Shown piece by piece: positions 1 to 64,000 of a DNA stretch of 64,000 nucleotides. The stretch lies in the IMG/VR virus record IMGVR_UViG_3300031963_000063, positions 21,487 to 85,486 of that record. One strand, 5' to 3'. Under the pieces are notes generated by a model, which saw only the letters and a program-made list of their open reading frames with translations, had not been told where the DNA came from and ran no database searches. Both the position numbers and the translations under genes were made by a program. Each line of letters starts with the position of its first letter. Position 1 is the stretch's first letter. Source of the stretch: a virus.

Positions 1-39
1 GCCAAGTTTAGATTGCTTCTTAAGGTCAGCAAAAGACAT
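1..39 (-). CDS. gp32: gp32 single-stranded DNA-binding protein (N-terminus only)
   Basis: Only the first 13 codons are inside the window (MSFADLKKQSKLG), running off the left edge. This N-terminus is the one typical of T4-like cyanophage gp32, the helix-destabilising protein that coats ssDNA during replication, recombination and repair. A good ribosome site (GAGGT) lies about 10 bases before the ATG at 39. The neighbours gp59 and gp33 are the usual company of gp32, and gp59 loads helicase onto gp32-coated DNA, which supports the call despite the short length. Confidence 0.8.
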   Translation of the reverse strand, partial: MSFADLKKQSKLG

Positions 40-82
40 TTGGATTACCTCGGATTAATTGGATTCGGGGGATTACTCGGAT

Positions 83-111
83 AGTATAACAGGGTTTCTC
101 TCAACGGTCAA
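83..111 (-). promoter_or_regulatory. sigma-70-like early promoter for gp32
   Basis: On the minus strand TTGACC (111-106), exactly 17 bases, then TATACT (88-83). Each box is 5/6 to consensus. The -35 overlaps the end of the DUF1825 gene, and the start site would fall about 40 bases before the gp32 ATG. Confidence 0.65.
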
Positions 112-433
112 TGTATTTCTTGAGAGATTCAATTGTCTTGTTCATACTATTGAATAAAAATTGCATATCGGTCTCTGGTGGGAATCCCATCAGCGCCACC
201 GACTTGCGTAGTTGCTCTTTCATTTCAACCGCTTCTGGATCGTCTGAAAGGGACAACCTAGTATACATCACTCTCTGCTTTTCTAGCAAGAGCTCAAGTT
301 TCTCAATGTGTTCCAGTTTGGTCTCACGGGGCATTCCACCAAAAGTAAGAATACTTCCGTAAATTTCTTCCTGTAACTTATTGATTTCTTTCAGTTCATC
401 TTGAATAATATCGGAGTCAAAAAAGCTACTCAT
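101..433 (-). CDS. DUF1825-family protein
   Basis: 110 residues, ATG at 433. It starts with FFDSDIIQDE, is helical and charged throughout, and contains LLEKQRVMYTRLSLSDDPEA, the signature I associate with DUF1825, a small family of cyanobacteria and cyanophages with no known activity. Length matches the family (about 105-115 residues). Its start overlaps the end of gp59 by 8 bases, so the two are probably co-translated, between gp59 and gp32. The family assignment is fairly secure; the function is unknown. A structural or DNA-metabolism role could be guessed only from position. Confidence 0.8.
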   Translation of the reverse strand: MSSFFDSDIIQDELKEINKLQEEIYGSILTFGGMPRETKLEHIEKLELLLEKQRVMYTRLSLSDDPEAVEMKEQLRKSVALMGFPPETDMQFLFNSMNKTIESLKKYIDR

Positions 434-1016
434 CTATGATTTCCCGTAAAATCTTTTTAAATTGGAACACATCAATATTTAGAAACGGATTATATTTCTT
501 GATTTTTAGACTGACGATTTCCCACACCGGGTCCAGCAGTTTCTTATCAAACTTATTCCCGAACAGGAATATTTTATCATAGATCACTAGGGTTTCTAGG
601 CTAATCTTCCCGCTCAGGAACTTCTTAAGAACGGGTGGATGACCTTTGGAACAGTTCAAGGCATCGTCTAATTTTGTCTCCGAGAAGAATTCGTTGCTTT
701 GTTCTTTGAACAAGTATGTCAAACTCTGTTGTCTTCGCATCCAATCTGCGTAAGTCCTTTCTCCAGAATTGATAATTTCTCCAATCCATATTTGATTTAC
801 ACTAGTAGATTCTACAAAATTTGCAACTAAAAAATCAACAACTTCTTTATCAGAATATTTTCTCGACGTTTTTTCGAAAAAATATTTATCACGACGACGA
901 TTAAAAGATGTAATAGTTGCTCTTACTTTTTTGTTATATTTGAAGTAATCATATTTTGGATTTGTGAAATGCGACTTTAATGCGAGATACTCACAATAGA
1001 CTTCAAACGGTGCCAT
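426..1016 (-). CDS. gp59: gp59-like loader of the gp41 helicase
   Basis: 196 residues. T4 gp59 binds forked DNA and gp32 and loads the gp41 replicative helicase. The diagnostic stretch RRRDKYFFEKTSRKYS (residues 40-55) closely follows the T4 gp59 segment around RRDKYFFQK. The rest is an all-helical protein of about the expected length (T4: 217). It sits between the DUF1825 gene (8-base overlap) and a homing endonuclease gene that separates it from gp33. ATG at 1016 is the only early start and lies 3 bases after the endonuclease stop codon. Confidence 0.85.
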   Translation of the reverse strand: MAPFEVYCEYLALKSHFTNPKYDYFKYNKKVRATITSFNRRRDKYFFEKTSRKYSDKEVVDFLVANFVESTSVNQIWIGEIINSGERTYADWMRRQQSLTYLFKEQSNEFFSETKLDDALNCSKGHPPVLKKFLSGKISLETLVIYDKIFLFGNKFDKKLLDPVWEIVSLKIKKYNPFLNIDVFQFKKILREIIDE

Positions 1017-1018
1017 AA

Positions 1019-1519
1019 CTATTTTTTCTTTTCTCTGTGGTATTTTTCCCTCTTATATTTTAGCACATCATCTCTATTTTGTTCATACCATTTTTTATAA
1101 GTTTCTTTTCTTTGTTCTTTTCTTTTTTCTCTATATTGTTTTTGTTTATCTGGATTATCTTTATAATACTGTCTATGATATTTTCTATTCCACTCTTGAA
1201 TATGTTTTTCTCTTTCAGCAAGGTCTCTGGATATTATGTTTCCATCTACACCACCATCCCTTAAATTAATTAGAATGCCTCCGTCACTTTTTCTACCATA
1301 AAGAGAAATAAGCCACTTTTCATATTCGTAACTTTCTTCTTCATTTTCAAATTCTTTAACGATTACTATTCTATCTTTTGGGGGACAGATATTTGCCCCG
1401 CCTCTAATATGAGGTTTATAGCACCTTCTACCAATACCTTTACCAACATAGTAAGGAGTCCTGTCTTCTCTCAAATAGAGATAAACGTAATACATTTCTG
1501 CTCTTAACTTAGGTGACAT
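1019..1519 (-). CDS. GIY-YIG family free-standing homing endonuclease
   Basis: 166 residues. The N-terminus has YYVYLYL (10-16) and PYYVGKG (22-28), the divergent form of the GIY and YIG strands found in phage endonucleases, followed by R and E residues expected of the nuclease fold. The C-terminal third is a lysine, arginine and tyrosine-rich DNA-binding tail. It interrupts the usual gp33-gp59 neighbourhood and has its own exact late-type promoter box (TATAAATA at 1530-1523) just before the ATG at 1519, a common layout for mobile phage endonucleases. It may promote its own spread into phages lacking it; no intron is visible. Confidence 0.75.
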   Translation of the reverse strand: MSPKLRAEMYYVYLYLREDRTPYYVGKGIGRRCYKPHIRGGANICPPKDRIVIVKEFENEEESYEYEKWLISLYGRKSDGGILINLRDGGVDGNIISRDLAEREKHIQEWNRKYHRQYYKDNPDKQKQYREKRKEQRKETYKKWYEQNRDDVLKYKREKYHREKKK

Positions 1520-1522
1520 AAG

Positions 1523-1530
1523 TATTTATA
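1523..1530 (-). promoter_or_regulatory. T4-late-type promoter box for the homing endonuclease
   Basis: Exact TATAAATA on the minus strand, ending 4 bases before the ATG at 1519. This is the T4 late consensus used by gp55/gp33-directed polymerase. A transcript starting the usual few bases downstream of the box would have almost no leader, so the box could also act from read-through. Confidence 0.6.
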
Positions 1531-1532
1531 CA

Positions 1533-1557
1533 AGAAAAGGGCAGCAAGTGCCCCCTT
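1533..1557 (-). terminator. hairpin after gp33
   Basis: Minus strand GGGGGCA-CTTGC-TGCCC followed by TTTTC. Five paired bases plus a short T tract, located between gp33 and the endonuclease. Weak to moderate intrinsic terminator. Confidence 0.5.
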
Positions 1558-1605
1558 CTCACCTGAAAAGTGTCACCTAAGTCAGGCACTATTATTTATC
1601 TCCCA

Positions 1606-1866
1606 TTATAGAGGCAATCTTGCTCGGGAAGTTTTCTTCATGAAATTGAGACGAGTTGCATCCCACTTAAGTCTTTCTTTTAAAGGTTTTGAAATGAGTT
1701 TAGTAACTGATTCTACCTCAAGACTATTGATTTCACAGTAATGACAAATAGCATCAATATAATTCATATTTTCTGCTGCCACAATATGTTCAATCTCAAG
1801 AGCAAACTTGGAAGGTGTTAAAAACTTATTCTCGATTGCCTGTTCTAGTTCTTTATTTGGTTCCAT
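1606..1866 (-). CDS. gp33: gp33-like late-transcription co-activator
   Basis: 86 residues from ATG at 1866 (MEPNKELEQAI). A longer frame is open to 1971, but that would overlap the exonuclease by over 100 bases; the chosen start overlaps it by 14 and has GGAA upstream. The pattern EHIVAAENMNYIDAICHYCE followed by a basic, proline-containing end matches T4 gp33 (EKMVEKFGMTYLEATTAFLE). gp33 bridges host RNA polymerase, the sigma-like gp55 and the sliding clamp at late promoters. Late-type boxes elsewhere in the window fit its presence. Confidence 0.75.
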   Translation of the reverse strand: MEPNKELEQAIENKFLTPSKFALEIEHIVAAENMNYIDAICHYCEINSLEVESVTKLISKPLKERLKWDATRLNFMKKTSRARLPL

Positions 1867-2533
1867 ATAGTTCCAGTCTATCTCTAACAAACTCTCTAAT
1901 GTATTGGGTGAGGAGTTTGATGTACTTTGATTTGTCTCTTTCTTCATAAACGACGCATTCTCCATTTTCACAAGCCATGATGATTACAAGTTTTTTGACT
2001 GGAATACCAGTCAGTTCGTATAGCATACAACCATATGCCATACACTGAACAAAATAATGTTCAATCCACTCTCGTGGTTTAGGTTTTTTAGAAGTTTTAA
2101 AGTCGATTATTGATAGTTCGCCATCAAACTCGGCAATACAATCTACGGTTCCAGCAATACCTAACTGCTTGCTATAAAGAGAACCTTCAAGAGCATGAAT
2201 ATTATTTATACGACTAAAAGTTGACTTAGAAATCTTGAATAAGAAATCTGAAAGAGGTTGAACTTCTGGAAGATCTTCATTTCTAAGATGATGTTCTGCA
2301 AGAGTGTGCATATCAGTTCCACGACTAGTTGCCTGTCGTGTAATTTTATCTGCTTCTTCCTCTCCAACTTTTTTACGCCAGTTTGCAAAGAATTGACGAT
2401 TTTTGTGACTGGTTACAGACGTAATCGATACGAGTTTTAAGAGTTGATCTTCGTCAGGAACTTTATAATAACGAACACCATCTATAGTTTCTCTCTCAAG
2501 TTGAGGGAGATTCAAATCAACATGATTAAACAT
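1853..2533 (-). CDS. RecB-like PD-(D/E)XK exonuclease
   Basis: 226 residues, ATG at 2533 overlapping the phoH stop (TGATG). An upstream in-frame TTG is less likely. The PD-(D/E)XK core is visible: Asp in GTVDCIAEF (about residue 131), IIDFKTSKK with Asp 144 and Lys 146, and the downstream Gln-Tyr helix VQCMAYG (about 163-168). This is the arrangement of the RecB, Cas4 and MGME1 nuclease branch. It probably trims ssDNA or flaps during recombination or host DNA breakdown. The four cysteines of true Cas4 are not apparent, so a Cas4 iron-sulfur cluster is unlikely. Confidence 0.8.
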   Translation of the reverse strand: MFNHVDLNLPQLERETIDGVRYYKVPDEDQLLKLVSITSVTSHKNRQFFANWRKKVGEEEADKITRQATSRGTDMHTLAEHHLRNEDLPEVQPLSDFLFKISKSTFSRINNIHALEGSLYSKQLGIAGTVDCIAEFDGELSIIDFKTSKKPKPREWIEHYFVQCMAYGCMLYELTGIPVKKLVIIMACENGECVVYEERDKSKYIKLLTQYIREFVRDRLELYGTK

Positions 2534-3291
2534 CAAAAACCTGCTTCCATTTTTGCCATAATGTATTCTTTAACAAGTCCAGAACGAACAATGTCTTCTA
2601 CACCAAATTCAATTATATCAAAAGATGGCATTTTACGCAATACAGTCATAAAATCTACAATACCATTTCGTTCGTTAGTCTTCTGTAAGTCTGACTGAGA
2701 TGCATCACCACAGAAGCAAATTTTGGTATTTTCACCAACACGAGTGATAATAGAATCCAATTCGTGGAAGTTTAGGTTTTGAAACTCATCTACAATAATA
2801 ATTGCATTATCAAGAGTTGTACCACGCAAAAATGAAGTGGACCAGAACTTGATGGTTTCTTGTGATTTGAGATTTCCATAGAGCATCTCGAAGTCTGCAT
2901 CAGAGGGCATCTGGAACATATACTTCACCATATTCTTATAAGGAATCTGGTAAATATCTGCCTTATCATCGTGAGTACCAGGCAGGAATCCAATCTCTCT
3001 TGTGGCGACTAAAGAACGAACAAGATAGATTCTCTCGTAAGGTGATTGCTCATCAAGAACATCTTGAAGTGCATTATAAAGTGTAATAAATGTTTTACCT
3101 GTTCCCGCACAACCATAAGCAACAATATGCTTGTCGTCATTATAAGATTCAAAAAACTTTTTTTGATTTTCAGTAATTGGTTCAATATCAATTAGATATT
3201 CTGCACTCAGAGGTTTTCTCCTCTTCATTTGTTTTGCTGTCAGACCAACTCCGATTGGTTGGTCAATAGATCCTCTTTTCCGTCTTGCCAT
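2533..3291 (-). CDS. phoH: PhoH-like P-loop ATPase
   Basis: 252 residues. Walker A GCAGTGKT at 60-67 and Walker B IIIVDEFQNLN at about 165-175 are the PhoH pattern (the host form usually reads DEAQN). A basic N-terminus (RRKRGS) precedes the ATPase domain. PhoH is near-universal in T4-like cyanophages; it is an ATPase of debated role (RNA metabolism or phosphate stress) and no Pho box is evident here. It starts on the stop codon of the preceding 82-residue gene (TAATG), and its own stop overlaps the exonuclease start. Confidence 0.93.
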   Translation of the reverse strand: MARRKRGSIDQPIGVGLTAKQMKRRKPLSAEYLIDIEPITENQKKFFESYNDDKHIVAYGCAGTGKTFITLYNALQDVLDEQSPYERIYLVRSLVATREIGFLPGTHDDKADIYQIPYKNMVKYMFQMPSDADFEMLYGNLKSQETIKFWSTSFLRGTTLDNAIIIVDEFQNLNFHELDSIITRVGENTKICFCGDASQSDLQKTNERNGIVDFMTVLRKMPSFDIIEFGVEDIVRSGLVKEYIMAKMEAGF

Positions 3292-3539
3292 TAGATTTTC
3301 TTTACTCGTGAACCAGGTGCTTTTGATGCTTTTCCAAGAACATCATTCCAACCAGGATGTTTAGAAATTAATTTGTTTTGCCATTCACCAACCTCTCCAG
3401 GAGAAGGACAAGTTGATGGATCGGACCAATCACGGATCCAATCTGGGTTATCTTTTTTCCACTGGTCCCAATCGTGGATGCTCATTTCCACTTCTTTTTG
3501 TTCACCAGTTTTTGTATTCACTACGGGGTACGTTGGCAT
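3291..3539 (-). CDS. Small conserved cyanophage protein, FmdB-like N-terminus
   Basis: 82 residues beginning MPTYPVVNTKTGE, then a Trp-rich stretch (HDWDQWKKDNPDW) and a basic end. The opening resembles the first strand of FmdB-type zinc-ribbon proteins, but the CxxC pairs are missing (there is a single Cys), so zinc binding is not expected. I recognise it as a recurring gene of T4-like cyanophages with no established function. It overlaps the phoH start. Confidence 0.7.
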   Translation of the reverse strand: MPTYPVVNTKTGEQKEVEMSIHDWDQWKKDNPDWIRDWSDPSTCPSPGEVGEWQNKLISKHPGWNDVLGKASKAPGSRVKKI

Positions 3540-3563
3540 TGTTAGAAATTCAAGATAATTTAT

Positions 3564-4199
3564 TTAGATCCACTCAAGGGCGTCTGATACCGTTGGAAAT
3601 TGTTCGATAAACACTTTCTTACAATCAAGTGCAATATCCATATGCTCTCTCTGAGTTCCATTTGCAGAACGAAGATTGATATAATGTATCCATGACCTGC
3701 ATGATCCACTCATATAGATGCGTGTGGGGGTCGCCAAGGGCAATACAAATCTTGCACACTCCTTTGCCACCTCAGCATCTAGAAGTTGCTTGTAGAGTTC
3801 CATACCTGCCTTAAAATGGTCATTGATCTTCAACCACAAGTCTGCTTTTAGTTCTTCAGGAAGATCATTAGTGGAATTCTGACGATTCTTGGTGTCCTGA
3901 CGACGAAGTTCTGGTACAGGAATTTCCTCACCTAGCAAAGAAGAATCTGCATAACGTTGTGAAAATTCTTGGTATGTAAAACTCCTGTGTCGTAAAATTT
4001 GTGCTGCGATGCCACGATTTGTTTCGATCTCAAGAGTCATAAAAGACTGCTCAAAAACAGACCAATGATTATGCTTAATACAATAAGCAAGCAACTTGGC
4101 ATAGTTTTCGTTGTCTTGATTCGCAGGGTTGCTAACTCTAGCAACATACGCCATTGTTTTTTCTGCATCGGGTGTCACACTGATGAGTTTTACTGTCAT
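3564..4199 (-). CDS. thyX: Flavin-dependent thymidylate synthase ThyX
   Basis: 211 residues. Converts dUMP to dTMP using methylene-tetrahydrofolate, FAD and NADPH, feeding phage DNA synthesis. The ThyX motif runs from RHRSFT (70-75) through SQR (80-82); the usual RHRxxSxxxxSxR has Thr in place of the first Ser here. The C-terminal part around SCRSWIHYINLR matches the family. Length is typical. Its ATG overlaps the stop codon of the upstream 55-residue gene (ATGA). Confidence 0.93.
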   Translation of the reverse strand: MTVKLISVTPDAEKTMAYVARVSNPANQDNENYAKLLAYCIKHNHWSVFEQSFMTLEIETNRGIAAQILRHRSFTYQEFSQRYADSSLLGEEIPVPELRRQDTKNRQNSTNDLPEELKADLWLKINDHFKAGMELYKQLLDAEVAKECARFVLPLATPTRIYMSGSCRSWIHYINLRSANGTQREHMDIALDCKKVFIEQFPTVSDALEWI

Positions 4200-4363
4200 T
4201 TCTTTCCAAATCCTTTTGATGTTTTTGCTTCCAGTTCTGCAAGTTCTTTCTTTACTGCTTGCAGTTGTTGTTTCATTTCTACAATTCTTTCTTCAGTATA
4301 AAGGTGATCTTGCTTGACAAGTCTTTCAAGCAATTTCACGAGTTCTCGTGCTCTACTAGTCAT
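4196..4363 (-). CDS. Small coiled-coil protein (55 aa)
   Basis: MTSRARELVKLLERL, then a continuous Lys/Glu/Leu heptad-like helix to the end. Stop overlaps the thyX ATG by 3 bases, and the start overlaps the preceding 58-residue gene. No recognised domain; probably a homo- or hetero-oligomerising helix. Confidence 0.65.
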   Translation of the reverse strand: MTSRARELVKLLERLVKQDHLYTEERIVEMKQQLQAVKKELAELEAKTSKGFGKK

Positions 4364-4532
4364 CTAAATCAGAATCCTCAAAAATTTCATCGTAATCTAA
4401 AATTGGTCTGTTTCTGACTTCTGGTTCAGTATATTTACTGTATGCAGAAACATCAGAATACACTTCTGCTTTGAGAGAATCAACTAAGAGTTCTAGATTA
4501 CGAACAATGAGTTTTAGTTTGTCTTTATCCAT
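4356..4532 (-). CDS. Small acidic protein (58 aa)
   Basis: Starts MDKDKLKLIVRNLELLVDSL and ends in a strongly acidic tail (EIFEDSDLDD). It overlaps the next gene by 8 bases, the first gene of a unit that continues into thyX. A terminator-promoter element lies directly upstream (4554-4591). No family recognised. Confidence 0.65.
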   Translation of the reverse strand: MDKDKLKLIVRNLELLVDSLKAEVYSDVSAYSKYTEPEVRNRPILDYDEIFEDSDLDD

Positions 4533-4553
4533 AAGATATCATTCTCTCAAAGC

Positions 4554-4591
4554 ATTTTATCATAAAAAAAGGAGGGGATCAACCCCTCCTT
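4554..4591 (-). promoter_or_regulatory. Fused terminator and promoter upstream of the 58-aa gene
   Basis: Minus strand: GGAGGGG-TTGAT-CCCCTCC followed by seven T, a strong intrinsic terminator (4570-4591) that works in either direction. The loop supplies TTGATC (4582-4577); exactly 17 bases later comes TAAAAT (4559-4554). Termination of the upstream tiny genes and initiation of the next unit thus share the same bases. Confidence 0.6.
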
Positions 4592-4597
4592 AAAAAT

Positions 4598-4684
4598 TTA
4601 CTTATAAATCCACTGAATGTACGTTGATAACAATATCGTCATTAACGCAATTGCAGCAGTTGAAGAAATTAGAAATTGTACCAT
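4598..4684 (-). CDS. Tiny single-span membrane peptide (28 aa)
   Basis: MVQFLISSTAAIALMTILLS then a short tail ending QWIYK. One hydrophobic segment of about 20 residues. Its ATG overlaps the stop of the preceding 32-residue gene (TGATG) and a strong terminator follows its stop by 7 bases. Function unknown. Confidence 0.5.
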   Translation of the reverse strand: MVQFLISSTAAIALMTILLSTYIQWIYK

Positions 4685-4782
4685 CACTTTGCTCCAACTA
4701 GTTGTGCTAGTTGTGCTTGATGACGACGATCTTCTTTTTGTTTTTGTTCTTTAATAAGTTGTAGGAAGTTAAGTTTTTTCAC
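4684..4782 (-). CDS. Tiny basic peptide with GTG start (32 aa)
   Basis: GTG start at 4782 with an excellent ribosome site (GGAGG, 7 bases before). Product MKKLNFLQLIKEQKQKEDRR and then a Gln/Ala-rich tail. It overlaps both neighbours (GTGA with the 52-residue gene, TGATG with the 28-residue gene), the hallmark of translational coupling. Confidence 0.55.
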   Translation of the reverse strand: MKKLNFLQLIKEQKQKEDRRHQAQLAQLVGAK

Positions 4783-4937
4783 TTCTGCACCTCCGCATTT
4801 CTGCAAGGACGGTATGCTACTCCACGATATGTGTTTTGTGGATGAGCAGGAGCGTGTGTTTGGTTATACCATGACACATACTCTTTCTTTGCATTTTCGG
4901 TGTCGTACTGACAACCTCTATAAACGACTTTAGACAT
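4779..4937 (-). CDS. DUF4278-like protein (52 aa)
   Basis: Two YRG motifs (YRGCQY at 6-11, YRGVAYRPC at 37-45) recall cyanobacterial DUF4278 proteins, which carry a YRGxxY signature. Strong ribosome site AAGGAG precedes the ATG at 4937. Function unknown. Confidence 0.6.
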   Translation of the reverse strand: MSKVVYRGCQYDTENAKKEYVSWYNQTHAPAHPQNTYRGVAYRPCRNAEVQK

Positions 4938-4968
4938 TAGGTTTTCTCCTTAATTTTGAGGCTAAAGA

Positions 4969-5140
4969 GCGTTCCTTCAGTCGGCTTTTGCGTCTATGGG
5001 ACAAGTTTTTGGAGAGACTTGTTTAATCTCCCAAATTAAATCATTCTTTGCTTGTTTGGGAATATCTACTGTGTAAATTCTCCCAACCATTAATTGTGCC
5101 TGTAAGCAAGTTAAAATGATTGCTTCCATAGATGAACGTT
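4969..5140 (-). promoter_or_regulatory. Second glutamine-riboswitch-like element, split by the 50-aa ORF
   Basis: Seen: AACGTTCA at 5140-5133 leads into TCTATGG (5132-5126), which contains the ATG of the 50-residue gene. At the far end CCATAGA (4999-4993) is an exact 7-bp complement of TCTATGG. It is followed by GACGCAAAAGCCGACT and GAAGGAACGC (4978-4969), whose GAACG pairs with CGTTC at 5138-5134. Known: CGUUCA and GAAGGAACGC are blocks I recall from the glnA/Downstream-peptide glutamine riboswitch. Inferred: a related aptamer whose internal loop holds a gene. Confidence 0.4.
4977..5129 (-). CDS. Small protein (50 aa) inside the riboswitch-like element
   Basis: ATG at 5129; MEAIILTCLQAQLMVGRIYT then a polar C-terminus with PKTCPIDAKAD. 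Two cysteines and a weakly hydrophobic N-terminus suggest export or membrane association but give no family. Its start and stop both lie within paired segments of the riboswitch-like element. No strong ribosome site is present. Confidence 0.5.
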   Translation of the reverse strand: MEAIILTCLQAQLMVGRIYTVDIPKQAKNDLIWEIKQVSPKTCPIDAKAD

Positions 5141-5397
5141 CCGTTCCGAGTCGGCTTACTTCCGTCCTATTTAATTTTTAGCACTTTATAATTACGTCTT
5201 TTCGCAATTCTAATAGCAATCGGTCTTCAATCTTTTGGTGAACAACATCGTCGTTTTTAACGATGTCCATTAGTTCCCACGCTGCATTACAACTTATTGT
5301 GACTGGATATTCAGTTTTGATAAGTTGTGGTGAAGCAACAGAAAGAAGTGGAACCCATGCTAAAAGCAAAAGTGCTTTAGTCATAGGATGAACGTTA
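5134..5397 (-). promoter_or_regulatory. First glutamine-riboswitch-like element, split by the 68-aa ORF
   Basis: Seen: AACGTTCATCC at 5396-5386, ending one base before the ATG of the 68-residue gene. Twelve bases after that gene stops comes TAGGACGGAAGTA (5169-5157), then AGCCGACTCGGAACGGAACGTT to 5135. AACGTTC pairs 7 bp with GAACGTT, and TCCTA pairs 5 bp with TAGGA. Known: CGUUCAUCC and GGACGGAAGUA are blocks I recall from the cyanobacterial glutamine riboswitch. Inferred: a glutamine-sensing leader carrying an ORF in its loop, starting at the mRNA 5' end. Confidence 0.45.
5178..5384 (-). CDS. Small exported protein with signal peptide (68 aa)
   Basis: MTKALLLLAWVPLLSVAS is a clear signal peptide with a likely cut after Ala-Ser, leaving about 50 residues with a single internal Cys (SCNAAWELM) and a C-terminal Cys. 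Probably periplasmic. It is the first gene after the NtcA-type box and -10 element. Its ATG touches the 5' block of the riboswitch-like element. No family recognised. Confidence 0.65.
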   Translation of the reverse strand: MTKALLLLAWVPLLSVASPQLIKTEYPVTISCNAAWELMDIVKNDDVVHQKIEDRLLLELRKDVIIKC

Positions 5398-5404
5398 GGG
5401 GATT

Positions 5405-5410
5405 ATTATA
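5405..5410 (-). promoter_or_regulatory. -10 element for the nitrogen-linked small-gene cluster
   Basis: TATAAT (5410-5405) within a small palindrome TAGGGG-N9-CCCCTA (5396-5416). No recognisable -35, which fits an activator-dependent promoter. The start site would fall near 5398, so the RNA would begin at the riboswitch-like block. Confidence 0.5.
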
Positions 5411-5441
5411 CCCCTATTCATAGTATATAGGTAGTTTTGTG

Positions 5442-5457
5442 TGTATTTCCTGATACA
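5442..5457. promoter_or_regulatory. NtcA-type binding site
   Basis: TGTA-N8-TACA, an exact match to the extended GTA-N8-TAC recognition sequence of the cyanobacterial nitrogen regulator NtcA. It lies 32 bases upstream of TATAAT; closer TAN3T-type alternatives (TATACT, TACTAT) lie 15-17 bases away. The usual class II spacing is about 22, so the exact promoter geometry is uncertain. Confidence 0.5.
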
Positions 5458-5502
5458 ATTTTAAAAAACTTTAGAAACCAAAAATTTTGCCGGAAAAATT
5501 TC

Positions 5503-5515
5503 CCCCTATTTGGGG
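5503..5515 (-). terminator. Short hairpin after the 117-aa gene
   Basis: CCCC-AAATA-GGGG followed by GAAATTTTT on the minus strand, directly after the stop of the 117-residue gene. Only four pairs; weak. Confidence 0.35.
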
Positions 5516-5517
5516 AA

Positions 5518-5871
5518 TCACTTCCTCTTTTTGGTTTTCGGTGCTTGATAACCCCACAGTTTAGGATTGATTCTACCATAACCAAAGTCAATACTCTTCA
5601 AATTCTCACGAAACTTATCCCAGTACATATCAAACAATTTAGATCTCGTACCTCTTGTGAGATCAAAACAAATATTTTCTTCTACAAAATACTTGACAAT
5701 ATAAGCATCATTTGGTGCTTCTTTAGTGCAAACTTCAGCATACGAACCATTTTCAATCAGAACATCACACCCATAACGTGCTTTGCAATTCTCTTTTTCT
5801 GCTGGTGTCCAATAATCCATATGCTTTTCCGTATTGTGGGGTTTTTCAACTACATCACGAACTTGACTCAT
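5518..5871 (-). CDS. Conserved cyanophage protein (117 aa), unknown function
   Basis: Start chosen at ATG 5871 (MSQVRDVVEK), which overlaps the DUF6433 stop (ATGA) and has GGAGG seven bases before; an upstream in-frame ATG lacks this. The protein has aromatic-rich patches (DYWTP, FDMYWDKF), three Cys and a very basic end (KTKKRK). No domain recognised. It is coupled to the DUF6433 gene. Confidence 0.65.
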   Translation of the reverse strand: MSQVRDVVEKPHNTEKHMDYWTPAEKENCKARYGCDVLIENGSYAEVCTKEAPNDAYIVKYFVEENICFDLTRGTRSKLFDMYWDKFRENLKSIDFGYGRINPKLWGYQAPKTKKRK

Positions 5872-6467
5872 GAACGACCTCCCCACCTAATTTGAGGAAA
5901 TGCTTCTGAAACAATTTCTTTTGTAATTTTATATTTTTCTTGCAGTTTTTTGTCTTTAACCAGGCAAATAATTTCTGCTTCAAGAGGATGAAGACCTTGT
6001 AAAAGATTAATAAACATTGACTCACGCCGAATAGCACTCATACTATCGTTACCACCTTTGATAAAATGATAGAAGTGCTTGAACTCTTTACGAATTGTGG
6101 TTCTTGCTTGAGTATCAGATACTCCTAGAGAGAAAGAACCTGATTCATACATGGCACGAATCTCTTCTGTAATCTTAGTTGAAAGAGTTCCACTATGAAC
6201 GGTCTGATCATCATAACTTGAATAAGGAACTGGTCCATCAGGAAGCATCGTGATGATAGATTCATCAAAATTCCAAATCAAAAGAGCCCGAATTGAATCG
6301 TGGTTATATTTCTGAAGTAATTCTACTTTCTTTTCTTTAGATCTTTGTTTTGAGATTAAATCAAAAATTTCAAAAGCAAGAGGATTATTGGGAAGTTCTA
6401 CAATAGGAGTTTCTTTTACTGCCTTTGTTTTACTCGTCGTTGTCTTCTTCTGTGTCGTCGTAGTCAT
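5868..6467 (-). CDS. DUF6433-family protein (199 aa)
   Basis: Start chosen at ATG 6467 (MTTTTQKK), as upstream alternatives run deeper into the membrane-protein gene. The body has FEIFDLISKQRSKEKKVELL, then HFYHFIKGGNDSMSAIRRE and LHPLEAEIICLVKDKKLQ, the conserved blocks I associate with DUF6433 proteins of T4-like cyanophages. Function unknown. It overlaps the upstream membrane gene by 38 bases and is coupled to the downstream gene by ATGA. Confidence 0.7.
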   Translation of the reverse strand: MTTTTQKKTTTSKTKAVKETPIVELPNNPLAFEIFDLISKQRSKEKKVELLQKYNHDSIRALLIWNFDESIITMLPDGPVPYSSYDDQTVHSGTLSTKITEEIRAMYESGSFSLGVSDTQARTTIRKEFKHFYHFIKGGNDSMSAIRRESMFINLLQGLHPLEAEIICLVKDKKLQEKYKITKEIVSEAFPQIRWGGRS

Positions 6468-6660
6468 GATAGTTCTCAAAATTAAATGCAATCACCTCAT
6501 CTGGAATCAGGTTACCCTGGTTATCAAACATCTCGGGGTGAGGTCTTGGAATTTCCCGATAGTTCATCATATATTCTCGTGCTACCCAACCCGCCATTAC
6601 TCCCACTATAAGAAACAAAACGGTTAGAAAGGAACCGAAAACTAAACTAACTGCGAGCAT
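6430..6660 (-). CDS. Conserved small membrane protein (76 aa)
   Basis: One N-terminal hydrophobic segment (VSLVFGSFLTVLFLIVGVMA), then GWVAREYMMNYREI, a proline-containing linker with HPEMFDNQGNLIPDEV, and a very acidic end. The central part is familiar from other T4-like cyanophages. Ribosome site GAGG lies before ATG 6660. Likely N-in single-span protein; function unknown. Confidence 0.65.
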   Translation of the reverse strand: MLAVSLVFGSFLTVLFLIVGVMAGWVAREYMMNYREIPRPHPEMFDNQGNLIPDEVIAFNFENYHDYDDTEEDNDE

Positions 6661-6901
6661 TTCTTTTACCTCGGGAAACTACTTTTCTTTTCCTGGACTT
6701 AAAGGAAAATTCAAAATAGATGGTTACTTCCCGATTGAGAAAGCAAACCATCTTCTCAAAGATGAAGATGATGTGGAACGGTTGAGTCTGCTTTCTTTTG
6801 CCTCCATGAAGAATAAGTTCAACACCACGATTTCTATGGTTGGAATTATTTATGTCACTGTTTAATGATTTGTTGTTCTTTGAGGAATTTGATTGTGTCA
6901 A
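6647..6901 (-). CDS. Possible small basic protein with TTG start (84 aa)
   Basis: Open frame beginning at TTG 6901, preceded by AGGAGG five bases away, although those bases also encode the glycine pair of the glutaredoxin. It overlaps grx by 47 bases and the next gene by 14. The C-terminal half (EVTIYFEFSFKSRKRKVVSR) alternates hydrophobic and polar residues like beta strands and is strongly basic. Without it a 190-base gap would remain. Product unverified; an internal ATG would give 35 residues instead. Confidence 0.4.
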   Translation of the reverse strand: MTQSNSSKNNKSLNSDINNSNHRNRGVELILHGGKRKQTQPFHIIFIFEKMVCFLNREVTIYFEFSFKSRKRKVVSRGKRNARS

Positions 6902-7097
6902 CGGATCCTCCTAATTTTTTATCATCACAAATAACTTGTGGAAATGTAGAACCTTCACCAAATTCAGAATAAAATTCTTCTTTAGTAAAGTGTTCATTAA
7001 GATTATATACCACAAAGCTACTTCCTGTCAATTCCAATACTTGCTTAACTTTATAGCAATATGGACAATCTTCTTTTGAATAGACTGTAAAATTCAT
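6855..7097 (-). CDS. grx: Glutaredoxin
   Basis: 80 residues with the dithiol active site CPYC (11-14), TFPQV with the cis-proline (about 51-55), and the GGSVD glutathione-binding turn (63-67). This is the full minimal glutaredoxin. T4 NrdC is the functional counterpart, giving electrons to ribonucleotide reductase or reducing protein disulfides. It sits behind an exact sigma-70 promoter, but a strong terminator lies between that promoter and this gene. Confidence 0.9.
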   Translation of the reverse strand: MNFTVYSKEDCPYCYKVKQVLELTGSSFVVYNLNEHFTKEEFYSEFGEGSTFPQVICDDKKLGGSVDTIKFLKEQQIIKQ

Positions 7098-7130
7098 AAT
7101 TTTTTGACGACTTATATTAATTTATAAGAG

Positions 7131-7155
7131 AAAAAAGGAGGGTTTAAACCCTCCT
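7131..7155 (-). terminator. Strong intrinsic terminator upstream of grx
   Basis: Perfect 20-base palindrome AGGAGGGTTTAAACCCTCCT (7155-7136) followed by TTTTTT on the minus strand. It lies between the promoter at 7233-7261 and grx. Confidence 0.85.
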
Positions 7156-7226
7156 ACTAACCACCAACTCACCTCTCCCACCACAGAGAGGGTCTTCATT
7201 CCCAAAGATACAAGGATGTTGAAGAC
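7131..7226 (-). ncRNA. Candidate short RNA or attenuator leader
   Basis: An exact promoter (7261-7233) would start RNA near 7226; a perfect terminator ends it near 7131. The roughly 95-base product has no ORF. It contains GTCTTC...GAAGAC and CCTCTC-N8-GAGAGG (on either strand) before the terminator stem. Either a stable small RNA or an attenuated leader of grx. No homology to a named RNA recognised. Confidence 0.5.
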
Positions 7227-7232
7227 TTGATT

Positions 7233-7261
7233 ATTATAAAGGGTTTTATTGTGGTTGTCAA
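7233..7261 (-). promoter_or_regulatory. Perfect consensus sigma-70 promoter
   Basis: TTGACA (7261-7256), 17 bases, TATAAT (7238-7233). The TGA of the upstream 65-residue gene is part of the -35 box. An AGGGTT...AACCCT arm pair encloses the -35 box and spacer. Confidence 0.85.
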
Positions 7262-7455
7262 CCCTCTTCCGAAGATTCGGGAGTAATATCAGGCACTGGA
7301 TGAGTGATAGTTATTTCTATTTTATGTTCTGGTCCATGCTCTTCTAACATTTGTGTCACTTGTTCGATTGTATAACCAGTATCATTTGCTGGGTCTGCAG
7401 TCAAATGATAAACATGCATCAAAGGCATGGTAAGTGTTTCAGTTCTTGTTGCCAT
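7258..7455 (-). CDS. Small hypothetical protein (65 aa)
   Basis: MATRTETLTMPLMHVYHLTA, then a segment with EQVTQMLEEHGPEHKIEITI and an acidic end. Starts one base after the glycosyltransferase stop. It looks soluble, with mixed strand and helix. No family recognised; it ends the glycan-gene run. Confidence 0.6.
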   Translation of the reverse strand: MATRTETLTMPLMHVYHLTADPANDTGYTIEQVTQMLEEHGPEHKIEITITHPVPDITPESSEEG

Positions 7456-7456
7456 T

Positions 7457-8485
7457 TTAATTTTTCCTCCAAAGTTCTTTTGAAAACTGGACCCAATCTT
7501 CTATTCGGGTATCCCAGCTGTACTGTTTATTTATTACTTCAACTTGATATTGTGAATCAAATTGACCAGTTCGGTATTCCGTAAGTGTTCTTTTTAGTTC
7601 TCTAGTAAATCTTTCAATATGTTTTTTTCTGTCTGGAATAAACCCATAATGACGAGAAAATCCCATTCCAGTTTCTGGAAGAGCACCAAGATTACTGGTG
7701 AGAACAGAACATCCAGCAGAAAGTGCTTCGATCATGCAAATGCATGATGTTTCTAGAAAATAAGTTGGGTACGCAAAGATATGCGTATTCATAAGTTGCT
7801 CTCTAATTTTTGAGTTATTTGTTCTAGTGTGGCGAACAACTCTTTTATCAGCATTGGCAAGTCTTAAACAATAACGAAGAAACTCTTCCTCTTGAGGAAG
7901 AACATGAGAATACTCATAAGTCTGAAGTCCTTGCTGATATTGTTTTTTACGTTCATCTGGATCAAGTTCATGAAAAATATGAAGTTCAAAATCTTCCTCT
8001 GGAATAAGTTTAATTGATTCAAGAAGAATATCTAAACCACGAATTGGATTCGGATGAAATATTAACTGCAATTTACCATCGGGTTTTTTGTGAGGTTCAA
8101 AAGGTTTAATCGCATTTTTCAAAACATAACATTTTTCCATTGGCATTTTGAAAGCTTCCATGAACCTTTCATATTGCCAATTAGAAACGAAGACAAATGC
8201 TTTGAAATATTTTACAAATTGAGGATCCATTAGATTCTCAAGATCTTGCTCTACATGATGAGGATGCAACCAGACAATATTTGAATTGTCTGGTGCGATT
8301 ACATTATCTCCAGGTATGACACACCAATGCCAATCAGCAAGATCTGGTGCTGCTGGAAGAACAAGGTCTTGCCATGCACGACCCATGATTTCTGTCCCAC
8401 CAACCCCATCAGGGTTGAGCACTGCCTCAAGAAGAGGTGGCATATTGTTATGCAGATATTCTGGTTTTGTATTAACTTCAGTCAT
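7457..8485 (-). CDS. GT4-type glycosyltransferase (GT-B fold)
   Basis: 342 residues. The N-terminal half has GGTEIMGRAW (about 29-38), the glycine-rich nucleotide-sugar loop, and later FVSNWQYERF. The C-terminal half has FHPNPIRGLDILL and the donor-binding E-x7-E element in FLETSCICMIEAL. Retaining transferase using a nucleotide-activated sugar; acceptor unknown. First residues overlap the stop of the upstream transferase (ATGA), so it belongs to one operon of glycan genes running from 12151 to 7457. Confidence 0.8.
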   Translation of the reverse strand: MTEVNTKPEYLHNNMPPLLEAVLNPDGVGGTEIMGRAWQDLVLPAAPDLADWHWCVIPGDNVIAPDNSNIVWLHPHHVEQDLENLMDPQFVKYFKAFVFVSNWQYERFMEAFKMPMEKCYVLKNAIKPFEPHKKPDGKLQLIFHPNPIRGLDILLESIKLIPEEDFELHIFHELDPDERKKQYQQGLQTYEYSHVLPQEEEFLRYCLRLANADKRVVRHTRTNNSKIREQLMNTHIFAYPTYFLETSCICMIEALSAGCSVLTSNLGALPETGMGFSRHYGFIPDRKKHIERFTRELKRTLTEYRTGQFDSQYQVEVINKQYSWDTRIEDWVQFSKELWRKN

Positions 8486-9324
8486 AGTACCTCCTCAATA
8501 AATTTAGACATTGGCGATTTCTTAAAGATTTCAAGACCCCTTTCTGCCTGAGCATCAAGTTCTTCTGGTTTTTTAAGAAGTTTGTATGCTGTATCAACAA
8601 AACGATTGTAAGTTGATGTAAATACTGTACCCTCCATGTACTCAGGGAAATCAGTGTCATGATTTCTTTCAGAAAGAACGGGAACTTTATTTTGAATAAG
8701 ATGTGTCACTCTTACCATCTCAAAGATTTGATTATCCATATTATGGAGATTGATAACTAACTTTGCTCTTTTAATAAGTTCATCTCTTTCATCTCCATAG
8801 GTACTTTGAATATGCATAAAATTTATTTTTTTATTTGATGCAAATTGATCTAAAATATGAGTTCTTCTTGGAGTTGGACACCCATAAAAAAGAATGTCAA
8901 TATCACGATCTTCTGGTTTGTTTCTTTCAAAGTAGGAAATTTCAGGAACGTAACCGATCTTACAGTGCTTAATATTTTCTACACCTACTTTACGTAATAT
9001 CTCAACATTTCGCATTGAATAATCCCACACTTCAAGACCACGATATTTGCGGCACCAACGTAAACATTCTGGTCCGTCTTTCATCTGTTCAAGAGAATAG
9101 ACGATTGTATCTTTTGGAATATCATGCCTCACCACATCTACTGGACAGTGGTGCATTCCAAAGACAATATTTTTCTTATCGGTAGCAAAATCATTTACAC
9201 TATTTGTAACATCATGTCCCAACTCTTGTAAAGAAAAGAACATTGCTGCTTCAATCTCATGAAAGACTTGAGAGTGAACATAAAAACCATTATCAGGTAC
9301 AATTCTTACTAAATTAAATTTCAT
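8482..9324 (-). CDS. Glycosyltransferase family 1/4-like protein
   Basis: 280 residues from ATG 9324 (MKFNLVRIVP), chosen because it has GGAGAG upstream and overlaps the previous stop, whereas the frame is open further upstream. Features: FHEIEAAMFFSLQELGH near the start, then DIDILFYGCPTPRRTHIL (start of the C-terminal Rossmann half) and VINLHNMDNQIFEMVRVTHL, the usual donor-site helix. No true E-x7-E, so donor specificity is open. Likely acts on the same glycan as its neighbours. Confidence 0.7.
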   Translation of the reverse strand: MKFNLVRIVPDNGFYVHSQVFHEIEAAMFFSLQELGHDVTNSVNDFATDKKNIVFGMHHCPVDVVRHDIPKDTIVYSLEQMKDGPECLRWCRKYRGLEVWDYSMRNVEILRKVGVENIKHCKIGYVPEISYFERNKPEDRDIDILFYGCPTPRRTHILDQFASNKKINFMHIQSTYGDERDELIKRAKLVINLHNMDNQIFEMVRVTHLIQNKVPVLSERNHDTDFPEYMEGTVFTSTYNRFVDTAYKLLKKPEELDAQAERGLEIFKKSPMSKFIEEVL

Positions 9325-10741
9325 GAATAAACTCTCCAAAATTCTTTTTAATTTCATCAATTAAATTTATATCCGCACAAATAACACCCAATCCATTACA
9401 ATGACCAAAATTTGTTTTTGGTATATTGATTTCTTTAAAAAACTCACCTACACCAAAATCTTTGACCATAGTATCATGCATTATTATTATGCCATTTTTC
9501 TTTACAAATTTTGTCCATTTTTCAAAATCATTTTTAACTGCTTCATAAGTATGCAGTCCATCAATATGAAGGACATCAATTTGCTTATCCCAGTTTTTAA
9601 CTACATCATCAAAGAATCCTTTAATAAAAGTAATATTATTCAGTTCAAGTTCTTTTTGCTTCTCTAAAACATAATCATAGGTATTTCTAATTCCCGCATG
9701 TTGATCTCCTTCAAAACTATCAATACCATAAATGTGTCCAATCTCTGGAAGTGCGAAGCAAAATGTAGAATAACCATAATCAACACCTAAGTCTACCACA
9801 ACTTCTGGTTGAACTCTACGAATTAACCAGTCAGCAAAAAGTCTGTGATCTCTCCAGTTAAAATTGCCCATAGAACCAATTTCTGTGAGAGTATGAACTT
9901 TGCTATATCGACGATTTTCTTCATCACTCTTTATACTTTCATCATACATCTCTCTCGGATAATAAATGAAATATCTTTCCAGACCTTGATTATCATACTG
10001 ATGATGACGACGATAATGAAAGCAATGTTGTTTTGGAATACCAGTTGCCATCCAAAGTTCAAAACAATAACGATAGTTTTGTAGCTCTCTCATCATTGCT
10101 TCAACATCCATGTACTCTTCAATCTTAAGTGGATGCTTCAGTTTGCGGATGTAATCATTTCGTGCCCACCAGAAGTTTCCTGCATAGTGTTGAACAACAA
10201 AATCAAGTTTAATATCGTGCCGTTCTACCCAATCAACACCACAACAATCATATCCCTCATCTAATTTAGCAATACAGTCCTCCCACTTTTCAATGTTGTA
10301 ATACTGCATATAGTGTCTCCAGTCCTTAATCGCACCAGGAATATGGGTTGAATAAGAAACCATTCCTTTATTATGGAAGTAAAAAACATATCCATCATCT
10401 TCTTGGCAGTGATCATAAATTTTTGCAAGAGTCTGACCCTCATAAAAATTTGGTTGTTCACCTACAGACCTCATATCAATAATATTAACAAATGGATATC
10501 TATCTTTTATATAACCAGTTACCATCTGGTCATAGGAATGTCCAGTTTTAGAATTATAAAGACCTAAAGGTAGAGTAATACACATATTAATGATTGCCTT
10601 CTCAGAAAGACCAACCGTTTTTAGTAAACTCATTTGTTCATCAACCCACCAGATCCACATATTATTAGTGTCTGGTATATAAAGATGGTAAAATACCGTG
10701 ATAGTTTTTGGTATCTGCTTTTCGTTCTTATAATTTAACAT
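9314..10741 (-). CDS. Two-domain glycan protein: transferase-like N-terminus, SAM methyltransferase C-terminus
   Basis: 475 residues. Residues 1 to about 280 form a GT-A-like region (FYHLYIPDTNNMWIWWVDEQ; FHNKGMVSYST; VERHDIKLDFV) without an obvious DxD. From about 300 comes a class I methyltransferase of the Methyltransf_24 type: VVDLGVDYGYSTF (motif I), IYGIDSFEGD, IDVLHIDGLHTYEAVKNDF and GIIIMHDT. It may add and then cap a sugar. Begins MLNYKNEKQ, an opening shared with the two upstream transferases. Overlaps both neighbours. Confidence 0.7.
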   Translation of the reverse strand: MLNYKNEKQIPKTITVFYHLYIPDTNNMWIWWVDEQMSLLKTVGLSEKAIINMCITLPLGLYNSKTGHSYDQMVTGYIKDRYPFVNIIDMRSVGEQPNFYEGQTLAKIYDHCQEDDGYVFYFHNKGMVSYSTHIPGAIKDWRHYMQYYNIEKWEDCIAKLDEGYDCCGVDWVERHDIKLDFVVQHYAGNFWWARNDYIRKLKHPLKIEEYMDVEAMMRELQNYRYCFELWMATGIPKQHCFHYRRHHQYDNQGLERYFIYYPREMYDESIKSDEENRRYSKVHTLTEIGSMGNFNWRDHRLFADWLIRRVQPEVVVDLGVDYGYSTFCFALPEIGHIYGIDSFEGDQHAGIRNTYDYVLEKQKELELNNITFIKGFFDDVVKNWDKQIDVLHIDGLHTYEAVKNDFEKWTKFVKKNGIIIMHDTMVKDFGVGEFFKEINIPKTNFGHCNGLGVICADINLIDEIKKNFGEFIHEI

Positions 10742-11427
10742 ACAATAGCACTCTTAACGTGACCAACAATTACTGAAGGATCTACATAAACATTATAACC
10801 ACTTTCGGTTACTCTTTCACAAAAATATAAATCTTCTCCTAGTGGAAGTTCATAATTAACACCATCAACCTCTTGAATAACTTTTCCAAGTCCAAACCAA
10901 GGTCTTTTAAGTGATTCGAAAACACCAAATTTTACACACATGAAACCCAATCCAACACCATAGACTGGTATTGGAGTTTCATTTTTTTGCAATTCTTTTA
11001 ATTCTTCTCTTGTCATTGGTCGAAAATCATTCTTTTTACGATGGACCATAGCATCCATTCCTCTAGATTCAAAATATATTCCAGAAATTAAATCTTTATC
11101 CGAAACAAGAAGTTTTAAAAAATGTTCTGGATTCCAAACGATATCACTATCAATCATAAAAAGTTTATCGTAAGTGTATAGATGCTTTCCAGGAGAAGAA
11201 TTGAAAACTTCTAAGTTACGACTTCCAGTGATAGTAGCCTCTCTTGCATTTGTAACTAGAGAGGCGTGTTCACTTTGATAAAACCAAGAAATTTTATTTT
11301 CTTGAAGGGTTTGAATTGTTGCCATTAAACATTTTACATATTCGGCACACATTTTATCCCCAGGTGTTGTAATAACCACATTATAATGTGGTTTCTGTTG
11401 CTTTACTTGATTAGAATAATTTAACAT
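10735..11427 (-). CDS. GT-A glycosyltransferase, paralogue of the next gene
   Basis: 230 residues. DxD is visible in FMIDSDIVW (about 92-100); the ends GVGLGFMCVKFGVFESL, LGEDLYFCERVTESGYNVYVDP and VIVGHVK match the acceptor and metal-binding region of GT-A enzymes. Clearly paralogous to the 239-residue neighbour (same order SDIVW, SGIYF, GEDLYFCE, VGHVK). Begins MLNYSNQ. Stop overlaps the following gene start by 7 bases. Confidence 0.75.
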   Translation of the reverse strand: MLNYSNQVKQQKPHYNVVITTPGDKMCAEYVKCLMATIQTLQENKISWFYQSEHASLVTNAREATITGSRNLEVFNSSPGKHLYTYDKLFMIDSDIVWNPEHFLKLLVSDKDLISGIYFESRGMDAMVHRKKNDFRPMTREELKELQKNETPIPVYGVGLGFMCVKFGVFESLKRPWFGLGKVIQEVDGVNYELPLGEDLYFCERVTESGYNVYVDPSVIVGHVKSAIVC

Positions 11428-11431
11428 GTTT

Positions 11432-12151
11432 TTAAATAATTATCATTTTTTGATGTCCAACACGTACTTTTGGATTAACCCAAATATCAAATCCGTGCTT
11501 TCTAAATTCTTCACACATAGAAATGTCCTCAGACCCAACATCTTGTAAAATTACACCATCTGGTCTTTTTAATTCAACAACACGAGGAACAAACCAAGGA
11601 TAAGGAATTTTTTCATATACACCTTTTTTAATTAAAATCCAACCAAATCCACAATAATCAACCTTAAAGGGTTCGGATCGTCTTGCCATATCTTCTGCTG
11701 TTTCATATCTATTTGATCCTTTTTCGTAAAGTTCTTGATCATCTTCATGCTCTACAACGGTCGTTTTATTAGTTACTAATCCACCATTTGACTGCAAATA
11801 CCATCCAGAAGCAACATCTTTATTCATTTTGATAAGTTCAAGAAGGTCCTCTGTTGTAAAAATAATATCACTATCGATCCACATAATATAGTCATATGGA
11901 ATTTTTCCCCTAAAAGGCGTTAACATTGTTCCAGCATAATTATCTGCTTCCAGACAATCACTCCTTGCATGATTGACCATTGAGCTATATTTTTGAGAAA
12001 TATAAAAATTAATACCCAATTGATTTAGATCAAAAATTAATTTTATAAATTGCGTCATGAAAGTTCCAGAGTACATTAGACCTGGAAGACAAAATGCTAT
12101 TGTCTTTCCTTTCAAACTATTATTCGATTGATTTGTATAATTTAGAGGCAT
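11432..12151 (-). CDS. GT-A glycosyltransferase, paralogue of the previous gene
   Basis: 239 residues. DxD in YIMWIDSDIIF, then VASGWYLQSNGG, DYCGFGWILIKKGVYEKI, VGSEDISMCEEFRKHGFDIWVNP and VRVGHQK, the same block order as its neighbour. First gene of the glycan run. Begins MPLNYTNQ. Upstream (12152-12197) are a TATAATG -10-like element and AT-rich sequence but no convincing -35. Confidence 0.75.
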   Translation of the reverse strand: MPLNYTNQSNNSLKGKTIAFCLPGLMYSGTFMTQFIKLIFDLNQLGINFYISQKYSSMVNHARSDCLEADNYAGTMLTPFRGKIPYDYIMWIDSDIIFTTEDLLELIKMNKDVASGWYLQSNGGLVTNKTTVVEHEDDQELYEKGSNRYETAEDMARRSEPFKVDYCGFGWILIKKGVYEKIPYPWFVPRVVELKRPDGVILQDVGSEDISMCEEFRKHGFDIWVNPKVRVGHQKMIII

Positions 12152-12197
12152 ACAATAAAGTCAATATAGAATTCATTATAACATAGTTATACAAGTT

Positions 12198-15100
12198 TTA
12201 CCACCATGTAATTCGAATATATCCATCACCACCATTACCACCGAGTCCAAAAAAATCTTCCTCAGGTGCATAACCTCCGCCACCACCTCCGCCGCCTCCA
12301 GTGCCGCTTCCACCATTTCCTGCACCATAGGCAGGTGATGTGTCTGCAAATGAATAAAAACCAGATAATCCAACCGCATATAATTTATTATTAGCCATTG
12401 CAGTATCCATTATGTCATTAAAAGTATTATTCCAAATTCCTCTCCAAACAATCAAATCTGTAGAGACTCTCAATACTCCCGAAGCCGCAGTAAGAGCATA
12501 ATATCCACTCATATAATTAATAGAATATATTGGCTGTACTGTTGCTGCAGTTCTAAGTTGCCAATGTATAGTATCAGTTGAAGATGCTAAAAATCCATTA
12601 CCACCTCCAGTTATAAAAATATTACTAGACTCATTAATAACCAAAGATCTCAATTCATTCGTGGTAGGAATTCCTGAAGTTCTCAGTACCCAATGAATTG
12701 CATCACTAGAAACAGACACTCTGGCGGCAGTGCCAGCAGTGATATATCTATGAGCAGTGCCTACAGATGCCCGAACTTTATAGTATGGGGGAGTATGTGC
12801 GCCAGTTCTTAAAGTCCAATGAATCGTATCTGTTGATGATGCCAGACGATTTGAACCAGTGAGTGCTGCAACCCATTTTTCTGTTACCAAATTATTGTAA
12901 GCTACAGAATAGATGATCAGACCAGCCGAGGGAACTGTTCTTACACTCCAATTTACTCCAGAATTAGTAGATACTGCAAGACCACCAGCATTATTAAATG
13001 CCACTATATCAAAAGGTGCTCCTGCTGGAGGCGCATATAATAAAACGTCTCCGCCGCCAAAGACATAGGTAAGAGTCCAATCTGAACTTTGAACAGGTGA
13101 AGAATTAACAGCATAATAATATCCCCCATTAATACTACCAACAAAGTATCTTCCCGAAGTATTAGATATCTCAATAGAACCATGACTATTGAAACTTAAC
13201 GTTCTTGTATGCCAAGTATGAGGTCCTCTAGACTCTGCTCCGCCGCCACCTCCTCCACTACCAATATACATTACAGATGATAATGAGATCGCTGATGGTG
13301 CATTTAATGTTTGGGATAACTGCGCTTTTTGATTTATAGATAGATCAGCAGTTCCACCAAGACTAACACGACTAGTTTGATCATTATATGCTATTATACC
13401 AGCAGATCCACCTCTAGCAGATCCCCATCCACCACCCGCACCACCAGTTGATATATAAGAAAATGTACCAGCAATATTACTACCAGCACCGGCACTAGAA
13501 CTTGGACTAACTCCACCTTGACCACTTCTTGAAATTAAAAATCCTTTTTTTCCTGTAGGAGTAATGATTGCTCCAGCTCCTCCTCCGCCAGCTGCCGCAA
13601 CACCACCAGATCCAGATGTTATAATAATTGATGCAGTGGTTGTTCCTAATTGAGAATGCTTATATACAAAATTTATCGAGGTATTACCACCAGATCCACC
13701 ATTGCCATTGATACCACCAACAGCTGCAATTGTGGTTCCATCCGAATCAATTGATGTAATTGATTTAGTTGCAAATAATGCAGTTCTATTAGACCAGTGA
13801 ATTGTATCTGTTGAAGTAGCCAATTGCCCTAGACTATTTCCTGCAATATAAAGATTTGAACTAATAGAATTTACAATATTAGTAACGCCAGTAAATCCAG
13901 GAACAGTTCTTAAAGACCATTGAATTCCATCTGTAGAAACTATGAATTGATTAGTAGTTTGTGTAAAAGATGCAAAATATTTAAATGCAGATGTAAAAGA
14001 ACTGGCGGTAATATTATTAATAGTATTAATAGTTCCGGATGTTCTTGCAGTCCAGTGAATTGCATCAGTTGAAGATCGTATAAGACTTGAATTTCCTAAA
14101 ATAAAGAGAGAATCTTTAAAAGCAAGAAATGTACTATTAACACCGATAGATGCACCTACAGTTCTATTAGTCCAGTGAATTGTGTTCGTCGAAGTAACAT
14201 ATCCACCAGAAGTAGTAGCGACCAGATATACTGTTCCTGTTGTATTTGTACCCTCAGATATAGAAGTAACATTGCCAGAAACATTTGATCCAAGAGTTCT
14301 TAAAGACCATTGAATTCCATTTGTGGAGGTAGCAAGATGTCTATTTAGAAATGACGTACTTAGCATAGATATTGAACTCAATTTTGAATTAAAAACCTTA
14401 CTGACTTCATTACCTGCTAAAGTTCTTAAGGACCAATTAATACCATTTGTGGATGTAATTGGACCAAAGGGTCCACCAATGATAAATTTCATATTAGAAC
14501 TATATGAAATGGCAGAAAGTGTTGCACTATTAGTCGCAAGACCAGATCTTCCTTGAGTCCAAATGATACCATCTGTGCTGATGGATACACCTCGATTATT
14601 GCCACCCACACCACCAGATCCAACAGTTAGATTTAACCAATCCAATCCATATAAATCACGATCTATAATATAAGATTCATAAGCACCCGAACCGCCGCCA
14701 GCACCAGCATAAGATCCAAAGAAAGAAGCCCCAACTGATGCAGATGCACCACCACCTCCTGCACCCATTGCTTCAATATACAAAGTAGAAGCTGATCGTG
14801 GAATATTAAATGTATATGAACCAGGTATATCATAAAGCACTGAACCTCTTGCACTTTCCGTAGTTCCTTTTTTAGGAACCCATTTTTTAGAAGCTATATT
14901 AGAAGTTACAATTTTTCCGGTTTGTAAAGGTGTACTACTACCATTTAAAAGTAGAATGTTTTTACTATTTGAATAATGTAAATCAGAAAAATAAGTAAAA
15001 GTTCCTATATTAATAGTTGTTTTCAAACCCCAATGAATTGTATCTGTTGAACTATGTACAGATGTTGTATTAAAACTCGATAGAGCAAAAGCCTGATTGT

Positions 15101-16028
15101 TAGCACTAACAACGTCAACAAAACTACTAGAACTAGGTATACCACCAGTTCTCATTACCCAATTAATTGTGTCAGTTGATACTATAACAGAACCAATAGT
15201 ACCGACAAGTAAGTATAAATTATCGACATACGTTTGGTCATAATAGATATAATCTGTTGGAATAGTTCTAAGTTCCCAATGAATTGAATTAGTGGAAACT
15301 GAAACTCTACCAACATTACCAATATCATTTTCTTCTGTTGTCATTATATAAAGGCTATTTACATAATTAATACTTCTAATAGTAGAATTTGCTGAGAAAG
15401 CAGCACTTGATCTAGATTGCCAAAAAATTCCATTGGTAGATGTTACATACGCATTTAGTGGTCCAAATAAATGGTGAGATCCATTAAGATATGAGTAATC
15501 ATAATAATAGTAATTTATACTAGGTGGAGGTTGTAAAGTTCTTAAAGTCCAATGAATTGTATCTGTTGAAGTTACTGCAAAATTTCCACCACTAACGGTA
15601 TATCTACCAGTTGCAACATATACTCCACCACCAGCTCCAACGACGTAAACACCTTGAACTATTGTGGGGTCAACACCAGGATATCCTGGGACTGGATCAG
15701 ATGGAAAAGGTAAGGTGCGTATAGACCAAGTAATTGCATCAGTAGAAGCTAATAATAATCCAGAAAGAGAGTATACACCCAAATCCTGTTGCAAATATCC
15801 AGTGATAAAATAATCATTGGTAGATGCAATATTTGCAACATCTGTAAAACGTGGAGGAATCGTTCTTATTATCCATTGTTCTCCATCATAATTTGTGACG
15901 GATAAAACCAATTCTGAACCACTGGGATTCGGATAAGAGTTATTATCCAAATATGCTTTATTGACAGCATCATCTGGATTATCTACTACATATACTTCTG
16001 TGACTTTATTAGAATCTAGTCTAGCCAT
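12198..16028 (-). CDS. Glycine-rich fibre/adhesin protein with three predicted 7-bladed Asp-box propellers
   Basis: 1276 residues. Short N-terminal attachment region, then repeats of the form STDTIHWxLRT (a variant of the Asp-box SxDxGxxW). They fall into three blocks of seven Trp-marked blades, at about residues 52-382, 476-768 and 934-1229. Blocks 2 and 3 interrupt a glycine-rich domain (MGAGGGGAS, GSGGVGGNN, GSGGGGGGAES, ending GGNGGDGYIRITWW) like the polyglycine adhesin domains of phage fibres. Probably a host-binding distal tail protein. First of three tandem paralogues (12198-21689). Confidence 0.75.
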   Translation of the reverse strand: MARLDSNKVTEVYVVDNPDDAVNKAYLDNNSYPNPSGSELVLSVTNYDGEQWIIRTIPPRFTDVANIASTNDYFITGYLQQDLGVYSLSGLLLASTDAITWSIRTLPFPSDPVPGYPGVDPTIVQGVYVVGAGGGVYVATGRYTVSGGNFAVTSTDTIHWTLRTLQPPPSINYYYYDYSYLNGSHHLFGPLNAYVTSTNGIFWQSRSSAAFSANSTIRSINYVNSLYIMTTEENDIGNVGRVSVSTNSIHWELRTIPTDYIYYDQTYVDNLYLLVGTIGSVIVSTDTINWVMRTGGIPSSSSFVDVVSANNQAFALSSFNTTSVHSSTDTIHWGLKTTINIGTFTYFSDLHYSNSKNILLLNGSSTPLQTGKIVTSNIASKKWVPKKGTTESARGSVLYDIPGSYTFNIPRSASTLYIEAMGAGGGGASASVGASFFGSYAGAGGGSGAYESYIIDRDLYGLDWLNLTVGSGGVGGNNRGVSISTDGIIWTQGRSGLATNSATLSAISYSSNMKFIIGGPFGPITSTNGINWSLRTLAGNEVSKVFNSKLSSISMLSTSFLNRHLATSTNGIQWSLRTLGSNVSGNVTSISEGTNTTGTVYLVATTSGGYVTSTNTIHWTNRTVGASIGVNSTFLAFKDSLFILGNSSLIRSSTDAIHWTARTSGTINTINNITASSFTSAFKYFASFTQTTNQFIVSTDGIQWSLRTVPGFTGVTNIVNSISSNLYIAGNSLGQLATSTDTIHWSNRTALFATKSITSIDSDGTTIAAVGGINGNGGSGGNTSINFVYKHSQLGTTTASIIITSGSGGVAAAGGGGAGAIITPTGKKGFLISRSGQGGVSPSSSAGAGSNIAGTFSYISTGGAGGGWGSARGGSAGIIAYNDQTSRVSLGGTADLSINQKAQLSQTLNAPSAISLSSVMYIGSGGGGGGAESRGPHTWHTRTLSFNSHGSIEISNTSGRYFVGSINGGYYYAVNSSPVQSSDWTLTYVFGGGDVLLYAPPAGAPFDIVAFNNAGGLAVSTNSGVNWSVRTVPSAGLIIYSVAYNNLVTEKWVAALTGSNRLASSTDTIHWTLRTGAHTPPYYKVRASVGTAHRYITAGTAARVSVSSDAIHWVLRTSGIPTTNELRSLVINESSNIFITGGGNGFLASSTDTIHWQLRTAATVQPIYSINYMSGYYALTAASGVLRVSTDLIVWRGIWNNTFNDIMDTAMANNKLYAVGLSGFYSFADTSPAYGAGNGGSGTGGGGGGGGGYAPEEDFFGLGGNGGDGYIRITWW

Positions 16029-16048
16029 TTATGTTTATCCATATAAAA

Positions 16049-16056
16049 TATTTATT
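16049..16056 (-). promoter_or_regulatory. Late-type promoter box before the 1276-aa gene
   Basis: AATAAATA on the minus strand, 20 bases before the ATG at 16028, overlapping the last codons of the upstream paralogue. 7/8 to TATAAATA. Confidence 0.4.
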
Positions 16057-18874
16057 ACCACCAGGTAATTTTTACATATCCATCACCACCTTTCCCACCA
16101 ATACCAACTGTCTCTCGATTAGCAGCGCCACCTCCTCCACCACCACCTCGAATACCATCAGCACCTCTTCCTGCTGAAAGTTTTAATTGACCGATAGAGG
16201 GAAAACCTCCTCCAGAATCAGAAGCATACACAACATCATTAAATTTATATCCATATGTAAGTCCATAAATTCCAGTTGAAGTATTAGATGTCCTCAATGT
16301 CCACACAATACTATTCGTTGAAGTGATTATTCTACCATCACTATCACCTATAATAAATAATGAATTTCCATATGAAATTGCACGAACATCACCAGTTAAT
16401 CCAGGAGTTGTTCTAAGTTCCCACCAAATTGAATTAGTGGAAACCGAAACTCTACCGGCATTGCCACCAATAAACAAAAGATTACTAGTAGTATTGCTTA
16501 CAGTAGAAATAATATTAGTATAATAAACTGTGTATATTGCTGTAGAAAAAGTTCCAATAGTTCTTAATGACCATTGAATAAGATTTGTAGACGCTCGTAG
16601 TCCCCCATTTGCGCCTGCAATCATATATCTAGCACCATCAGTAAATGCACCAGTACCAAGAGAAATAACAGAAGATTCACCACCACCAGATGTTCTAAGA
16701 GTCCAATGAATTGTATCTGTTGAGGTTGTTGTTGCTGAAAGACCAGTGGCAATAAAAGTATTGAGTGCAGAGTTATAATCAATACTATTTAATGCTCCAA
16801 GAGCCCCAGTTCTGTATGTCCAAGTAATTGTGTCTGTTGAAGTTAGTATATATCCACCAATGGCACTTGGAACAAAAGATCCTACTGCAACATATTTACC
16901 TTGACCAAAAGTTATACCTTCTGTTTTAACTGCCGCAGAAGGCACTGTTCTCAAAATCCAAGTAATTGTGTTTGTTGAAGACGCTATATATTTACCACCA
17001 ACTAAATAAATGTTACTAAAATCAAAATATTTAATAGTCAACATTGTATCATTAGAACCAAAACCAGAAGTTCTTAAAGTCCAAGACCAAGTATGTGTAT
17101 CATATGAGACTCCACCTCCACCTCCACCTGGACCATAAGGAATACCTGGATAAGCATATATGATATCTGGATTATTTTGCAAAGGTGTTCCACCAGATGA
17201 TGATGTTGTCATACCGTACATATTAATAGATCCTCCAGCACCTCCAGAGAAAGATGTACCTGCAGCACCATTTCCACCAGGAGTGGGTTGAAATCTTAAT
17301 GATTGGGTTGTTGCGGTATTACCAACACCATGACTATTAAATTGAACACTTGCACTAAGTCCTGATTGGTTTAAAAAAACAAAATTTCCTTCAAGTAGAC
17401 TACTTAAAGAAGCACCCGCAGAAACAGATGGATAATTGAAATTCGATTGAACAGTCCCTTTCGCAGAAATTTGACAATTAATATTACCTGGACCAGTCCA
17501 GGAAACAATTGTTGATCCTCCGTTACTACCAACAATAGTATTAAATGAAGCCCCAGTTCCACCTGCACCAACTTGAACAAATATATTTTCTGAAGTTATA
17601 AGTCCCGCGGGAACATACCAAGAAGTATATGCACCACTAGCACCACCCAATCCAGAAAGTAAACCATAAGATACAAGAACAGTTGTCGCAGATGCAAGAT
17701 ATACATTACCATTAACTATTACAGAATCAGAAATATTCTCAGCTGTTCTACTAGTTCTTCTAGTCCAAACAATACTGTCAGTTGAACAAGATATAACACC
17801 ATTCGCACCTGCGATACCAATATATTTTCCATTATAAAAAGAAGTATTCAAAAATTGAGCAGAACTGGTTCTTAAAGTCCAATGAATCGAATCTGTAGAT
17901 ACATCGGTCTCAACGGGACCTCCACCTCCAGTAAGAGCAAAGTATAAATTCGGGCCCTCAAGATAATTAATATCGGAGTAATTTCCAAAACTAATGGCTC
18001 CCGTTCTAGATGACCAGTGTATGGTATCTGTTGATGCACTTATGAGTTTTGAATTCCCTACAATGAAAAATGTATTATTGGCATAATATGTTTTACTAAT
18101 AGTATTTTGATTACCTGCAGTTCTTAAAGTCCATTGAATTGCATTTGTTGATACAGCTACTCCACTGGTAGTTGCAGTGCTAACATGGGCTAGATAATAA
18201 TTAGTTCCACCAACATTTCCAAAAGCAAACTCAAGAGCACCATCTGACGTTGGAATAGTTCTTAGTGTCCATACAATTCCATTAGTAGAAGTTTGAGTAT
18301 AAGGAAGAGATGTAGCTTTGGAGCTCAATAAATAAAGACCATTAAAATATCTTAAATGACGAACTGAATGATTAACTCCACCAGTAAGTTGTGTTCTTCG
18401 ATTCCAAATAATACCATCAGTTGATTGTACTACATACGCAGGAAATCCAAGAGCTGCTGTTAGGATATTATTTTCATCTTTCACAATAGAATATTTGTCA
18501 GCAGAAGATCCAGATGTAGTGGTTGTTCTTAAATACCAAGTAAAAGTTGATTCATCTAGATTTTGCCCAGCACCACCGCCTCCACCAGCACCATAAAGTT
18601 CAAAATAAAATAAGTTTGCATTTTTTGGTTTTGGAAAACCTACGGCTGCGGGTGGTGGTACAGGAGATCCAAATTCTGCAGTACCAGAAAGTTCTTCCCA
18701 TGATGTTGATACTCCATCAGTGCTAACAAGAAATTTTCCAGAATTTCCAGTTTGTGTGGGTAAACTTACTCCACCCGTTAGGTTAGCATCAACATATTGC
18801 TTATTTAAAACATCATAGGTATCAAAAATTGTAGTTGTAATTCCAGAAATAAAATTAGATCCTGCTGTTGTCAT
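16055..18874 (-). CDS. Glycine-rich fibre/adhesin protein with two predicted 7-bladed Asp-box propellers
   Basis: 939 residues, good GGAGG site before ATG 18874. After an N-terminal region (FDTYDVLNKQYVD) the Gly-rich domain opens with FELYGAGGGGGAGQ. It is interrupted by block 1 (about 110-405, seven W-marked repeats), resumes with LGGASGAYTSWYVPAG and GPGGGGGGVSY, is interrupted by block 2 (about 595-890, seven repeats), and closes GIGGKGGDGYVKITWW. Same plan as the neighbours, so derived by gene duplication. Role inferred: receptor binding. Confidence 0.75.
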   Translation of the reverse strand: MTTAGSNFISGITTTIFDTYDVLNKQYVDANLTGGVSLPTQTGNSGKFLVSTDGVSTSWEELSGTAEFGSPVPPPAAVGFPKPKNANLFYFELYGAGGGGGAGQNLDESTFTWYLRTTTTSGSSADKYSIVKDENNILTAALGFPAYVVQSTDGIIWNRRTQLTGGVNHSVRHLRYFNGLYLLSSKATSLPYTQTSTNGIVWTLRTIPTSDGALEFAFGNVGGTNYYLAHVSTATTSGVAVSTNAIQWTLRTAGNQNTISKTYYANNTFFIVGNSKLISASTDTIHWSSRTGAISFGNYSDINYLEGPNLYFALTGGGGPVETDVSTDSIHWTLRTSSAQFLNTSFYNGKYIGIAGANGVISCSTDSIVWTRRTSRTAENISDSVIVNGNVYLASATTVLVSYGLLSGLGGASGAYTSWYVPAGLITSENIFVQVGAGGTGASFNTIVGSNGGSTIVSWTGPGNINCQISAKGTVQSNFNYPSVSAGASLSSLLEGNFVFLNQSGLSASVQFNSHGVGNTATTQSLRFQPTPGGNGAAGTSFSGGAGGSINMYGMTTSSSGGTPLQNNPDIIYAYPGIPYGPGGGGGGVSYDTHTWSWTLRTSGFGSNDTMLTIKYFDFSNIYLVGGKYIASSTNTITWILRTVPSAAVKTEGITFGQGKYVAVGSFVPSAIGGYILTSTDTITWTYRTGALGALNSIDYNSALNTFIATGLSATTTSTDTIHWTLRTSGGGESSVISLGTGAFTDGARYMIAGANGGLRASTNLIQWSLRTIGTFSTAIYTVYYTNIISTVSNTTSNLLFIGGNAGRVSVSTNSIWWELRTTPGLTGDVRAISYGNSLFIIGDSDGRIITSTNSIVWTLRTSNTSTGIYGLTYGYKFNDVVYASDSGGGFPSIGQLKLSAGRGADGIRGGGGGGGAANRETVGIGGKGGDGYVKITWW

Positions 18875-18890
18875 TTTTTACTTTTCCTCC

Positions 18891-21689
18891 TTATACCCAA
18901 CTGATACGAACATATCCATCACCACCTTTTCCACCAATACCAAAAAGAGTAGAACCACCATTATAACCACCCCCTCCTCCACCAGAACCACGTTTTCCAT
19001 CTCCACCATCACCAACAAGTCCCCTTTTTGGTGATGTTAATAATACATTTGAATTTGCACTTAGAAAAAGATCTTGAGAGAATAACAAAGAACTACATGA
19101 ATTAACAGTTCCAGACGTCCTTCGTATCCAATGAATTGTATCTGTTGAAATACATAAAAACCCACCCCCACCTCCGATTAAATGAGTAATATTTCCAAAA
19201 GTATATCTAATAGGTCCAGAAGTAATGGTAGTGGTTCTTAACCTCCATTCAATTCCATTCGTAGAACTAAAGAGTTGTTGTCCAACAGTGGTCCCAATAT
19301 TAAAAATTCCGTTACCAATATTAATGTCTTCGAGAGTATTTAGTGTTCCAACCGTTCTTAGTGTCCAATGTATTGTATTTGTTGAAACAATTAATACTCC
19401 ATTTGCACCAATAACATAATAATTTGAATTATGATATAATATCTCTTTAAGAGAACCAACAAAATTAGATGTTGTTCTAAAAGTCCAATGTATACTATCC
19501 GTAGAGTGATTTAAAATAAACGGTGATCCTCCCCCATATATGAATTCATTATTACCATATTTGATAGTAACTGCAATGCGACTGTCTGCTGTACCAACTG
19601 TCCTTCTTTCCCAAGTAATTAAATCTGTAGATGCTAGTATTCCAGTTTGGGATGTACCAGCAGATATAACATATATACCATTTCCATAAGCAATATCGTG
19701 GATTAAATTACTAGTGCTTATGTTAGAAAGTGGTAAAGGTAAAAGAGTCCACGATATTCCATTAGTGGAACTATGTAGCATTCCATTCTGTGTACAAATA
19801 AAATAATTATCATTTAAATATCTCATTTTACTTACTGAGGTTGATCGAAGTCCAACTGTTCTGAGAATCCAATAAGATGCATCAATAAGAGTAGCCCCGC
19901 CACCATTTGCCCCAGAAGAAACAGGATAACCATTAACTATAGGAGAATTAGCATTAGTGTAATTTCGAGAAGCAGTATTAATGTTACTGCCATAAAGAGA
20001 TGATACTCCACCAGTACAACCAAAAAATCTAAATTCATCAATAGTAGAACTTAGAGGTAACACAATTGGGGGAGATGCATATCCACCACCACCTCCTGTA
20101 GACATTGATTGATAATGATCTAAAGATGATGGGGCAGTCCATTCTGTATTATTAAATAGTTCTCCAAGAGTTGTTCCTGGTATGGGTATTAATCCTGGTC
20201 CTCCTCCACCTCCTGGGGCTGCATATAAATAACCAGTATTTGCGGAAGGTTCAATACCTCCCGCACCTCCGAGCAAATCACCGTTGGTAGATCCACCTTT
20301 TCCACCATTTAATGTTAAAATACTAGTATCACCATTCCAAGAAACTGTAGTATTACCACCATCTGTTGCAGCAGTGCCACCAGATCCAACCGTTACTGTT
20401 AAATCAGTTTGAATAAAACTACTTGGAATTTTCCAGGTGGCAGTTGCTCCACCTCCTCCACCTCCGCCAGCAAATCCAGAAATCAATGTATATGATGGTG
20501 AGTAACCAATCAATTGCCCTGTATTAGCAAAAAAACTTCCATTTAAGTATCTAATACTACCAGCACTACTATTGGTTCCAACAATACCTCTTTGAAACCA
20601 AACAATACCATCAGTTGAAGTTCTCACTCGACTATAGCTTGAATCAGCAGTAGTCGCAGCAAATATATTTTCTCCAAAATCAACACCACTAAGAACTACT
20701 GCTGTTCCAATAGTTCTTAGAGACCATATTACAGAATTAGTTGAAGTATGTAACCCATTAGACCCGACAACTACGTATATTCCATTTCCATATGCAACAT
20801 CATACAATGATGGTGATCCAGAAAGAATATTATTAGTCCAATTAATACTATCTGTAGATGTTGCAACTTGACCAAGATTTGCTATTAAAATAAGACCTGT
20901 TGCAAATTCACTTGGATAATATCTAATCCTAAGGATATTCTGAGCACCAGATATACCACTAGTTCTGGATCTCCAATGAATCGCATCAGTAGAGACAGAA
21001 ACAGCACCAGCAGAACCAGATATGACATATAAATTTGGAGATGGTGTACCAAATTCTGTGGCAGAAAATATAGTAGTAGAAATTAATCCAACTGTTCTTG
21101 CAGTCCAATTAATTGTGTCAGTTGAACTTGAAAGGATTCCATTGCCGCCAACGCCACCAATAATATATTTTTGTGCAATTGTTGGTATAGATGCAAGACC
21201 AACAGCATTACCTAAAAGAGAATTACCTACGGTTCTTGCTATCCATTGAATACCATTTGTTGACACACGCAACATTCTTGTACTCCCAGCAAACATATAA
21301 ATTCCACCATTTTGAATGTACAAAAATTCCCAAATTGTACTGCCCGCACCAGAAGTCCTAAAAGACCAGACAGAACCAATCTTATAATTACTTGGATTAG
21401 AACTGCCACTGGCACCGCCACCCCCAGCACCAGTAGCCGAAATTGTTACGAGTTCCGCATTTGATGGTATAGTAAAATTGTAAGTTCCTGCGGCATCATA
21501 TTCCACATAACCAGAAAGTGGTTCCCAAGAAACTACACTACCATTTGTAAATAAAGACTCATTTTCATTTGATATTACCCCAGGAATTACAGTTGCTCTG
21601 TCATCAACATATTGTTTATAGACAGCATCAGTTGATGAAGTTGCTGTCGTAATTCCCGTAATCTGATCTGATTTTATTTCGACTGCCAT
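18891..21689 (-). CDS. Glycine-rich fibre/adhesin protein with two predicted 7-bladed Asp-box propellers
   Basis: 932 residues. N-terminus with YKQYVDDRA, then AAGTYNFTIPSNAELVTISA and GAGGGGASGS, the start of a Gly_rich_2-like domain. Propeller-like blocks of seven STNGIQW-type repeats at about 105-406 and 606-890 interrupt it. The chain closes GGGGGGYNGGSTLFGIGG then GDGYVRISW. Ribosome site GGAGA precedes ATG 21689. Upstream gene ends 2 bases before. Confidence 0.75.
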   Translation of the reverse strand: MAVEIKSDQITGITTATSSTDAVYKQYVDDRATVIPGVISNENESLFTNGSVVSWEPLSGYVEYDAAGTYNFTIPSNAELVTISATGAGGGGASGSSNPSNYKIGSVWSFRTSGAGSTIWEFLYIQNGGIYMFAGSTRMLRVSTNGIQWIARTVGNSLLGNAVGLASIPTIAQKYIIGGVGGNGILSSSTDTINWTARTVGLISTTIFSATEFGTPSPNLYVISGSAGAVSVSTDAIHWRSRTSGISGAQNILRIRYYPSEFATGLILIANLGQVATSTDSINWTNNILSGSPSLYDVAYGNGIYVVVGSNGLHTSTNSVIWSLRTIGTAVVLSGVDFGENIFAATTADSSYSRVRTSTDGIVWFQRGIVGTNSSAGSIRYLNGSFFANTGQLIGYSPSYTLISGFAGGGGGGGATATWKIPSSFIQTDLTVTVGSGGTAATDGGNTTVSWNGDTSILTLNGGKGGSTNGDLLGGAGGIEPSANTGYLYAAPGGGGGPGLIPIPGTTLGELFNNTEWTAPSSLDHYQSMSTGGGGGYASPPIVLPLSSTIDEFRFFGCTGGVSSLYGSNINTASRNYTNANSPIVNGYPVSSGANGGGATLIDASYWILRTVGLRSTSVSKMRYLNDNYFICTQNGMLHSSTNGISWTLLPLPLSNISTSNLIHDIAYGNGIYVISAGTSQTGILASTDLITWERRTVGTADSRIAVTIKYGNNEFIYGGGSPFILNHSTDSIHWTFRTTSNFVGSLKEILYHNSNYYVIGANGVLIVSTNTIHWTLRTVGTLNTLEDINIGNGIFNIGTTVGQQLFSSTNGIEWRLRTTTITSGPIRYTFGNITHLIGGGGGFLCISTDTIHWIRRTSGTVNSCSSLLFSQDLFLSANSNVLLTSPKRGLVGDGGDGKRGSGGGGGGYNGGSTLFGIGGKGGDGYVRISWV

Positions 21690-21690
21690 T

Positions 21691-22434
21691 TCAGATCTCC
21701 TTCAATTTTTTCTCTAACTCATCTATTCTTAAATTTTGTTCTTTAATAGCTTCGATTAAAAGTGCAACTAGGTTACCATAAGCAACTGATTTTACTTCGT
21801 AGTCAGGTGCTGGTCCTTTAGGATAAACAATATCTGGTATTACTTTTTCTACTTCTTGTGCAATAACACCGATTTGATGCTCCCCATTATCAATACGATC
21901 ATATTCAACACCACGTAAAGATAAAACTTTTCCAAGAGCATCTGAAATTGTTTCAATATTAGTTTTTAATTTTTCATCAGAGTTTGCAGTTACAGTTCCT
22001 GCCGCGACAAGATTTCCGGTTGATGGATTAAATGTAAGTTTTGTTGATGAAACATATAAAGAAGAGGCAGTTCCTGAAGTAGTATCTTGAAATGCTATGA
22101 AACGAGATGCATTTGTGGTTGTATCATCAGAAATTGTAACAGATCCTCCACCGCCACCACCGGTAGCACTTATAGAAATATTTGCCGTACCTCCAGCAAG
22201 AGTTGCCGTTACACCCGATCCTATAAAATTAAGCACGGTAGCAGTCCCTAAAGAAGATCCTTCTTCTTGCACTGTGAGAGAACCGCCACCGCCAGATATA
22301 CCCGTTAATTGAGAACCATCTCCTCTGTAAGAAGAAGCAGTAATAATTCCAGAAGCATTTATAGATGCTATGGTAAGTCCTGCATCAACAGTAGCAGACC
22401 CATAAATTCTTGTTCCAGATTTAAGTTTTGCCAT
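21691..22434 (-). CDS. Short tail fibre with C-terminal S74 intramolecular chaperone
   Basis: 247 residues. N-terminal strand-rich repeats with YRGDGSQLTGI and the VQEEGSSLGTAT module shared with the larger fibres, Gly-rich linker, then the Peptidase_S74 domain from about 150: NSDEKLKTNIETISDALGKV, GVIAQEVEKVIPDIV, and a terminal coiled coil (LRIDELEKKLKEI). In this family the Ser and Lys near the domain start (S-D-E-K) cut the chaperone off after it has trimerised the fibre. Sits beside the Asp-box adhesins, perhaps as their stalk. Confidence 0.8.
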   Translation of the reverse strand: MAKLKSGTRIYGSATVDAGLTIASINASGIITASSYRGDGSQLTGISGGGGSLTVQEEGSSLGTATVLNFIGSGVTATLAGGTANISISATGGGGGGSVTISDDTTTNASRFIAFQDTTSGTASSLYVSSTKLTFNPSTGNLVAAGTVTANSDEKLKTNIETISDALGKVLSLRGVEYDRIDNGEHQIGVIAQEVEKVIPDIVYPKGPAPDYEVKSVAYGNLVALLIEAIKEQNLRIDELEKKLKEI

Positions 22435-22437
22435 TTT

Positions 22438-25400
22438 TTATGCCTGTGCCTCCGTCCAGGAAATTCTACATGCAAGGTTCTTACTACCATTAGGTTCCAA
22501 GTTAGTGGCCGCAATAAGAAGAATATCTGGTCCAACTGGATAACCAGGATTTACTGATCCTACGTCACCATTACCACTAAGAATTGAAGTTCCAAGATCA
22601 CGAACTTTTTCTAGGTTAAATGAAGTTGCCGAAAAGTTGCTACCACCGGAGTTTTCTGTATAGAAACCAAAAATTCTATCTCCACCGGTAAATGCACCGG
22701 TGGCATTTACCGCAGTAGCTGCATACGATTGAGTGCCATTGAAATAAACTACTTGAGCAAGAGAACCCGAACCAACAGGAACCGTTTGCCAATCTGAAGG
22801 TAATGTTAAATCACCACCAGTCATGGTTTGAGGATTCAAAATTCCCTGTATAAGAAACTGTCCTTGAGAATAAACTCCCATACCAGATAATGTTAATTGC
22901 ATTCTATTTACAATTTCTCTAACACCAAAATTCTTTCCGACACCAAAATCAACAGAAGGTGCGATACGAATTGCTAGAAGTGGTTTAGTAGTACCAGCAT
23001 CAACTCTCAAATATCTATTCATACCAGCAGTGAATAAGATCGCCTTATCATCATCATATCTACCATCCATAATAACCGAAACACCCCAATGACTAACAAC
23101 TGGAGCACATGTACAATGCAAATATTGAACATTAACTTGTGCTGTTCCCGAAGCAGATGATTGCACACCAGGATCTGGAGTAAACGTATAGTTTGCTGTT
23201 CCTCCAGAAAGTGTATATGCGGATGAACTAAAATTACCTTGTGTGGAAATACCAGCAACACTATAACTAGTCCTTCTAGTTAGTCCAGTAAGTGGGTAAC
23301 CACGGACACTAGCATTATATGCACCAATTCCAGTATATTGAACAAGTTCAGAATTGGTAGAGTCCTGAATCATTACAAATCCAGCTGTGGGCCAATTCAA
23401 AGCGTTGTCAATGAACAATGTTGTATCATTGGAATTTAAAGCAGATCCTCTAGATGCACCGCTACCAGAAACTAATCTACTAAAAGGTCCTTGATTGATT
23501 GCTTCAAATCTACCAGGAATATTTCCAGAACGCATATACGCAGCAGTATTTACGTTATTATTTGGCATCTTATGGCAGTAAATAATATCCCCATTTACAG
23601 CACGAAATCCAAAACGAATAAAACCAGCTCCATACCAGGTATAATCAATGTATGCCATCTGCATCTTGGAAATTTGCAGATTATACCCACTTGGTCCAGA
23701 TCCATCCATCTTATCCATGTTCCACTGGTTTTGTGGTACACGATAATTTTGTGTTTTTAAATATTTTACAGGTCTTGATGGATTAGGACCGATGTATGCT
23801 GGGTTGATTCTAAGTGTAACATCATCTGTAATTTGTGCTATTTCATAAGATTGACCTTTAATAATAATTTTTTCCCCAACAACTAATTGCTCTCTAAATT
23901 TTGTATTAGTTCCTGTAACAGATCCACTATTTTGAGTTACTGTGAGAAGACCAAATAATTCTTTAACAGAATCTCTTCTACAAGCGTATAAAGTTGCTCC
24001 ATCAAATTCAAAAAAGAATCCATTCTGTTCATCAAATAAACCAGTTCTAACAGATGCACCCCTCCATGCAGTAACAGTAACTAAAGCATTTACTCCACCA
24101 GGAGATGTATCTGTTGGTACTCCAGATGCGGTATAGGTAAATGTTTTTTCACCAGTGACGGTTTGTACGGTAAAACTTCCATTATATAAATTGCTATCCG
24201 TAGATCCATTAGAAGATTCAATACCTTCGATTAAAACAGTAACTCCGACTTGAACATTATGTGGTTGTATAGTTGTTAATGTGATAGTATTTCCAGATGC
24301 AGATATCGCAGCAATATCATAGGTTGGAGTAAATTTTGCCCCAGTAGAAAATTGCATTGCCTTACCAGACTGATAACGAAAATATCTTCTGGTCTGACGA
24401 ATTTGTTGAACTCCAGTTACATTATTGCCAGTGGTTATTAATACTCCACCATCTGTTGCTCTATGCTGTTGATATCCTTCTGGTGCAGTATATAATAAGG
24501 CGTTTGCAAAATTTGTACCTGATGCAAGAGACCCCGTTGGAGCAACATTAACTGGAAATACAAATGTTGTTGGTGATTCTACAGTTTTGATAACCCATGA
24601 TCCATTTGGTGCGTTAGTTGTTGCAGTTACTCCAGAAATCATAATTGGTGTGCCGGGGTATAAACCATGGGCTGCTGCAGTAGTGACTGTAATATCAGTC
24701 CCATTATAAGTCATAGCAGAAGCAGAAACCGCAAGTGGAATTCTTGCTCCAGGAAATATACCACCAGCTGCAACTACAGTATAACCAGTATCTAAAACAG
24801 ATCCATTTACTTGACCTTTTGCATAATAATTAAATTCTGTTGCGTTAGCTGAAGCAGTAATCAAATATGTTCCATCTGCACGTTCATTCAAAGAATCTTG
24901 TACAGACACAACGTCTCCCACTACTAATCCATGATTAGTAGAAGTAGTTACAGTCATTAAAGATTTTGTGGCATTATTACCAACAATTGAAACAATATCA
25001 AGTGCTACTCCACCACTCCCCTTTGCATAAAAAGATGGATAATTTTGTACAAGTGCCAAGGATTCCCACTTTGATGGTTGCACAGAATACTCAAAGTCAG
25101 TATCAATCAATGTTTGAGGAGTTGATACCCTCATTTTTGATACTGGATCCGTAAAAGTCTCTGAAGGAGTAAATTTCTCATCATATTCATCTACGATAAT
25201 TTGAAGTTTATCATTGGCACTCATCGATGTTGTATTATAAACTAAATCAATCGTAGTTGTATCTCTTGCTCCAGTTACAACTTTACTATCCGCATCCTGA
25301 GTAACTCCCTGTGCATAGTTAGATGAGTTTACTGAATAAGCAGTTGCCCCCAAATTAGAATCTGAAAAATTATAAATTACTGTATTGGTCGTGACATTTG

Positions 25401-25503
25401 TAATCAGAATCAATCTTTCACGAAGAATAGCACGAGGAATAGTTATTCTTCTACTGATAGGAACAAATGTATATGCGGTTTCCAGTATTGCCTTTCTTGC
25501 CAT
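22438..25503 (-). CDS. Large virion structural protein, cyanophage type
   Basis: 1021 residues, starting MARKAILETAYTFVPISRRI. Mostly beta-rich repeats with TTSTNHGLVVGDVVSVQDS-like units (three related units around residues 180-460), then a region with WRGASVRTGLFDEQNGFFFE. No collagen-like or chaperone region. I recognise it as a recurring large structural protein of T4-like cyanophages, probably a baseplate wedge or fibre-attachment component. A late-type box lies 22 bases upstream. Confidence 0.65.
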   Translation of the reverse strand: MARKAILETAYTFVPISRRITIPRAILRERLILITNVTTNTVIYNFSDSNLGATAYSVNSSNYAQGVTQDADSKVVTGARDTTTIDLVYNTTSMSANDKLQIIVDEYDEKFTPSETFTDPVSKMRVSTPQTLIDTDFEYSVQPSKWESLALVQNYPSFYAKGSGGVALDIVSIVGNNATKSLMTVTTSTNHGLVVGDVVSVQDSLNERADGTYLITASANATEFNYYAKGQVNGSVLDTGYTVVAAGGIFPGARIPLAVSASAMTYNGTDITVTTAAAHGLYPGTPIMISGVTATTNAPNGSWVIKTVESPTTFVFPVNVAPTGSLASGTNFANALLYTAPEGYQQHRATDGGVLITTGNNVTGVQQIRQTRRYFRYQSGKAMQFSTGAKFTPTYDIAAISASGNTITLTTIQPHNVQVGVTVLIEGIESSNGSTDSNLYNGSFTVQTVTGEKTFTYTASGVPTDTSPGGVNALVTVTAWRGASVRTGLFDEQNGFFFEFDGATLYACRRDSVKELFGLLTVTQNSGSVTGTNTKFREQLVVGEKIIIKGQSYEIAQITDDVTLRINPAYIGPNPSRPVKYLKTQNYRVPQNQWNMDKMDGSGPSGYNLQISKMQMAYIDYTWYGAGFIRFGFRAVNGDIIYCHKMPNNNVNTAAYMRSGNIPGRFEAINQGPFSRLVSGSGASRGSALNSNDTTLFIDNALNWPTAGFVMIQDSTNSELVQYTGIGAYNASVRGYPLTGLTRRTSYSVAGISTQGNFSSSAYTLSGGTANYTFTPDPGVQSSASGTAQVNVQYLHCTCAPVVSHWGVSVIMDGRYDDDKAILFTAGMNRYLRVDAGTTKPLLAIRIAPSVDFGVGKNFGVREIVNRMQLTLSGMGVYSQGQFLIQGILNPQTMTGGDLTLPSDWQTVPVGSGSLAQVVYFNGTQSYAATAVNATGAFTGGDRIFGFYTENSGGSNFSATSFNLEKVRDLGTSILSGNGDVGSVNPGYPVGPDILLIAATNLEPNGSKNLACRISWTEAQA

Positions 25504-25524
25504 GATTAATGAGTACCTTTTTTA

Positions 25525-25532
25525 TATTTATG
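25525..25532 (-). promoter_or_regulatory. Late-type promoter box
   Basis: CATAAATA on the minus strand, 22 bases before ATG 25503. 7/8 to the T4 late consensus and located in the gap between genes. Confidence 0.5.
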
Positions 25533-25538
25533 TGTTAG

Positions 25539-25829
25539 TTAAATAGTAGTAATTTCATCAATCTCATTATAAACAATCACAGACATATCAGTATTTTGCC
25601 TCATAAATGTTCCTTGCCCTGGACCATACAAGACCCCAGCAAAGTCATCATATACAATATCATAAGGAGCAAAGACATTTGCAGTAATTGTTGTAACACC
25701 AACATTTTCGGCAAATTCTGAGGCATAAAAAGTTCCAAGACCAGTTATACTTGGATTATTTGCTGTGGTCTCATCAAACTCCCCAGCAAGCATTGAACCG
25801 TATTGATCTAATCTTCCTACGACTGGCAT
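25539..25829 (-). CDS. Small structural protein (96 aa)
   Basis: Starts MPVVGRLDQYGSMLAGEFDE and contains FYASEFAENVGVTTITANVF with a strand-rich end. It is located between two fibre genes with 4-base spacing, so probably a virion or fibre-assembly component. No family recognised. Confidence 0.6.
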   Translation of the reverse strand: MPVVGRLDQYGSMLAGEFDETTANNPSITGLGTFYASEFAENVGVTTITANVFAPYDIVYDDFAGVLYGPGQGTFMRQNTDMSVIVYNEIDEITTI

Positions 25830-25833
25830 AATC

Positions 25834-27213
25834 TTATCCTGCTACAAAGTCCAAACTATTTGCAGTTGAGTTATACTGTATGTAGAAGTTCGTGGTGCCT
25901 GCAGTTCCACCAAATCTCATTTTGTTTTGTGATCGAACTCTTACATCTCCATTTACATCAATTTTAAATAATGCATTTGTCGTTCCAATACCAACATTTG
26001 ATGTTGTCGTAACACCTGTGGCAGTTGTAATCCACTGTGTACCAATTCCACTACCACCACCTCCAGCAGATCCAGTTACAGTAACAATACCAGAAGACGG
26101 AGCAGATACACTTAAGTTGGCACCAAAATCAATAATAGTTGCAATTCCAAGTGGTGCGGTATCATCCCTAATACTAACTCCAGAAGAACCTCCACCACCA
26201 GTGGCAGAAATTGTGATTGATTTTGGAGTAGAGGAATTATTTGCAGTAATTGTAACTCCTGTACCCGCAATAAGGTTTAATGGTTCTTCACCAGTTGCGG
26301 TTACTCCAGTATTGCCATTAATTTGTATAGGGTTAAATGATGATTCTGAATTGATTAAAATTTCACCATTACCAAGATCAGTTACACTAAAAGGTGCTTT
26401 AGCGAATCTAATTGCCTTTACATTAGAAACTGCATCACTGGAGTTAATTCCAGCAATTCGTGTGCTGACAGTTAATGCTAAACCAGCAGATGCCCCAGAA
26501 ATTGCAATAGTGGCAACACCATTAGAGAATGTTGCCGTCGCCCCTGCACCGACAAAGTTAATTGTTGCCGCGGTCCCTACAGTAGATCCTTCTTCTTGAA
26601 CAACAACACCAGATCCAACAGCTGTAATTCCAGTAAGACCAGAACCATCCCCAACAAATGATTGTGCAGTTATAATTCCAGTGGTATTAATGCTGCCACT
26701 AGACCCAATTCCAACTCCACTGCCAGAACCAACACCCTTTGTACCAACATACTTATAAAAAGAAACTCTTGGTAATTGTGCTGCACTAACATTAGCTGGG
26801 TTACCAGCATAGAAAAATACTGTTCCTCCAGAATAATTTAAAATCCAATCATTTGTTCCAAAAGGAATTTCTGTAGTTCCATTACTTTGATATAACTTTG
26901 GATTATAAGTAGCATCAAATCCATAAGGAATACAATCTACTAAATCGGATAAGTAGTATGCACTAGCGGCACCAGATACCGCGGTCATAGTTCTTTTTTC
27001 AAAAAATCTAATGACCCCGCTTGTAGCACCATTAGCCAAGGCAGGAGCAGTTGCTGGAATTTGATCTGCTTGTTGCCACACTTGAGAAGGTAAAACAATA
27101 TCTCTCGCACTAATACTTTCATTAAAGAAATCTCTAGGTAAAGCAGTTTCTGCTACCTGTGCAACTGCCTTTTTATATACAAAACTAGTTTTTTGTGCGT
27201 CTGTTAATGCCAT
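25834..27213 (-). CDS. Modular tail fibre protein (459 aa)
   Basis: N-terminal domain of about 160 residues (MALTDAQKTSFVYKKAVAQV) distinct from the other fibres, then shared modules: GDGSGLTGI, VQEEGSTVGTAATINFVGAG, and DAVSNVKAIRFAKAPFSVTD with GEEPLNLIAG, the last also in the 2843-residue fibre. Ends with VGIGTTNALFKIDVNGDV and no S74 chaperone, so trimerisation may depend on a partner. The N-terminus is the likely attachment part. Confidence 0.7.
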   Translation of the reverse strand: MALTDAQKTSFVYKKAVAQVAETALPRDFFNESISARDIVLPSQVWQQADQIPATAPALANGATSGVIRFFEKRTMTAVSGAASAYYLSDLVDCIPYGFDATYNPKLYQSNGTTEIPFGTNDWILNYSGGTVFFYAGNPANVSAAQLPRVSFYKYVGTKGVGSGSGVGIGSSGSINTTGIITAQSFVGDGSGLTGITAVGSGVVVQEEGSTVGTAATINFVGAGATATFSNGVATIAISGASAGLALTVSTRIAGINSSDAVSNVKAIRFAKAPFSVTDLGNGEILINSESSFNPIQINGNTGVTATGEEPLNLIAGTGVTITANNSSTPKSITISATGGGGSSGVSIRDDTAPLGIATIIDFGANLSVSAPSSGIVTVTGSAGGGGSGIGTQWITTATGVTTTSNVGIGTTNALFKIDVNGDVRVRSQNKMRFGGTAGTTNFYIQYNSTANSLDFVAG

Positions 27214-27227
27214 TTATTTACTCAGTA

Positions 27228-29039
27228 TTAAGATACGTTACTAATTGTTATATTATTAAAAGTTTTATTACTTGAAGCTGGAAGACCTATACGTATGTAT
27301 AGTTGACCAGTTCTAGTAGTTGCACCGAAAGTAATTCTTTTCACAGTGGCAGTGCTATTACCAACTACCAGTGCAGCTGCTCCATCTGCAGATGGACTTG
27401 TTCCAGGTGAGAATGCTGCATTACCGTCAATCCACCCAGTAACTCCTTCAATTTTTGCATAGATTTTAATACCACTCATAAGTGCACTACTACCAAAGTT
27501 AGAAGAACCAGTAAAAGTTAAATCAAAACTACTACATGCGGTAACAGATTGTGGATTAAACGTTACCCACCGATCACCAGCGCCCATACCAGTAGCATAG
27601 TCTGGTCCCACTACTGGAAGATTATTGGTATAAGTACCACTAGGCCATTGGAATTTTCCATTTAGAAACTGAAGTTCATTAGTATATGTTGTTTTTAAAT
27701 CAGCATTAGAATCATAAGTAGAAGTATATCCAGTTGTTGGATACTGACCTGTTCCAGAGGGTTTTCTACTATTTTCGTTAGTGGCAGATAATGTATCAAC
27801 TCTTACTCTAAGTGAATGTGTCGCTGTTCCTGAGGATCCTTGTGAGTTATAACTCGTTATTGTTATAGTATTTGTTTCTGAATACTTGTTACTTCCAACA
27901 GTAAGTGGCAAATCTGAAACAGTTACTGCTGCACTGGGGGTTTGAGTTCCAGTGAGAACTCTTGTTGCACTTGTACTTAAAATTGTGGATGCACTAACTT
28001 CTGCGATTCTGGTGGTATTATAAAAACTTTTTATTGCATTGTTAACAGTAAAATTGACAGAAAATGTTGATCCAAAACTCACTGTTGGAACACCACTAAT
28101 ATAGTGTGAGGTCGTATTTGGATAAGTTGTACTAATTCCAGTAACAGTTGTGGCTACTGGATCATCCACATAAAATGTCAAATTTGGGGTGCTTCCAGTT
28201 CCACTATGCGTAAGGTTATATGTATGAATACCAACAGACAATGAAGAAGCTGGAACTATTCTTGCGGTCATTTGTTTCCAGAATCCTTCTTTTCCAGCTT
28301 GACCAGAATAAGGATCTGATTCTGAAACAACATTTAAAGAACCGAAAGTTCCGGTATTAGTTGCAGTTGTCAATGCAGTTGTTCCTACACCAACATTATC
28401 AATAAATGCTGTTAGAGTTCCAGAATCAGCATCATAAAAATTAGAAGTAGTATTTGTCGCAGGAGATGCACTGTTAGTAACAATAGTTCTTACTGTTCCG
28501 GTGCTTGTTTGTGTTGCAGAATAAGATGATGCAAGAGAAAGAGTTAAAGTTGATAAATTAGCTGGTTTTGATGGTGCAAGTTTATTTAAAATCTCATTAA
28601 CTTCATCAATAGCATCAGTAACTGTAGTGGTTGGAGTAAAAGATAATAGACCATCGGCAAAAGAAGTGTCAGTGGGTGTCCCAAGTGTAATTCCTGTACC
28701 CACACTAGAACCACCACCACCACCACCTTCACCACCAGAGATCGTAATAGTGGCAACACCATTAGAGAATACTGCAGTGGCACCTGCACCAACAAAATTA
28801 ATAGTTGTTGCTGTTCCTACATTAGCACCTTCTTCTTGAACAACAACGCCAGATCCTGTTGCAGTAACTCCAGTAAGACCAGAACCATCCCCAACAAATG
28901 ATTGTGCGGTTATAATTCCAGTATTAATACGAATTCCACTAGATGAAATAGTGGCACCAGATCCAACAGTAAGAGTACTTGCATTGATAATATTTCTACT
29001 ATCATCAATAATAGTTGATCCTGATATCTTAATTGCCAT
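27228..29039 (-). CDS. Modular tail fibre protein (603 aa)
   Basis: Starts MAIKISGSTIIDDSRNIINA, then the shared GDGSGLTGV and VQEEGANVGTATTINFVGAG modules, a Gly-rich hinge (GGEGGGGGSS), and a beta-rich C-terminal half (about 150-603) ending in a domain with FNPQSVTACSSFDLTFTGSS that resembles carbohydrate-binding jelly rolls in pattern only. Late-type box CATAAATA upstream at 29088-29081. Confidence 0.65.
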   Translation of the reverse strand: MAIKISGSTIIDDSRNIINASTLTVGSGATISSSGIRINTGIITAQSFVGDGSGLTGVTATGSGVVVQEEGANVGTATTINFVGAGATAVFSNGVATITISGGEGGGGGGSSVGTGITLGTPTDTSFADGLLSFTPTTTVTDAIDEVNEILNKLAPSKPANLSTLTLSLASSYSATQTSTGTVRTIVTNSASPATNTTSNFYDADSGTLTAFIDNVGVGTTALTTATNTGTFGSLNVVSESDPYSGQAGKEGFWKQMTARIVPASSLSVGIHTYNLTHSGTGSTPNLTFYVDDPVATTVTGISTTYPNTTSHYISGVPTVSFGSTFSVNFTVNNAIKSFYNTTRIAEVSASTILSTSATRVLTGTQTPSAAVTVSDLPLTVGSNKYSETNTITITSYNSQGSSGTATHSLRVRVDTLSATNENSRKPSGTGQYPTTGYTSTYDSNADLKTTYTNELQFLNGKFQWPSGTYTNNLPVVGPDYATGMGAGDRWVTFNPQSVTACSSFDLTFTGSSNFGSSALMSGIKIYAKIEGVTGWIDGNAAFSPGTSPSADGAAALVVGNSTATVKRITFGATTRTGQLYIRIGLPASSNKTFNNITISNVS

Positions 29040-29080
29040 TTACGTTACCGTCGTCGTGTTTCCACTGGGTATGTTATTAT

Positions 29081-29088
29081 TATTTATG
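29081..29088 (-). promoter_or_regulatory. Late-type promoter box for the 603-aa fibre
   Basis: CATAAATA on the minus strand about 42 bases before ATG 29039, overlapping the final codons of the giant fibre gene. 7/8 to consensus. Confidence 0.45.
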
Positions 29089-32000
29089 ATAGTTTTGACT
29101 TCAATTCATTTATTTGATTTTGCTGTTCTTTGACAACCTCAATGAGAAGACCAATCAAACCATTATAGTTAACAGACTTGATATTATCTGTTGAATTTCT
29201 AACTAGTTCTGGCATAATTTTTTCAATCTCTTGTGCAAGTACACCAGCAGAAGACTGACCATTTTCTTTCCATTCAAAATTAACACCACGAATTGACATC
29301 ACTTTTGCAAGTGGATCTTCAATCGTGCGTACATTATTCTTTAATGCAGCATCAGAACTTGAGTTAAAGTCTGTTGCAGTTACGACACCAGTTACAATAA
29401 TGCCACCAGCAACAGTCAAGGTATCAGTTGTCTTATTATAAGTTAATCCACTATCACCACCGAAGGTGGATCCACCATCGTTAAATTGAATTTGAGTATC
29501 AGAACCACCAGGTGTTCCTCCACCCCCGCCTCCACCACCAGAAATAGTAATCGTAGCAGTTCCACCAGAATAAGTGGCAGTGACACCAGAACCGACAAAG
29601 TTAAGTGTTGTCGCAGCAGTGCCTACATTAGATCCTTCTTCTTGAACCGTAAGAGAAGAACCACCACCTCCACTAGCATTAATAGTTACTTTACCAGTAG
29701 AACCAGAGATGGTGACATTAGTACCAGCAACAATACTGGTAACAATACCTGTTAGATTTACTCCATTACCAGTTGTAGTTAGATAAGTGTTAGCATCAGT
29801 AGAACCATCTCCCTTCAAGAATTCTGATGATGTGGATCCAGGTTTGACAAAAGAATTTGCTGTAATAATTCCTGTCGTATTAATATTTTCATCGATAGCA
29901 ACAGAAGTATTGCCAATAACCATGTCTCCATTTATTGCAGGAAGAACAACAACGGCATTGCCACCATATTGATTATGAGGTGCAGCTTGAAGTCTGGTAT
30001 AATGAGCATTTCCAATTTCACAGAATAGATCAATTCTTCCTGGATTTGAATCAGAACTTTGAATTTTTATCTGATTTGCTGCTGTTATAATTCCAACAGA
30101 AATACCATTAGTAGTGGTTCTTCCTCTAGTCGTTACACTATCTAAAGTATCAGTTTCGGTATAAGAAGTCAGATAAGTGCTAGAATCAACTGAACCATCT
30201 GCCTTTAAGAACTGTGATGAGGTACCACCAGATCTTACGAATTGAGATGCCGTTACAATACCAGTGTTTATTCTGATTCCACTAGGTAAAATTGTAACTC
30301 CAGTACCAACATTAACTCCACCAGTGACACTTAAAGTATCAGTGGTCTTATTATAAGTTAATCCACTATCGCCACCAAAAGTTGATCCACCATCGTTAAA
30401 CTGAACCTGAGTATCAGAACCACCAGGGTTAGTGGATCCTCCACCACCTCCACCAGAAATAGTAATAGTTGTAATCCCAGCATTGTAGGTTGCAGTAACT
30501 CCAGCACCAACAAAATTAAGAACTGTTGCTGCGGTGCCAACTTGACTACCTTCATCCTGAACAGCAATATTTGAACCACCACCTCCAGCATTAATTGTAA
30601 CTTGACCAGTAGAACCAGAAATGGTTACATTAGTTCCAGCAACAATACTAGTAACAATACCTGTTAGGTTTATTCCATTACCAGTCGTAGTCAGATAGGT
30701 ACTAGAGTCAACAGAACCATCTGCCTTTAAGAACTGAGATGAGGTACCACCAGACTTAACAATTGATGTTGCCGTTAAAAGACCAACAGAAATACCATTA
30801 GTAGTGGTTCTTCCTCTAGTCGTTACACTATCTAAAGTATCAGTTTCGGCATAAGAAGTTATATAGGCACTAGAGTCAACAGAACCATCTGCCTTTAAGA
30901 ACTGTGATGAAGTACCACCAGACTTAACGAAAGATGATGCCGTTACGATACCAGTATTCGTTCTTAAACCACTAGGGAGAATAGTAACTCCAGTACCAAC
31001 ATTAACCCCACCAGTGACACTTAAAATATCAGTTGTCTTATTATAAGTAAGTCCAGAGTCACCACCGAAGGTTGATCCACCATCATTAAATTGAATTTGA
31101 GTATCAGAACCAGAAGGCACCGAATTAAATGTAATTGCCTTAGAGAAGGTGGTTCCAATACCAGCAGATGCAACTTCTTTTGTCGTAATTGCAATGCCAG
31201 GTCCAGCAATAAATTCAATTGGCTCTTCACCAGTTGCCTTTAGTGTTCCTTGCCCATTAACATACCATGGGTTAAAGGTTGATTCAGACTGAATCAATAC
31301 CTCTCCACTACCAAGATCAGTTACGCTGAATGGTGTCTTAGCAAATCTAATTGCTTTAACATTTGATACTGCATCATTATTGTTTACTCCCGCAGTTCTT
31401 GTTCCGACTGTTAGGGCAAAACCAACTCCAGTAAGTCCAGAACCATCACCGACAAATGATTGTGCCGTTACAATACCAGTGTTTATTCTGATTCCACTAG
31501 GCAGAATCGTAACTCCAGTACCGACATTAACACCACCAGTAACTGATAAGGTATCAGTTGTCTTATTATAAGTAAGTCCAGAATCACCACCTAGAGTTGA
31601 ACCACCATCATTGAATTGAACCTGAGTATCAGATCCACCAGGAGCACCACTACCTCCTCCACCACCAGAAATAGTGATAGTTGTAATACCTGCATTATAA
31701 GTAGCAGTAACTCCAGCACCAACAAAATTAAATGTTGTTGCGGCAGTACCAATTTGAGTTCCTTCTTCTCTTACTTCAATTTGTCCTGAATATGTTGAAG
31801 AGTCAACTGAACCATCTGCCTTTAAGAACTGAGATGAGGTACCACCAGACTTAATAAGTGATGTTGCAGTTAGAACTCCAACCGAAATACCGTTAGAAGT
31901 TGTTCTTCCTCTTGTGGTTACAGAATCTAGAGTATCAGTTTCGGTATAAGAAGTCAGATAAGTGCTAGAATCAACTGAACCATCTGCCTTTAAGAACTGA

Positions 32001-35000
32001 GATGAGGTACCACCAGATCTTACGAATTGAGATGCCGTTACGATACCAGAGTTTATTCTTAAACCACCAGAAGTAAGAGTTACACCTGTACCAATGACAA
32101 GTTGAGTTACAGTTACTAAACCTACTGAAATACCATTACTGGTAACATTACCTCTAGTTGTAACACTATTGAGTGTGTCAGTCTCAGTATAAGAAGTCAG
32201 ATAAGTGCTAGAATCAACTGAACCATCTGCCTTTAAGAACTGAGATGAGGTACCACCAGACTTAACAAAAGATGATGCGGTTACGATACCAACAATTTTA
32301 ACATTGCCACCAACATCAAGTTTTGATGTTGGATCTGCAGATCCAATGCCGACTAATCCTGTTCCACGAATAGTTATAGCATTTAACTCACTAAGCCCAG
32401 TATAAAAAGCACCTAAAACAATAGCAGTTCTATTCGATCCACCGACATTTCCATCTGCATGAATCCTTATTCCACCAGTATATGAGTCATTTGAATCTAC
32501 AACTCCTAGATCCAGCAATGAATAAGTATTTGAAGGCCAAGGAGTGATATTTAATTTGTTAATTATATTAAAAGTATTGGTATTATTTGTTCTCAGGTCC
32601 TCAGATCTAATGCCGTCAGCACTAACATTTAGTTTTAATTGTGGAATATCTGTTGAGAAAATTGTAATTGGTGCAGTTGGATTTGTGGTTCCAATACCAA
32701 TAGATCCAGCAGCACCTACACGAATACCGCCTGTTGCTGTAACAATACCAGTTACATTTAGTTGTGGTGACTGTAAGGTTCCAAAGACAGTAGCACCATA
32801 TCCTGTGGTTTCAAACTTCTTGGAGGCATCATAATAAAGTTCCACTGCTCCGTTAGTAATAAATCTTGCTTTATACTCTGAAGCAGCAGTATTTCCAATC
32901 CATACCTCATTATCACCAAGAATAGCTAAATTTCCAGTCCCTTGATCTGTAATATAACTATTTGATCCATCATGAACAATTCTTAAATCATTTCCATCAC
33001 CAAAATACAGATTATTATTATCACCAAGTTTTACATCACTCTGGAATGTGGCAACACCAGAAACATTCAGTTGTCCTAATGTTCCAACCGAAGTCAGTGA
33101 AGAATTAACAACACCACTTCCAAGAGTAGTAGATGAAAGAACATTAGTACCATCAATCTCATAAACTTTACCAGAAGCAAGATTAAAATTCTCACTTGAC
33201 TTTAATGCTGTATTGGCATGATCATATAATAAGGTATTATTTGGTCCAATTTTAATACCAGCACCATCTGCTAATAAATCAGTAGTAGCAGTTGAGGCAA
33301 TACCAACAATAAAATCAGCAATTTCTAAAGAAGTGGAATTGATTTGTGTTGTAGTGCCATCAACATATAAGTCACCTTTAATTCTTACTGATCCAGTGTT
33401 ATCACCAACACCAGCGGGATCAATAATAACTTCAGAAGGACCACTAATAGTATTCTGAGTAATATTAATACCAACTCCAGAAGCACCAGTAGAAAGTCTT
33501 GTGGTTGCTGTAGCAATGCCAGAAATAAAATTAGTACTATTTAAAGTTGTGATAGTACCAACACCACTATAATTTAAAGTAGTACCAGAAATAGTAGTAA
33601 CTAATCCAGTAACAATATTACCAGTAGTGGCATTAAGAGTATCAATATTTCCAGTCGTATAAGTTGCTGTTGTACCAGAAATAGTGGTAACTAAACCAGT
33701 AACAATATTACCAGTTGTAGCATTGAGAGTTGCAATCGTAGCAATACCAGATGTAGTTAAGTTGGTTATAATGCCAGTCTTAACATAACCAAGATCAACT
33801 GAAGCAGTAGCAATTGTACCAATACCAGTTGTAGTCAGATTGGTTACAATACCAGACTTAATGTATGCTAAGTCAATTGATGCCGTATTGATAGTGCCAA
33901 TACCCGAAGTTATTAGATTGGTGACAACACCAGTTGCAATCGAAGCAATACCAGTTGTAGTCAGATTGGTTACAATACCAGTCTTAACATAACCAAGATC
34001 AACTGAAGCAGTAGCAATTGTACCAATACCCGAAGTTATTAGATTGGTTACAATACCAGTTACAATATTACCAGTCGTATAAGTTGCGGTAGAACCACTT
34101 AAATCAGTTATAACCCCAGTAACAATATTACCAGTGGTTGCATTAAGAGTGGTTATCGTACCAATACCAGTTGTAGTCAGATTAGTTACGATACCAGAAT
34201 TAACGTATGCTAAGTCAACTGAAGCAGTATTAATAGTTGCAATACCACTTGCAGTTAAGTTGGTTATAATACCAGACTTAACGTATGCTAAGTCAACTGA
34301 TGCAGTAGCAATAGTAGCAATTCCACTAGTGGAAAGGTTGGTTACGATACCTGTGTTAACATAAGCAAGATCAACTGATGCAGTATTGATAGTACCAATA
34401 CCAGTTGTGGTTAAATTGGTTACGATACCAGACTTAACGTATGCTAAGTCAACCGAAGCAGTATTGATAGTACCAATACCAGTTGTGGTTAAATTGGTTA
34501 CGATACCAGACTTAACGTATGCTAAGTCAACCGAAGCAGTATTAATAGTTGCAATGCCAGTGGTCGTTAAGTTAGTGACAATACCAGACTTAACATAAGC
34601 AAGATCAACTGATGCTATTGCAATCGTAGCAATTCCAGTTGTTGTTAAGTTGGTTACAATACCAGTCTTAACGTAAGCAAGATCAACTGATGCTATTGCA
34701 ATCGTAGCAATTCCAGTTGTTGTTAAGTTGGTTACAATACCAGTCTTAACATAACCAAGATCAACTGATGCAGTATTGATAGTACCAATACCAGTGGTTG
34801 TTAGGTTAGTAACAATACCAGACTTAACGTATGCTAAATCAACCGAAGCAGTATTGATAGTGCCAATACCCGAAGTTATTAGATTGGTGACAATACCAGT
34901 TGAGATTGTAGCAATACCAGAATTTAATTGACCATCAAATTTTAAAGCAGTTATAATACCAGTAAATCTAGAATCACCAAATACATCAAGCCTTGCAGTT

Positions 35001-37615
35001 GGATTTGTGGTTCCTATACCAATATTTTGAGAATTATTAATTCTAAATGCTTCTATATTATCAGTATTGAATCTGATTGTTCCATTAGAACCAGTATCAT
35101 CAATTGCAATAGAAGAATCTCCTATTTGTAAGGCACTGGTTTGAAGAACAGATGCTGTCAGAATACCACTGACATTTAGGTTACCATCAATATTAGTTTC
35201 GGAATTTCCCGATGGATTGATATTGATATCACCAGAAGTTGATGTGATCTCATTTCCAGATATCTGAATATTACCAACTGTCAGATAAGTTGGTGTTAAA
35301 GTATTTGTATTTGTCCCGTCCGTAACATTTAGATCAGAAAGACTATTAAGTGTAAAGTTCTGTCCACCAAAGTTTACAGTACCTGCTTCCTGATTGACAT
35401 AAAATGCCTCACCAACTCTAAAGTCTCCAGACTGGTCAATAGAAACAAAATAAACATTTGCATTATTAGAAGTTACAACCTCATCTGCTTGATTGACTAA
35501 AGATATGTCTTGACTAAAATCTTTTCCTGATCCAATGTGTCCGAAGTTAAATGCAAACAATCGGAGACCAACACCTGGTCCATCAGCACTAATACCAGTA
35601 TTACCAAAGACTACAGCAGATCCGATAGATCTCATTTCAGCACCAAACTGCTGATAGTCTGCTAATGTAATTTTAGTTGCCGTTGCAATTCCTACACCAG
35701 AACGAACCCAACGAATGTCTTGTGCTGGAATTGAACTATCAATAAAAGAAGTACTGGCAGATGCACCATCAAGATGGAGAAGAAGTTTATCACTACCATC
35801 AGAATTAAATTGAGTTGTTGATGGAGTGAAAGTTCCAGTATATCTTGCAGTATTTGAAATTCTAACTTCATCAATATAACCAACAAAAACATTGGATGAA
35901 GAACTATCAGCACCAATTGTCAGTTGTCCAGTGTTACCAATGGATGAAGAATTTGTTTCTGTCGTACCAAGTGCAGTTCCATTAACATAAGCAGTAATTG
36001 TTGATCCAGAACGAACTAATGCAATGTGTGTCCAGGTATTGATCGAAATCGAACCACCAAACGTTGTAGAAGCACTGCCAAAGAAATTACCAGTTACAAC
36101 TCCACTTTCCAATGAAAGGTGATATCTACCAGTTGTTTCGGTTCCTAATGAGAAAAGATAACGACTTCCAGTTACACTTGTTGGATAAATCCATGTTTCT
36201 GCTGTAAAGTTTCCAGAGAATGCAAAGTCTGATCCACCTTCACATCTCGCATAGTCTCCTGTACCATCAAGATATAAAGATGCAGTTCCAATCTTTTTCT
36301 GCAGTGTCGATAACTGGGCATCACCATAAGCAGTTACAGTCTTGCCAAGTCTCGATGTTGGGAGTTCAAATAGTCCCTCACCCTTACCAGTAATTGAAGA
36401 AAGACCAGTTGCTGAGGTATAACTCCTAACCGTACCAAATCCAAGTGCTTCTTTGTAAGATATATTACCACTGGTGGTTGCAGAACCTGCCATGGTAACA
36501 GAGAATGTATTAACTCCAACGTATCCAGTAACACGATAGAATCCATCTGTTGCCGTACCAGAAGTAAAGTCAGCAAAAACTCTATCTCCAACAGTCAAAC
36601 CATGGCCGACTCTGGTGATTGTAAGTGCAGTTCCTACTTGAGAATAAGTACCAGACCTATAGTTTGCTTCAAGGTAATAAAGTTCGTCATTCGTGGTTGG
36701 ATATCCAGAACCACCGGTAATAATTCCAGAAGTTTTAATTCTTACATAACCAGTACTTGCTACACCAACAGTTCCATCATATGCATGAATTCCTTTATCA
36801 GCAAGATAAGAGAAACAGTTGACCCATTCGGTTCTTGCACCGTTGGTCATCTCTAGTGCAGTGTTGTTAGGAGTGATAAATGTACACTCATTGAACAACA
36901 TTGCTGGTTCAAGTGTGTCTGTAGTAACGACACTACCATCAATTAATGCACCACGACCTGCTTTGTAAGTAGATGGTGGCGAATGTGGAGTATCAAATCC
37001 ATATGGATCTGTAGAGGAAGTGACTGATCCTCTGTTTAATACTGTTACTCTCTGAATGTATGGTGAACGAGTTGTGGTCTTACTGTTGTTTGCGAATCTA
37101 AAACCATAACCAGGTTCATAAAAATTACCAATACTTAAATCTTCAACTGTCGTTTCACCATTAAGCAAGAATCCATCATTCTGCTTTGTTCCTTCTGTTG
37201 GTTGAATGAATGTACCACGAAGACCAACACCTCTAATAGTTACACCAACTGGAACTGTTAGTGGAAAAATTTCAGTGAATGTACCTGACTGAACAAAAAT
37301 CGTATCACCAGACGTTGCAACACTCAGAGCATGTTTAAGTGTGGCATATGGTTCGTTTAAATTATTTCCAGTATTACCATCACTTCCATTTGTCGCAACA
37401 TAATATGTCTTACCTGGTGCATTTATACTTCCATCAAATCTAGTAGCACTAATGATTCCACTAGCACCATACATTGTAATTGCGGCACCTACTTGAAATG
37501 TACCTAATGGATTTGTTATCCCTACACCAACATTTCCTAACGGTGTTGCAATTAAAACTGTACCACCTACACCTACTTCTAGCCCGCGCTTTACCCTAAA
37601 GTTCTGTTCTGCCAA
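29084..37615 (-). CDS. Giant modular tail fibre (2843 aa)
   Basis: Start is TTG at 37615; no ATG fits the family N-terminus AEQNFRVKRGLEVG, and GGGGA lies upstream. Order: attachment region; beta-helix domain (about 70-290, YYVATNGSDGNTGNN...GVTIRGVGLRGTF); LamG-like jelly roll (about 440-615, AETWIYPTSV...YIDEVRIS); fibre shaft; a run of 26-residue repeats (GIVTNLTTTGIGTINTASVD type, about 905-1260); a 110-residue cassette shared with the next gene; many VQEEG and GSDTQIQFNDGGST modules; S74 chaperone (about 2745-2843, SSDAALKNNVRTIED). Likely a long or side tail fibre matured by self-cleavage. Confidence 0.8.
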   Translation of the reverse strand: MAEQNFRVKRGLEVGVGGTVLIATPLGNVGVGITNPLGTFQVGAAITMYGASGIISATRFDGSINAPGKTYYVATNGSDGNTGNNLNEPYATLKHALSVATSGDTIFVQSGTFTEIFPLTVPVGVTIRGVGLRGTFIQPTEGTKQNDGFLLNGETTVEDLSIGNFYEPGYGFRFANNSKTTTRSPYIQRVTVLNRGSVTSSTDPYGFDTPHSPPSTYKAGRGALIDGSVVTTDTLEPAMLFNECTFITPNNTALEMTNGARTEWVNCFSYLADKGIHAYDGTVGVASTGYVRIKTSGIITGGSGYPTTNDELYYLEANYRSGTYSQVGTALTITRVGHGLTVGDRVFADFTSGTATDGFYRVTGYVGVNTFSVTMAGSATTSGNISYKEALGFGTVRSYTSATGLSSITGKGEGLFELPTSRLGKTVTAYGDAQLSTLQKKIGTASLYLDGTGDYARCEGGSDFAFSGNFTAETWIYPTSVTGSRYLFSLGTETTGRYHLSLESGVVTGNFFGSASTTFGGSISINTWTHIALVRSGSTITAYVNGTALGTTETNSSSIGNTGQLTIGADSSSSNVFVGYIDEVRISNTARYTGTFTPSTTQFNSDGSDKLLLHLDGASASTSFIDSSIPAQDIRWVRSGVGIATATKITLADYQQFGAEMRSIGSAVVFGNTGISADGPGVGLRLFAFNFGHIGSGKDFSQDISLVNQADEVVTSNNANVYFVSIDQSGDFRVGEAFYVNQEAGTVNFGGQNFTLNSLSDLNVTDGTNTNTLTPTYLTVGNIQISGNEITSTSGDININPSGNSETNIDGNLNVSGILTASVLQTSALQIGDSSIAIDDTGSNGTIRFNTDNIEAFRINNSQNIGIGTTNPTARLDVFGDSRFTGIITALKFDGQLNSGIATISTGIVTNLITSGIGTINTASVDLAYVKSGIVTNLTTTGIGTINTASVDLGYVKTGIVTNLTTTGIATIAIASVDLAYVKTGIVTNLTTTGIATIAIASVDLAYVKSGIVTNLTTTGIATINTASVDLAYVKSGIVTNLTTTGIGTINTASVDLAYVKSGIVTNLTTTGIGTINTASVDLAYVNTGIVTNLSTSGIATIATASVDLAYVKSGIITNLTASGIATINTASVDLAYVNSGIVTNLTTTGIGTITTLNATTGNIVTGVITDLSGSTATYTTGNIVTGIVTNLITSGIGTIATASVDLGYVKTGIVTNLTTTGIASIATGVVTNLITSGIGTINTASIDLAYIKSGIVTNLTTTGIGTIATASVDLGYVKTGIITNLTTSGIATIATLNATTGNIVTGLVTTISGTTATYTTGNIDTLNATTGNIVTGLVTTISGTTLNYSGVGTITTLNSTNFISGIATATTRLSTGASGVGINITQNTISGPSEVIIDPAGVGDNTGSVRIKGDLYVDGTTTQINSTSLEIADFIVGIASTATTDLLADGAGIKIGPNNTLLYDHANTALKSSENFNLASGKVYEIDGTNVLSSTTLGSGVVNSSLTSVGTLGQLNVSGVATFQSDVKLGDNNNLYFGDGNDLRIVHDGSNSYITDQGTGNLAILGDNEVWIGNTAASEYKARFITNGAVELYYDASKKFETTGYGATVFGTLQSPQLNVTGIVTATGGIRVGAAGSIGIGTTNPTAPITIFSTDIPQLKLNVSADGIRSEDLRTNNTNTFNIINKLNITPWPSNTYSLLDLGVVDSNDSYTGGIRIHADGNVGGSNRTAIVLGAFYTGLSELNAITIRGTGLVGIGSADPTSKLDVGGNVKIVGIVTASSFVKSGGTSSQFLKADGSVDSSTYLTSYTETDTLNSVTTRGNVTSNGISVGLVTVTQLVIGTGVTLTSGGLRINSGIVTASQFVRSGGTSSQFLKADGSVDSSTYLTSYTETDTLDSVTTRGRTTSNGISVGVLTATSLIKSGGTSSQFLKADGSVDSSTYSGQIEVREEGTQIGTAATTFNFVGAGVTATYNAGITTITISGGGGGSGAPGGSDTQVQFNDGGSTLGGDSGLTYNKTTDTLSVTGGVNVGTGVTILPSGIRINTGIVTAQSFVGDGSGLTGVGFALTVGTRTAGVNNNDAVSNVKAIRFAKTPFSVTDLGSGEVLIQSESTFNPWYVNGQGTLKATGEEPIEFIAGPGIAITTKEVASAGIGTTFSKAITFNSVPSGSDTQIQFNDGGSTFGGDSGLTYNKTTDILSVTGGVNVGTGVTILPSGLRTNTGIVTASSFVKSGGTSSQFLKADGSVDSSAYITSYAETDTLDSVTTRGRTTTNGISVGLLTATSIVKSGGTSSQFLKADGSVDSSTYLTTTGNGINLTGIVTSIVAGTNVTISGSTGQVTINAGGGGSNIAVQDEGSQVGTAATVLNFVGAGVTATYNAGITTITISGGGGGGSTNPGGSDTQVQFNDGGSTFGGDSGLTYNKTTDTLSVTGGVNVGTGVTILPSGIRINTGIVTASQFVRSGGTSSQFLKADGSVDSSTYLTSYTETDTLDSVTTRGRTTTNGISVGIITAANQIKIQSSDSNPGRIDLFCEIGNAHYTRLQAAPHNQYGGNAVVVLPAINGDMVIGNTSVAIDENINTTGIITANSFVKPGSTSSEFLKGDGSTDANTYLTTTGNGVNLTGIVTSIVAGTNVTISGSTGKVTINASGGGGSSLTVQEEGSNVGTAATTLNFVGSGVTATYSGGTATITISGGGGGGGGTPGGSDTQIQFNDGGSTFGGDSGLTYNKTTDTLTVAGGIIVTGVVTATDFNSSSDAALKNNVRTIEDPLAKVMSIRGVNFEWKENGQSSAGVLAQEIEKIMPELVRNSTDNIKSVNYNGLIGLLIEVVKEQQNQINELKSKLS
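33125..33470 (-). repeat. 110-residue fibre cassette, copy 1
   Basis: Encodes the block from about SGPSEVIIDPAGVGDN to YEIDGTNVLSS in the 2843-residue fibre. Near-identical copies occur at about 39255-39590 and 41710-42070 in the 1868-residue protein. Confidence 0.7.
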
Positions 37616-37637
37616 GGTTCACTATCCCCTATGGTTC
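37615..37637 (-). repeat. Late leader repeat, copy 1
   Basis: 23 bases identical to 43320-43342. On the minus strand it starts GAACCATAGGGGATAG and ends at the TTG start of the 2843-residue gene; the GGGGA may be its ribosome site. Confidence 0.8.
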
Positions 37638-37645
37638 TTTTTATC

Positions 37646-37653
37646 TATTTATC
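37646..37653 (-). promoter_or_regulatory. Late-type promoter box for the 2843-aa fibre
   Basis: GATAAATA on the minus strand, 8 bases upstream of the 23-base leader repeat, overlapping the stop of the 1868-residue gene. The same box-plus-leader order recurs upstream of that gene. Confidence 0.5.
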
Positions 37654-40600
37654 AAACTACGATAGAAGTAAAACTAATCTTAAATGTTGTTGAAGAAGAA
37701 CTTGCAGGGGTTGCCAGTAACCTTATATTTGCACCAGAAATATCCACATCATAACTAGCAACAGTTCCATTATTATAGACAGTTCCATATTCAGTCAAAT
37801 ATGCATTTGTACTATCATGAACTACAAGTATCTTTGTAGTATGGAAATTAGTTCCTTCAACTGCCTGAACAAGGTATTCGACAGAACGATACTGGTTTCT
37901 TGAAATAGTATGAATAGATGTTTGTGATGTTGTAGTTGTTGTTGCAGTTGCTGATCCTGTTCTGGTTGAAGTTGTATCATGAGTTGGTGCAGTTATTATA
38001 CCAGAAACATTTGCATTGGTGTAAGTTAAGTCAGTACCAGAGATTGTGGTAACAACACCAGTTACAATGTTTCCAGTAGTAGCATTAGCAGTCGTAAAGT
38101 TACCAGTAGTATAAGTAGCATTAGAACCACTAAGTGTGGTAACAACACCTGTTACAATGTTACCTGTGGTAGCATTAGCAGTCCCAAAATTACCAGTCGT
38201 ATAAGTTGCTGTTGTACCGGAAAGAGTTGTAACGACACCCGTAACGATATTACCAGTTGTCGCATTAGCAGTTGTAAAGTTACCAGTGGTGTAAGTTGCA
38301 TTGGTGCCACTTAAGGTTGTGACCAAACCAGTAACAATGTTACCAGTAGTAGCATTAGCAGTTGTAAAGTTACCAGTGGTGTAAGTTGCATTGGTGCCAC
38401 TTAAGGTTGTTACGACACCAGTGACAATGTTACCAGTGGTGGCATTAGCAGTTGTAAAGTTACCTGTAGTGTAAGTTGCCGTGGTTCCAGAAAGAGTTGT
38501 TACGACACCAGTTACAATGTTACCAGTGGTGGCATTAAGAGTCGTGATAGTACCAATGCCACTGGTGATTAAGTTGGTAACAACACCAGTAACAATGTTA
38601 CCGATATTGGTATTAGCAGTTGTAAAGTTACCTGTAGTGTAAGTTGCCGTGGTTCCAGAAAGAGTTGTTACGACACCAGTAACAATGTTACCAGTAGTTG
38701 CATTAGCAGTTCCGAAGTTACCGGTCGTATAAGTTGCCGTGGTTCCAGAAAGAGTTGTTACGACACCAGTTACAATGTTTCCAGTAGTAGCATTAGCAGT
38801 CGTAAAGTTACCAGTAGTATAAGTAGCATTAGAACCACTAAGTGTGGTAACAACACCTGTTACAATGTTACCTGTGGTAGCATTAGCAGTTCCGAAGTTA
38901 CCAGTGGTGTAGGTAGCAGTAGTACCACTGAGTGTGGTAACAACACCAGTGACAATGTTACCAGTGGTGGCATTAAGAGTCGTGATAGTACCAATACCAC
39001 TGGTGGTTAAGTTGGTTACAATTCCAGTCCTAATATTTGCTCTATCAATTGAAGCATTAGTATAGGTAGCAGTAGTACCTGATAAAGTTGTTACGATTCC
39101 AGTAACGATGTTACCTGTTGTAGCATTAAGAGTCGTGATAGTACCAATGCCATTTGTGATTAAGTTGGTAACAATACCTGTTACAATGTTGCCATTCGTA
39201 ACATTGATATTTGTAATGGTACCAATTCCAGAAGCACTGATATTTGCTACTGTTAATAGAGTCGAACTTAAAACTTCAGTGCCATTAATCTCATAAGATT
39301 TACCAACAGCAAGATTAAAGTTCTCACTAGACTTTAAAGCAGTATTAGCATGATCATATGTTAATGTATTATCAGGACCAATTTTAATTCCAGCCCCATC
39401 TGCTAATAAATCAGTTGTTGCTGTAGAAGCAATTCCAACGATAAAATCAGCAAGTTCGATTGTTGCAGAATTGATGATGGTTTGTGTTCCATCAACGAAT
39501 AGATCTCCTTTAATTCTTACGGCACCAGTATTATCTCCAACTGCTGCCGGATCAATAATAAGTTCTGAAGGGCCTTGAATTTGACCAGTTAATTTAATAT
39601 TACCAACTACATCTAATTTTGATGTTGGATTTGTGGTTCCAACTCCAAGATTACCAGAAACATAAGCACCACCAGTGACTTGAAGTTGTTGTGCCGTTAA
39701 ATTAGTTGTTGAAGTAATACCAAGAGTGCTTATTCCAGTATAATTTAAATTTGTACCACTTAGAGTTGTGACTACACCAGTAACAATGTTACCAGTGGTG
39801 GCATTAAGAGTCGTGATAGTACCAATGCCACTGGTGATTAAGTTGGTAACAACACCAGTAACAATGTTACCAGTGGTGGCATTAAGAGTCGTGATAGTAC
39901 CAATGCCACTGGTGATTAAGTTGGTAACAACACCAGTAACAATGTTACCAATATTAGTATTAGCAGTTACAAAATTACCAGTCGTATAAGTTGCTGTTGT
40001 ACCAGAAAGAGTTGTTACTAAACCAGTAACAATATTACCAGTGGTAGCATTAAGAGTGGTGATAGTACCAATACCACTTGTGATTAAGTTGGTTACGACA
40101 CCAGTGACAATGTTACCAGTGGTGGCATTAGCAGTTGTAAAATTACCGGTCGTATAAGTAGCAGTAGTACCTGATAAAGTTGTTACGACACCAGTTACAA
40201 TATTACCAGTGGTGGCATTAAGAGTCGTGATAGTACCAATGCCACTGGTGATTAAGTTGGTAACAACACCAGTAACAATGTTACCAATATTAGTATTAGC
40301 AGTTACAAAATTACCGGTCGTATAAGTAGCAGTAGTACCTGATAAAGTTGTTACGACACCAGTTACAATATTACCAGTGGTAGCATTAGCAGTTCCGAAG
40401 TTACCGGTCGTATAAGTTGCCGTGGTTCCAGAAAGAGTTGTTACTAAACCAGTAACAATATTACCAGTGATGGCATTAAGAGTTGTGATAGTGCCAATGC
40501 CACTTGTGGTTAAGTTGGTTACAATACCAGTCTTAACATATGCTAGATCAATTGATGCGGTAGATACGGTAGCAATACCAGATACAATAAAATTAGTAAC

Positions 40601-43258
40601 AATACCAGTTCTAATATTTGCAGTATTAATTGATGCATCAGTGTAGGTAGCAGTGGTACCAGATAAAGTAGTTACAACACCAGTTACAATGTTACCTGTT
40701 GTGGCATTAAGAGTCGTGATAGTACCAATGCCACTTGTGCGTAAATTAGTTACGATTCCAGTAACGACATTACCGATATTAGTATTAACAGTTGTAAAAT
40801 TACCTGTAATATAAGTTGCTCCTACACCAGAAAGAGTTGTAATAACACCAATATCTACAATAGCGTTAGTTACATTAGCAGTGTCAAAATTACCGGTCGT
40901 ATAAGTAGCAGTAGTACCTGATAAAGTTGTTACGACACCAGTTACAATGTTACCAGTGGTGGCATTAAGAGTCGTGATAGTACCAATGCCACTTGTGCGT
41001 AAATTAGTTACGATTCCAGTAACGATGTTACCTGTTGTGGCATTAAGATTTGTGATAGTGCCAATGCCACTTGTGGTTAAGTTGGTTACAACACCAGTTA
41101 CAATATTACCAATGTTAGTATTAATAGTTGTGAACGTAGATATTCCTATTACATTCAGTTGGGATGTGTTTAATATTCCATAAACAGTTGCCCCAGCACC
41201 TGTAGTTTCAAATTTTGTGCTACTGCCATGATAAAGTTGTACAGATCCATTCTCAGTAGCAACAACCATTGGTTGACTATTAAGAATTAAACTAATATTT
41301 CCACCATTAGATCTAAGATTTAAAGTTCCAGGTCCTTGTTCATAAATCCAACTATCAGTTCCATCATGATAAATTTTTAAATCATCATCATCACCTAAAA
41401 TTATTTGATCATTATCTCCCAATCTTATATTGCTTTGGAATGTAGCAACACCAGATACAGTTAGATTAGTTACAATACCAGAAGTAATGCTGGCAATACC
41501 AGTGGTTATTAAGTTAGTTGTAATACCAGTCTTAACATATGCTAGATCAATTGATGCTGTAGCAATAGTACCAATACCAGAGGTGGTTAAGTTGGTTACA
41601 ATACCAGTAACAATATTAGCATTTGTAATATTGGTAGTAGTACTATTAAGTGTTGCAATAGTACCAACACCAGTTACATTCAGGTTATTGGTTGTCGTTA
41701 AACCACTAGAGTTAATATTTGCTACGGTTAGAAGAGTTGAACTTAAAACCTCAGTACCATCAATCTCATAAACCTTTCCAACAGCAAGATTAAAGTTTTC
41801 ACTAGACTTTAATGCCGTATTAGCATGATCATATGTTAATGTATTATTAGGACCAATTTTAATTCCAGCACCATCGGCAAGTACATCTGTTGTTGCCGTT
41901 GAAGCAATACCAACGATGAAATCTGCAATTTCTACTGTTGTTGAATTGATAACAGTCTGAACACCATCAACGAATAGATCTCCTTTGATTCTAACTGATC
42001 CAGTATTATCACCAACACCAGCAGGATCAATAGTAATTTCAGAAGGACCACTGATTGTATTTTGAGTAATATTAATTCCTGTACCAAAATTACCAGTAGA
42101 AAATCTGTCGAAGGATGTTACTACTCCAGTTGAGATTATATTTTCATTTACTTCTACGTTACCAATGAACTTAGCATTCGTATTAAAAGTAGAAATACCA
42201 GAAACAATTAATCTATCGTCAATGAGTATAGTACCATCTGCAGAATCAATAGTTAGATTTCCGACAGTAGTATCAATTTCATTATCACCACTAATTCCTA
42301 TTTGAACATTATCAATTGTGACACCATTATTTGCATCTAAAAGTTGACTAAAAGTTGCTATGCCAGAAACAATTAATGATGAATCAATGTTAACAAGATT
42401 ATTATCCGAATCTAGGATTAAATCCCCAGTGTTGGTGTAAATTTTATTAATATCCCCAACACCAATTAAAATATTATCAATAAATGCACCCTTTTCTGCA
42501 AAAATAGTTTCGGCAAATGTTACTACCCCTACAAAATTTGAGTGCCCATCGATTGCGGCATTACGATTTACTTTTAAATCACCAAAAGTAGATATACCAG
42601 TTACAAAGGTATTACCAACAACATGAAGTTTTGACGTTGGGGTTGTTGTACCTATGCCAACATCATTATTGAGATTAATTCTTATTGCGTTTTGATTATT
42701 AGCACCTAATCCAAGTTGAATATTATCAGCAGCATTAATATTAGAAACTAAATTTTGATGCGAAAAAACTAAATCACCTTGTCCACCTGTTACAAATCTT
42801 ATATTACCACCATCAACTTCAAGAGCATATGCTCCAATTTCACCTTGAGTAAGACCGATCCCAACTTTTCCAGCAGAAGTTACAACAAATGGTGTTATAT
42901 CAGGATTTAAGCTATCTTCAACTACCAATGCTGGACCCGATCCAGTTTGAGTAATTCTTACAAGTTCAGAGCTGTTATTTCCACTAAAAATAGCGCCCCC
43001 AGAAACATGTAGTGGTGCTAAAGATAATGTTGTTCCTATACCAACCGAATTCAAATAATAAATCGACCCTGCACCAAAGTTCTCTGTCCAAGGTGTTAAC
43101 AGGGCAATGGTTGTACCTATTGCGACACCACCAGTGTCTCTCTTCCCCCATAGGTAACCATCATAAAAGTTAAAAGCTAATTCACCTAACTGTAAATCAT
43201 TTACTACAGGTCTCTTACCAGGTACAGCAGACCTTTTTAGTCTAATTGGAGTTGCCAT
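37652..43258 (-). CDS. Giant repeat-rich fibre or structural protein (1868 aa)
   Basis: Starts MATPIRLKRSAVPGKRPVVN with LGELAFNFYDGYLWGKRD, a virion-attachment type N-terminus of cyanophage fibres. The middle and end are arrays of near-identical 26-30-residue units (ATTGNIVTGVVTTLSGTTAT; ATTGNIVTGVVTNLITSGIG), about 520-1000 and 1270-1780, separated by two copies of the 110-residue cassette also present in the 2843-residue fibre. About 90 C-terminal residues are unique (beta-rich, no S74). Probably a repetitive fibre shaft; repeat number may vary between isolates. Confidence 0.7.
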   Translation of the reverse strand: MATPIRLKRSAVPGKRPVVNDLQLGELAFNFYDGYLWGKRDTGGVAIGTTIALLTPWTENFGAGSIYYLNSVGIGTTLSLAPLHVSGGAIFSGNNSSELVRITQTGSGPALVVEDSLNPDITPFVVTSAGKVGIGLTQGEIGAYALEVDGGNIRFVTGGQGDLVFSHQNLVSNINAADNIQLGLGANNQNAIRINLNNDVGIGTTTPTSKLHVVGNTFVTGISTFGDLKVNRNAAIDGHSNFVGVVTFAETIFAEKGAFIDNILIGVGDINKIYTNTGDLILDSDNNLVNIDSSLIVSGIATFSQLLDANNGVTIDNVQIGISGDNEIDTTVGNLTIDSADGTILIDDRLIVSGISTFNTNAKFIGNVEVNENIISTGVVTSFDRFSTGNFGTGINITQNTISGPSEITIDPAGVGDNTGSVRIKGDLFVDGVQTVINSTTVEIADFIVGIASTATTDVLADGAGIKIGPNNTLTYDHANTALKSSENFNLAVGKVYEIDGTEVLSSTLLTVANINSSGLTTTNNLNVTGVGTIATLNSTTTNITNANIVTGIVTNLTTSGIGTIATASIDLAYVKTGITTNLITTGIASITSGIVTNLTVSGVATFQSNIRLGDNDQIILGDDDDLKIYHDGTDSWIYEQGPGTLNLRSNGGNISLILNSQPMVVATENGSVQLYHGSSTKFETTGAGATVYGILNTSQLNVIGISTFTTINTNIGNIVTGVVTNLTTSGIGTITNLNATTGNIVTGIVTNLRTSGIGTITTLNATTGNIVTGVVTTLSGTTATYTTGNFDTANVTNAIVDIGVITTLSGVGATYITGNFTTVNTNIGNVVTGIVTNLRTSGIGTITTLNATTGNIVTGVVTTLSGTTATYTDASINTANIRTGIVTNFIVSGIATVSTASIDLAYVKTGIVTNLTTSGIGTITTLNAITGNIVTGLVTTLSGTTATYTTGNFGTANATTGNIVTGVVTTLSGTTATYTTGNFVTANTNIGNIVTGVVTNLITSGIGTITTLNATTGNIVTGVVTTLSGTTATYTTGNFTTANATTGNIVTGVVTNLITSGIGTITTLNATTGNIVTGLVTTLSGTTATYTTGNFVTANTNIGNIVTGVVTNLITSGIGTITTLNATTGNIVTGVVTNLITSGIGTITTLNATTGNIVTGVVTTLSGTNLNYTGISTLGITSTTNLTAQQLQVTGGAYVSGNLGVGTTNPTSKLDVVGNIKLTGQIQGPSELIIDPAAVGDNTGAVRIKGDLFVDGTQTIINSATIELADFIVGIASTATTDLLADGAGIKIGPDNTLTYDHANTALKSSENFNLAVGKSYEINGTEVLSSTLLTVANISASGIGTITNINVTNGNIVTGIVTNLITNGIGTITTLNATTGNIVTGIVTTLSGTTATYTNASIDRANIRTGIVTNLTTSGIGTITTLNATTGNIVTGVVTTLSGTTATYTTGNFGTANATTGNIVTGVVTTLSGSNATYTTGNFTTANATTGNIVTGVVTTLSGTTATYTTGNFGTANATTGNIVTGVVTTLSGTTATYTTGNFTTANTNIGNIVTGVVTNLITSGIGTITTLNATTGNIVTGVVTTLSGTTATYTTGNFTTANATTGNIVTGVVTTLSGTNATYTTGNFTTANATTGNIVTGLVTTLSGTNATYTTGNFTTANATTGNIVTGVVTTLSGTTATYTTGNFGTANATTGNIVTGVVTTLSGSNATYTTGNFTTANATTGNIVTGVVTTISGTDLTYTNANVSGIITAPTHDTTSTRTGSATATTTTTSQTSIHTISRNQYRSVEYLVQAVEGTNFHTTKILVVHDSTNAYLTEYGTVYNNGTVASYDVDISGANIRLLATPASSSSTTFKISFTSIVV
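38030..40720 (-). repeat. Array of 78-90-base coding repeats
   Basis: Long tandem DNA repeats encoding TTGNIVTGVVTxLSGTTATYT-like and GIVTNLxTSGIGTITTLNA-like units of the 1868-residue protein. Many units differ only at synonymous sites, making this stretch a likely hotspot for unequal recombination and for assembly error. Confidence 0.8.
39255..39590 (-). repeat. 110-residue fibre cassette, copy 2
   Basis: Encodes GPSELIIDPAAVGDNTGAVR through YEINGTEVLSS in the 1868-residue protein; see copies 1 and 3. Confidence 0.7.
41710..42070 (-). repeat. 110-residue fibre cassette, copy 3
   Basis: Encodes GPSEITIDPAGVGDNTGSVR through YEIDGTEVLSS in the 1868-residue protein, closest to copy 1 of the neighbouring gene. 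Confidence 0.7.
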
Positions 43259-43284
43259 TTATCGTAAGACGGTATTTACCTTTT

Positions 43285-43300
43285 TGCAGTATATACTGCA
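43285..43300. repeat. 16-bp perfect palindrome in the leader of the 1868-aa gene
   Basis: TGCAGTATATACTGCA, 27 bases before the ATG at 43258 and downstream of the late leader repeat. Could be an mRNA hairpin or a protein site. Confidence 0.7.
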
Positions 43301-43319
43301 TGTCTTAGACTATCCAATT

Positions 43320-43342
43320 AGGTTCACTATCCCCTATGGTTC
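43320..43342 (-). repeat. Late leader repeat, copy 2
   Basis: 23 bases identical to 37615-37637. Here it lies about 60 bases before the ATG rather than touching the start codon, so it is not simply a ribosome site. Confidence 0.8.
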
Positions 43343-43354
43343 GTCTTTTACAAG

Positions 43355-43362
43355 TATTTATT
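43355..43362 (-). promoter_or_regulatory. Late-type promoter box for the 1868-aa gene
   Basis: AATAAATA on the minus strand, 12 bases upstream of the leader repeat. 7/8 to TATAAATA. Confidence 0.5.
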
Positions 43363-43368
43363 AAATAC

Positions 43369-43740
43369 TCAACTGGCATTATTTCTTCTAGGACGATATG
43401 CAAATAAATTAGTAGGAGGATCTGGTTTCATCCATTCTTCTATTTTATCAAACCTCTCTTCACTATAAAAATCTTGTTGAACATACCATAGTTTCCAATG
43501 CTCATGTCCCTTTGACTGGTTGCAGTCATGGCAGCAACAGACTACGTTTTTTGTATTATCCATTCCACCTTTAGACTGTGGAACAATGTGGTCAATCGTA
43601 AGGTTCTCTTCTGACCCACAATAAGCACATTGATGATTCCAACTTTCTTTTATCTTTTGCCTCCACATTCGTTTTGCCTCTCCAGAACTTGTTGCGTATA
43701 AATTAAACAAGTATTCTTTTGGAGAGTGTAGAGGTCCCAT
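43369..43740 (-). CDS. HNH endonuclease
   Basis: 123 residues. CAYCG (38-42), LTIDHIVPQSKGG with the HNH Asp-His (50-51), an Asn in the DNTKNVV turn, and CCHDCNQSKG complete the zinc-supported HNH fold. Could be a free-standing homing enzyme or a resident nuclease acting in packaging. A late-type box (43768-43761) lies 20 bases before its ATG. Sits between the fibres and the photosynthesis block. Confidence 0.85.
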   Translation of the reverse strand: MGPLHSPKEYLFNLYATSSGEAKRMWRQKIKESWNHQCAYCGSEENLTIDHIVPQSKGGMDNTKNVVCCCHDCNQSKGHEHWKLWYVQQDFYSEERFDKIEEWMKPDPPTNLFAYRPRRNNAS

Positions 43741-43743
43741 AAA

Positions 43744-43941
43744 TTACTGCGACTTATAATTATTTATCTTGGCACAAGCACCTCTTGCCCAGGCACGACT
43801 TAGACTATTGACATAAGAACAAGGTTTATTTTTTTGACCACAATGAGGACACACAGCATCTGGTGGATCTTTAATATATCCTTCTGGCGTATACACTTTG
43901 TTTTTCAAATTTTTTACTTGTTTATGTTTGCGGTGATTCAT
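43744..43941 (-). CDS. Small zinc-ribbon-like protein (65 aa)
   Basis: Start chosen at ATG 43941 (MNHRKHKQVKNLKNK), which overlaps the previous stop (ATGA). One CPHC pair and two further Cys (CSY, GACAK) could bind a metal. Basic N-terminus suggests nucleic-acid contact. Function unknown. Confidence 0.55.
   Translation of the reverse strand: MNHRKHKQVKNLKNKVYTPEGYIKDPPDAVCPHCGQKNKPCSYVNSLSRAWARGACAKINNYKSQ
43761..43768 (-). promoter_or_regulatory. Late-type promoter box before the HNH gene
   Basis: GATAAATA on the minus strand, within the last codons of the 65-residue gene and 20 bases before the HNH ATG. Confidence 0.4.
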
Positions 43942-44243
43942 ACTCTCACAGGTTCTGCTTGCCTGTCTGGTAGTTTGATCTGAGGAAGTTTTTCTGGTTC
44001 TTCGACTCTCCAAGACCCACCAACTCCACCATCCATATTCACCACAATCTCATTAGTAGGAAGTGCTTTGGGAGTTTCAATATCCACCACCTGACCCATC
44101 AAAAACTTATTGCGAGTATAAGTGCGGTTCTGTGGGTCCATCGAAACCATATACAGAGCATCTTCTTCTGCTCCACAATCTAATAGTTTCTTTCCAGTTC
44201 TCTTATCAAGAACTGAAAAATACTCTTCATTATACTTTCTCAT
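43938..44243 (-). CDS. Hypothetical protein (101 aa)
   Basis: Start chosen at ATG 44243 (MRKYNEEYFSVLDKRTGKKL); an in-frame GTG at 44309 is open but lies inside the coupled 40-residue gene. Soluble, mixed alpha and beta, ending proline-rich (EEPEKLPQIKLPDRQAEPVR). No family recognised. Overlaps both neighbours. Confidence 0.6.
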   Translation of the reverse strand: MRKYNEEYFSVLDKRTGKKLLDCGAEEDALYMVSMDPQNRTYTRNKFLMGQVVDIETPKALPTNEIVVNMDGGVGGSWRVEEPEKLPQIKLPDRQAEPVRV

Positions 44244-44352
44244 TGTCTTGTTTCTTTTCTTTATTGTACGATACTTTGGCAGGTCTGTAAAGGTTAGGCC
44301 AAGTATCACGAATTATTTCTGCTAACTTATAAGGTGTTTCAGAAGTGATCAT
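44230..44352 (-). CDS. Small protein (40 aa)
   Basis: MITSETPYKLAEIIRDTWPN followed by a basic tail ending QDNEKV. ATG overlaps the stop of the 24-residue membrane peptide (ATGA) and its stop overlaps the next start by 14 bases. Function unknown. Confidence 0.55.
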   Translation of the reverse strand: MITSETPYKLAEIIRDTWPNLYRPAKVSYNKEKKQDNEKV

Positions 44353-44423
44353 AGATCTTGTAGTACTGATACTATAAACATAAAAATTCCAAATGCTATG
44401 AATGAGAAGAGCATTAAGAACAT
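44349..44423 (-). CDS. Tiny membrane peptide downstream of psbD (24 aa)
   Basis: MFLMLFSFIAFGIFMFIVSV plus four residues: almost entirely one transmembrane helix, similar in size to small photosystem subunits but without a recognised match. The ATG follows the psbD terminator T tract directly, with no ribosome site, but the stop is coupled to the next gene. Confidence 0.4.
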   Translation of the reverse strand: MFLMLFSFIAFGIFMFIVSVLQDL

Positions 44424-44447
44424 AAAAAAAGGAGTTCCGAGAACTCC
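44424..44447 (-). terminator. Terminator after psbD
   Basis: GGAGTTC-TCG-GAACTCC followed by seven T on the minus strand, 11 bases after the psbD stop codon. Confidence 0.85.
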
Positions 44448-44457
44448 CTTATTTAGA

Positions 44458-45519
44458 TTAGAGTGCATTGCCACGGGGCAAGACTTCCTCTGGGAACACA
44501 AAGTTCTCATGAGGTTGGTCAACAGGTGCCATCCAAGCACGGAGTCCTTCATTGAGTAGAATGTTCTTAGTATAGAAGGTTTCAAACTCAGGATCCTCTG
44601 CTGCTCTCACTTCCTGGGATACGAAATCATAAGCACGAAGATTGAGTGCGAGACCAATGATCCCAATAGAACTGGTCCAGAGACCCATGACGGGAACAAA
44701 GAGCATAAAGAAATGAAGCCAACGCTTATTGCTAAAAGCAATGCCAAAGATCTGCGACCAATATCGGTTAGCAGTGACCATAGAATAGGTCTCTTCCTCT
44801 TGAGTTGGTTCAAATGCTTTGAACGTGTTTGATTGGTCACTATCTTCATAAAGTGTATTCTCTACAGTTGCTCCGTGAATGGCACAGAGTAGTGCTCCTC
44901 CTAGTATACCAGCAACTCCCATCATATGGAAGGGGTTGAGAGTCCAGTTGTGGAAACCCTGAAGGAACAACAGGAACCTGAAGATAGCAGCAACACCAAA
45001 GGAAGGTGCAAAGAACCAACTGGATTGTCCCAGTGGATACATCAGGAACACAGATACAAATACTGCGATAGGACCAGAGAATGCGATTGCGTTGTAAGGA
45101 CGGATGCCTACAAGACGGGCAATCTCAAACTGACGCAACATGAAACCAATCAGGCTGAAAGCCCCGTGTAGTGCCACAAAAGGCCAGAGTCCCCCAAGTT
45201 GGACCCACCTGACGAAATCTCCCTGAGCTTCTGGACCCCATAGAAGAAGTAGGGAATGACCCATAGAATCTGCAGGGGTGCTTAATGCTGCGGTCAAAAA
45301 ATTACAACCTTCAAGATAAGAACTTGCTAATCCGTGTGTATAAAAACTTGTAACAAATGTAGTTCCAGTCAACCAACCACCAAGAGCAAGATATGCTGTT
45401 GGAAATAAGAGCAAACCACTCCAACCAACGAACACAAACCTATCCCTTTTCAACCAATCATCTAAAAGGTCAAACCAACCTTTTTGTTGGTTTGGAATTG
45501 AAAGTGTAGAAGAAGTCAT
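44458..45519 (-). CDS. psbD: Photosystem II reaction-centre protein D2
   Basis: 353 residues, full length for D2, strong AGGAGG site before ATG 45519. Recognisable from [59 protein letters not shown] and the C-terminal LPRGNAL; the His ligands of the P680 and iron sites lie in the helix IV and V segments. With D1 it sustains PSII turnover during infection when host synthesis stops. A sigma-70-like promoter (45573-45545) precedes it and a terminator follows. Confidence 0.97.
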
Positions 45520-45544
45520 AACCTCCTATGTATTTCTCATATTT

Positions 45545-45573
45545 AGTTTACAATACTTTACATAAAAGGTCAA
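45545..45573 (-). promoter_or_regulatory. sigma-70-like promoter for psbD
   Basis: TTGACC (45573-45568), 17 bases, TAAACT (45550-45545). 5/6 and 4/6 to consensus; start site about 20 bases before the psbD ATG. Confidence 0.5.
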
Positions 45574-45582
45574 TAGGGACTT

Positions 45583-46161
45583 TTACTTAATGTATCTTGG
45601 GTCAATCGGTTTATCTGGGTCAAGACCTTTTGCCTCTCTATACTTTCTCCACCTTTCTTTTGATGCTTCACTCCTCCTCTTTCTTTCTTCTTCACTAACA
45701 TTTGGATTTGAAGACCACCTCTTATTACCTATGAGTGATTTACTAACCTTTTCTTTGGTTTCTTCTGTATGCTTGTATCCAAGACATCTTTTATTACCTA
45801 AACCTGCCTCACCTATTTTTCTTTTATGTTCCTCACTCAACTTCATACCAGTTCTAAACTGTCTCAACTTCTCTTTACTTTCTTCTGTGTGCTTTGATTT
45901 ACCTTTATGTGCTTCACTCATCTTTTGTTTGGTCTCTTCTGTATGAACTCTTCCAGTTGGGTCCATCAGCAATCTTACAATTTCTTCTTTACCAATAGTT
46001 CCTTCTAAACCTTTCCAAGCACAATAATCTTTGATATTACCATATTGTTCCCACAACTCTCTGTGTGCCTCTGCGTGTTCTTCCACAGTTAGTTCAATAA
46101 GATTAGAAGGGTCGTCAGTTCCACCCATATGTCTTGGAACAATATGATGTTTATGTTTCAT
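45583..46161 (-). CDS. HNH homing endonuclease between psbA and psbD
   Basis: 192 residues. N-terminal HNH core (HHIVPRHMGGTDDPSNLIEL; EEHAEAHREL), followed by NUMOD3-type DNA-binding repeats (TEETKQKMSEAHKGKSKHTE; LSEEHKRKIGEAGLGNKR; TEETKEKVSKSLIGNKR). Free-standing homing endonucleases beside psbA are known in cyanophages (F-CphI) and target the psbA intron site; this gene occupies an equivalent place, although psbA here is intronless. Exact late box upstream at 46198-46191. Confidence 0.85.
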   Translation of the reverse strand: MKHKHHIVPRHMGGTDDPSNLIELTVEEHAEAHRELWEQYGNIKDYCAWKGLEGTIGKEEIVRLLMDPTGRVHTEETKQKMSEAHKGKSKHTEESKEKLRQFRTGMKLSEEHKRKIGEAGLGNKRCLGYKHTEETKEKVSKSLIGNKRWSSNPNVSEEERKRRSEASKERWRKYREAKGLDPDKPIDPRYIK

Positions 46162-46190
46162 TCTTACTGCTACTGTGTCTACTACATAAG

Positions 46191-46198
46191 TATTTATA
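46191..46198 (-). promoter_or_regulatory. Late-type promoter box for the psbA-linked endonuclease
   Basis: Exact TATAAATA on the minus strand, 29 bases before the ATG. A TATAAT also occurs at 46205-46200 without a -35. The bases GTATAAATACTTATG are identical to those before the other homing endonuclease at 1519. Confidence 0.6.
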
Positions 46199-46208
46199 CA
46201 TTATAGCA

Positions 46209-46234
46209 CAAAAAAGAGACCCTTGCGGATCTCT
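46209..46234 (-). terminator. Terminator after psbA
   Basis: AGAGATCC-GCAA-GGGTCTCT followed by TTTTTT on the minus strand (one T-G pair), with a GNRA-type tetraloop. Confidence 0.85.
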
Positions 46235-46255
46235 CAAAAAACTATTGAGTTTTTA

Positions 46256-47335
46256 TCAACCGATAGAAGGTGCAGTCAGAGCAACAGGAGTTGCTTCGGC
46301 AGCAGCAAGGTCAAGAGGAAAATTGTGAGCATTCCTTTCATGCATCACCTCCATGCCCAGACCAGCACGGTTAAGAACATCAGCCCAGGTGTTAATAACT
46401 TTACCCTGACTATCAACGATAGACTGGTTGAAGTTAAAACCATTCAGGTTAAATGCCATGGTGCTAACACCAAGAGCAGTGAACCAGATGCCAACTACAG
46501 GCCATGCAGCAAGGAAGAAGTGAAGTGAACGAGAGTTGTTGAACGATGCATACTGGAAGATCAGACGACCAAAGTATCCATGAGCAGCAACAATGTTATA
46601 GGTCTCTTCTTCTTGACCAAACTTGTACCCATAGTTCTGTGACTCATTCTCAGTGGTTTCACGAACCAGTGAGGAAGTAACTAGAGAACCATGCATAGCA
46701 GAGAACAGAGAACCACCAAACACACCAGCAACTCCAAGCATGTGGAAGGGGTGCATCAGGATGTTGTGCTCTGCCTGGAACACAAGCATGTAGTTGAATG
46801 TACCAGAGATACCCAGAGGCATCGCATCAGAGAAAGAACCTTGACCAAAAGGATACACCAGGAACACTGCGCTCGCAGCAGCAACAGGTGCGCTATAAGC
46901 AACACAGATCCAAGGACGCATACCCAAACGGTAGGAAAGTTCCCACTCACGACCCATGTAAGCATAGATGCCAATGAGGAAGTGGAAGACTACCAGTTGG
47001 AAAGGTCCACCGTTGTAAAGCCACTCATCTAGGGAAGCAGCTTCCCAGATGGGGTAGAAGTGAAGTCCAATAGCATTGGACGACGGAATCACAGCACCAG
47101 AGATGATGTTGTTTCCGTACATGAGTGAACCAGCAACGGGTTCACGGATACCATCGATGTCCACAGGAGGAGCAGCGATGAACGCAACGATGAAGCAGAT
47201 TGTTGCGGCAAGCAGACAAGGAATCATCAGAACGCCGAACCAACCCACATAGAGGCGGTTGTCGGTGCTGGTGACCCAGTTGCAGAATTGATCCCAAGTA
47301 TTCAGTTGTCGTTGTTGTGCAATAGAAGCAGCCAT
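46256..47335 (-). CDS. psbA: Photosystem II reaction-centre protein D1
   Basis: 359 residues, uninterrupted, no intron. Diagnostic segments: [60 protein letters not shown], and the C-terminus [16 protein letters not shown] with the processing site after Ala (DLAAA). The REWELSY segment has Glu at the position equivalent to D1 residue 130, the form usually linked to high light. Replaces photodamaged host D1. GC and codon use are richer than in neighbours, as expected for a host-derived gene. Followed by a terminator; a structured leader precedes it. Confidence 0.98.
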
Positions 47336-47355
47336 TTTTTTAAGCAGTTAGTAAG

Positions 47356-47452
47356 ACCATCAGGGAAATGGTGGAGATACTATGCTCCCCGCACCCTTAG
47401 CGGGGATATGAGAGACGTTCTTATACACCCATAGGTCTCGGTTAGCGGGTGT
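47356..47452 (-). ncRNA. Structured psbA leader, possible PhotoRC-type RNA
   Basis: Three hairpins on the minus strand before psbA: ACACCC...GGGTGT (47452-47425), CCCCGC-N7-GCGGGG (47405-47387) and ACCAT-N7-ATGGT (47372-47356). PhotoRC RNAs are conserved structures in psbA leaders of marine cyanobacteria and cyanophages; position and size fit, but I cannot confirm the consensus by eye. Confidence 0.4.
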
Positions 47453-47497
47453 TTGACAATATTACAGAATGTTTAAGTTCCGTAACATTTGTTTACC

Positions 47498-47505
47498 TAT
47501 TTATC
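47498..47505 (-). promoter_or_regulatory. Late-type promoter box for psbA
   Basis: GATAAATA on the minus strand about 163 bases before the psbA ATG, giving a long structured leader. No sigma-70 pair was found closer to the gene. Confidence 0.4.
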
Positions 47506-47527
47506 ATACTACGGTTTCCCGTCCACG

Positions 47528-47692
47528 TCAAGCCCTGTATTCTTCCAATTTATCCAGGACTTTGTTGAGATACTGGTGTGCTAACCACTTTGGATCGTGC
47601 CCAGACTTATCCATCCATTCATTGTTCAAATCTCTTTTTATCTTAAGAACCTCAGACTTAATAATATCTTTGGTCAGGTATCCTCTGGGCAT
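47528..47692 (-). CDS. Conserved small c-terminally helical protein (54 aa)
   Basis: MPRGYLTKDIIKSEVLKIKR, then NEWMDKSGHDPKWLAHQYLN and a helical end. A mostly helical soluble protein that I recognise as a recurring small gene near psbA in cyanophages; function unknown. It follows the bidirectional terminator at 47701-47730. Confidence 0.65.
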   Translation of the reverse strand: MPRGYLTKDIIKSEVLKIKRDLNNEWMDKSGHDPKWLAHQYLNKVLDKLEEYRA

Positions 47693-47700
47693 ATACTAAA

Positions 47701-47730
47701 AAACTCTGCTCAATATTTAGAGCAGAGTTT
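47701..47730. terminator. Bidirectional terminator
   Basis: AAACTCTGCTC-N8-GAGCAGAGTTT, an 11-bp perfect stem with T tracts on both sides. Separates the peroxiredoxin unit from the 54-residue gene and psbA. Confidence 0.9.
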
Positions 47731-47749
47731 TAATTTATATCTTATTGTT

Positions 47750-48277
47750 TCAAACAAGTTCGAGTTCCAACACAGAAGAACGAAGATAATTCAATACATT
47801 CTCAGGTGTCGATACTTCATATGGGTCGGTGTCCGCATTGTCACGCATACCGTCTTCCACGAAGAGTTTCTCGATGATTCCATTATCCACGACCGCAGCA
47901 TAACGCCAAGAGCGAGCACCGAAACCAAGGTTAGACTTATTGACCAGATATCCCATAGAGCGAGTGAAGTATGCATTTCCGTCTGGAATGAGTTGAACTT
48001 TCTCAATGTTCTGGTCTTGTGCCCAGGCATTCATAACAAACCCATCATTAACAGATAAACAGTAAATAGCATCAATACCAAGAGCAGTAAACTCCTCGTA
48101 CTTTTCTTCAAATCCAGGGAGTTGATAAGCACTGCAAGTAGGAGTGAATGCACCAGGTAGACTGAAAATAACCACACGCTTATTATCAAAGAGATTGGAA
48201 GATGTGCGAGTAATAAATTGTCCATCTTCACGGAATATGAATTCTACCTGGGGAACTTGATATCCTTCTTTACGCAT
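47750..48277 (-). CDS. Peroxiredoxin, Prx5/AhpC type
   Basis: 175 residues from ATG 48277 (MRKEGYQVPQ), which has GGAGG six bases before it; the frame is open further but overlaps hli. The active site PGAFTPTCS holds the peroxidatic Cys (about residue 48) in the Prx5-type context. Reduces peroxides using thiol donors, possibly the phage glutaredoxin. Located directly after hli, so probably part of a light and oxidative-stress unit with ferredoxin. Confidence 0.9.
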   Translation of the reverse strand: MRKEGYQVPQVEFIFREDGQFITRTSSNLFDNKRVVIFSLPGAFTPTCSAYQLPGFEEKYEEFTALGIDAIYCLSVNDGFVMNAWAQDQNIEKVQLIPDGNAYFTRSMGYLVNKSNLGFGARSWRYAAVVDNGIIEKLFVEDGMRDNADTDPYEVSTPENVLNYLRSSVLELELV

Positions 48278-48288
48278 ATTTACCTCCA

Positions 48289-48396
48289 TCACCATACGCC
48301 AGGAATGATTTGTCCAGTAAAGGCATAAGAGCCCATTGCGGCAACAATACCGATCATTGCTGCCCAACCATTAATACGTTCTGCTTTTTCGTTCAT
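48289..48396 (-). CDS. hli: High-light inducible protein (35 aa)
   Basis: [20 protein letters not shown] then MGSYAFTGQIIPGVW. Carries the Hli signature ExxNGxAAMIG...TGQIIPGxW in a single transmembrane helix, binding chlorophyll and protecting PSII. Excellent AAGGAG site; ATG overlaps the stop of the preceding gene (ATGA). Confidence 0.93.
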   Translation of the reverse strand: MNEKAERINGWAAMIGIVAAMGSYAFTGQIIPGVW

Positions 48397-48671
48397 TGTT
48401 TTTCTCCTTGATAGGGGTGTTGTTGTTTGAGTTCAGGATTGGGTTGGGAGAAGACCATAGGACTTCTGGTTTTATTCTTGATAACAATAAAAGCGTCGTT
48501 CTGATAAGATACGGTTCCAAATGGTTTCGCCCACTTAGCATTTGCGTCTGGGTGAGTAGCAGTTCCCGTGACTGCTACACCACCAATCTCAACGCAGATT
48601 TCATCTTCACCAGTCCATTCTAATTTTTGAAGGGCAATAGAAAGTTGTCCCAACCAGTCAGCACTTCTCAC
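48393..48671 (-). CDS. Conserved protein between ferredoxin and hli (92 aa), GTG start
   Basis: GTG at 48671 overlaps the ferredoxin stop (GTGA). Contains [18 protein letters not shown] and [20 protein letters not shown], a beta-rich soluble domain without a recognised family. Its coupling to petF and hli suggests a photosynthesis-linked role, which is inference only. Confidence 0.65.
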
Positions 48672-48958
48672 AGGTTTTCTTCCTGCTCAGTGAGGATCAC
48701 ACAATCGCTAGTAGGGTAGGCAACACAGGTGAGTACCCAACCATCAGCAATTTGGTCATCATCAAGAAAAGACTGTTCTTCATTATCTACAGTACCACTA
48801 ATCAGTTTACCAGCACAGGCAGAGCAAGCACCTGCCTTACAAGAAGAAGGAAGGTCAACACCTGATTCTTCTGCTGCTTCAAGGATATACTGATCACTTT
48901 CACACTGAATAGTGGTTTCAGATCCGTCAGGAGAACGGAGAGTAACATTGTAAGACAT
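48668..48958 (-). CDS. petF: Plant-type [2Fe-2S] ferredoxin
   Basis: 96 residues, normal ferredoxin length. Cluster ligands Cys 40, 45 and 48 in [10 protein letters not shown] and Cys 78 in LTCVAYP. Accepts electrons from PSI; in phage it can feed ribonucleotide or bilin reduction. Begins a coupled unit ferredoxin, 92-residue protein, hli, peroxiredoxin. Confidence 0.96.
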
Positions 48959-48961
48959 AAC

Positions 48962-49048
48962 TTAATAAGTTTCTGATAATTGATTTACGGAGTGTGCCAG
49001 TAAAACGAAAAAGGCAACACTAGTAATTGTAAAGATAATTGAAGTCAT
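48962..49048 (-). CDS. Tiny membrane peptide (28 aa)
   Basis: MTSIIFTITSVAFFVLLAHS then VNQLSETY: a single membrane helix with a short polar tail, ending 3 bases before the ferredoxin start region. No ribosome site is evident. Size and context resemble small thylakoid peptides, but none is matched. Confidence 0.45.
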   Translation of the reverse strand: MTSIIFTITSVAFFVLLAHSVNQLSETY

Positions 49049-49061
49049 TGTCAATCAATTG

Positions 49062-49256
49062 TCAGAAGATGCCGAAGAAGAGTTTGCCAGTGAGTGCATA
49101 AGAAATAGCACCAGCAACAATGCCGACCATTGCCCAGCGTCCATTGGTTCTCTCCTTTACTTCATTGGGGGTGAGCATCCCATAATTTTCATAATACATT
49201 GTGGGTTCTTTGGCAAACATATTTTGCTGCCCATGCTCATTCGTTGTTACAGTCAT
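49062..49256 (-). CDS. hli: High-light inducible protein (64 aa)
   Basis: Start at ATG 49256 (MTVTTNEHGQQ). The helix has the ERTNGRWAMVGIVAGAISYA core with the chlorophyll-binding ExxNGRxAM motif, ending TGKLFFGIF. Longer N-terminus than the other Hli. An exact consensus promoter (49312-49284) lies 28 bases before the start, so it is an early gene. Confidence 0.92.
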   Translation of the reverse strand: MTVTTNEHGQQNMFAKEPTMYYENYGMLTPNEVKERTNGRWAMVGIVAGAISYALTGKLFFGIF

Positions 49257-49283
49257 TGTACATTCGTTAAGAATTGTTACACA

Positions 49284-49312
49284 ATTATATAGGAAAAATA
49301 AAGAGGTGTCAA
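49284..49312 (-). promoter_or_regulatory. Perfect consensus sigma-70 promoter for hli
   Basis: TTGACA (49312-49307), 17 bases, TATAAT (49289-49284). The -35 overlaps the loop and arm of a weak hairpin (GGTG/CACC, T-rich tail) that may terminate the glycan island transcript. Confidence 0.85.
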
Positions 49313-49352
49313 GCACCCCTTTGTTCGGATATCATAACTTGAGTATAAATGC

Positions 49353-50186
49353 TTACTCTTCTACCTCTTGAACTGACTCTTCTGATTCATTTTTATCTTT
49401 ACTAGATTTAGATATCCGATTTAAATACGGATCATAATTCATCAAATCAGAAATACTCATTTCTGCACCACGATTTTGCCAAAAATTCAATAGTGCGTCA
49501 TGACTTCCTCGATGAAAAATATCAATATGTTCTGGGTGTATTGCAGAACCTAAATCAAGACGATATAGAAAAATAGGAATCGAATATGTTTTACCTGATC
49601 CAAAGATAGTATCCTCAGATACGGCTCTTGGTTTTACATTATTATCAAGTTTAAATTTTTCTTTGCGAATATGATTCTTTATAATCTTTGCTGCATGATG
49701 CCTTGTAATAAGATATGCAGCTGCTGAAAAATCATTGATAAAATAATGGTGTAAAACGACATGAATATCACCTGTACAAATAGTTGTTAATTGTACACAA
49801 TCCCAATCATGTGGAAGTTTGGCAATAAAATCTTTCCAAGTAAAATTCCAAAACTTTGCAAGATCTAAAACAATATCATCTTCAAAAATAAGAGCATAAT
49901 CGTCATTTGTATTTTCATAAAAATGTTTGATTGCTTTTAGATGAGACATACAGCAGCCAATTTCATTCTGAGACATATTATCAGGGGCACGACCACTTAG
50001 GTGCTCACACACATCATCAGTTCTTCCATCAAATCCAGAAATTCGAGTATGATTTTCAATTTGCCAATAAGCAAATTGAGTTTCCATATACTCACGGCGA
50101 TGGGTATCACCATCTAAATTTAACCAATAAATTGGTGGAAGACCTTTTAATTTATATACTGATTTGTTTTTATCTAAGATTTCCAT
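49353..50186 (-). CDS. Glycosyltransferase family 25 protein
   Basis: 277 residues. PIYWLNLDGDTHRREYM (about 18-34), RISGFDGR, NEIGCCMSHLKAIKHF and YALIFEDDI are the ordered GT25 motifs (LPS-type beta-1,4-galactosyltransferases and relatives). EDD is the metal site. The last 40 residues are a charged, Ser/Glu-rich tail. Last gene of the polysaccharide island; it starts at the stop codon of the upstream transferase. Confidence 0.85.
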   Translation of the reverse strand: MEILDKNKSVYKLKGLPPIYWLNLDGDTHRREYMETQFAYWQIENHTRISGFDGRTDDVCEHLSGRAPDNMSQNEIGCCMSHLKAIKHFYENTNDDYALIFEDDIVLDLAKFWNFTWKDFIAKLPHDWDCVQLTTICTGDIHVVLHHYFINDFSAAAYLITRHHAAKIIKNHIRKEKFKLDNNVKPRAVSEDTIFGSGKTYSIPIFLYRLDLGSAIHPEHIDIFHRGSHDALLNFWQNRGAEMSISDLMNYDPYLNRISKSSKDKNESEESVQEVEE

Positions 50187-51733
50187 TATTCAAAATATTT
50201 AATAAGTTTTTCTCTATCACCTTTAATATAACTAATACATTCTTGAATATCTTTTGGAAGACTATTCCAGAGATTAGACATTTCTTCAGATGCAGAATTT
50301 TTGCTATAGAAAGTACCTAGAGGATGCTTAGCAGTATGATTGTAATCTCTTATTACAGGTCTTGTCATTAAGAATGAAATGGCATTCATAACAAAATCCC
50401 AACCCCAACCATACTTTAATTTATCTGGAGTCATGTATTGCAATAGTTTTCTATTATAAAATTCTTTTATAATGTCCGAATGAATAAACCAAACAGTTTC
50501 ATCCGTACATGCTACCATCTTAATATTTTGATCTTCAGACTCAATACCATTAATATCAGTATTTTCTGGAGTATACCACACATTTTCTACATTTGGAGCA
50601 TATACACCCCATTCGTATAAGTTATAATATTTTTTAGCATCATTTACTAAAGATTCCCAATTATCATATGTCGCATCACCTTGTACGTGGAAGAATACTT
50701 TTTTATCGGATCTGAATAACTCCAGTGCTTTATTAAATTGTCCACCAAAATAAGCATCATCTCCAATATCAATCCAACCTGGTCTTGTATTTTCTTCATC
50801 ACTATTGATGACAGTAACATCATCAAATATTTTTCTCAATGCATCCTCAGTTGCACAGGTTTTTTTAAATTGATTTCTCCAATTAAAAATAAAAGGTTGA
50901 ATATCTTTTGTACGAATTTGAGGAAATCTTTCCAAATATCCTCTGACATTAAAATCTAAATGATCCCCATGATCATTACTACTGTGCAGATCTTGATATA
51001 GAATTTCAAGAAATGGGTTCAAGATTCTTGCATAGTTTGTAATATTAGAAGATTTACCAATGATAGTTTTACACATTGATAATGTGGTTGCATCAATCAA
51101 AACTTCATCTCCAGCAAGAACTCTTTCTGGACTATTGGGTTGAGCCTGAATCGAATAATGAAGACCAGCAGAACTCATAGTACGTTGATGGTCATAATAA
51201 TAAACTTTAATATTTGAAAAATAATTTTCAAATTCATCAATTATATTTGTCTGGTCTGTTGCTAAAAATATACAATCATATCCACCAGAAGAAAATTCTT
51301 CCTCTGTTGTTTTCAAATACTTTTTAACATCAACAAATTCTGTATGTCCTACACCATCAGTACCCCGATAATGGACACCTAGTGCGTTTTTATATTTTTC
51401 TACAGGTATATCATTTATTTTTTTCTGCATCCTTTCATTATAAGGAATATACTTTCGATACTTATCTAAATCAAAATCTCTAAATGAAGCCCATGGATAA
51501 TCACAATCCCATCCATCTTGAGTATTAAAAGTTCTATCGGCATCATCAGAAACTTTTAGTTCATCAAACCAGTTATTTGGATTTCCATATAACATAAACA
51601 TTGATGGAGATACACATACCTTTTCAAGATCTATACCTCTTTTTTCTAAGGTCCTAAAACTTGTAAGTATTGTCAGATAATTTGAAAGAAAACCTCTATG
51701 CATTCCTTCGATAAGTTTAACTTTAAATGTCAT
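50186..51733 (-). CDS. Two-domain glycosyltransferase with fucosyltransferase-like N-terminus
   Basis: 515 residues. The N-terminal domain has GVHYRGTDG (119-127), the HxRGTD motif of GDP-fucose-type O- and alpha-1,6-fucosyltransferases, followed by CIFLATDQTN and GDEVLIDATTLSMCKTIIGK. From about 310 a second, GT-A-like domain begins (VTVINSDEENTRPGWIDIGD; KVFFHVQGDATY; WFIHSDIIKEFYNRKL). It may add two sugars in succession. Donor not proven; GDP-L-galactose or GDP-fucose would fit the epimerase at 57825-58865. Confidence 0.65.
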   Translation of the reverse strand: MTFKVKLIEGMHRGFLSNYLTILTSFRTLEKRGIDLEKVCVSPSMFMLYGNPNNWFDELKVSDDADRTFNTQDGWDCDYPWASFRDFDLDKYRKYIPYNERMQKKINDIPVEKYKNALGVHYRGTDGVGHTEFVDVKKYLKTTEEEFSSGGYDCIFLATDQTNIIDEFENYFSNIKVYYYDHQRTMSSAGLHYSIQAQPNSPERVLAGDEVLIDATTLSMCKTIIGKSSNITNYARILNPFLEILYQDLHSSNDHGDHLDFNVRGYLERFPQIRTKDIQPFIFNWRNQFKKTCATEDALRKIFDDVTVINSDEENTRPGWIDIGDDAYFGGQFNKALELFRSDKKVFFHVQGDATYDNWESLVNDAKKYYNLYEWGVYAPNVENVWYTPENTDINGIESEDQNIKMVACTDETVWFIHSDIIKEFYNRKLLQYMTPDKLKYGWGWDFVMNAISFLMTRPVIRDYNHTAKHPLGTFYSKNSASEEMSNLWNSLPKDIQECISYIKGDREKLIKYFE

Positions 51734-51735
51734 GT

Positions 51736-52098
51736 TTAATCACCTTTAATTAATCGATAGCTATCTTCATCAAAATGCTGTGTTGAAAACTCAAAGAGTT
51801 CAGTATCTTCCAATGCAATCATTTGATGTCTTAACCCACGGTAAATATGGAATTTATCCCCAGGTGTTAATATAATGTCATGGGCAAGTGCAATATCATC
51901 TTCGTGATAGTATTTTAAATGAATCTTTCCTGACTGTATGTAAAAAGTTTCATCTTTGAGTTTATGATAATGCCAAGAACACCTTCCCCCCTTTACAAAA
52001 TAAAGAAGTTTTCCACAGTATTCTTCACAGTTTACAATCCATTTTTCAAATCCCCATCCTTTGGGGACAAACTTAATCTCCGAAGAATTCATTAGCAT
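51736..52098 (-). CDS. Cupin-fold protein of sugar metabolism
   Basis: 120 residues. GWGFEKWIVNCEEYCGKLLY then RCSWHYHKLKDETFYIQSGK and GDKFHIYRGLRHQM: the two cupin motifs with metal-binding His residues and a Glu. Similar single-domain cupins accompany sugar-nucleotide genes (mannose-phosphate isomerase-like or lyxose isomerase-like). Start ambiguous between ATG 52098 and 52092; it overlaps the HAD gene. Confidence 0.65.
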   Translation of the reverse strand: MLMNSSEIKFVPKGWGFEKWIVNCEEYCGKLLYFVKGGRCSWHYHKLKDETFYIQSGKIHLKYYHEDDIALAHDIILTPGDKFHIYRGLRHQMIALEDTELFEFSTQHFDEDSYRLIKGD

Positions 52099-52405
52099 TC
52101 ATCCCTTTGTCGTCAATGTAATAATCACCAGAGGGTTTACCTAAAACTAACTTATGATACTTACAACCCCAACTATCTAATTGATTTTTTGTAAGTTCAT
52201 AAAAAGTTTTTTGTGCTAAGTCAGCACGATTACCATACCTACCCATACCTCTAGCAGTAAGATAAATGATTTGGTGTCCTTCATCATACAATTTATTTAT
52301 TTTAGCAATTCGATCCGATTTTGGAATACTAGTTTCATAGTCACAATCTTCTCGACATTCTGGTTTATCACAGATTGTGCCGTCAATATCAATTACATAT
52401 TTCAT
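52073..52405 (-). CDS. HAD-family phosphatase of polysaccharide cluster type
   Basis: 110 residues. DIDGTIC with the nucleophile and acid Asp (about 5-7), YLTARGMGR (motif II Thr), KLVLGKP (motif III Lys) and YYIDDKG (motif IV). It is capless and shorter than GmhB, so it may act on a small sugar phosphate such as heptose bisphosphate, as suggested by the HldE-type genes upstream, but this is inference. Overlaps both neighbours. Confidence 0.7.
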   Translation of the reverse strand: MKYVIDIDGTICDKPECREDCDYETSIPKSDRIAKINKLYDEGHQIIYLTARGMGRYGNRADLAQKTFYELTKNQLDSWGCKYHKLVLGKPSGDYYIDDKGMNANEFFGD

Positions 52406-53138
52406 AAACATCTTGTTTAGTTAGCACATGAGTTCCAAAGTTTTGAACAGCAATTGATGCTGCTTTATTTGCATAAGGTATTGCTTCTTCTATTCTACCA
52501 TACTTAAGAAAAAAGTAAACTAGTGCTGAAAGAAATGTATCCCCTGCCCCGACAACATCAAATACGTTTACTTTTTTTCCTGGATAATTAACTCCTTCAT
52601 ATTCTGCGCCATTTGATCCTTTTGTAATGATCAAATTAGTATGTTTACTTTGAAGACGTTTTGATTCATCTTCATTAATTTTGATATAACAATTTGATTC
52701 TGGTAAATCAGTTTTTTTACTATCAACAAATACTGGGCATTTTGAATTAAAAACAATCTGAAATAACTTTTCTTTTGTAATAAATCCTTTATCATAATCG
52801 GATATTACGATTGCATCAAAATGATCTTGAGGTAGATCATACTCCATTGGTTTAATCACACCTTCAGTATCAACTCTTAAAATCTGATGATTATACTTTT
52901 CATCAATGTACCTAGTCTTTATAATCTTCTCCTGATTAGTAAGCATATAAACTTCTATACCAAAAGACATGAGATTTTCTCTCACGTTCCAAGCCATGCC
53001 CTGTCGTATTTCTTTTCTATGAAACTTAAGAATTGGAACTGGTGCTTCTGGGTTTAATCGTTCACATACTCCATAGACATATTCGTCTATACAACTATCC
53101 CCTATCAATAATACTTTGAATTGTTTTTGTTGTGGCAT
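52389..53138 (-). CDS. PfkB-family heptose kinase, HldE N-domain type
   Basis: 249 residues from ATG 53138, with AGGTG before it; an upstream in-frame GTG is possible. GDSCIDEYVYGVCERLNPEA mirrors the RfaE/HldE opening (GD...D.Y..G...R.SPEAPVP), and NVFDVVGAGDTFLSAL has the PfkB catalytic Asp (GAGD). HldE kinase phosphorylates D-glycero-D-manno-heptose 7-phosphate at O1. Shorter than the bacterial kinase domain (about 320), so some lid elements are reduced. Overlaps the nucleotidyltransferase gene. Confidence 0.75.
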   Translation of the reverse strand: MPQQKQFKVLLIGDSCIDEYVYGVCERLNPEAPVPILKFHRKEIRQGMAWNVRENLMSFGIEVYMLTNQEKIIKTRYIDEKYNHQILRVDTEGVIKPMEYDLPQDHFDAIVISDYDKGFITKEKLFQIVFNSKCPVFVDSKKTDLPESNCYIKINEDESKRLQSKHTNLIITKGSNGAEYEGVNYPGKKVNVFDVVGAGDTFLSALVYFFLKYGRIEEAIPYANKAASIAVQNFGTHVLTKQDVYEICN

Positions 53139-53493
53139 AATCACCTATTCTATCAAAGAACATAAGTTTTGTTGCATAGTGTGATCCTATAACAGGTTTT
53201 CCTCTCCAATCGGAGCCTACAATCATTATATCAGGTTTAAAAGATTCTATCATAGATTCCAATTCATTGTCAGTTGAAAAAAACTTTACTTGATCAACTG
53301 CTTTTAAATTTTCTAAAAAAAATTTTCTTTCTTCTTGATTATATATTGGTCTTGTTGGTCCCTTCTTTTCTTTGACTCTTTCATCAGTATCAATTCCAAC
53401 CAACAAAAAATCTCCTAAACTTTTTGCATAATTTAAAAGTTCTAAATGACCTCGATGTAGAATATCAAAGGTTCCGTTTACAAAAATATTCAT
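53095..53493 (-). CDS. Heptose 1-phosphate adenylyltransferase, HldE C-domain type
   Basis: 132 residues from ATG 53493. GTFDILHRGHLELLNYAKSL carries the HxGH nucleotidyltransferase motif, GPTRPIYNQEERKFFLENLK and DIMIVGSDWRGKPVIGS complete the RfaE2 pattern. Makes ADP-heptose (or a related nucleotide sugar) from sugar 1-phosphate. Together with the kinase gene it is a split version of bifunctional HldE. Confidence 0.82.
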   Translation of the reverse strand: MNIFVNGTFDILHRGHLELLNYAKSLGDFLLVGIDTDERVKEKKGPTRPIYNQEERKFFLENLKAVDQVKFFSTDNELESMIESFKPDIMIVGSDWRGKPVIGSHYATKLMFFDRIGDYATTKTIQSIIDRG

Positions 53494-53494
53494 A

Positions 53495-54052
53495 TCAGTG
53501 TTTAAAAATAACCAATAAACCCCTATGGCATCTTTCACCAGGCAAAGTAGATTTATTAAAAAGTTTATGATGAATGCTTTTCTCTTGACACTTTTCCAAA
53601 ATCTCAACTAAGTTTGGAAAACTTCCTTCGATTTCTGGAAAAATATTCACATCATGATAAATTAATATGCCTTCTGGTAGAAGTAAATTTTCATAAACAT
53701 ATTCAAACCATTCATTAGTATGGTGATGATCTGCATCAGACATTATAAAATCATACTTATCTTCTGTAGAAAAAACAAAATCCTTTTCATCAGAAGTTAC
53801 TATATTAATTTTATCAGAATACTTTTCCTTTACCTCATTTGGCATGGAAAATCCAAAGTCATACCAATTATCAACAAGAGTATACTTAGGATTATTTTGA
53901 TTAAACTCGATTGAATTTAAAATTTGATCCGTGACTCTTCCACCACCAATTCCAAGTTCTAAAATATTTTGTGGTTTATGAGCTGCAACTAATCCACCAA
54001 TCGCATATGCATGAACTAAATCAATTTTTACACTTTCATTTTGACCGAACAT
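53495..54052 (-). CDS. SAM-dependent methyltransferase, Methyltransf_24 type
   Basis: 185 residues. NILELGIGGGRVTDQI (motif I), IVTSDEKDFVF, YDFIMSDADHHHTNEWFEYV and GILIYHDV are the family blocks; the HHH run could bind metal for sugar O-methylation. Ends one base before the adenylyltransferase start region. Probably methylates a sugar of the glycan made here. Confidence 0.75.
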   Translation of the reverse strand: MFGQNESVKIDLVHAYAIGGLVAAHKPQNILELGIGGGRVTDQILNSIEFNQNNPKYTLVDNWYDFGFSMPNEVKEKYSDKINIVTSDEKDFVFSTEDKYDFIMSDADHHHTNEWFEYVYENLLLPEGILIYHDVNIFPEIEGSFPNLVEILEKCQEKSIHHKLFNKSTLPGERCHRGLLVIFKH

Positions 54053-54053
54053 T

Positions 54054-54932
54054 TTAATCTCCCACGATAGAACGAATATGGTCAGAAACTTCTTCAGAAA
54101 CTATACTATAAATCCACTGATACTGATCACCAACTGGTTTAATAGTCTCCATAGTTCCAACACCAGCACCATGAAGAATACTAGTTCTTAATGGTTGACC
54201 AGTAATGGGATGATCAATAAAAATTTGATCGTCTTTTACATACAAAGTTTTCCAACTTTCACAATGATCAGTTTGTCCCCAAGTATTAACTATACCATAA
54301 GTAACGCCTGATCCCTCCCTATCAATAATTTCACTAGTATACTTATCTTTAGCATGAAAAATATGATTCCAAGTATCTTGCTCATTACGAATTAATGGCC
54401 ATGGTTTAAATGTAAAAGTTCTACAATCACTTTGTTCTGCAATAAACTTATTGAATTCTAACCATTCGTACCAAAACTGTTTGTCATTAGAAGCAACAAA
54501 TCCAGCATTAACAAAATCAGAACCACCAATCATCCCACCATTTCCATATGGTTCATAAAAGGGAACGACACATGGTTGAGATGCTCCTGCTTTACCAAAA
54601 AAATTATTGTTTCTAACACCAATAAGTTCTTTATCAGATTCAATAACTTTGTCAAGACTTCCAATACAGACACAATCAGCATCTAGTAAAATAATCATGT
54701 CATAATCTTCGACATAAGGAAGACAAGTAATTACTTTTATCCAATCTTGATACTTAACTTTTTCTGATAACAACCAAGAATTTTCTTTTTTAATTTTTTC
54801 AGTTTGTTCAGAGTCAACAATATAAAAGTCAATCTCTGGATGGAAATAGTTAATTGATTTTTTTAATTTTTCTGGTTTTAGATACACTGCATAGTCATCA
54901 GTACACCAAGTTACAGCTGCAATCTTTTTCAT
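54054..54932 (-). CDS. Glycosyltransferase, GT8-like GT-A fold
   Basis: 292 residues. YDMIILLDADCVCIGSLDKV contains the DxD of GT8-type retaining transferases; later GGMIGGSDFVNAGFVASN and RNEQDTWNHIF follow the expected order, and LHGAG near the end may be the second metal ligand. Donor and acceptor unknown. Its start is coupled to the stop of the upstream gene. Confidence 0.75.
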   Translation of the reverse strand: MKKIAAVTWCTDDYAVYLKPEKLKKSINYFHPEIDFYIVDSEQTEKIKKENSWLLSEKVKYQDWIKVITCLPYVEDYDMIILLDADCVCIGSLDKVIESDKELIGVRNNNFFGKAGASQPCVVPFYEPYGNGGMIGGSDFVNAGFVASNDKQFWYEWLEFNKFIAEQSDCRTFTFKPWPLIRNEQDTWNHIFHAKDKYTSEIIDREGSGVTYGIVNTWGQTDHCESWKTLYVKDDQIFIDHPITGQPLRTSILHGAGVGTMETIKPVGDQYQWIYSIVSEEVSDHIRSIVGD

Positions 54933-55726
54933 TTTTTAAAAGGGTAATCAACAACTGACCAACGGTTACCACCAGTTGTCCAGCAATTTGTTTGAGTGAT
55001 ATTGTTCATACGAATATCATGATAAAAGAGTTTTGGTTTAATCTTCATACAAACACTATCAACTAAACAGAAGAAACTACTATTAACACAATGTATTTCT
55101 TTTGCGTTCTCAATTAATTTCATATAAGACAACATATTAGTTGTTTGACCAACTTTGATATCGATTACTTTTATATCTGGAACGGAACCTATTTGGTTTC
55201 TTCTCCAGTTCCAAAGATCAATTGGATAATCTTCCTCTGCACTGGAATTCCTATGCACAATAATATAGTCTTTTTCAGATTCTGTCAACTTATCATAAAC
55301 TTCATCAACTCCAGGTATCTCTTTTGGAAGAATAAATTTTTCATATCTTTCTTTAAAAAGAATATTTGCTTGTTCATAAAATTGTCTATCAAAATTAACT
55401 GCAAAAAATTCTGCTGGACTATTTACTCTTTGCAATTTTCTATAATAAACATTTTCAAACCCAATTCTAGTTACTGGCCACTCTTTTTCTTTGGCCCATG
55501 GAAACATTTCTTGTTCTAAAGTTGCCCAATCATCATTAAAAGGATGAACAATTATATTCTCAAAGTCTTGGTAGAGACAACTTATCGTTTCATAGTATCT
55601 TTTATGACATGGAAGATGAAGTCTTTCGCACAGTTGCTCGGCATAAATGTGAACAATTGCATTACAAATAAAATGATCACCTAGAGAAGTATGGTGATGA
55701 AAAACTAGATCAGGAATTTTTTTCAT
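54929..55726 (-). CDS. GT-B transferase, heptosyltransferase-like
   Basis: 265 residues from ATG 55726 (MKKIPDLVFH), which overlaps the previous stop. SLGDHFICNAIVHIYAEQ resembles the GT9 opening (S.GD), and KEIHCVNSSFFCLVDSVCMK the GT9 acceptor-donor loop (V.T.SG..HLA). If it is a heptosyltransferase it would use the ADP-heptose made by the genes at 52389-53493; that link is inference. Confidence 0.5.
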   Translation of the reverse strand: MKKIPDLVFHHHTSLGDHFICNAIVHIYAEQLCERLHLPCHKRYYETISCLYQDFENIIVHPFNDDWATLEQEMFPWAKEKEWPVTRIGFENVYYRKLQRVNSPAEFFAVNFDRQFYEQANILFKERYEKFILPKEIPGVDEVYDKLTESEKDYIIVHRNSSAEEDYPIDLWNWRRNQIGSVPDIKVIDIKVGQTTNMLSYMKLIENAKEIHCVNSSFFCLVDSVCMKIKPKLFYHDIRMNNITQTNCWTTGGNRWSVVDYPFKK

Positions 55727-56301
55727 TTTACTATGCACGTAGATTGTTCATGAACAGTTCTTGTAATCCATTCATATGAAGTTTTTGTTCTTTCGCAATA
55801 TTCTAACCACGCTTTAATCTCATGATCTCGAAATTCTGGATAATTATAAATCTCATCAAAAGAAATCACCGTTCCAGATACAATTTGATTTTCAAGTTTA
55901 TCTAAAACATATTTTGTAGAAGAATACAAGTCGGCATCCAAATGCAAATAAGCAACTGGTTCAGAATGATTTTCTAAAAATTCTTCTAGAGTATCTTGAA
56001 ATAACCCAACTACCAATTCCACATTGTCACGAACAGTTGGAAGATTTCCATTTGTACTATACATACCCTTTGGTTGATGATTGCCCCAATCTTCAGGTAA
56101 TCCTAAAAAACTATCAAAACCATAAACTATATTTGAAGTTTGTGATGAAATAATATTAATTGTAGTTCCAGAACAAACTCCAAATTCTAACCACAAACCA
56201 TCATTCTTTACATGAGTTAAGGTATTAATAAAGTATTCATGTGTCCATTGTAGGGGAGAAAGTGATTCTATTTTTGCTATTTCGGAATCTATAGTATTCA
56301 T
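55723..56301 (-). CDS. TylF/Methyltransf_24-type sugar methyltransferase
   Basis: 192 residues. LWLEFGVCSGTTINIIS (motif I), VYGFDSFLGLPEDW, YLHLDADLYSSTKYVLDKL and VISFDEIYNY with the acidic metal-binding residues of TylF-like macrocin O-methyltransferases. Likely methylates a sugar hydroxyl. Overlaps both neighbours by 4 bases. Confidence 0.8.
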   Translation of the reverse strand: MNTIDSEIAKIESLSPLQWTHEYFINTLTHVKNDGLWLEFGVCSGTTINIISSQTSNIVYGFDSFLGLPEDWGNHQPKGMYSTNGNLPTVRDNVELVVGLFQDTLEEFLENHSEPVAYLHLDADLYSSTKYVLDKLENQIVSGTVISFDEIYNYPEFRDHEIKAWLEYCERTKTSYEWITRTVHEQSTCIVK

Positions 56302-57158
56302 GTTAAAACTCCATGTTCATTAAATTGATAAACGTTTTCAAGATTTCCTCTATAAAGATTAGTAAACATTGCAACATTGCCAGTATGATTGACAAGATAT
56401 TTACATTTAGATACTACTCTAAATGCGGCATCACACCATTGTTGCCAATCTATAGAGTCTCCACCATTGTTTTCTATTATTTGCCAGATAACAGTATTTG
56501 AAGTTGTTGATGGAGTCTCTTCAAAAAATACTAATTTATCTCCTAATACAGAATGAAAATATTGAATTACTTGAGTTTGATCTGTCTGCAGTAATACTTT
56601 AAAATCTGGATTTTCATTTAAAATATTTTTAACAACAGAAAGATATGCTTCGGGAGAAGCTAAAGTAAGTTCTGTTCCTTTATCTGTTCCTCTATAAGAA
56701 ACAGATATTGTTTTTGATGGATCGATCTGATATTTATTTTCTAAAAATTTTATTCTTTCACTAACAACATCATTAGGATTAAAAAACCTGTTTATAATTT
56801 TGGTATAAGTTTCAAAATCATATATCTCGGGTTGATATTTATTAGAGTCGGGAAGATCTATTTGTTTAAAAAGATCTAAAGATTGATCTGCATTTATTTT
56901 ATGAAAATGAGGATAGATGTCTAGATTTGGATCTTTCTTAAAATGCCTGAACCCCAAAGAATAATCTATTCTATCAGGAACAATACCATGACGCATAAGA
57001 ATAAGTAGAGAATTGAAGACTTGAAATTGATTGGAGTAAAACCCACAATTCCAAAGACAATACAATTCATTAACTTCTGGATGTGCTAATAAATCACACC
57101 CAGCAAATCGACCCGTAGTTCCAGAAGCAACTACATATTTACAATTATGTAACCTCAT
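56298..57158 (-). CDS. Fucosyltransferase-like protein (286 aa)
   Basis: TISVSYRGTDKG (about 150-161) matches the RGTD donor motif also found in the 515-residue transferase, and VLLQTDQTQVIQYF plus SKCKYLVNHTGNVAMFTNLY follow in the same order. Single-domain. Probably transfers a GDP-activated deoxy- or hexose sugar. Its stop overlaps the TylF-like gene start (ATGA). Confidence 0.65.
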   Translation of the reverse strand: MRLHNCKYVVASGTTGRFAGCDLLAHPEVNELYCLWNCGFYSNQFQVFNSLLILMRHGIVPDRIDYSLGFRHFKKDPNLDIYPHFHKINADQSLDLFKQIDLPDSNKYQPEIYDFETYTKIINRFFNPNDVVSERIKFLENKYQIDPSKTISVSYRGTDKGTELTLASPEAYLSVVKNILNENPDFKVLLQTDQTQVIQYFHSVLGDKLVFFEETPSTTSNTVIWQIIENNGGDSIDWQQWCDAAFRVVSKCKYLVNHTGNVAMFTNLYRGNLENVYQFNEHGVLT

Positions 57159-57817
57159 TATGCTCCAACAATATAATTGCGAAGTTTATCCTGATCAACA
57201 CTAATTGGGAAGCAAATCAAATATCCTTCTTGAAGATATGACTCAACGATGACATGCGTTTCATCTAAAAGTTCATAGACAAAATCTAAACTATCTCCAC
57301 CGTGAAGTGCTTTGTTTTCAAAATTACCATTTTCATATGGTCCTTCTTGATAAATTCTAATATCATCGATAACAATAATATCATTACTTACATCTCTTTT
57401 TTGACAGATGATTCTCAACTCACCTTCTAAAGGTATTTTAATATAGTCTGGATCATCTTTTATAACTTCACGATTATAAGCATCACGATAAGAATCTGGA
57501 AAATGAGCATCTAAGAAGAATAAGGTCGGTTTTTCATCTAGTTCATCAAGCACTTTTGGCAATTCATCATGACTATTACCATGATGCATTAAAACATTAG
57601 TGTTATCTTTGAAATAAGTTACTGCTTCATTATAAATTCTATCTAGAATTTCAATAGAATGCATTTTTAAATTTTCTATCTTAAGACGAGAAACTTGAAG
57701 TAAAGAATTCTGACCGTAAGAATCTAAGATTCCTCCAGTTCCAGTTTCGACATAATTTTGAATTTTGAAATCTTCAAAGGTAGATTGAAGATTGATTGCA
57801 TTTTGTAGTTTTGCCAT
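57158..57817 (-). CDS. Methyltransferase-like protein (219 aa)
   Basis: Start chosen at ATG 57817 (MAKLQNAINL); the frame is open further but enters the epimerase gene. IQNYVETGTGGILDSYG is a class I methyltransferase-type motif I, and KPTLFFLDAHFPDSY the post-motif III acidic strand. Its closest pattern is the small SAM-fold protein found in polysaccharide clusters; activity not certain. Spaced 8 bases after the epimerase stop. Confidence 0.6.
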   Translation of the reverse strand: MAKLQNAINLQSTFEDFKIQNYVETGTGGILDSYGQNSLLQVSRLKIENLKMHSIEILDRIYNEAVTYFKDNTNVLMHHGNSHDELPKVLDELDEKPTLFFLDAHFPDSYRDAYNREVIKDDPDYIKIPLEGELRIICQKRDVSNDIIVIDDIRIYQEGPYENGNFENKALHGGDSLDFVYELLDETHVIVESYLQEGYLICFPISVDQDKLRNYIVGA

Positions 57818-57824
57818 TTTATTA

Positions 57825-58865
57825 TTAATTAATTTGAGAGTTAATCCAATTGTAAGTCTTGCTAATTCCTTCTTCAAGAGATTGAGAATAATCCCAACCA
57901 AGTTTTTCACGAATCAAATCATTATTTGAGTTACGACCACGGACTCCAAGTGGACCAGGAACATGATTCTTTTCAACTTTCTTGCCAGCAACTTTAGCAG
58001 CAATATCCACAAGTTGATTGATAGTTACCATCTCTTCTGATCCAATATTCACAGGACCAGTGAAGTTGGAATCCATCAATCGACGAGTTGCTTCAATACA
58101 CTCATCAATATAAAGGAATGAACGTGTTTGCTTTCCATCACCCCACACCTCAACAATTCCACCCTCTGAGGGAAGTTCTGCCACCTTACGGCACATTGCA
58201 GCAGGTGATTTTTCTTTACCACCTTTCCAAGTTCCTTCTGGACCAAAAATATTATGATAACGAGCAATTCTAACTGGAATACCATAATTGCGATAGTAAG
58301 CAAAATATAGTCGTTCAGAGAAAAGTTTTTCCCAACCATATTCACTATCAGGTCCTGCAGGATAGGCATCATTTTCTTTCAATCCAGGATTTTCTGGATC
58401 CATTTGAATGTGCTCTGGATACATACAAGCAGATGAAGAGTAGAAAATTTTGGTTATATTTTTGCCACACTTATCATTTATATTTTTCACTGAACGAAGA
58501 ACATTCAAGTTGATTGATGCGGAGTTGTTCATAACATCTGCATCATGATCTCCAGTAAAGATATACCCAGCACCTCCCATATCAGCCGCAAACTGATAGA
58601 TCTCATCAAAGACACCGATATATTTAAAAGGTATAGATTTAAAATAGTTGTTTCCATATCCTTTAAATTCAACAATCTTATCTACAAAGGTTTGATCTGT
58701 TAAATCACCACAAATAAATTCATCTGCTTCTGTGACGGAATACTCTGGGTTTTTAAGATCTACACCACGAACCCAATATCCTTCGGAACGTAATCTGCGG
58801 ACCATATGACTACCAATAAAACCACCAGCACCAAGTACAAGTGCTCTTTTTGTATATTGACTCAT
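57825..58865 (-). CDS. GDP-mannose 3,5-epimerase-like SDR enzyme (WcaG family)
   Basis: 346 residues. Rossmann GAGGFIGS (12-19), SSSACMYPEHIQ with the catalytic Ser/Cys, and YGWEKLFSERL with Tyr/Lys. The block GIPVRIARYHNIFGPEGTWK, MCRKV, GDGKQTRSFLYIDECIEATR and HVPGPLGVRGRNS tracks plant GDP-mannose 3,5-epimerase closely, so GDP-L-galactose or GDP-L-gulose is the likely product. Gene 1 of the island, behind a structured leader and terminator. Confidence 0.85.
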   Translation of the reverse strand: MSQYTKRALVLGAGGFIGSHMVRRLRSEGYWVRGVDLKNPEYSVTEADEFICGDLTDQTFVDKIVEFKGYGNNYFKSIPFKYIGVFDEIYQFAADMGGAGYIFTGDHDADVMNNSASINLNVLRSVKNINDKCGKNITKIFYSSSACMYPEHIQMDPENPGLKENDAYPAGPDSEYGWEKLFSERLYFAYYRNYGIPVRIARYHNIFGPEGTWKGGKEKSPAAMCRKVAELPSEGGIVEVWGDGKQTRSFLYIDECIEATRRLMDSNFTGPVNIGSEEMVTINQLVDIAAKVAGKKVEKNHVPGPLGVRGRNSNNDLIREKLGWDYSQSLEEGISKTYNWINSQIN

Positions 58866-58889
58866 AAAATCATAAACTCTATATTATGT

Positions 58890-58926
58890 ATTATACTAAA
58901 AAAGGTGGGTTTATGCAACCCACCTT
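58890..58926 (-). promoter_or_regulatory. Terminator-promoter element before the epimerase gene
   Basis: 10-bp stem AAGGTGGGTT...AACCCACCTT (58926-58902) followed by TTTTTT. The loop supplies TTGCAT (58918-58913), 17 bases before an exact TATAAT (58895-58890). The start site would fall about 20 bases before ATG 58865. The -35 is poor (3/6), so the element may act mainly as a terminator or riboswitch platform. Confidence 0.6.
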
Positions 58927-59039
58927 CACATGCTCAGGCTCGCCACTTGCCCTTTGACTGGAGGCAAGAAACCAGGCGGGAGAGAGTCCCATCCGCACCA
59001 ACTGCCCTTGAGAGAGGCAGTAAACTCAAATAGGGTCAT
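58926..59039 (-). CDS. Possible 37-aa ORF in the GC-rich leader
   Basis: ATG 59039 with GGAG eight bases before; product MTLFEFTASLKGSWCGWDSL then PPGFLPPVKGQVASLSM. Notably GC-rich. It may be a real peptide, or a chance frame within a structured RNA; see the ncRNA entry over the same bases. Confidence 0.35.
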   Translation of the reverse strand: MTLFEFTASLKGSWCGWDSLPPGFLPPVKGQVASLSM

Positions 59040-59045
59040 ATTTGA
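58926..59045 (-). ncRNA. Structured GC-rich leader, candidate wcaG-type RNA
   Basis: Minus-strand hairpins ACTGCC-N9-GGCAGT, GCGG...CCGC and CTTGCC-N11-GGCAAG, much richer in GC than its surroundings, sit between a membrane-protein gene and a terminator followed by a WcaG-family epimerase. wcaG RNAs are described from cyanophages in front of such genes. Position, size and the terminator platform fit; the consensus itself was not checked. Confidence 0.4.
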
Positions 59046-59060
59046 CTCCACCACTTGGTT

Positions 59061-59288
59061 TTAAGAAACCAAGAAAAGTTGGGTTAACTTTGATATCTCG
59101 GTAATACCAAAGAATGCTATTAGAAATAGCACGTCCCAAAGTTTGAGTTTGATAGCAAAAGGAATGCCGAATAGTCCTCCAACAAACTTTATTATCAAAC
59201 CACTTTTAAAATCTCCCCACAACATAACTTGATAACCAAGTAAAAGGAGGAAGTTCCCAAGATACCTCAGGACACTTGTTTTAGACAT
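59061..59288 (-). CDS. Small two- to three-span membrane protein (75 aa)
   Basis: Starts MSKTSVLRYLGNFLLLLGYQ and has hydrophobic segments at about 9-24, 30-45 and 51-66. A conserved-looking type of small cyanophage membrane protein with unknown role. An 8-bp perfect inverted repeat (59054-59073, CTTGGTTT...AAACCAAG) covers its stop codon. Confidence 0.6.
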   Translation of the reverse strand: MSKTSVLRYLGNFLLLLGYQVMLWGDFKSGLIIKFVGGLFGIPFAIKLKLWDVLFLIAFFGITEISKLTQLFLVS

Positions 59289-59314
59289 AAGGGGTTTGCT
59301 CCCGACCAGGGTTT

Positions 59315-59587
59315 TTAAAGACTCTCCATGTCTTCAAAATCATCATCTTTTACATAACAAGGAACTCGATCTGGATCTAACCAACAAGTATAATCAAAGT
59401 CTTCCATAGCAGTCATTAATTGCATCTCATTATCACAGAGATACATATCACGATACCTACCAGTATAGGAATCTACTTTTTGAATACGACAATCGGGTTT
59501 GCCGTTGATTTCTAAAGTACCAACCTGAACATAACGATAGGGAAAACGTTCCATAAGAACGGTTGGTTTTCTTACAACTTTCATCAT
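59315..59587 (-). CDS. Small acidic protein (90 aa)
   Basis: ATG 59587 overlaps the previous stop (a second ATG follows at once). Contains YRYVQVGTLEINGKPDCRIQ and a Cys/Asp-rich end (CWLDPDRVPCYVKDDDFEDM). Compact beta-rich pattern; no family recognised. Confidence 0.6.
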   Translation of the reverse strand: MMKVVRKPTVLMERFPYRYVQVGTLEINGKPDCRIQKVDSYTGRYRDMYLCDNEMQLMTAMEDFDYTCWLDPDRVPCYVKDDDFEDMESL

Positions 59588-59796
59588 ACTTCGACTGCTT
59601 CAAGATCACTGGCGACATACTCCATAAGCATTTCGTAGTCGTCAAGGGGGTCACCAGAAAATACTACTCCTTCGTTTTCGTAGAAACGACGGACCTTTTT
59701 ATAAAGTTTCGGATTCTTTACATCAAGGTAGATTTCCCCGTTAGCAGCAGATTGAAGAGTGCTAACATCTTTTTTGAACTTTTGAATCAGAGACAT
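59584..59796 (-). CDS. Small protein (70 aa)
   Basis: Start chosen at ATG 59796 (MSLIQKFKKDVSTL), about 25 bases after the exact consensus promoter at 59847-59819. Contains IYLDVKNPKLYKKVRRFYEN and an acidic helical end (DDYEMLMEYVASDLEAVEV). Likely early expressed, function unknown. Confidence 0.65.
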   Translation of the reverse strand: MSLIQKFKKDVSTLQSAANGEIYLDVKNPKLYKKVRRFYENEGVVFSGDPLDDYEMLMEYVASDLEAVEV

Positions 59797-59818
59797 TGTT
59801 TTGAGTGTTGACCTATGT

Positions 59819-59847
59819 ATTATAAGGTGTTGAGACTTTTGTGTCAA
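59819..59847 (-). promoter_or_regulatory. Perfect consensus sigma-70 promoter
   Basis: TTGACA (59847-59842), 17 bases, TATAAT (59824-59819). A TGCCAGT...ACTGGCA hairpin lies between this promoter and the tRNA-Pro gene. Confidence 0.85.
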
Positions 59848-59871
59848 GTGTGCCAGTGAAGTAACTGGCAA

Positions 59872-59945
59872 TCGGAATGATAGGATTCGAACCTACGGCA
59901 TCCGCCTCCCAAAGACGGCGCTCTACCAAACTGAGCTACATTCCG
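59872..59945 (-). tRNA. tRNA-Pro(UGG)
   Basis: Complete cloverleaf on the minus strand: acceptor CGGAATG/CATTCCG, D arm GCTC...GAGC, anticodon stem CCGTC/GGCGG with loop TTTGGGA (anticodon TGG), T arm GTAGG-TTCGAAT-CCTAT. Discriminator A; CCA not encoded. Reads CCA, a codon favoured in AT-rich phage genes. Directly downstream of an exact promoter. Confidence 0.97.
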
Positions 59946-59958
59946 TTGGTGTACGAAT

Positions 59959-59987
59959 ATTATACTACTTCTTGTGTCCCCTGTCAA
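59959..59987 (-). promoter_or_regulatory. Perfect consensus sigma-70 promoter for tRNA-Pro
   Basis: TTGACA (59987-59982), 17 bases, TATAAT (59964-59959). The -35 lies within the last codons of the 50-residue gene and the -10 starts right after its stop. Confidence 0.85.
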
Positions 59988-60117
59988 ATGGTGCCCAGTG
60001 TTGCCAGTTGTATTTATGAATTGCCCAGATACCCATAATAGGTACTACAATCAAAGCATAACTCATAATACCAAGAGTAACAGGATTTTCTAATACCCAT
60101 CTAGAAAAATGCCCCAT
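59965..60117 (-). CDS. Small single-span membrane protein (50 aa)
   Basis: MGHFSRWVLENPVTLGIMSY, hydrophobic segment through PIMGIWAI, then HKYNWQHWAPFDRGHKK. Its ATG overlaps the previous stop (TGATG). The coding end carries the tRNA promoter. Function unknown. Confidence 0.65.
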   Translation of the reverse strand: MGHFSRWVLENPVTLGIMSYALIVVPIMGIWAIHKYNWQHWAPFDRGHKK

Positions 60118-60338
60118 CAGTATCCTCTCCAAGTTTTAAACTCATAGTAAAAATATTGATCAAGAATTGTATTATCCAATGGTGCATTTTCTTTTCGATA
60201 TGCCCATTCGACACAGAAGTCTACAATTTTGTGATCGTGTAATGAACTATGTCCCCACATTCTTACAAATGCAGAGGCAGCAAAATGATACCTCTGTTTA
60301 GTGTGCGGTTCCATTTCCCTTATAATCTTTGGAGTCAT
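60117..60338 (-). CDS. Small soluble protein (73 aa)
   Basis: Start chosen at ATG 60338 (MTPKIIREMEPHTKQRYHFA), with GAAGGA before it and ATGA overlap with the 49-residue frame. Aromatic-rich (WAYRKEN; YFYYEFKTWRGY) with several His. No family recognised. Confidence 0.6.
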   Translation of the reverse strand: MTPKIIREMEPHTKQRYHFAASAFVRMWGHSSLHDHKIVDFCVEWAYRKENAPLDNTILDQYFYYEFKTWRGY

Positions 60339-60417
60339 AATATCCTTCTTTTGTCCCGAAGTAAAGTGTTGATAAAACGAAAGGGATTGCGACGAAAGAT
60401 AATGCGATACCAAGCAT
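60298..60417 (-). CDS. Small membrane protein in an overlapping frame (39 aa)
   Basis: MLGIALSFVAIPFVLSTLYF then GTKEGYYDSKDYKGNGTAH. A convincing single-span membrane protein with a polar tail, of the kind seen near electron-transport genes in cyanophages. It overlaps the 49-residue frame by 80 bases in another phase and the 73-residue gene by 41. GAGAAA precedes its ATG. Confidence 0.55.
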   Translation of the reverse strand: MLGIALSFVAIPFVLSTLYFGTKEGYYDSKDYKGNGTAH

Positions 60418-60484
60418 AATAGTTTTTCTCGAATGTTTGTTCTGATAATGCTATGAGAGCAATGAGTCTTTGAGTATCATTCAT
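60335..60484 (-). CDS. Small basic ORF (49 aa) coupled at both ends
   Basis: ATG overlaps the terminal oxidase stop (ATGA) and its own TGA overlaps the next ATG (ATGA). Product MNDTQRLIALIALSEQTFEK then an Arg-rich end. The overlaps argue for translation, but most of it is shared with the better-looking 39-residue membrane protein in another frame. Confidence 0.4.
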   Translation of the reverse strand: MNDTQRLIALIALSEQTFEKNYYAWYRIIFRRNPFRFINTLLRDKRRIL

Positions 60485-60981
60485 ACCATCTCCATTGCTC
60501 TTGTAAGTTCAATATAATGATTCATTTCATCCACTGCGATCTCTCCGATCTTTGTATCCTCTGGATGATCCCAGAAGTAGTCTAGATAGGTCTCTGTAGC
60601 ATGAAACTCAATGCCAGCATTCAGGTGATAAGCAGAAACGGGAGCATTAAAATAATAACCCACCAGAATCCAATAATAGATGAGAACCAAATGATAAGCG
60701 AAAAAGCGATCAACCCAGCGATCTGCTCCACCACGATACTCCATTTCGATGAGGTGTTCGGTTTCATTGATTGTTTGTGCGAAGTGCTCTTTCATCAAAT
60801 AATAGTGTGATAAATCTCGGAGACCTAATGACTCTTTGAGATGTAACACACTGACGAAAGCAAAGTATGGTGCTCTAGCGATTGTTTCTAGAACCCAAAA
60901 TCTTTCAATAGGTAAGTCACGGTATAAAAAGTCAATGATTGCTACCGTGACTGATAGAAATAAATCATTGAGTTTTTTCAT
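60481..60981 (-). CDS. ptox: Plastoquinol terminal oxidase (PTOX/alternative oxidase)
   Basis: 166 residues. The diiron ligands appear in order: LETIAR (31-36), NETEHLIEMEYRGG (72-85), EFHATETY (125-132) and DEMNHY (151-156), with a hydrophobic helix between (LVLIYYWILVGYYF). Oxidises plastoquinol with O2, relieving over-reduction when carbon fixation is shut down during infection. Coupled to the 55-residue gene before it (ATGA). Confidence 0.93.
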   Translation of the reverse strand: MKKLNDLFLSVTVAIIDFLYRDLPIERFWVLETIARAPYFAFVSVLHLKESLGLRDLSHYYLMKEHFAQTINETEHLIEMEYRGGADRWVDRFFAYHLVLIYYWILVGYYFNAPVSAYHLNAGIEFHATETYLDYFWDHPEDTKIGEIAVDEMNHYIELTRAMEMV

Positions 60982-61145
60982 GCAAATACTCCTGGAACGT
61001 AGTCTATTCTTTCACGAATCTCATCCAGAATAACTCCATACTCTCTAAACCTTCTGTCTCCTGCGATGAAACGTCTCTGTCTCATCCAAATAGCATCTGC
61101 TAAAAGTTGCAGTTCATAGTCTGAAAAATCTTTAAATCGTTCCAT
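60978..61145 (-). CDS. Small basic helical protein (55 aa)
   Basis: MERFKDFSDYELQLLADAIW then an Arg-rich helix (RQRRFIAGDRRFRE) and DEIRERIDYVPGVFA. Stop overlaps the oxidase start. Function unknown. Confidence 0.6.
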   Translation of the reverse strand: MERFKDFSDYELQLLADAIWMRQRRFIAGDRRFREYGVILDEIRERIDYVPGVFA

Positions 61146-61153
61146 ATAATCTC

Positions 61154-61396
61154 CTATGTTGGTAATACTGGTGTCGAACCTGCTGATGATACTAGTGGTG
61201 ACTTCAGTATTTCGTATTTTAAATAAACAACAGTATCAACCATCCACCAAAATGCAATAGTACATAAAAAGATAGTTAAAACTGTCGTAGCAATACTAAA
61301 AGCAATGTGTGTTTTATCTTTTTTGATATGAGTAATTACAGCAATTGCCATAATTAAAACAAGAATCTCATATGTAATAAAGTTGTAATAAGTCAT
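61154..61396 (-). CDS. Two-span membrane protein (80 aa)
   Basis: Hydrophobic segments at about 9-24 (EILVLIMAIAVITHI) and 32-55 (AFSIATTVLTIFLCTIAFWW), connected by a basic loop (KKDKT). Cytoplasm-facing loop predicted by charge. ATG overlaps the previous stop. No family recognised. Confidence 0.6.
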   Translation of the reverse strand: MTYYNFITYEILVLIMAIAVITHIKKDKTHIAFSIATTVLTIFLCTIAFWWMVDTVVYLKYEILKSPLVSSAGSTPVLPT

Positions 61397-61485
61397 TGTG
61401 GATATGCGTTATTAAGTCCCCATACAATGAAGCATATAATCGCACCAAAAACAGTTAGTGTGCTAAAAACTAAATTACTGTTCAT
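61393..61485 (-). CDS. Tiny membrane peptide (30 aa)
   Basis: MNSNLVFSTLTVFGAIICFI then VWGLNNAYPQ. One transmembrane helix. Excellent GGAGGAG site before ATG 61485, and both ends overlap neighbours. Confidence 0.6.
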   Translation of the reverse strand: MNSNLVFSTLTVFGAIICFIVWGLNNAYPQ

Positions 61486-61601
61486 TAAAAATCTCCTCCA
61501 TCTTTACGTCCGTACATATAACCTATGACAATTCCAGATAAAAATACAACAAAAATTAAAAGTTGCTTAGTTAGAAAATCAATAAGTTCCTGCCACTCCA
61601 T
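61485..61601 (-). CDS. Tiny membrane protein (38 aa)
   Basis: MEWQELIDFLTKQLLIFVVF then LSGIVIGYMYGRKDGGDF. Single span followed by a basic tail. Stop shares a base with the next ATG (TAATG). Confidence 0.6.
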   Translation of the reverse strand: MEWQELIDFLTKQLLIFVVFLSGIVIGYMYGRKDGGDF

Positions 61602-61707
61602 AATCATCGTCTTCGTAAGTAGATGGTTCTTCGAAGAGTTCATCCATTTTTTGTTGTAGAACTCTTTCCTGTAGTTCGTGCAAATCTTCTTCCGTTAAAA
61701 CTATCAT
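61579..61707 (-). CDS. Small acidic protein (42 aa)
   Basis: MIVLTEEDLHELQERVLQQK then MDELFEEPSTYEDDDYG and a short end. Soluble, acidic and helical. Overlaps both neighbours (ATGA at its start). Confidence 0.55.
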   Translation of the reverse strand: MIVLTEEDLHELQERVLQQKMDELFEEPSTYEDDDYGVAGTY

Positions 61708-61883
61708 TTGTCCTTTAATAGTTCCTCTACTCTTTTACGCATATTGGTGCTATCTTGTTTGAGATAATCTCTCAAAGAATATCCACAATGACCACGCATA
61801 ATACAAGTGCCTTGATAAAACATCGTGGCAGCAAAAACCAATAGAAAAGCAATACCTATTATTTCAGGGTAATGTTGAGCCAT
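61704..61883 (-). CDS. Small membrane protein (59 aa)
   Basis: MAQHYPEIIGIAFLLVFAAT begins one span; then CIMRGHCGYSLRDYLKQD (two Cys) and a basic helical end. Possibly redox-active or metal-binding, but no family is recognised. Overlaps the next start (ATGA) and the 68-residue gene by 25 bases. Confidence 0.6.
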   Translation of the reverse strand: MAQHYPEIIGIAFLLVFAATMFYQGTCIMRGHCGYSLRDYLKQDSTNMRKRVEELLKDK

Positions 61884-62065
61884 GGTAGTACTGGTGGAAT
61901 AACACCTATCAACCTTAGAAGTCCTTCAGCAAATAAAGCAAGAACCACCCAACCAACACACATAGAAATAATGGAAGCATTCCGATTGTGCTGTCGTATA
62001 GCAGCATCGATCATCTCCTTTACTTCCGTGCGGGTTAAATAATCGTCGTCAAAAGGCTCCATCAT
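61859..62065 (-). CDS. Small membrane protein (68 aa)
   Basis: Cytoplasmic acidic start (MMEPFDDDYLTRTEVKEM), then one long hydrophobic segment (MCVGWVVLALFAEGLLRLIG). Starts at either of two adjacent ATG codons; the first overlaps the previous stop. Confidence 0.6.
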   Translation of the reverse strand: MMEPFDDDYLTRTEVKEMIDAAIRQHNRNASIISMCVGWVVLALFAEGLLRLIGVIPPVLPWLNITLK

Positions 62066-62211
62066 TTCTCATCTCCAAGAAACTTTGCAAGAGGATCTCT
62101 CCTGTGTTTTACTATTTCAACTGCTCTCTTGTAGAACATATTGTCTGTGTTCCCAGAGGCTTCAAATGTTGCCTTGATCTTCACCCAATTATCGTAGGTG
62201 TGCTGATCCAT
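62062..62211 (-). CDS. Small soluble protein (49 aa)
   Basis: MDQHTYDNWVKIKATFEASG then a basic helical part (YKRAVEIVKHRRDPLAKFLG). First gene of the tiny-gene run ending at 59965. A TTGACA box at 62265-62260 lies upstream, with a weak -10. Confidence 0.6.
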   Translation of the reverse strand: MDQHTYDNWVKIKATFEASGNTDNMFYKRAVEIVKHRRDPLAKFLGDEK

Positions 62212-62227
62212 AGGGTTAAAGTTGATT

Positions 62228-62265
62228 ACTACTAGTTATGCTAGTGAGTACTTTTACTTTGTCAA
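62228..62265 (-). promoter_or_regulatory. Candidate promoter of the tiny-gene run
   Basis: Exact TTGACA (62265-62260) but only a weak -10 (CATAAC after 19 bases). The ACTAG-TTATG-CTAGT inverted repeat (62230-62244) overlaps the -10 and could be an operator. Confidence 0.35.
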
Positions 62266-62324
62266 CTATGTGTTGGTTTCAAGAAAGTGATTAAGACAAT
62301 CTTAAATTTTGTCATATTTGTAAA

Positions 62325-62411
62325 CGGAAGGTGGGAGAGTCGAACTCCCAAGGGCTTTAACACCTCAACTGTTTTCAAGACAGGTACCGTCGCCAATCGG
62401 TTTGACCTTCC
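62325..62411 (-). tRNA. tRNA-Ser(UGA)
   Basis: Type II tRNA on the minus strand: acceptor GGAAGGT/ACCTTCC with discriminator G, anticodon loop CTTGAAA (anticodon TGA), long variable arm around GAGGTGTTAAAGCCCTT, T arm GGGAG-TTCGACT-CTCCC. CCA not encoded. One mismatch in the anticodon stem base pair 27-43. Confidence 0.95.
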
Positions 62412-62420
62412 AAAAAGTCC

Positions 62421-62678
62421 TCAACGGACTTCAAAATCTAAACGTTTTACTTTACGTTGTCTTCTTGCCTCTTGCCAGGCAATATCTTCAGTAGTAAGGA
62501 CACCAGACTTTGCTTTATTGTAATAGGAGTTTAACATAACAACAGATGATAAGTCAACTGCCGAAATCTTATCACCACGAATAGTTGCCATATTGGGGCA
62601 GCCGCACGTCACAGTTTTATTCTGATGCCCCTCTAATTCCTTGCCACAGGAACGGCATCTGATTCTTAAGTTTTCCAT
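62421..62678 (-). CDS. Zinc-ribbon protein (85 aa)
   Basis: MENLRIRCRSCGKELEGHQN and TCGCPNMATIRG give a four-Cys zinc ribbon at the N-terminus, followed by a helical region with a basic end (EARRQRKVKRLDFEVR). Probably binds nucleic acid or a protein partner. Common as a small cyanophage protein; function unknown. Confidence 0.65.
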   Translation of the reverse strand: MENLRIRCRSCGKELEGHQNKTVTCGCPNMATIRGDKISAVDLSSVVMLNSYYNKAKSGVLTTEDIAWQEARRQRKVKRLDFEVR

Positions 62679-62687
62679 TGTATTAAA

Positions 62688-63122
62688 TTACTCAGTAAAT
62701 GACCTTAACATCCAAATAAACTTTCCGTGTGCTTCATTTAAATCATCAAGAAGGTTAACTGTTCCTCTTGATCTTTGATTTTCTGCTTCTATTGAGGCAG
62801 AATCAAGTATAGTAACAATTTTTTTATGATCATCAAGCAAATCACGAATCATTTCCATTGAAGAAATATTTGTTTTTGCTTCAGAAACTTGAGAAACCTC
62901 TAGCACTCTTGAAAAAGAACTAATTGGTTTAACACCTAAAAATCTCATATGTTCTGATATACGATCAATCTCTTCTTGAACAGCAAGATACTGTTCACCA
63001 AACAAATCATGAATCTGTTTAAAGTCTTCACCAACAACATGCCAGTGATAAACCCACGTTTTCTGAAATAGTAAAAAGAGCGATGCTTGCGTATCACTCA
63101 GAAGTTTATATAAGGATTCCAT
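62688..63122 (-). CDS. Dps-like ferritin-fold protein
   Basis: 144 residues. YHWHVVGEDFKQIHDLFGEQ (25-44) with the His residues, and DRISEHMRFLG with Asp 53 and Glu 57, match the Dps ferroxidase signature (HWHVxG...H...D..E). Dps oligomers sequester iron and shield DNA from peroxide, consistent with the peroxiredoxin and oxidase genes. Slightly short for Dps (usually 150-170), lacking part of the N-terminal tail. Late-type box upstream. Confidence 0.82.
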   Translation of the reverse strand: MESLYKLLSDTQASLFLLFQKTWVYHWHVVGEDFKQIHDLFGEQYLAVQEEIDRISEHMRFLGVKPISSFSRVLEVSQVSEAKTNISSMEMIRDLLDDHKKIVTILDSASIEAENQRSRGTVNLLDDLNEAHGKFIWMLRSFTE

Positions 63123-63140
63123 TATACTTCTTTTTGAAAG

Positions 63141-63148
63141 TATTTATA
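63141..63148 (-). promoter_or_regulatory. Late-type promoter box for the Dps-like gene
   Basis: Exact TATAAATA on the minus strand, 18 bases before the ATG at 63122 and immediately after tRNA-Val. Confidence 0.6.
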
Positions 63149-63150
63149 AG

Positions 63151-63222
63151 TGGGTGATGACGGGATTGAACCGCCGACCGCCTCGGTGTAAACGAGATGC
63201 TCTACCGCTGAGCTAATCACCC
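63151..63222 (-). tRNA. tRNA-Val(UAC)
   Basis: Minus strand: acceptor GGGTGAT/ATCACCC, D arm GCTC...GAGC, anticodon stem TCTCG/CGAGG with loop TTTACAC (anticodon TAC), T arm GGCGG-TTCAATC-CCGTC, discriminator A. CCA not encoded. Confidence 0.96.
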
Positions 63223-63229
63223 AATAAAG

Positions 63230-63394
63230 TTAGAATCTTCCCATCATATATTCTACAGTGTTTGCTACATCATTCATAGCATCCCGTAGGTTTTCCCGTT
63301 GACCTGACTCTTGCCTGACTACAGGACGATGGTCATCTGTAAGAGTCCAACGCCACTGCTTCATATCAGCACAATACCACAAATTAATTTTCAT
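63230..63394 (-). CDS. Small protein (54 aa)
   Basis: MKINLWYCADMKQWRWTLTD with a beta-hairpin-like, Trp-rich start, then a helical end (RENLRDAMNDVANTVEYMMG). Overlaps the preceding gene by 11 bases. No family recognised. Confidence 0.6.
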   Translation of the reverse strand: MKINLWYCADMKQWRWTLTDDHRPVVRQESGQRENLRDAMNDVANTVEYMMGRF

Positions 63395-63542
63395 TCTTGA
63401 AATATTCTAGTTCAATCCACCGAAGAAGAGTGTTATAAGCATAGATTGATGCATCTGTGCAGTTGTCTTCTTTTAATCTATGGATATAAAATTCAAGTGC
63501 CTCAATGACCATTTGACGGTCTTGTTGGGAAATAAGAGACAT
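63384..63542 (-). CDS. Small helical protein (52 aa)
   Basis: MSLISQQDRQMVIEALEFYI then EDNCTDASIYAYNTLLRWIE. AGGAGG precedes the ATG. Directly follows the fused terminator-promoter at 63564-63599. Function unknown. Confidence 0.6.
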   Translation of the reverse strand: MSLISQQDRQMVIEALEFYIHRLKEDNCTDASIYAYNTLLRWIELEYFKNEN

Positions 63543-63563
63543 AAACCTCCTAACTTGTTATCT

Positions 63564-63599
63564 ATAATACACTAAAAAGGGGGGTCTTGTCAACCCCCC
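63564..63599 (-). promoter_or_regulatory. Fused terminator and promoter
   Basis: GGGGGG-TTGACAAGA-CCCCCC then TTTTT: a strong terminator whose loop contains an exact TTGACA (63593-63588). Eighteen bases later comes TATTAT (63569-63564). Ends the 46-residue gene and starts the 52-residue gene. Confidence 0.7.
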
Positions 63600-63609
63600 C
63601 CTCTATGTA

Positions 63610-63750
63610 TTAATCTTTTCTTTGTGGTTTATTACAAATATTACAATAATATGAAAAACCAGTTTTAAAGTGCTTTATGACTTGGAAGTGGTCTTTGTCC
63701 AAAGGTTTCTTTTCACCACATTTGGAGCATTCCCGATATTGGATATCCAT
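63610..63750 (-). CDS. Small zinc-finger protein (46 aa)
   Basis: MDIQYRECSKCGEKKPLDKD then HFQ and YYCNICNKPQRKD. Two CxxC pairs (8-11 and 36-39) form a zinc finger of the type seen at the start of phage recombination endonuclease VII-like and HNH proteins, here alone. Confidence 0.65.
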   Translation of the reverse strand: MDIQYRECSKCGEKKPLDKDHFQVIKHFKTGFSYYCNICNKPQRKD

Positions 63751-63774
63751 AAAGTTAAGAATAGGTTAATAAAA

Positions 63775-63792
63775 ATCCCCCTTGCGGGGGAT
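63775..63792 (-). terminator. Terminator after the porin gene
   Basis: ATCCCCC-GCAA-GGGGGAT followed by TTTTTA on the minus strand, 8 bases after the porin stop. GNRA-type loop. Confidence 0.9.
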
Positions 63793-63800
63793 AGGTATTA

Positions 63801-64000
63801 TCAGAATGTAAACTTGGTCTGGATTACGCCACCCCAGTTATCAGAGGCATTCTTGAGTCCCTGATTGTTGGTAACATAAAGCAGAGCAGGAGTCACGCTG
63901 ATGTTATCGCTAACTTTGTAACGATAGAAGATCTCAAGCATCTGAGCCTTCTCAGAGAGACCCTCAGCATTACCAGGTTGACCGAAAGCAACACCAGCGG
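63801..64000 (-). CDS. Cyanobacterial-type porin (C-terminal 65 residues)
   Basis: Runs off the right edge; stop at 63803-63801. The visible end (QMLEIFYRYKVSDNISVTPA, then NASDNWGGVIQTKFTF) matches the last strands of cyanobacterial OprB/SomA-like outer-membrane porins, with the terminal aromatic needed for barrel insertion. Codons (CTG, CTC, AAC, GAG, AAG) are GC-richer than the rest of the window, suggesting a host-derived gene. Porin genes occur in some cyanophages and might alter nutrient uptake of the infected cell. Confidence 0.75.
   Translation of the reverse strand, partial: AGVAFGQPGNAEGLSEKAQMLEIFYRYKVSDNISVTPALLYVTNNQGLKNASDNWGGVIQTKFTF

Follow-up and report, generated by a model that had tools for sequence, protein, structure and literature searches.

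A glutamine-I-family leader RNA of cyanophages, best read as an interlocked double aptamer whose arms can hold small genes

The window analysed here is a stretch of 64,000 nucleotides (positions 21,487 to 85,486) of the virus record IMGVR_UViG_3300031963_000063, which holds 85,486 bases and whose nearest relatives are T4-like cyanophages (blastn). Between positions 5394 and 4969 of the window, read on the minus strand, conserved blocks of the glutamine-I (glnA) riboswitch lie on either side of two small open reading frames (ORFs). An NtcA-type box GTA-N8-TAC (here TGTA-N8-TACA, 5442 to 5457) and a -10 box TATAAT (5405 to 5410) come first, with transcription probably starting at ca. 5398. They are followed by block CGTTCATCC (5394-5386), ORF1 of 68 aa (5178 to 5384), blocks GGACGGAAGTA (5167-5157), CGGAACGG (5148-5141) and CGTTCATCT (5138-5130), ORF2 of 50 aa (4977 to 5129), and block GAAGGAACG (4978-4970), all on the minus strand. 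Further downstream lies a small DUF4278-like gene (4779 to 4937, minus strand; phrog_5049). The core words of the element are unique or nearly so across the 64 kb, and the 10-mer GACGGAAGTA as well as blocks GAAGGAACG and CGGAACGG each occur exactly once when both strands of the window are counted. Elsewhere on the minus strand, Rfam finds a wcaG RNA (58932-59029) and a PhotoRC-II RNA (47372-47464), both of which T4-like cyanophages typically carry, and a tRNA-Sec exactly at the cutoff (62324-62412; 47 bits) that ARAGORN calls tRNA-Ser (tga) and that is most likely an ordinary serine tRNA.

Related loci were gathered by blastn of cyanophages and by two pattern scans of viral contigs, and all counts refer to the loci listed. 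The same double element is found upstream of a DUF4278-like gene in more than 140 cyanophage loci, and in the relatives that we read the gene following the element is a YRGVxY gene. A sequence-only reading of this DNA had named the blocks as those of glutamine riboswitches; all of them are present on the minus strand at the positions given above, their conservation in more than 140 cyanophage loci rules out chance, and relatives that keep both ORFs were looked at and keep the blocks as well. CGTTCA and the core are separated by 16-38 nt or by 143-235 nt, with no intermediate values, i.e., each P2 arm is a tight hairpin or an ORF. All four combinations of element 1 and element 2 are present: compact/ORF at 57 loci, compact/compact at 36, ORF/ORF at 24, and ORF/compact at 13. 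Two pairs of near-identical loci differ only in having ORF1 (L028 vs L052) or ORF2 (L068 vs L083) exchanged for a hairpin, and on a tree of the downstream gene the arm state changes at least 20 and at least 29 times, counts that are rough because the alignment of this gene is short.

Compact arms of freshwater phages (L003, L005, L009, L040, and others) share a common long hairpin TTCGCTATT...AATAGCGAA, located in element 1 in 8 cases and in element 2 in 15, as if swapped between the arms. A host origin gained no support: among at least 128 bacterial matches to a 3'-half pattern, which is blind to composite elements, no gene-sized P2 was found and no 5' block lay more than 118 nt upstream; three of these loci (L227, L240, and L268) have CGTTCA 83-118 nt before the core and possibly carry unusually long P2 arms. 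The signature of the inner hairpin described below gave five matches in 386 cyanobacterial genomes, all of them without aptamer context.

The nested ORFs are tightly registered to the RNA. ATG is the start codon in all 122 of them and lies 9-13 nt from the first base of CGTTCA. Those of element 2 stop at one and the same aptamer nucleotide in 83 of 85 cases, so that nucleotides of the aptamer core encode their C-terminus, typically DAKAD; in the window, this DAKAD end and the UGA stop of ORF2 are themselves core nucleotides. The stop of element 1 ORFs is the TAA within AAGTAA (giving the tail GRK) in 18 of 37, and the others stop before the core. Both ORFs are genes under purifying selection with a dN/dS of about 0.22: all 560 pairs have a dN lower than dS (162/162 and 398/398; medians 0.24 and 0.22), and with the ORF ends trimmed the medians are 0.225 and 0.193. 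The families of the two proteins are homologous by hhalign (93.6%) and share two invariant cysteines, a pair also present in ORF1 of the window. The latter is a freshwater relative of the family represented by phrog_6471, which is matched by ORF1 of P-SSM4 but not by the window's own ORF1, and tblastn of this ORF1 against phages returned only a poor Paracoccus match; marine homologues emerge from hhalign on alignments and from tblastn with the P-SSM4 ORF. Similarly, ORF2 of the window matches phrog_504 at an E-value of 0.041 only, compared to 5.6e-16 for its P-SSM4 homologue. The nested proteins connect to PHROGs of unknown function through their marine members, and the Pfam search returned no family for them. 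AlphaFold predicts a helical hairpin for ORF2 (pLDDT 83), while its model of ORF1 is weak (68.7).

That an ORF had twice filled the loop of an aptamer had been proposed in the sequence-only reading, and both the interchange of gene and hairpin in relatives and the pairing across the ORFs bear it out. In the window, the 5' strand of outer P2 (UCCUAU, 5383 to 5388) includes the AU of the ORF1 start codon and forms six base pairs with AUAGGA (5165 to 5170), so that ORF1 takes the place of the P2 loop. Likewise, ORF2 replaces the loop of inner P2', where UCUAUGG (5126 to 5132) includes the entire AUG of ORF2 and pairs with CCAUAGA (4993 to 4999), a 7-bp match that had already been noted and is exact; among 85 copies of ORF2, 81 have an AUG that overlaps the stem of P2'. 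Across loci with an ORF in element 2, the five basal P2 pairs are formed in 98.8% of cells compared to at most 85.9% when whole strands were permuted among loci (linked permutations), and the corresponding values for element 1 are 94.1% and at most 90.6%. Compensatory changes were looked for and are plentiful: a pooled alignment with the ORFs deleted has 57 cells changed on both sides, a number that none of 500 shuffles equalled and a signal that sliding abolishes, and P2 covariation is seen in compact and ORF-bearing arms alike, with the stem directly after CGUUCA. With only the ORF-deleted halves as its input, a covariance model recognizes glnA riboswitches of cyanobacteria, alphaproteobacteria, and SAR86, though its E-values are flattered because the bacterial loci had been picked by their 3' half. 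In an unconstrained fold of the full-length window RNA, P2 and P2' reach probabilities of 0.97 and 0.96.

The repeated exchange of genes and hairpins at the same spot, even between near-identical loci and, on the tree from the short alignment, in no fewer than 20 and 29 state changes, could also suggest that the blocks no longer sense a ligand and persist as structured mRNA or as a recombination site that exchanges small genes like cassettes. However, the stems in these arms are rebuilt with new sequences rather than copied, the entropy of the core is not higher in loci with ORFs, and RNA-specific covariation including the pocket-closing pairs is kept with and without genes, which makes this explanation very unlikely in our view.

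Several features indicate that the two elements form one structure. Element 1 carries the loop-E strand AGUA without GAA and element 2 carries GAA without AGUA, a split that is partly enforced by the search pattern but also holds in 18 blastn loci and in isolates found otherwise. The element is best read as one outer glutamine-I aptamer, to which element 1 contributes its 5' half and element 2 its 3' half, with a second, circularly permuted aptamer carried on P3 of the outer one. In the window, outer P1 would join CGUUC (5394-5390) to GAACG (4974-4970), while the junction strand CGGAAGUA (5157 to 5164) contributes AGUA and the strand GAAG preceding that GAACG (together 4970 to 4978) contributes GAA to loop E. 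P3 would form between AGCCGACU of element 1 (5149 to 5156) and AGCCGACU of element 2 (4979 to 4986), and G5162 pairs with C4969 as long-range closing pair. Inner P1' would be a hairpin of GAACG (5146-5142) and CGUUC (5138-5134), whose loop GAA (5139 to 5141) joins the ends of the permuted aptamer and whose fold probability is 0.93; the inner closing pair, G5141 with C4990 of the core CGC (4990 to 4992), is kept in 134 of 136 loci.

The sequence-only reading had instead seen two independent aptamers in tandem, and an ordinary tandem arrangement in which each aptamer closes on itself and the ORFs are large P2 insertions has some appeal: the P1 strands permit self-closing (100% paired and invariant), bacteria often carry glnA riboswitches in tandem (157 doublets; PMC9481103), and Rfam often matches single elements. 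Yet this arrangement leaves the halves of loop E split between its two aptamers, and the covariation runs across the elements. The closing pair between nucleotide 3 of the element 1 core and the nucleotide after GAACG of element 2, tested at positions left free in the search patterns, is Watson-Crick in 136 of 136 loci when read across elements (93 C:G and 43 G:C) but only in 63-69% of loci when read within them. Besides P2 and P2', an unbiased scan of 90 columns found this closing pair and E1_15:E2_6, which is paired in 118/118 loci (86 UA, 19 AU, 11 GC, and 2 UG); the two pairs mark out a P3 helix in which AGCCGACN of element 1 joins NGCCGACU of element 2. Cross-element P3 with compensatory changes is seen in three subfamilies. 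Isolates outside the patterns, found through their proteins or a 38-nt query, have AGUCG/CGACU across elements, compensated to AUUCG/CGAAU in P-RSM4, with further variants in S-B68 and S-N03. In S-SRM01, the first P3 pair is C:G instead of A:U. The composite structure is 97.8% paired and its cross-element pairs alone are 98.9% paired, values reached in 0 of 500 shuffles each. On the tree of the downstream gene, six of seven supported independent changes at E1_15 are matched at E2_6 and none is opposed (p 0.03), and for the closing pair, with only ca. six changes, all three supported ones are matched. Given that tandem P1 probabilities are near 0 in nearly all folds as well, we regard an ordinary tandem as improbable.

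Other parts of the earlier proposal also gave way. Its 7-bp pairing of AACGTTC with GAACGTT needs a second GAACG (GGAACGGAACGTTC) that relatives lack (GGAACG-GAT-CGTTC), and the suggested sharing of bases between the P1 strands of the two elements does not hold, because a conserved spacer of 3-6 nt keeps them apart. This GAACG-CGUUC spacer is never shorter than 3 nt in 136 loci, which fits the hairpin-loop requirement of inner P1'.

Outer P1 and inner P1' both come out of an unprompted RNAalifold prediction for compact relatives, and CGUUC/GAACG of P1 is paired in 54 of 54 composite sequences, though these strands are invariant and partly fixed by the search patterns. They consequently provide no covariation, and tandem P1 pairing could occur as an alternative state. 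Thermodynamic folding gives outer P1 a probability of 0.00 in the window and of 0.63-0.95 in L055, L052, L038, and L018. It is conceivable that the RNA alternates between tandem and nested pairings with glutamine or the ribosome picking the register, as the identical and interchangeable CGUUC and GAACG strands and the mixed probabilities in the fold of L017 would allow. We nonetheless consider such switching unlikely, with a tandem register that has no covariation in its favour and in which the closing pair is lost in about one third of loci.

Searching with Rfam covariance models, as the sequence-only reading had proposed, gave a divided result in that the window has no match but compact relatives match RF01739. 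For the window, the scan returned only chance matches at E up to 10 and none at gathering level, as would be expected with P2 loops of 140 and 224 nt where the model allows few bases. RF01739 aligns the whole composite of compact locus L022 as a single aptamer whose P3 takes an insert of 50 nt (40.7 bits; gathering cutoff 35) and S-CREM1 likewise (34.4 bits), for which a glnA match of 44.0 bits has been published (PMC9964418); this 99-nt match covers both elements. Single-element matches to RF01739 reach up to 37.8 bits, with several compact loci above the cutoff. The best scores for the glutamine-II (Downstream-peptide) model RF01704 are 33.1 and 33.0 in two relatives and lower in others (gathering cutoff 33), while the window has no match, and inspection of several loci by eye found no consistent complementarity or covariation for a P2 pseudoknot of the glutamine-II type.

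The scores of compact elements (28-41 bits, near the cutoff) stay below those of bacterial glutamine riboswitches (52-65 bits). Loop E is complete only for the outer aptamer, across elements, and missing from the inner one, so that one or both sites may differ in affinity or ligand. A glutamine-fold aptamer that has shifted to another ligand would account for both observations. On the other hand, the nucleotides that contact glutamine in crystal structures, i.e., the C:G end pairs of P1, the CGS strand, and the long-range closing pair known from glutamine-I and -II (PMC6698751), are all conserved and present at both sites, and a change of ligand therefore seems a rather poor bet to us. As read from the sequences, a two-site glutamine riboswitch arising through circular permutation, with gene-replaceable arms that make the regulated gene part of the ligand-binding fold and with translation and ligand binding exclusive by construction, is somewhat favoured.

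The element shares with glutamine-I (RF01739) the P1 of CGUUC/GAACG, P2, loop-E strands AGUA/GAA, P3, the closing pair, and a link to nitrogen status, but differs in the permuted second aptamer on P3, the genes in its P2 arms, and a loop E drawn from two elements. With glutamine-II (RF01704) it has in common small-protein genes in a cyanobacterial setting, which sit inside the element here rather than downstream, and, for the marine relatives, a CGC strand whose closing pair is C:G. Bacterial tandem glutamine riboswitches also have two copies of the aptamer motif per leader (PMC9481103), but each copy is complete and self-closing (e.g., L162 and L179). Tandem glutamine riboswitches (PMC2864571, PMC9481103) and glutamine riboswitches in cyanophages (PMC9964418) have thus been described before, while the literature that we searched describes neither genes placed in the arms of an aptamer nor a composite or interlocked glutamine aptamer; these two features would be what is new here.

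Group I and II introns are ribozymes with ORFs in peripheral loops, and the encoded proteins promote mobility. Like these introns, the element holds a protein gene in the loop of a structured RNA, but this RNA is of metabolite-aptamer type and encodes Cys-pair proteins of 49-73 aa and unknown function.

The proposed NtcA-type promoter gained support from relatives: GTAN8TAC is found upstream in 105 of 131 loci compared to 5.2% of background windows, at a fixed position that peaks at -57 to -62 from the aptamer. The -10 box lies downstream of it, just before the aptamer. Classic NtcA promoters have their box closer to the -10 box, by about one helical turn. Together, the two boxes make transcription under nitrogen stress likely, and we infer from the sequence that NtcA binds the GTAN8TAC box. 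In the window (5415-5397, minus strand) and most relatives, the -10 box is in the middle of an inverted repeat that varies in sequence but keeps its symmetry, with AGGGG-TATAATAAT-CCCCT in the window (arms at 5415-5411 and 5401-5397), TGTGTTA...TAACACA in marine phages, and GGTCTATAATGACC in others. In several marine phages (L004, L006, L008, and L018), manA RNAs adjoin the double aptamer upstream or downstream.

Comparison among loci provided the pairing pattern, the selection on the ORFs, their start and stop positions, and the interchange of hairpin and gene, from which we infer the following regulation by glutamine. The leader RNA would be a member of the glutamine-I family rebuilt as a double aptamer, with either a short hairpin or a gene as each P2 arm; the window has genes in both, and P3 of the outer aptamer would lead into the inner permuted one. 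When glutamine is plentiful, the double aptamer would close so that P2, P2', and P1' bury the start codons, which lie within the P2 stems, along with GGAACGGA, a sequence resembling a ribosome-binding site of ORF2, and the nested genes would be silent. Under glutamine scarcity, with the NtcA-type promoter active, ribosomes would enter the nested genes. As the end of ORF2 lies inside P3 and loop E, a translating ribosome would hold the aptamer open, making folding and translation mutually exclusive. A glutamine-II switch is an ON switch in the account of Klahn et al. given in PMC6698751, so this OFF reading of the nested genes draws only on the anatomy of the element.

The same RNA would also set expression of the downstream DUF4278-like gene, which must be what the compact versions without nested genes control. 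In the freshwater clade, a hairpin adjoining P1 (CUCUUUAG...UUAAGGAG, 4946 to 4969 on the minus strand of the window) masks the Shine-Dalgarno sequence of this gene. As a general expression platform it was rejected, since it is confined to this clade and marine relatives do without it. Taken as a whole, a glutamine-I-family leader built as a double aptamer with hairpins or genes as P2 arms, including the proposed control, is in our judgement the probable explanation of this locus.

Riboswitches usually precede the genes that they control, while here genes sit within the aptamer, and their start and stop codons and even C-terminal residues serve at the same time as aptamer structure. The swapping of gene and hairpin in the arms of natural phages is an experiment by nature on whether an entire gene fits into the arm of an aptamer. 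Searches of the Rfam type miss such elements, as in the window, which points to a large blind spot. The double aptamer is directly testable with RNAs of ca. 90-105 nt from known isolates. If the proposed reading holds, an NtcA-type promoter and an RNA of a glutamine-sensor family would together tie the infection of abundant cyanobacteria to the nitrogen status of the host.

Follow-up and report, generated by a model that had tools for sequence, protein, structure and literature searches.

Does a wcaG RNA that lies directly ahead of a glycan gene control that gene, or does it belong to the genes on its other side? The wcaG motif (RF01761) was described by Weinberg et al. in 2010 (PMC2864571), who linked it to exopolysaccharide and high-light genes and proposed a possible switch, and it has since been a candidate glycan-gene riboswitch, a label repeated in phage annotation papers (PMC9602691, PMC9964418). 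The question arises in the window, the whole stretch of 64,000 nucleotides analysed here. The virus record that contains it is 85,486 bases long, and its closest relatives are T4-like cyanophages. An initial annotation had placed a GC-rich structured leader and a 10-bp terminator in front of an epimerase gene and had read them as a candidate wcaG riboswitch whose expression platform could be the terminator.

The wcaG RNA of the window

Three features, all on the minus strand, make up this arrangement.

58932–59029 (minus): wcaG RNA proper (RF01761), comprising modules B and C; 101.9 bits, with covariation
58901–58927 (minus): intrinsic terminator hairpin of 11 bp with a T-rich tail to about 58896; −17.4 kcal/mol, z −4.9
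57825–58865 (minus): nucleotide-sugar epimerase that opens the glycan island; PF01370, E 9e-35, PHROG 540

The match to the Rfam covariance model is full-length (model positions 1–98, E 1.9e-18), and its score is 2.4 times the gathering cut-off of 42 bits. GC content over 58932–59029 is 0.58 vs 0.366 for the whole window, in the top 0.1% of 98-nt windows. The structured block, its wcaG identity, the terminator (11 pairs, 58927–58901) and the epimerase gene behind it were thus all confirmed. Taken by itself, the leader has an unremarkable folding energy (z −1.7), as expected because the program cannot draw pseudoknots; the evidence for RNA structure is covariation among relatives rather than folding energy. 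Judged by the model match, the site is a genuine wcaG RNA of a marine-cyanobacterium virus.

Relatives were gathered in two ways. A blastn search of a phage collection gave 62 records, all of them cyanophages and nearly all with recorded Synechococcus hosts; 25 isolate regions with annotation were examined, and cmscan confirmed wcaG in every one. Pattern scans of viral contigs gave 321 hits, among them 205 unique full-length elements with flanks; since these loci are interrelated and were gathered through RNA patterns, the counts given below should not be read as independent samples. In every one of 23 isolate genomes, exactly one wcaG scores above the cut-off. A scan of host genome contigs with one pattern returned 14 contigs, of which a single one (L403, positions 6278–6373) holds a true wcaG RNA. 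It is labelled as a Rhodobacteraceae MAG (NZVE01000057), but is probably a mis-binned cyanophage contig because it resembles the locus of phage Sf-FS3.

The same bases had also been said to encode a 37-aa peptide competing with the RNA role, so that the block might simply be a small gene. Short frames (36–44 aa) do cross it in the window. Among the 205 relatives, however, each of the six frames is open in only 65–83, RNA lengths modulo 3 are spread 76/73/56, and no frame is conserved; what the relatives do conserve is pairing, through the compensatory changes that the initial annotation had proposed to look for. The peptide reading was rejected and has next to no chance of being right.

Two covarying pseudoknots within a modular array

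The structure used in the Rfam search is nested, whereas our analysis found that the RNA contains two pseudoknots and is preceded by further units of similar kind.

58975–59029 (minus): module B, H-type pseudoknot GAG/CUC with ACUGCC/GGCAGU, plus the GCGGAUGGG..CCCGCC hairpin
58932–58975 (minus): module C, H-type pseudoknot CUGG/CCAG with CUUGCC/GGCAAG; terminal GUGGCGAGCCUGA
59033–59083 (minus): module A, stem UUGGUUU..AAACCAA, GUGG, then the GGAGUCA..UGACCC hairpin; overlaps the stop codon of small ORF 3
59300–59335 (minus): upstream pseudoknot-type module of the AGUC..GACU class; overlaps the end and the stop codon of small ORF 2

The loop CCAG of module C pairs with a CUGG 5′ of the stem, and all four pairs can form in 197 of the 205 relatives, compared with a mean of 100 when the partners are shuffled. 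The identities of the pairs switch between CUGG/CCAG, CAGG/CCUG, CCUG/CAGG and CCAG/CUGG; the pseudoknot helix is 98.9% paired, with both-side changes in three of its four pairs. In module B the three bases before UUU are perfectly complementary to the loop in 136/205 loci (53.5 with loops swapped). Across six helices (24 pairs) in an alignment of 48 diverse wcaG sequences, covariation was 0.507 vs 0.198 for shuffled sequences and 92.6% of the cells were paired, and sliding the helix partners along the alignment destroyed the covariation signal. By these comparisons, the two wcaG hairpins are covarying H-type pseudoknots.

The modules 5′ of these two (about 59083–59033 and 59335–59300) were absent from the initial annotation. 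Module A is part of a weak 21.6-bit wcaG match at 59039–59118. The more distant module, for which an nhmmer search built on 114 seeds gave an E value of 1.8e-8 in the window, is parted from the rest of the array by a 75-aa ORF. The upstream units follow one plan: a stem, an A-rich loop, UGG and then a linker hairpin. By a simple pattern count, loci carry two to six units in varying order, some phages have a further unit downstream of the wcaG RNA, and the modules within one locus diverge strongly in sequence. From this layout, the Rfam model appears to describe only the 3′ part of a longer modular pseudoknot array.

Such modules were also considered as a general decoration of gene ends, and this was rejected: in the complete S-PM2 genome, the first 200 kb of S-SKS1 and the window, the upstream-unit profile matched only the wcaG locus. 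A free pseudoknot search of the window returned only the two wcaG pseudoknots and repeats of a long repetitive ORF. The latter are a 41-nt pseudoknot-capable sequence present as four repeats (38561–40244, minus) in the very long ORF 37652–43258, and are probably just coding repeats. Phage S-H35 (L135) has one additional module at 2836–2903, upstream of its main array, and this module brings a GC-rich hairpin of its own.

A predicted promoter overlapping the terminator

Another element absent from the initial annotation lies over the terminator itself.

58890–58918 (minus): predicted terminator-overlapping promoter with sigma70 consensus, TTGCAT-17-TATAAT

Its −35 box (TTGCAT, 58918–58913) falls inside the hairpin, its 17-nt spacer contains the T tract, and its −10 box is TATAAT at 58895–58890. 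This composite is common among the relatives. An intrinsic terminator stands 2–19 nt behind the RNA in 154 of 205 (limit 20 nt), and in 142 of these 154 a −10 box (at least 5/6) follows the T tract; the best −35 is at 17-nt spacing in 125 of the 142 and within the hairpin in 135. A perfect −10 together with at least 3/6 at −35 occurs in 101 cases vs 3.8 in shuffles, and in DSL-LC03 the overlapping promoter is the full consensus TTGACA-17-TATAAT. In the 250 nt downstream of the RNA, 153 of 205 loci contain a sigma70-like site (59 expected), with 128 of these sites in the first 50 nt. Promoter counts were compared with mononucleotide shuffles and, as a further control, with the antisense strand. 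In some loci, for example in S-CREM1, inspection by eye found the promoter kept before tRNA genes despite a poor T tract.

The composite is found at 148 of 187 terminators behind wcaG vs 36 of 191 other terminators, and several of these 36 look like wcaG loci missed by the core search. Composites away from wcaG include those of L290 (3903), L298 (4097), L392 (8775), L131 (4233), L145 (3753) and others; several non-wcaG composites carry GAGGGGCTTGACGCCCCTC hairpins.

Since a sigma70 promoter sits between the RNA and the gene, the predicted 5′ end of the epimerase transcript is at about 58883, past the RNA, and the wcaG RNA would by this prediction lie outside the 5′ UTR of the next gene. This bears on the leader riboswitch, or another kind of cis-regulator, that would control the epimerase operon and use the terminator as expression platform, as proposed by Weinberg et al. 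and by the initial annotation. Rfam classes the RNA as cis-regulatory, the RNA is strongly conserved and usually has a terminator close behind it, and the epimerase cluster, one of 34 next-gene clusters downstream, accounts for 86 of 205 next genes. However, besides the conserved intervening promoter, the closest promoter on the 5′ side of the RNA is that of a separate upstream operon, and 14 of the 23 wcaG-bearing isolate genomes lack any PF01370 epimerase-family gene. The RNA is still conserved in the 51 of 205 relatives for which the analysis recognised no terminator within 20 nt, often with a tRNA as the next gene. Nor was there a sign of mutually exclusive pairing between aptamer and terminator: RNA–terminator complementarity was 5.19 for native pairs vs 5.07 ± 0.06 when the terminators were swapped, and so small a difference does not support a switch. 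Hence the wcaG identity stood, the leader position and the terminator platform were not supported, and we regard a riboswitch of the epimerase operon as unlikely.

The RNA at the probable end of a small upstream operon

On the 5′ side of the array, the window contains a short unit of small ORFs on the same strand.

59819–59847 (minus): predicted promoter of the upstream operon, TTGACA-17-TATAAT, 12/12
59584–59796 (minus): small ORF 1; PHROG 552, no function assigned; ATG chosen inside a longer TTG frame
59315–59587 (minus): small ORF 2; PHROG 481, no function assigned
59061–59288 (minus): small ORF 3, 75 aa; PHROG 2318, no function assigned; sits between modules

The promoter at 59847–59819, before the small-ORF operon, is one of two perfect 12/12 sigma70 promoters that the initial annotation had not listed; the other (59987–59959, minus) precedes tRNA-Pro. 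A sigma70 site of at least 11/12 lies 0.2–1.7 kb upstream on the sense strand in 154 of 175 loci, compared with 3 loci on the antisense strand and 6 in shuffles, and none of the 154 has an intrinsic terminator between this promoter and the RNA. The median span of the unit so delimited is 771 nt, most units contain one to five small ORFs, and the ORF 3 family is the largest upstream family (43/205 loci). The last upstream stop codon is usually inside the first module (median −15 nt), an overlap partly due to chance as the modules are rich in stop codons (UAA in the A-rich loop). Given the near-perfect promoter upstream and no terminator before the RNA, the RNA appears to end the small upstream operon rather than to lead the glycan genes. 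A separate small-RNA gene with a promoter directly before the RNA was tried and rejected, sigma70-like sites within 300 nt upstream being rarer than expected (29 loci vs 48.5).

HK022 put and the EAR element of exopolysaccharide operons sit early in their operons. A processive antitermination RNA of this kind would let polymerase that started at the upstream promoter read past the terminator into the glycan genes, which fits an RNA placed directly before a terminator in most loci and often ahead of long glycan operons. Unlike put and EAR, the array stands at an operon end, and it is conserved where no terminator follows; antitermination therefore seems to us quite unlikely.

Further upstream in the window are genes for a plastoquinol terminal oxidase (60481–60981, minus, PHROG 4235) and a Dps-like DNA-binding protein (62688–63122, minus, PHROG 3636). 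An Rfam tRNA-Sec match exactly at the cut-off (62324–62412, minus) is a tRNA-Ser (tga) according to ARAGORN.

A possible role at the RNA 3′ end

With both promoters and the terminator being sequence predictions, we favor, as the account that is probably though by no means surely right, that wcaG is the 3′-terminal part of a longer pseudoknot RNA ending the upstream operon and not an epimerase leader switch. In the comparison of relatives, the array trails a short early-type small-ORF operon with its own near-perfect sigma70 promoter, usually abuts or includes the last stop codon of that operon, and has an intrinsic terminator directly 3′, where the overlapping sigma70 promoter would start the epimerase or glycan transcript past the RNA. 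The array would then act at, or as, an RNA 3′ end: termination, or 5′ processing of a tRNA in loci where tRNA genes come next, would leave it as the tail of the upstream message. There it might either shield the message end from 3′-to-5′ exonucleases or last as a stable small RNA with some binding partner. Its strongly conserved sequence suggests a specific partner, which mere end protection would not require, and to that extent argues against such protection.

Two further observations run against a role at the 3′ end. About 8% of the loci have an ORF a few nucleotides after the RNA with neither terminator nor promoter, and translational control is possible there. Glycan-type genes are also the commonest next genes, as a cis-regulator predicts, and the RNA may have a cis-regulatory role on read-through transcripts.

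A more specific possibility, to which we give a small but real weight, is that the array is the product of one dedicated T4-like-cyanophage locus, a modular multi-pseudoknot RNA that is freed from an early operon's 3′ end to act in trans, for instance by engaging a nuclease or RNA-binding protein of the host as a decoy. In ToxI, tandem H-type pseudoknots are followed by a terminator, and the wcaG array shares this architecture. The type III antitoxins (ToxI, CptI and TenpI) are RNA repeats (PMC8860590), near-identical and in tandem, whereas the units of one wcaG locus are strongly diverged and joined by hairpin linkers. No ToxN, CptN, TenpN or AbiQ endoribonuclease gene is annotated beside the 25 isolate loci in their existing annotation. 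A decoy or an antitoxin-like RNA would suit loci in which two to six modules were recognised, their order varying and a terminator at the end. It would also suit the isolate neighbors, among them Phd/YefM-type antitoxin genes and, for S-CREM1, many tRNAs and an abiF RNA; the divergence of the modules, the lack of an annotated toxin gene beside the isolate loci and the lack of a cyanobacterial host match with the one pattern scanned speak against it, and we hold it to be unlikely. If the trans-acting reading were true, the name "wcaG" would reflect a misreading of the 3′ end of an array as a leader riboswitch.

The T4 gene 32 leader (PMC3014915) is likewise an H-type pseudoknot in a T4-like phage mRNA, but it is a single, gp32-bound pseudoknot in a 5′ leader, whereas the wcaG array has several modules and stands behind an ORF.

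Returning to the favored reading, in which the array ends the upstream operon: should this anatomy hold, the search for ligands among glycan metabolites would start from a wrong premise, and wcaG would have to be studied within a 3′ end or a free RNA, with the full array included.

A probable conserved locus with variable neighbors

Like the wcaG RNAs of the 2010 description, the one in the window is a full-length match in a cyanophage that adjoins glycan-type genes; unlike them, it is here part of a longer array that would end an upstream operon and is separated from the glycan gene by a promoter. Its placement before glycan-type and high-light genes recurs, with the epimerase in the window and glycan genes, hli and psbA in relatives. 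Of the 23 isolates, 22 carry psbA 3′ of wcaG and in the same orientation, at 2–3.6 kb in nine and 12–33 kb in the others (for DSL-LC03 taken across the origin of its circular record), and at 11.6 kb in the window. Seven isolates have an epimerase close to the RNA, and in these psbA is at least 16 kb away; in 13 isolates talC is found within 3.4 kb upstream of wcaG.

The simplest reading is a conserved locus of small ORFs, the array, then a tRNA or hli, then psbA, with glycan islands or tail-fibre genes inserted behind its promoter–terminator. The glycan link of wcaG then looks positional, and on this reading the exopolysaccharide and high-light association of 2010 follows from position. The terminator-overlapping promoter would be a simple account of how glycan islands landing here are yet expressed.

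Promoter-early stem-loop (PeSL) cassettes of T4-like phages, described by Arbiol 2010 and Comeau 2014, both cited in PMC4503421, join an intrinsic terminator and a sigma70 promoter in a variable region, and the window likewise has a strong sigma70-like promoter with a terminator stem-loop; in the window, unlike those cassettes, the composite comes with a conserved structured RNA immediately 5′ of it. The variable neighbors of wcaG (27 gene clusters upstream and the 34 downstream, 205 loci) are compatible with PeSL-type gene shuffling. The array could then be a recombination linker, intergenic DNA with a PeSL-like cassette in which RNA structure is secondary; small ORFs between modules and the varying module order would agree with this, as would the description of such composites as T4-like-phage shuffling cassettes (PMC4503421). 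Recombination of DNA would not, however, need the compensatory changes that keep the pseudoknots, and each genome has one locus, which makes this reading very unlikely.

In S-CREM1 (L134), positions 2971–3870 hold wcaG, tRNAs, manA, tRNA-Asn, an abiF RNA and tRNA-Gly within 900 nt. manA is placed there between tRNAs and not ahead of a coding gene, and when viewed by eye it did not clearly contain such modules. In the window, a PhotoRC-II RNA (47372–47464, minus, 74.5 bits) lies just 5′ of psbA (46256–47335). In S-SRM01 (MW015081.1), psbA matches occur in three pieces with stops at 207459–209450, which suggests an intron or other insert.
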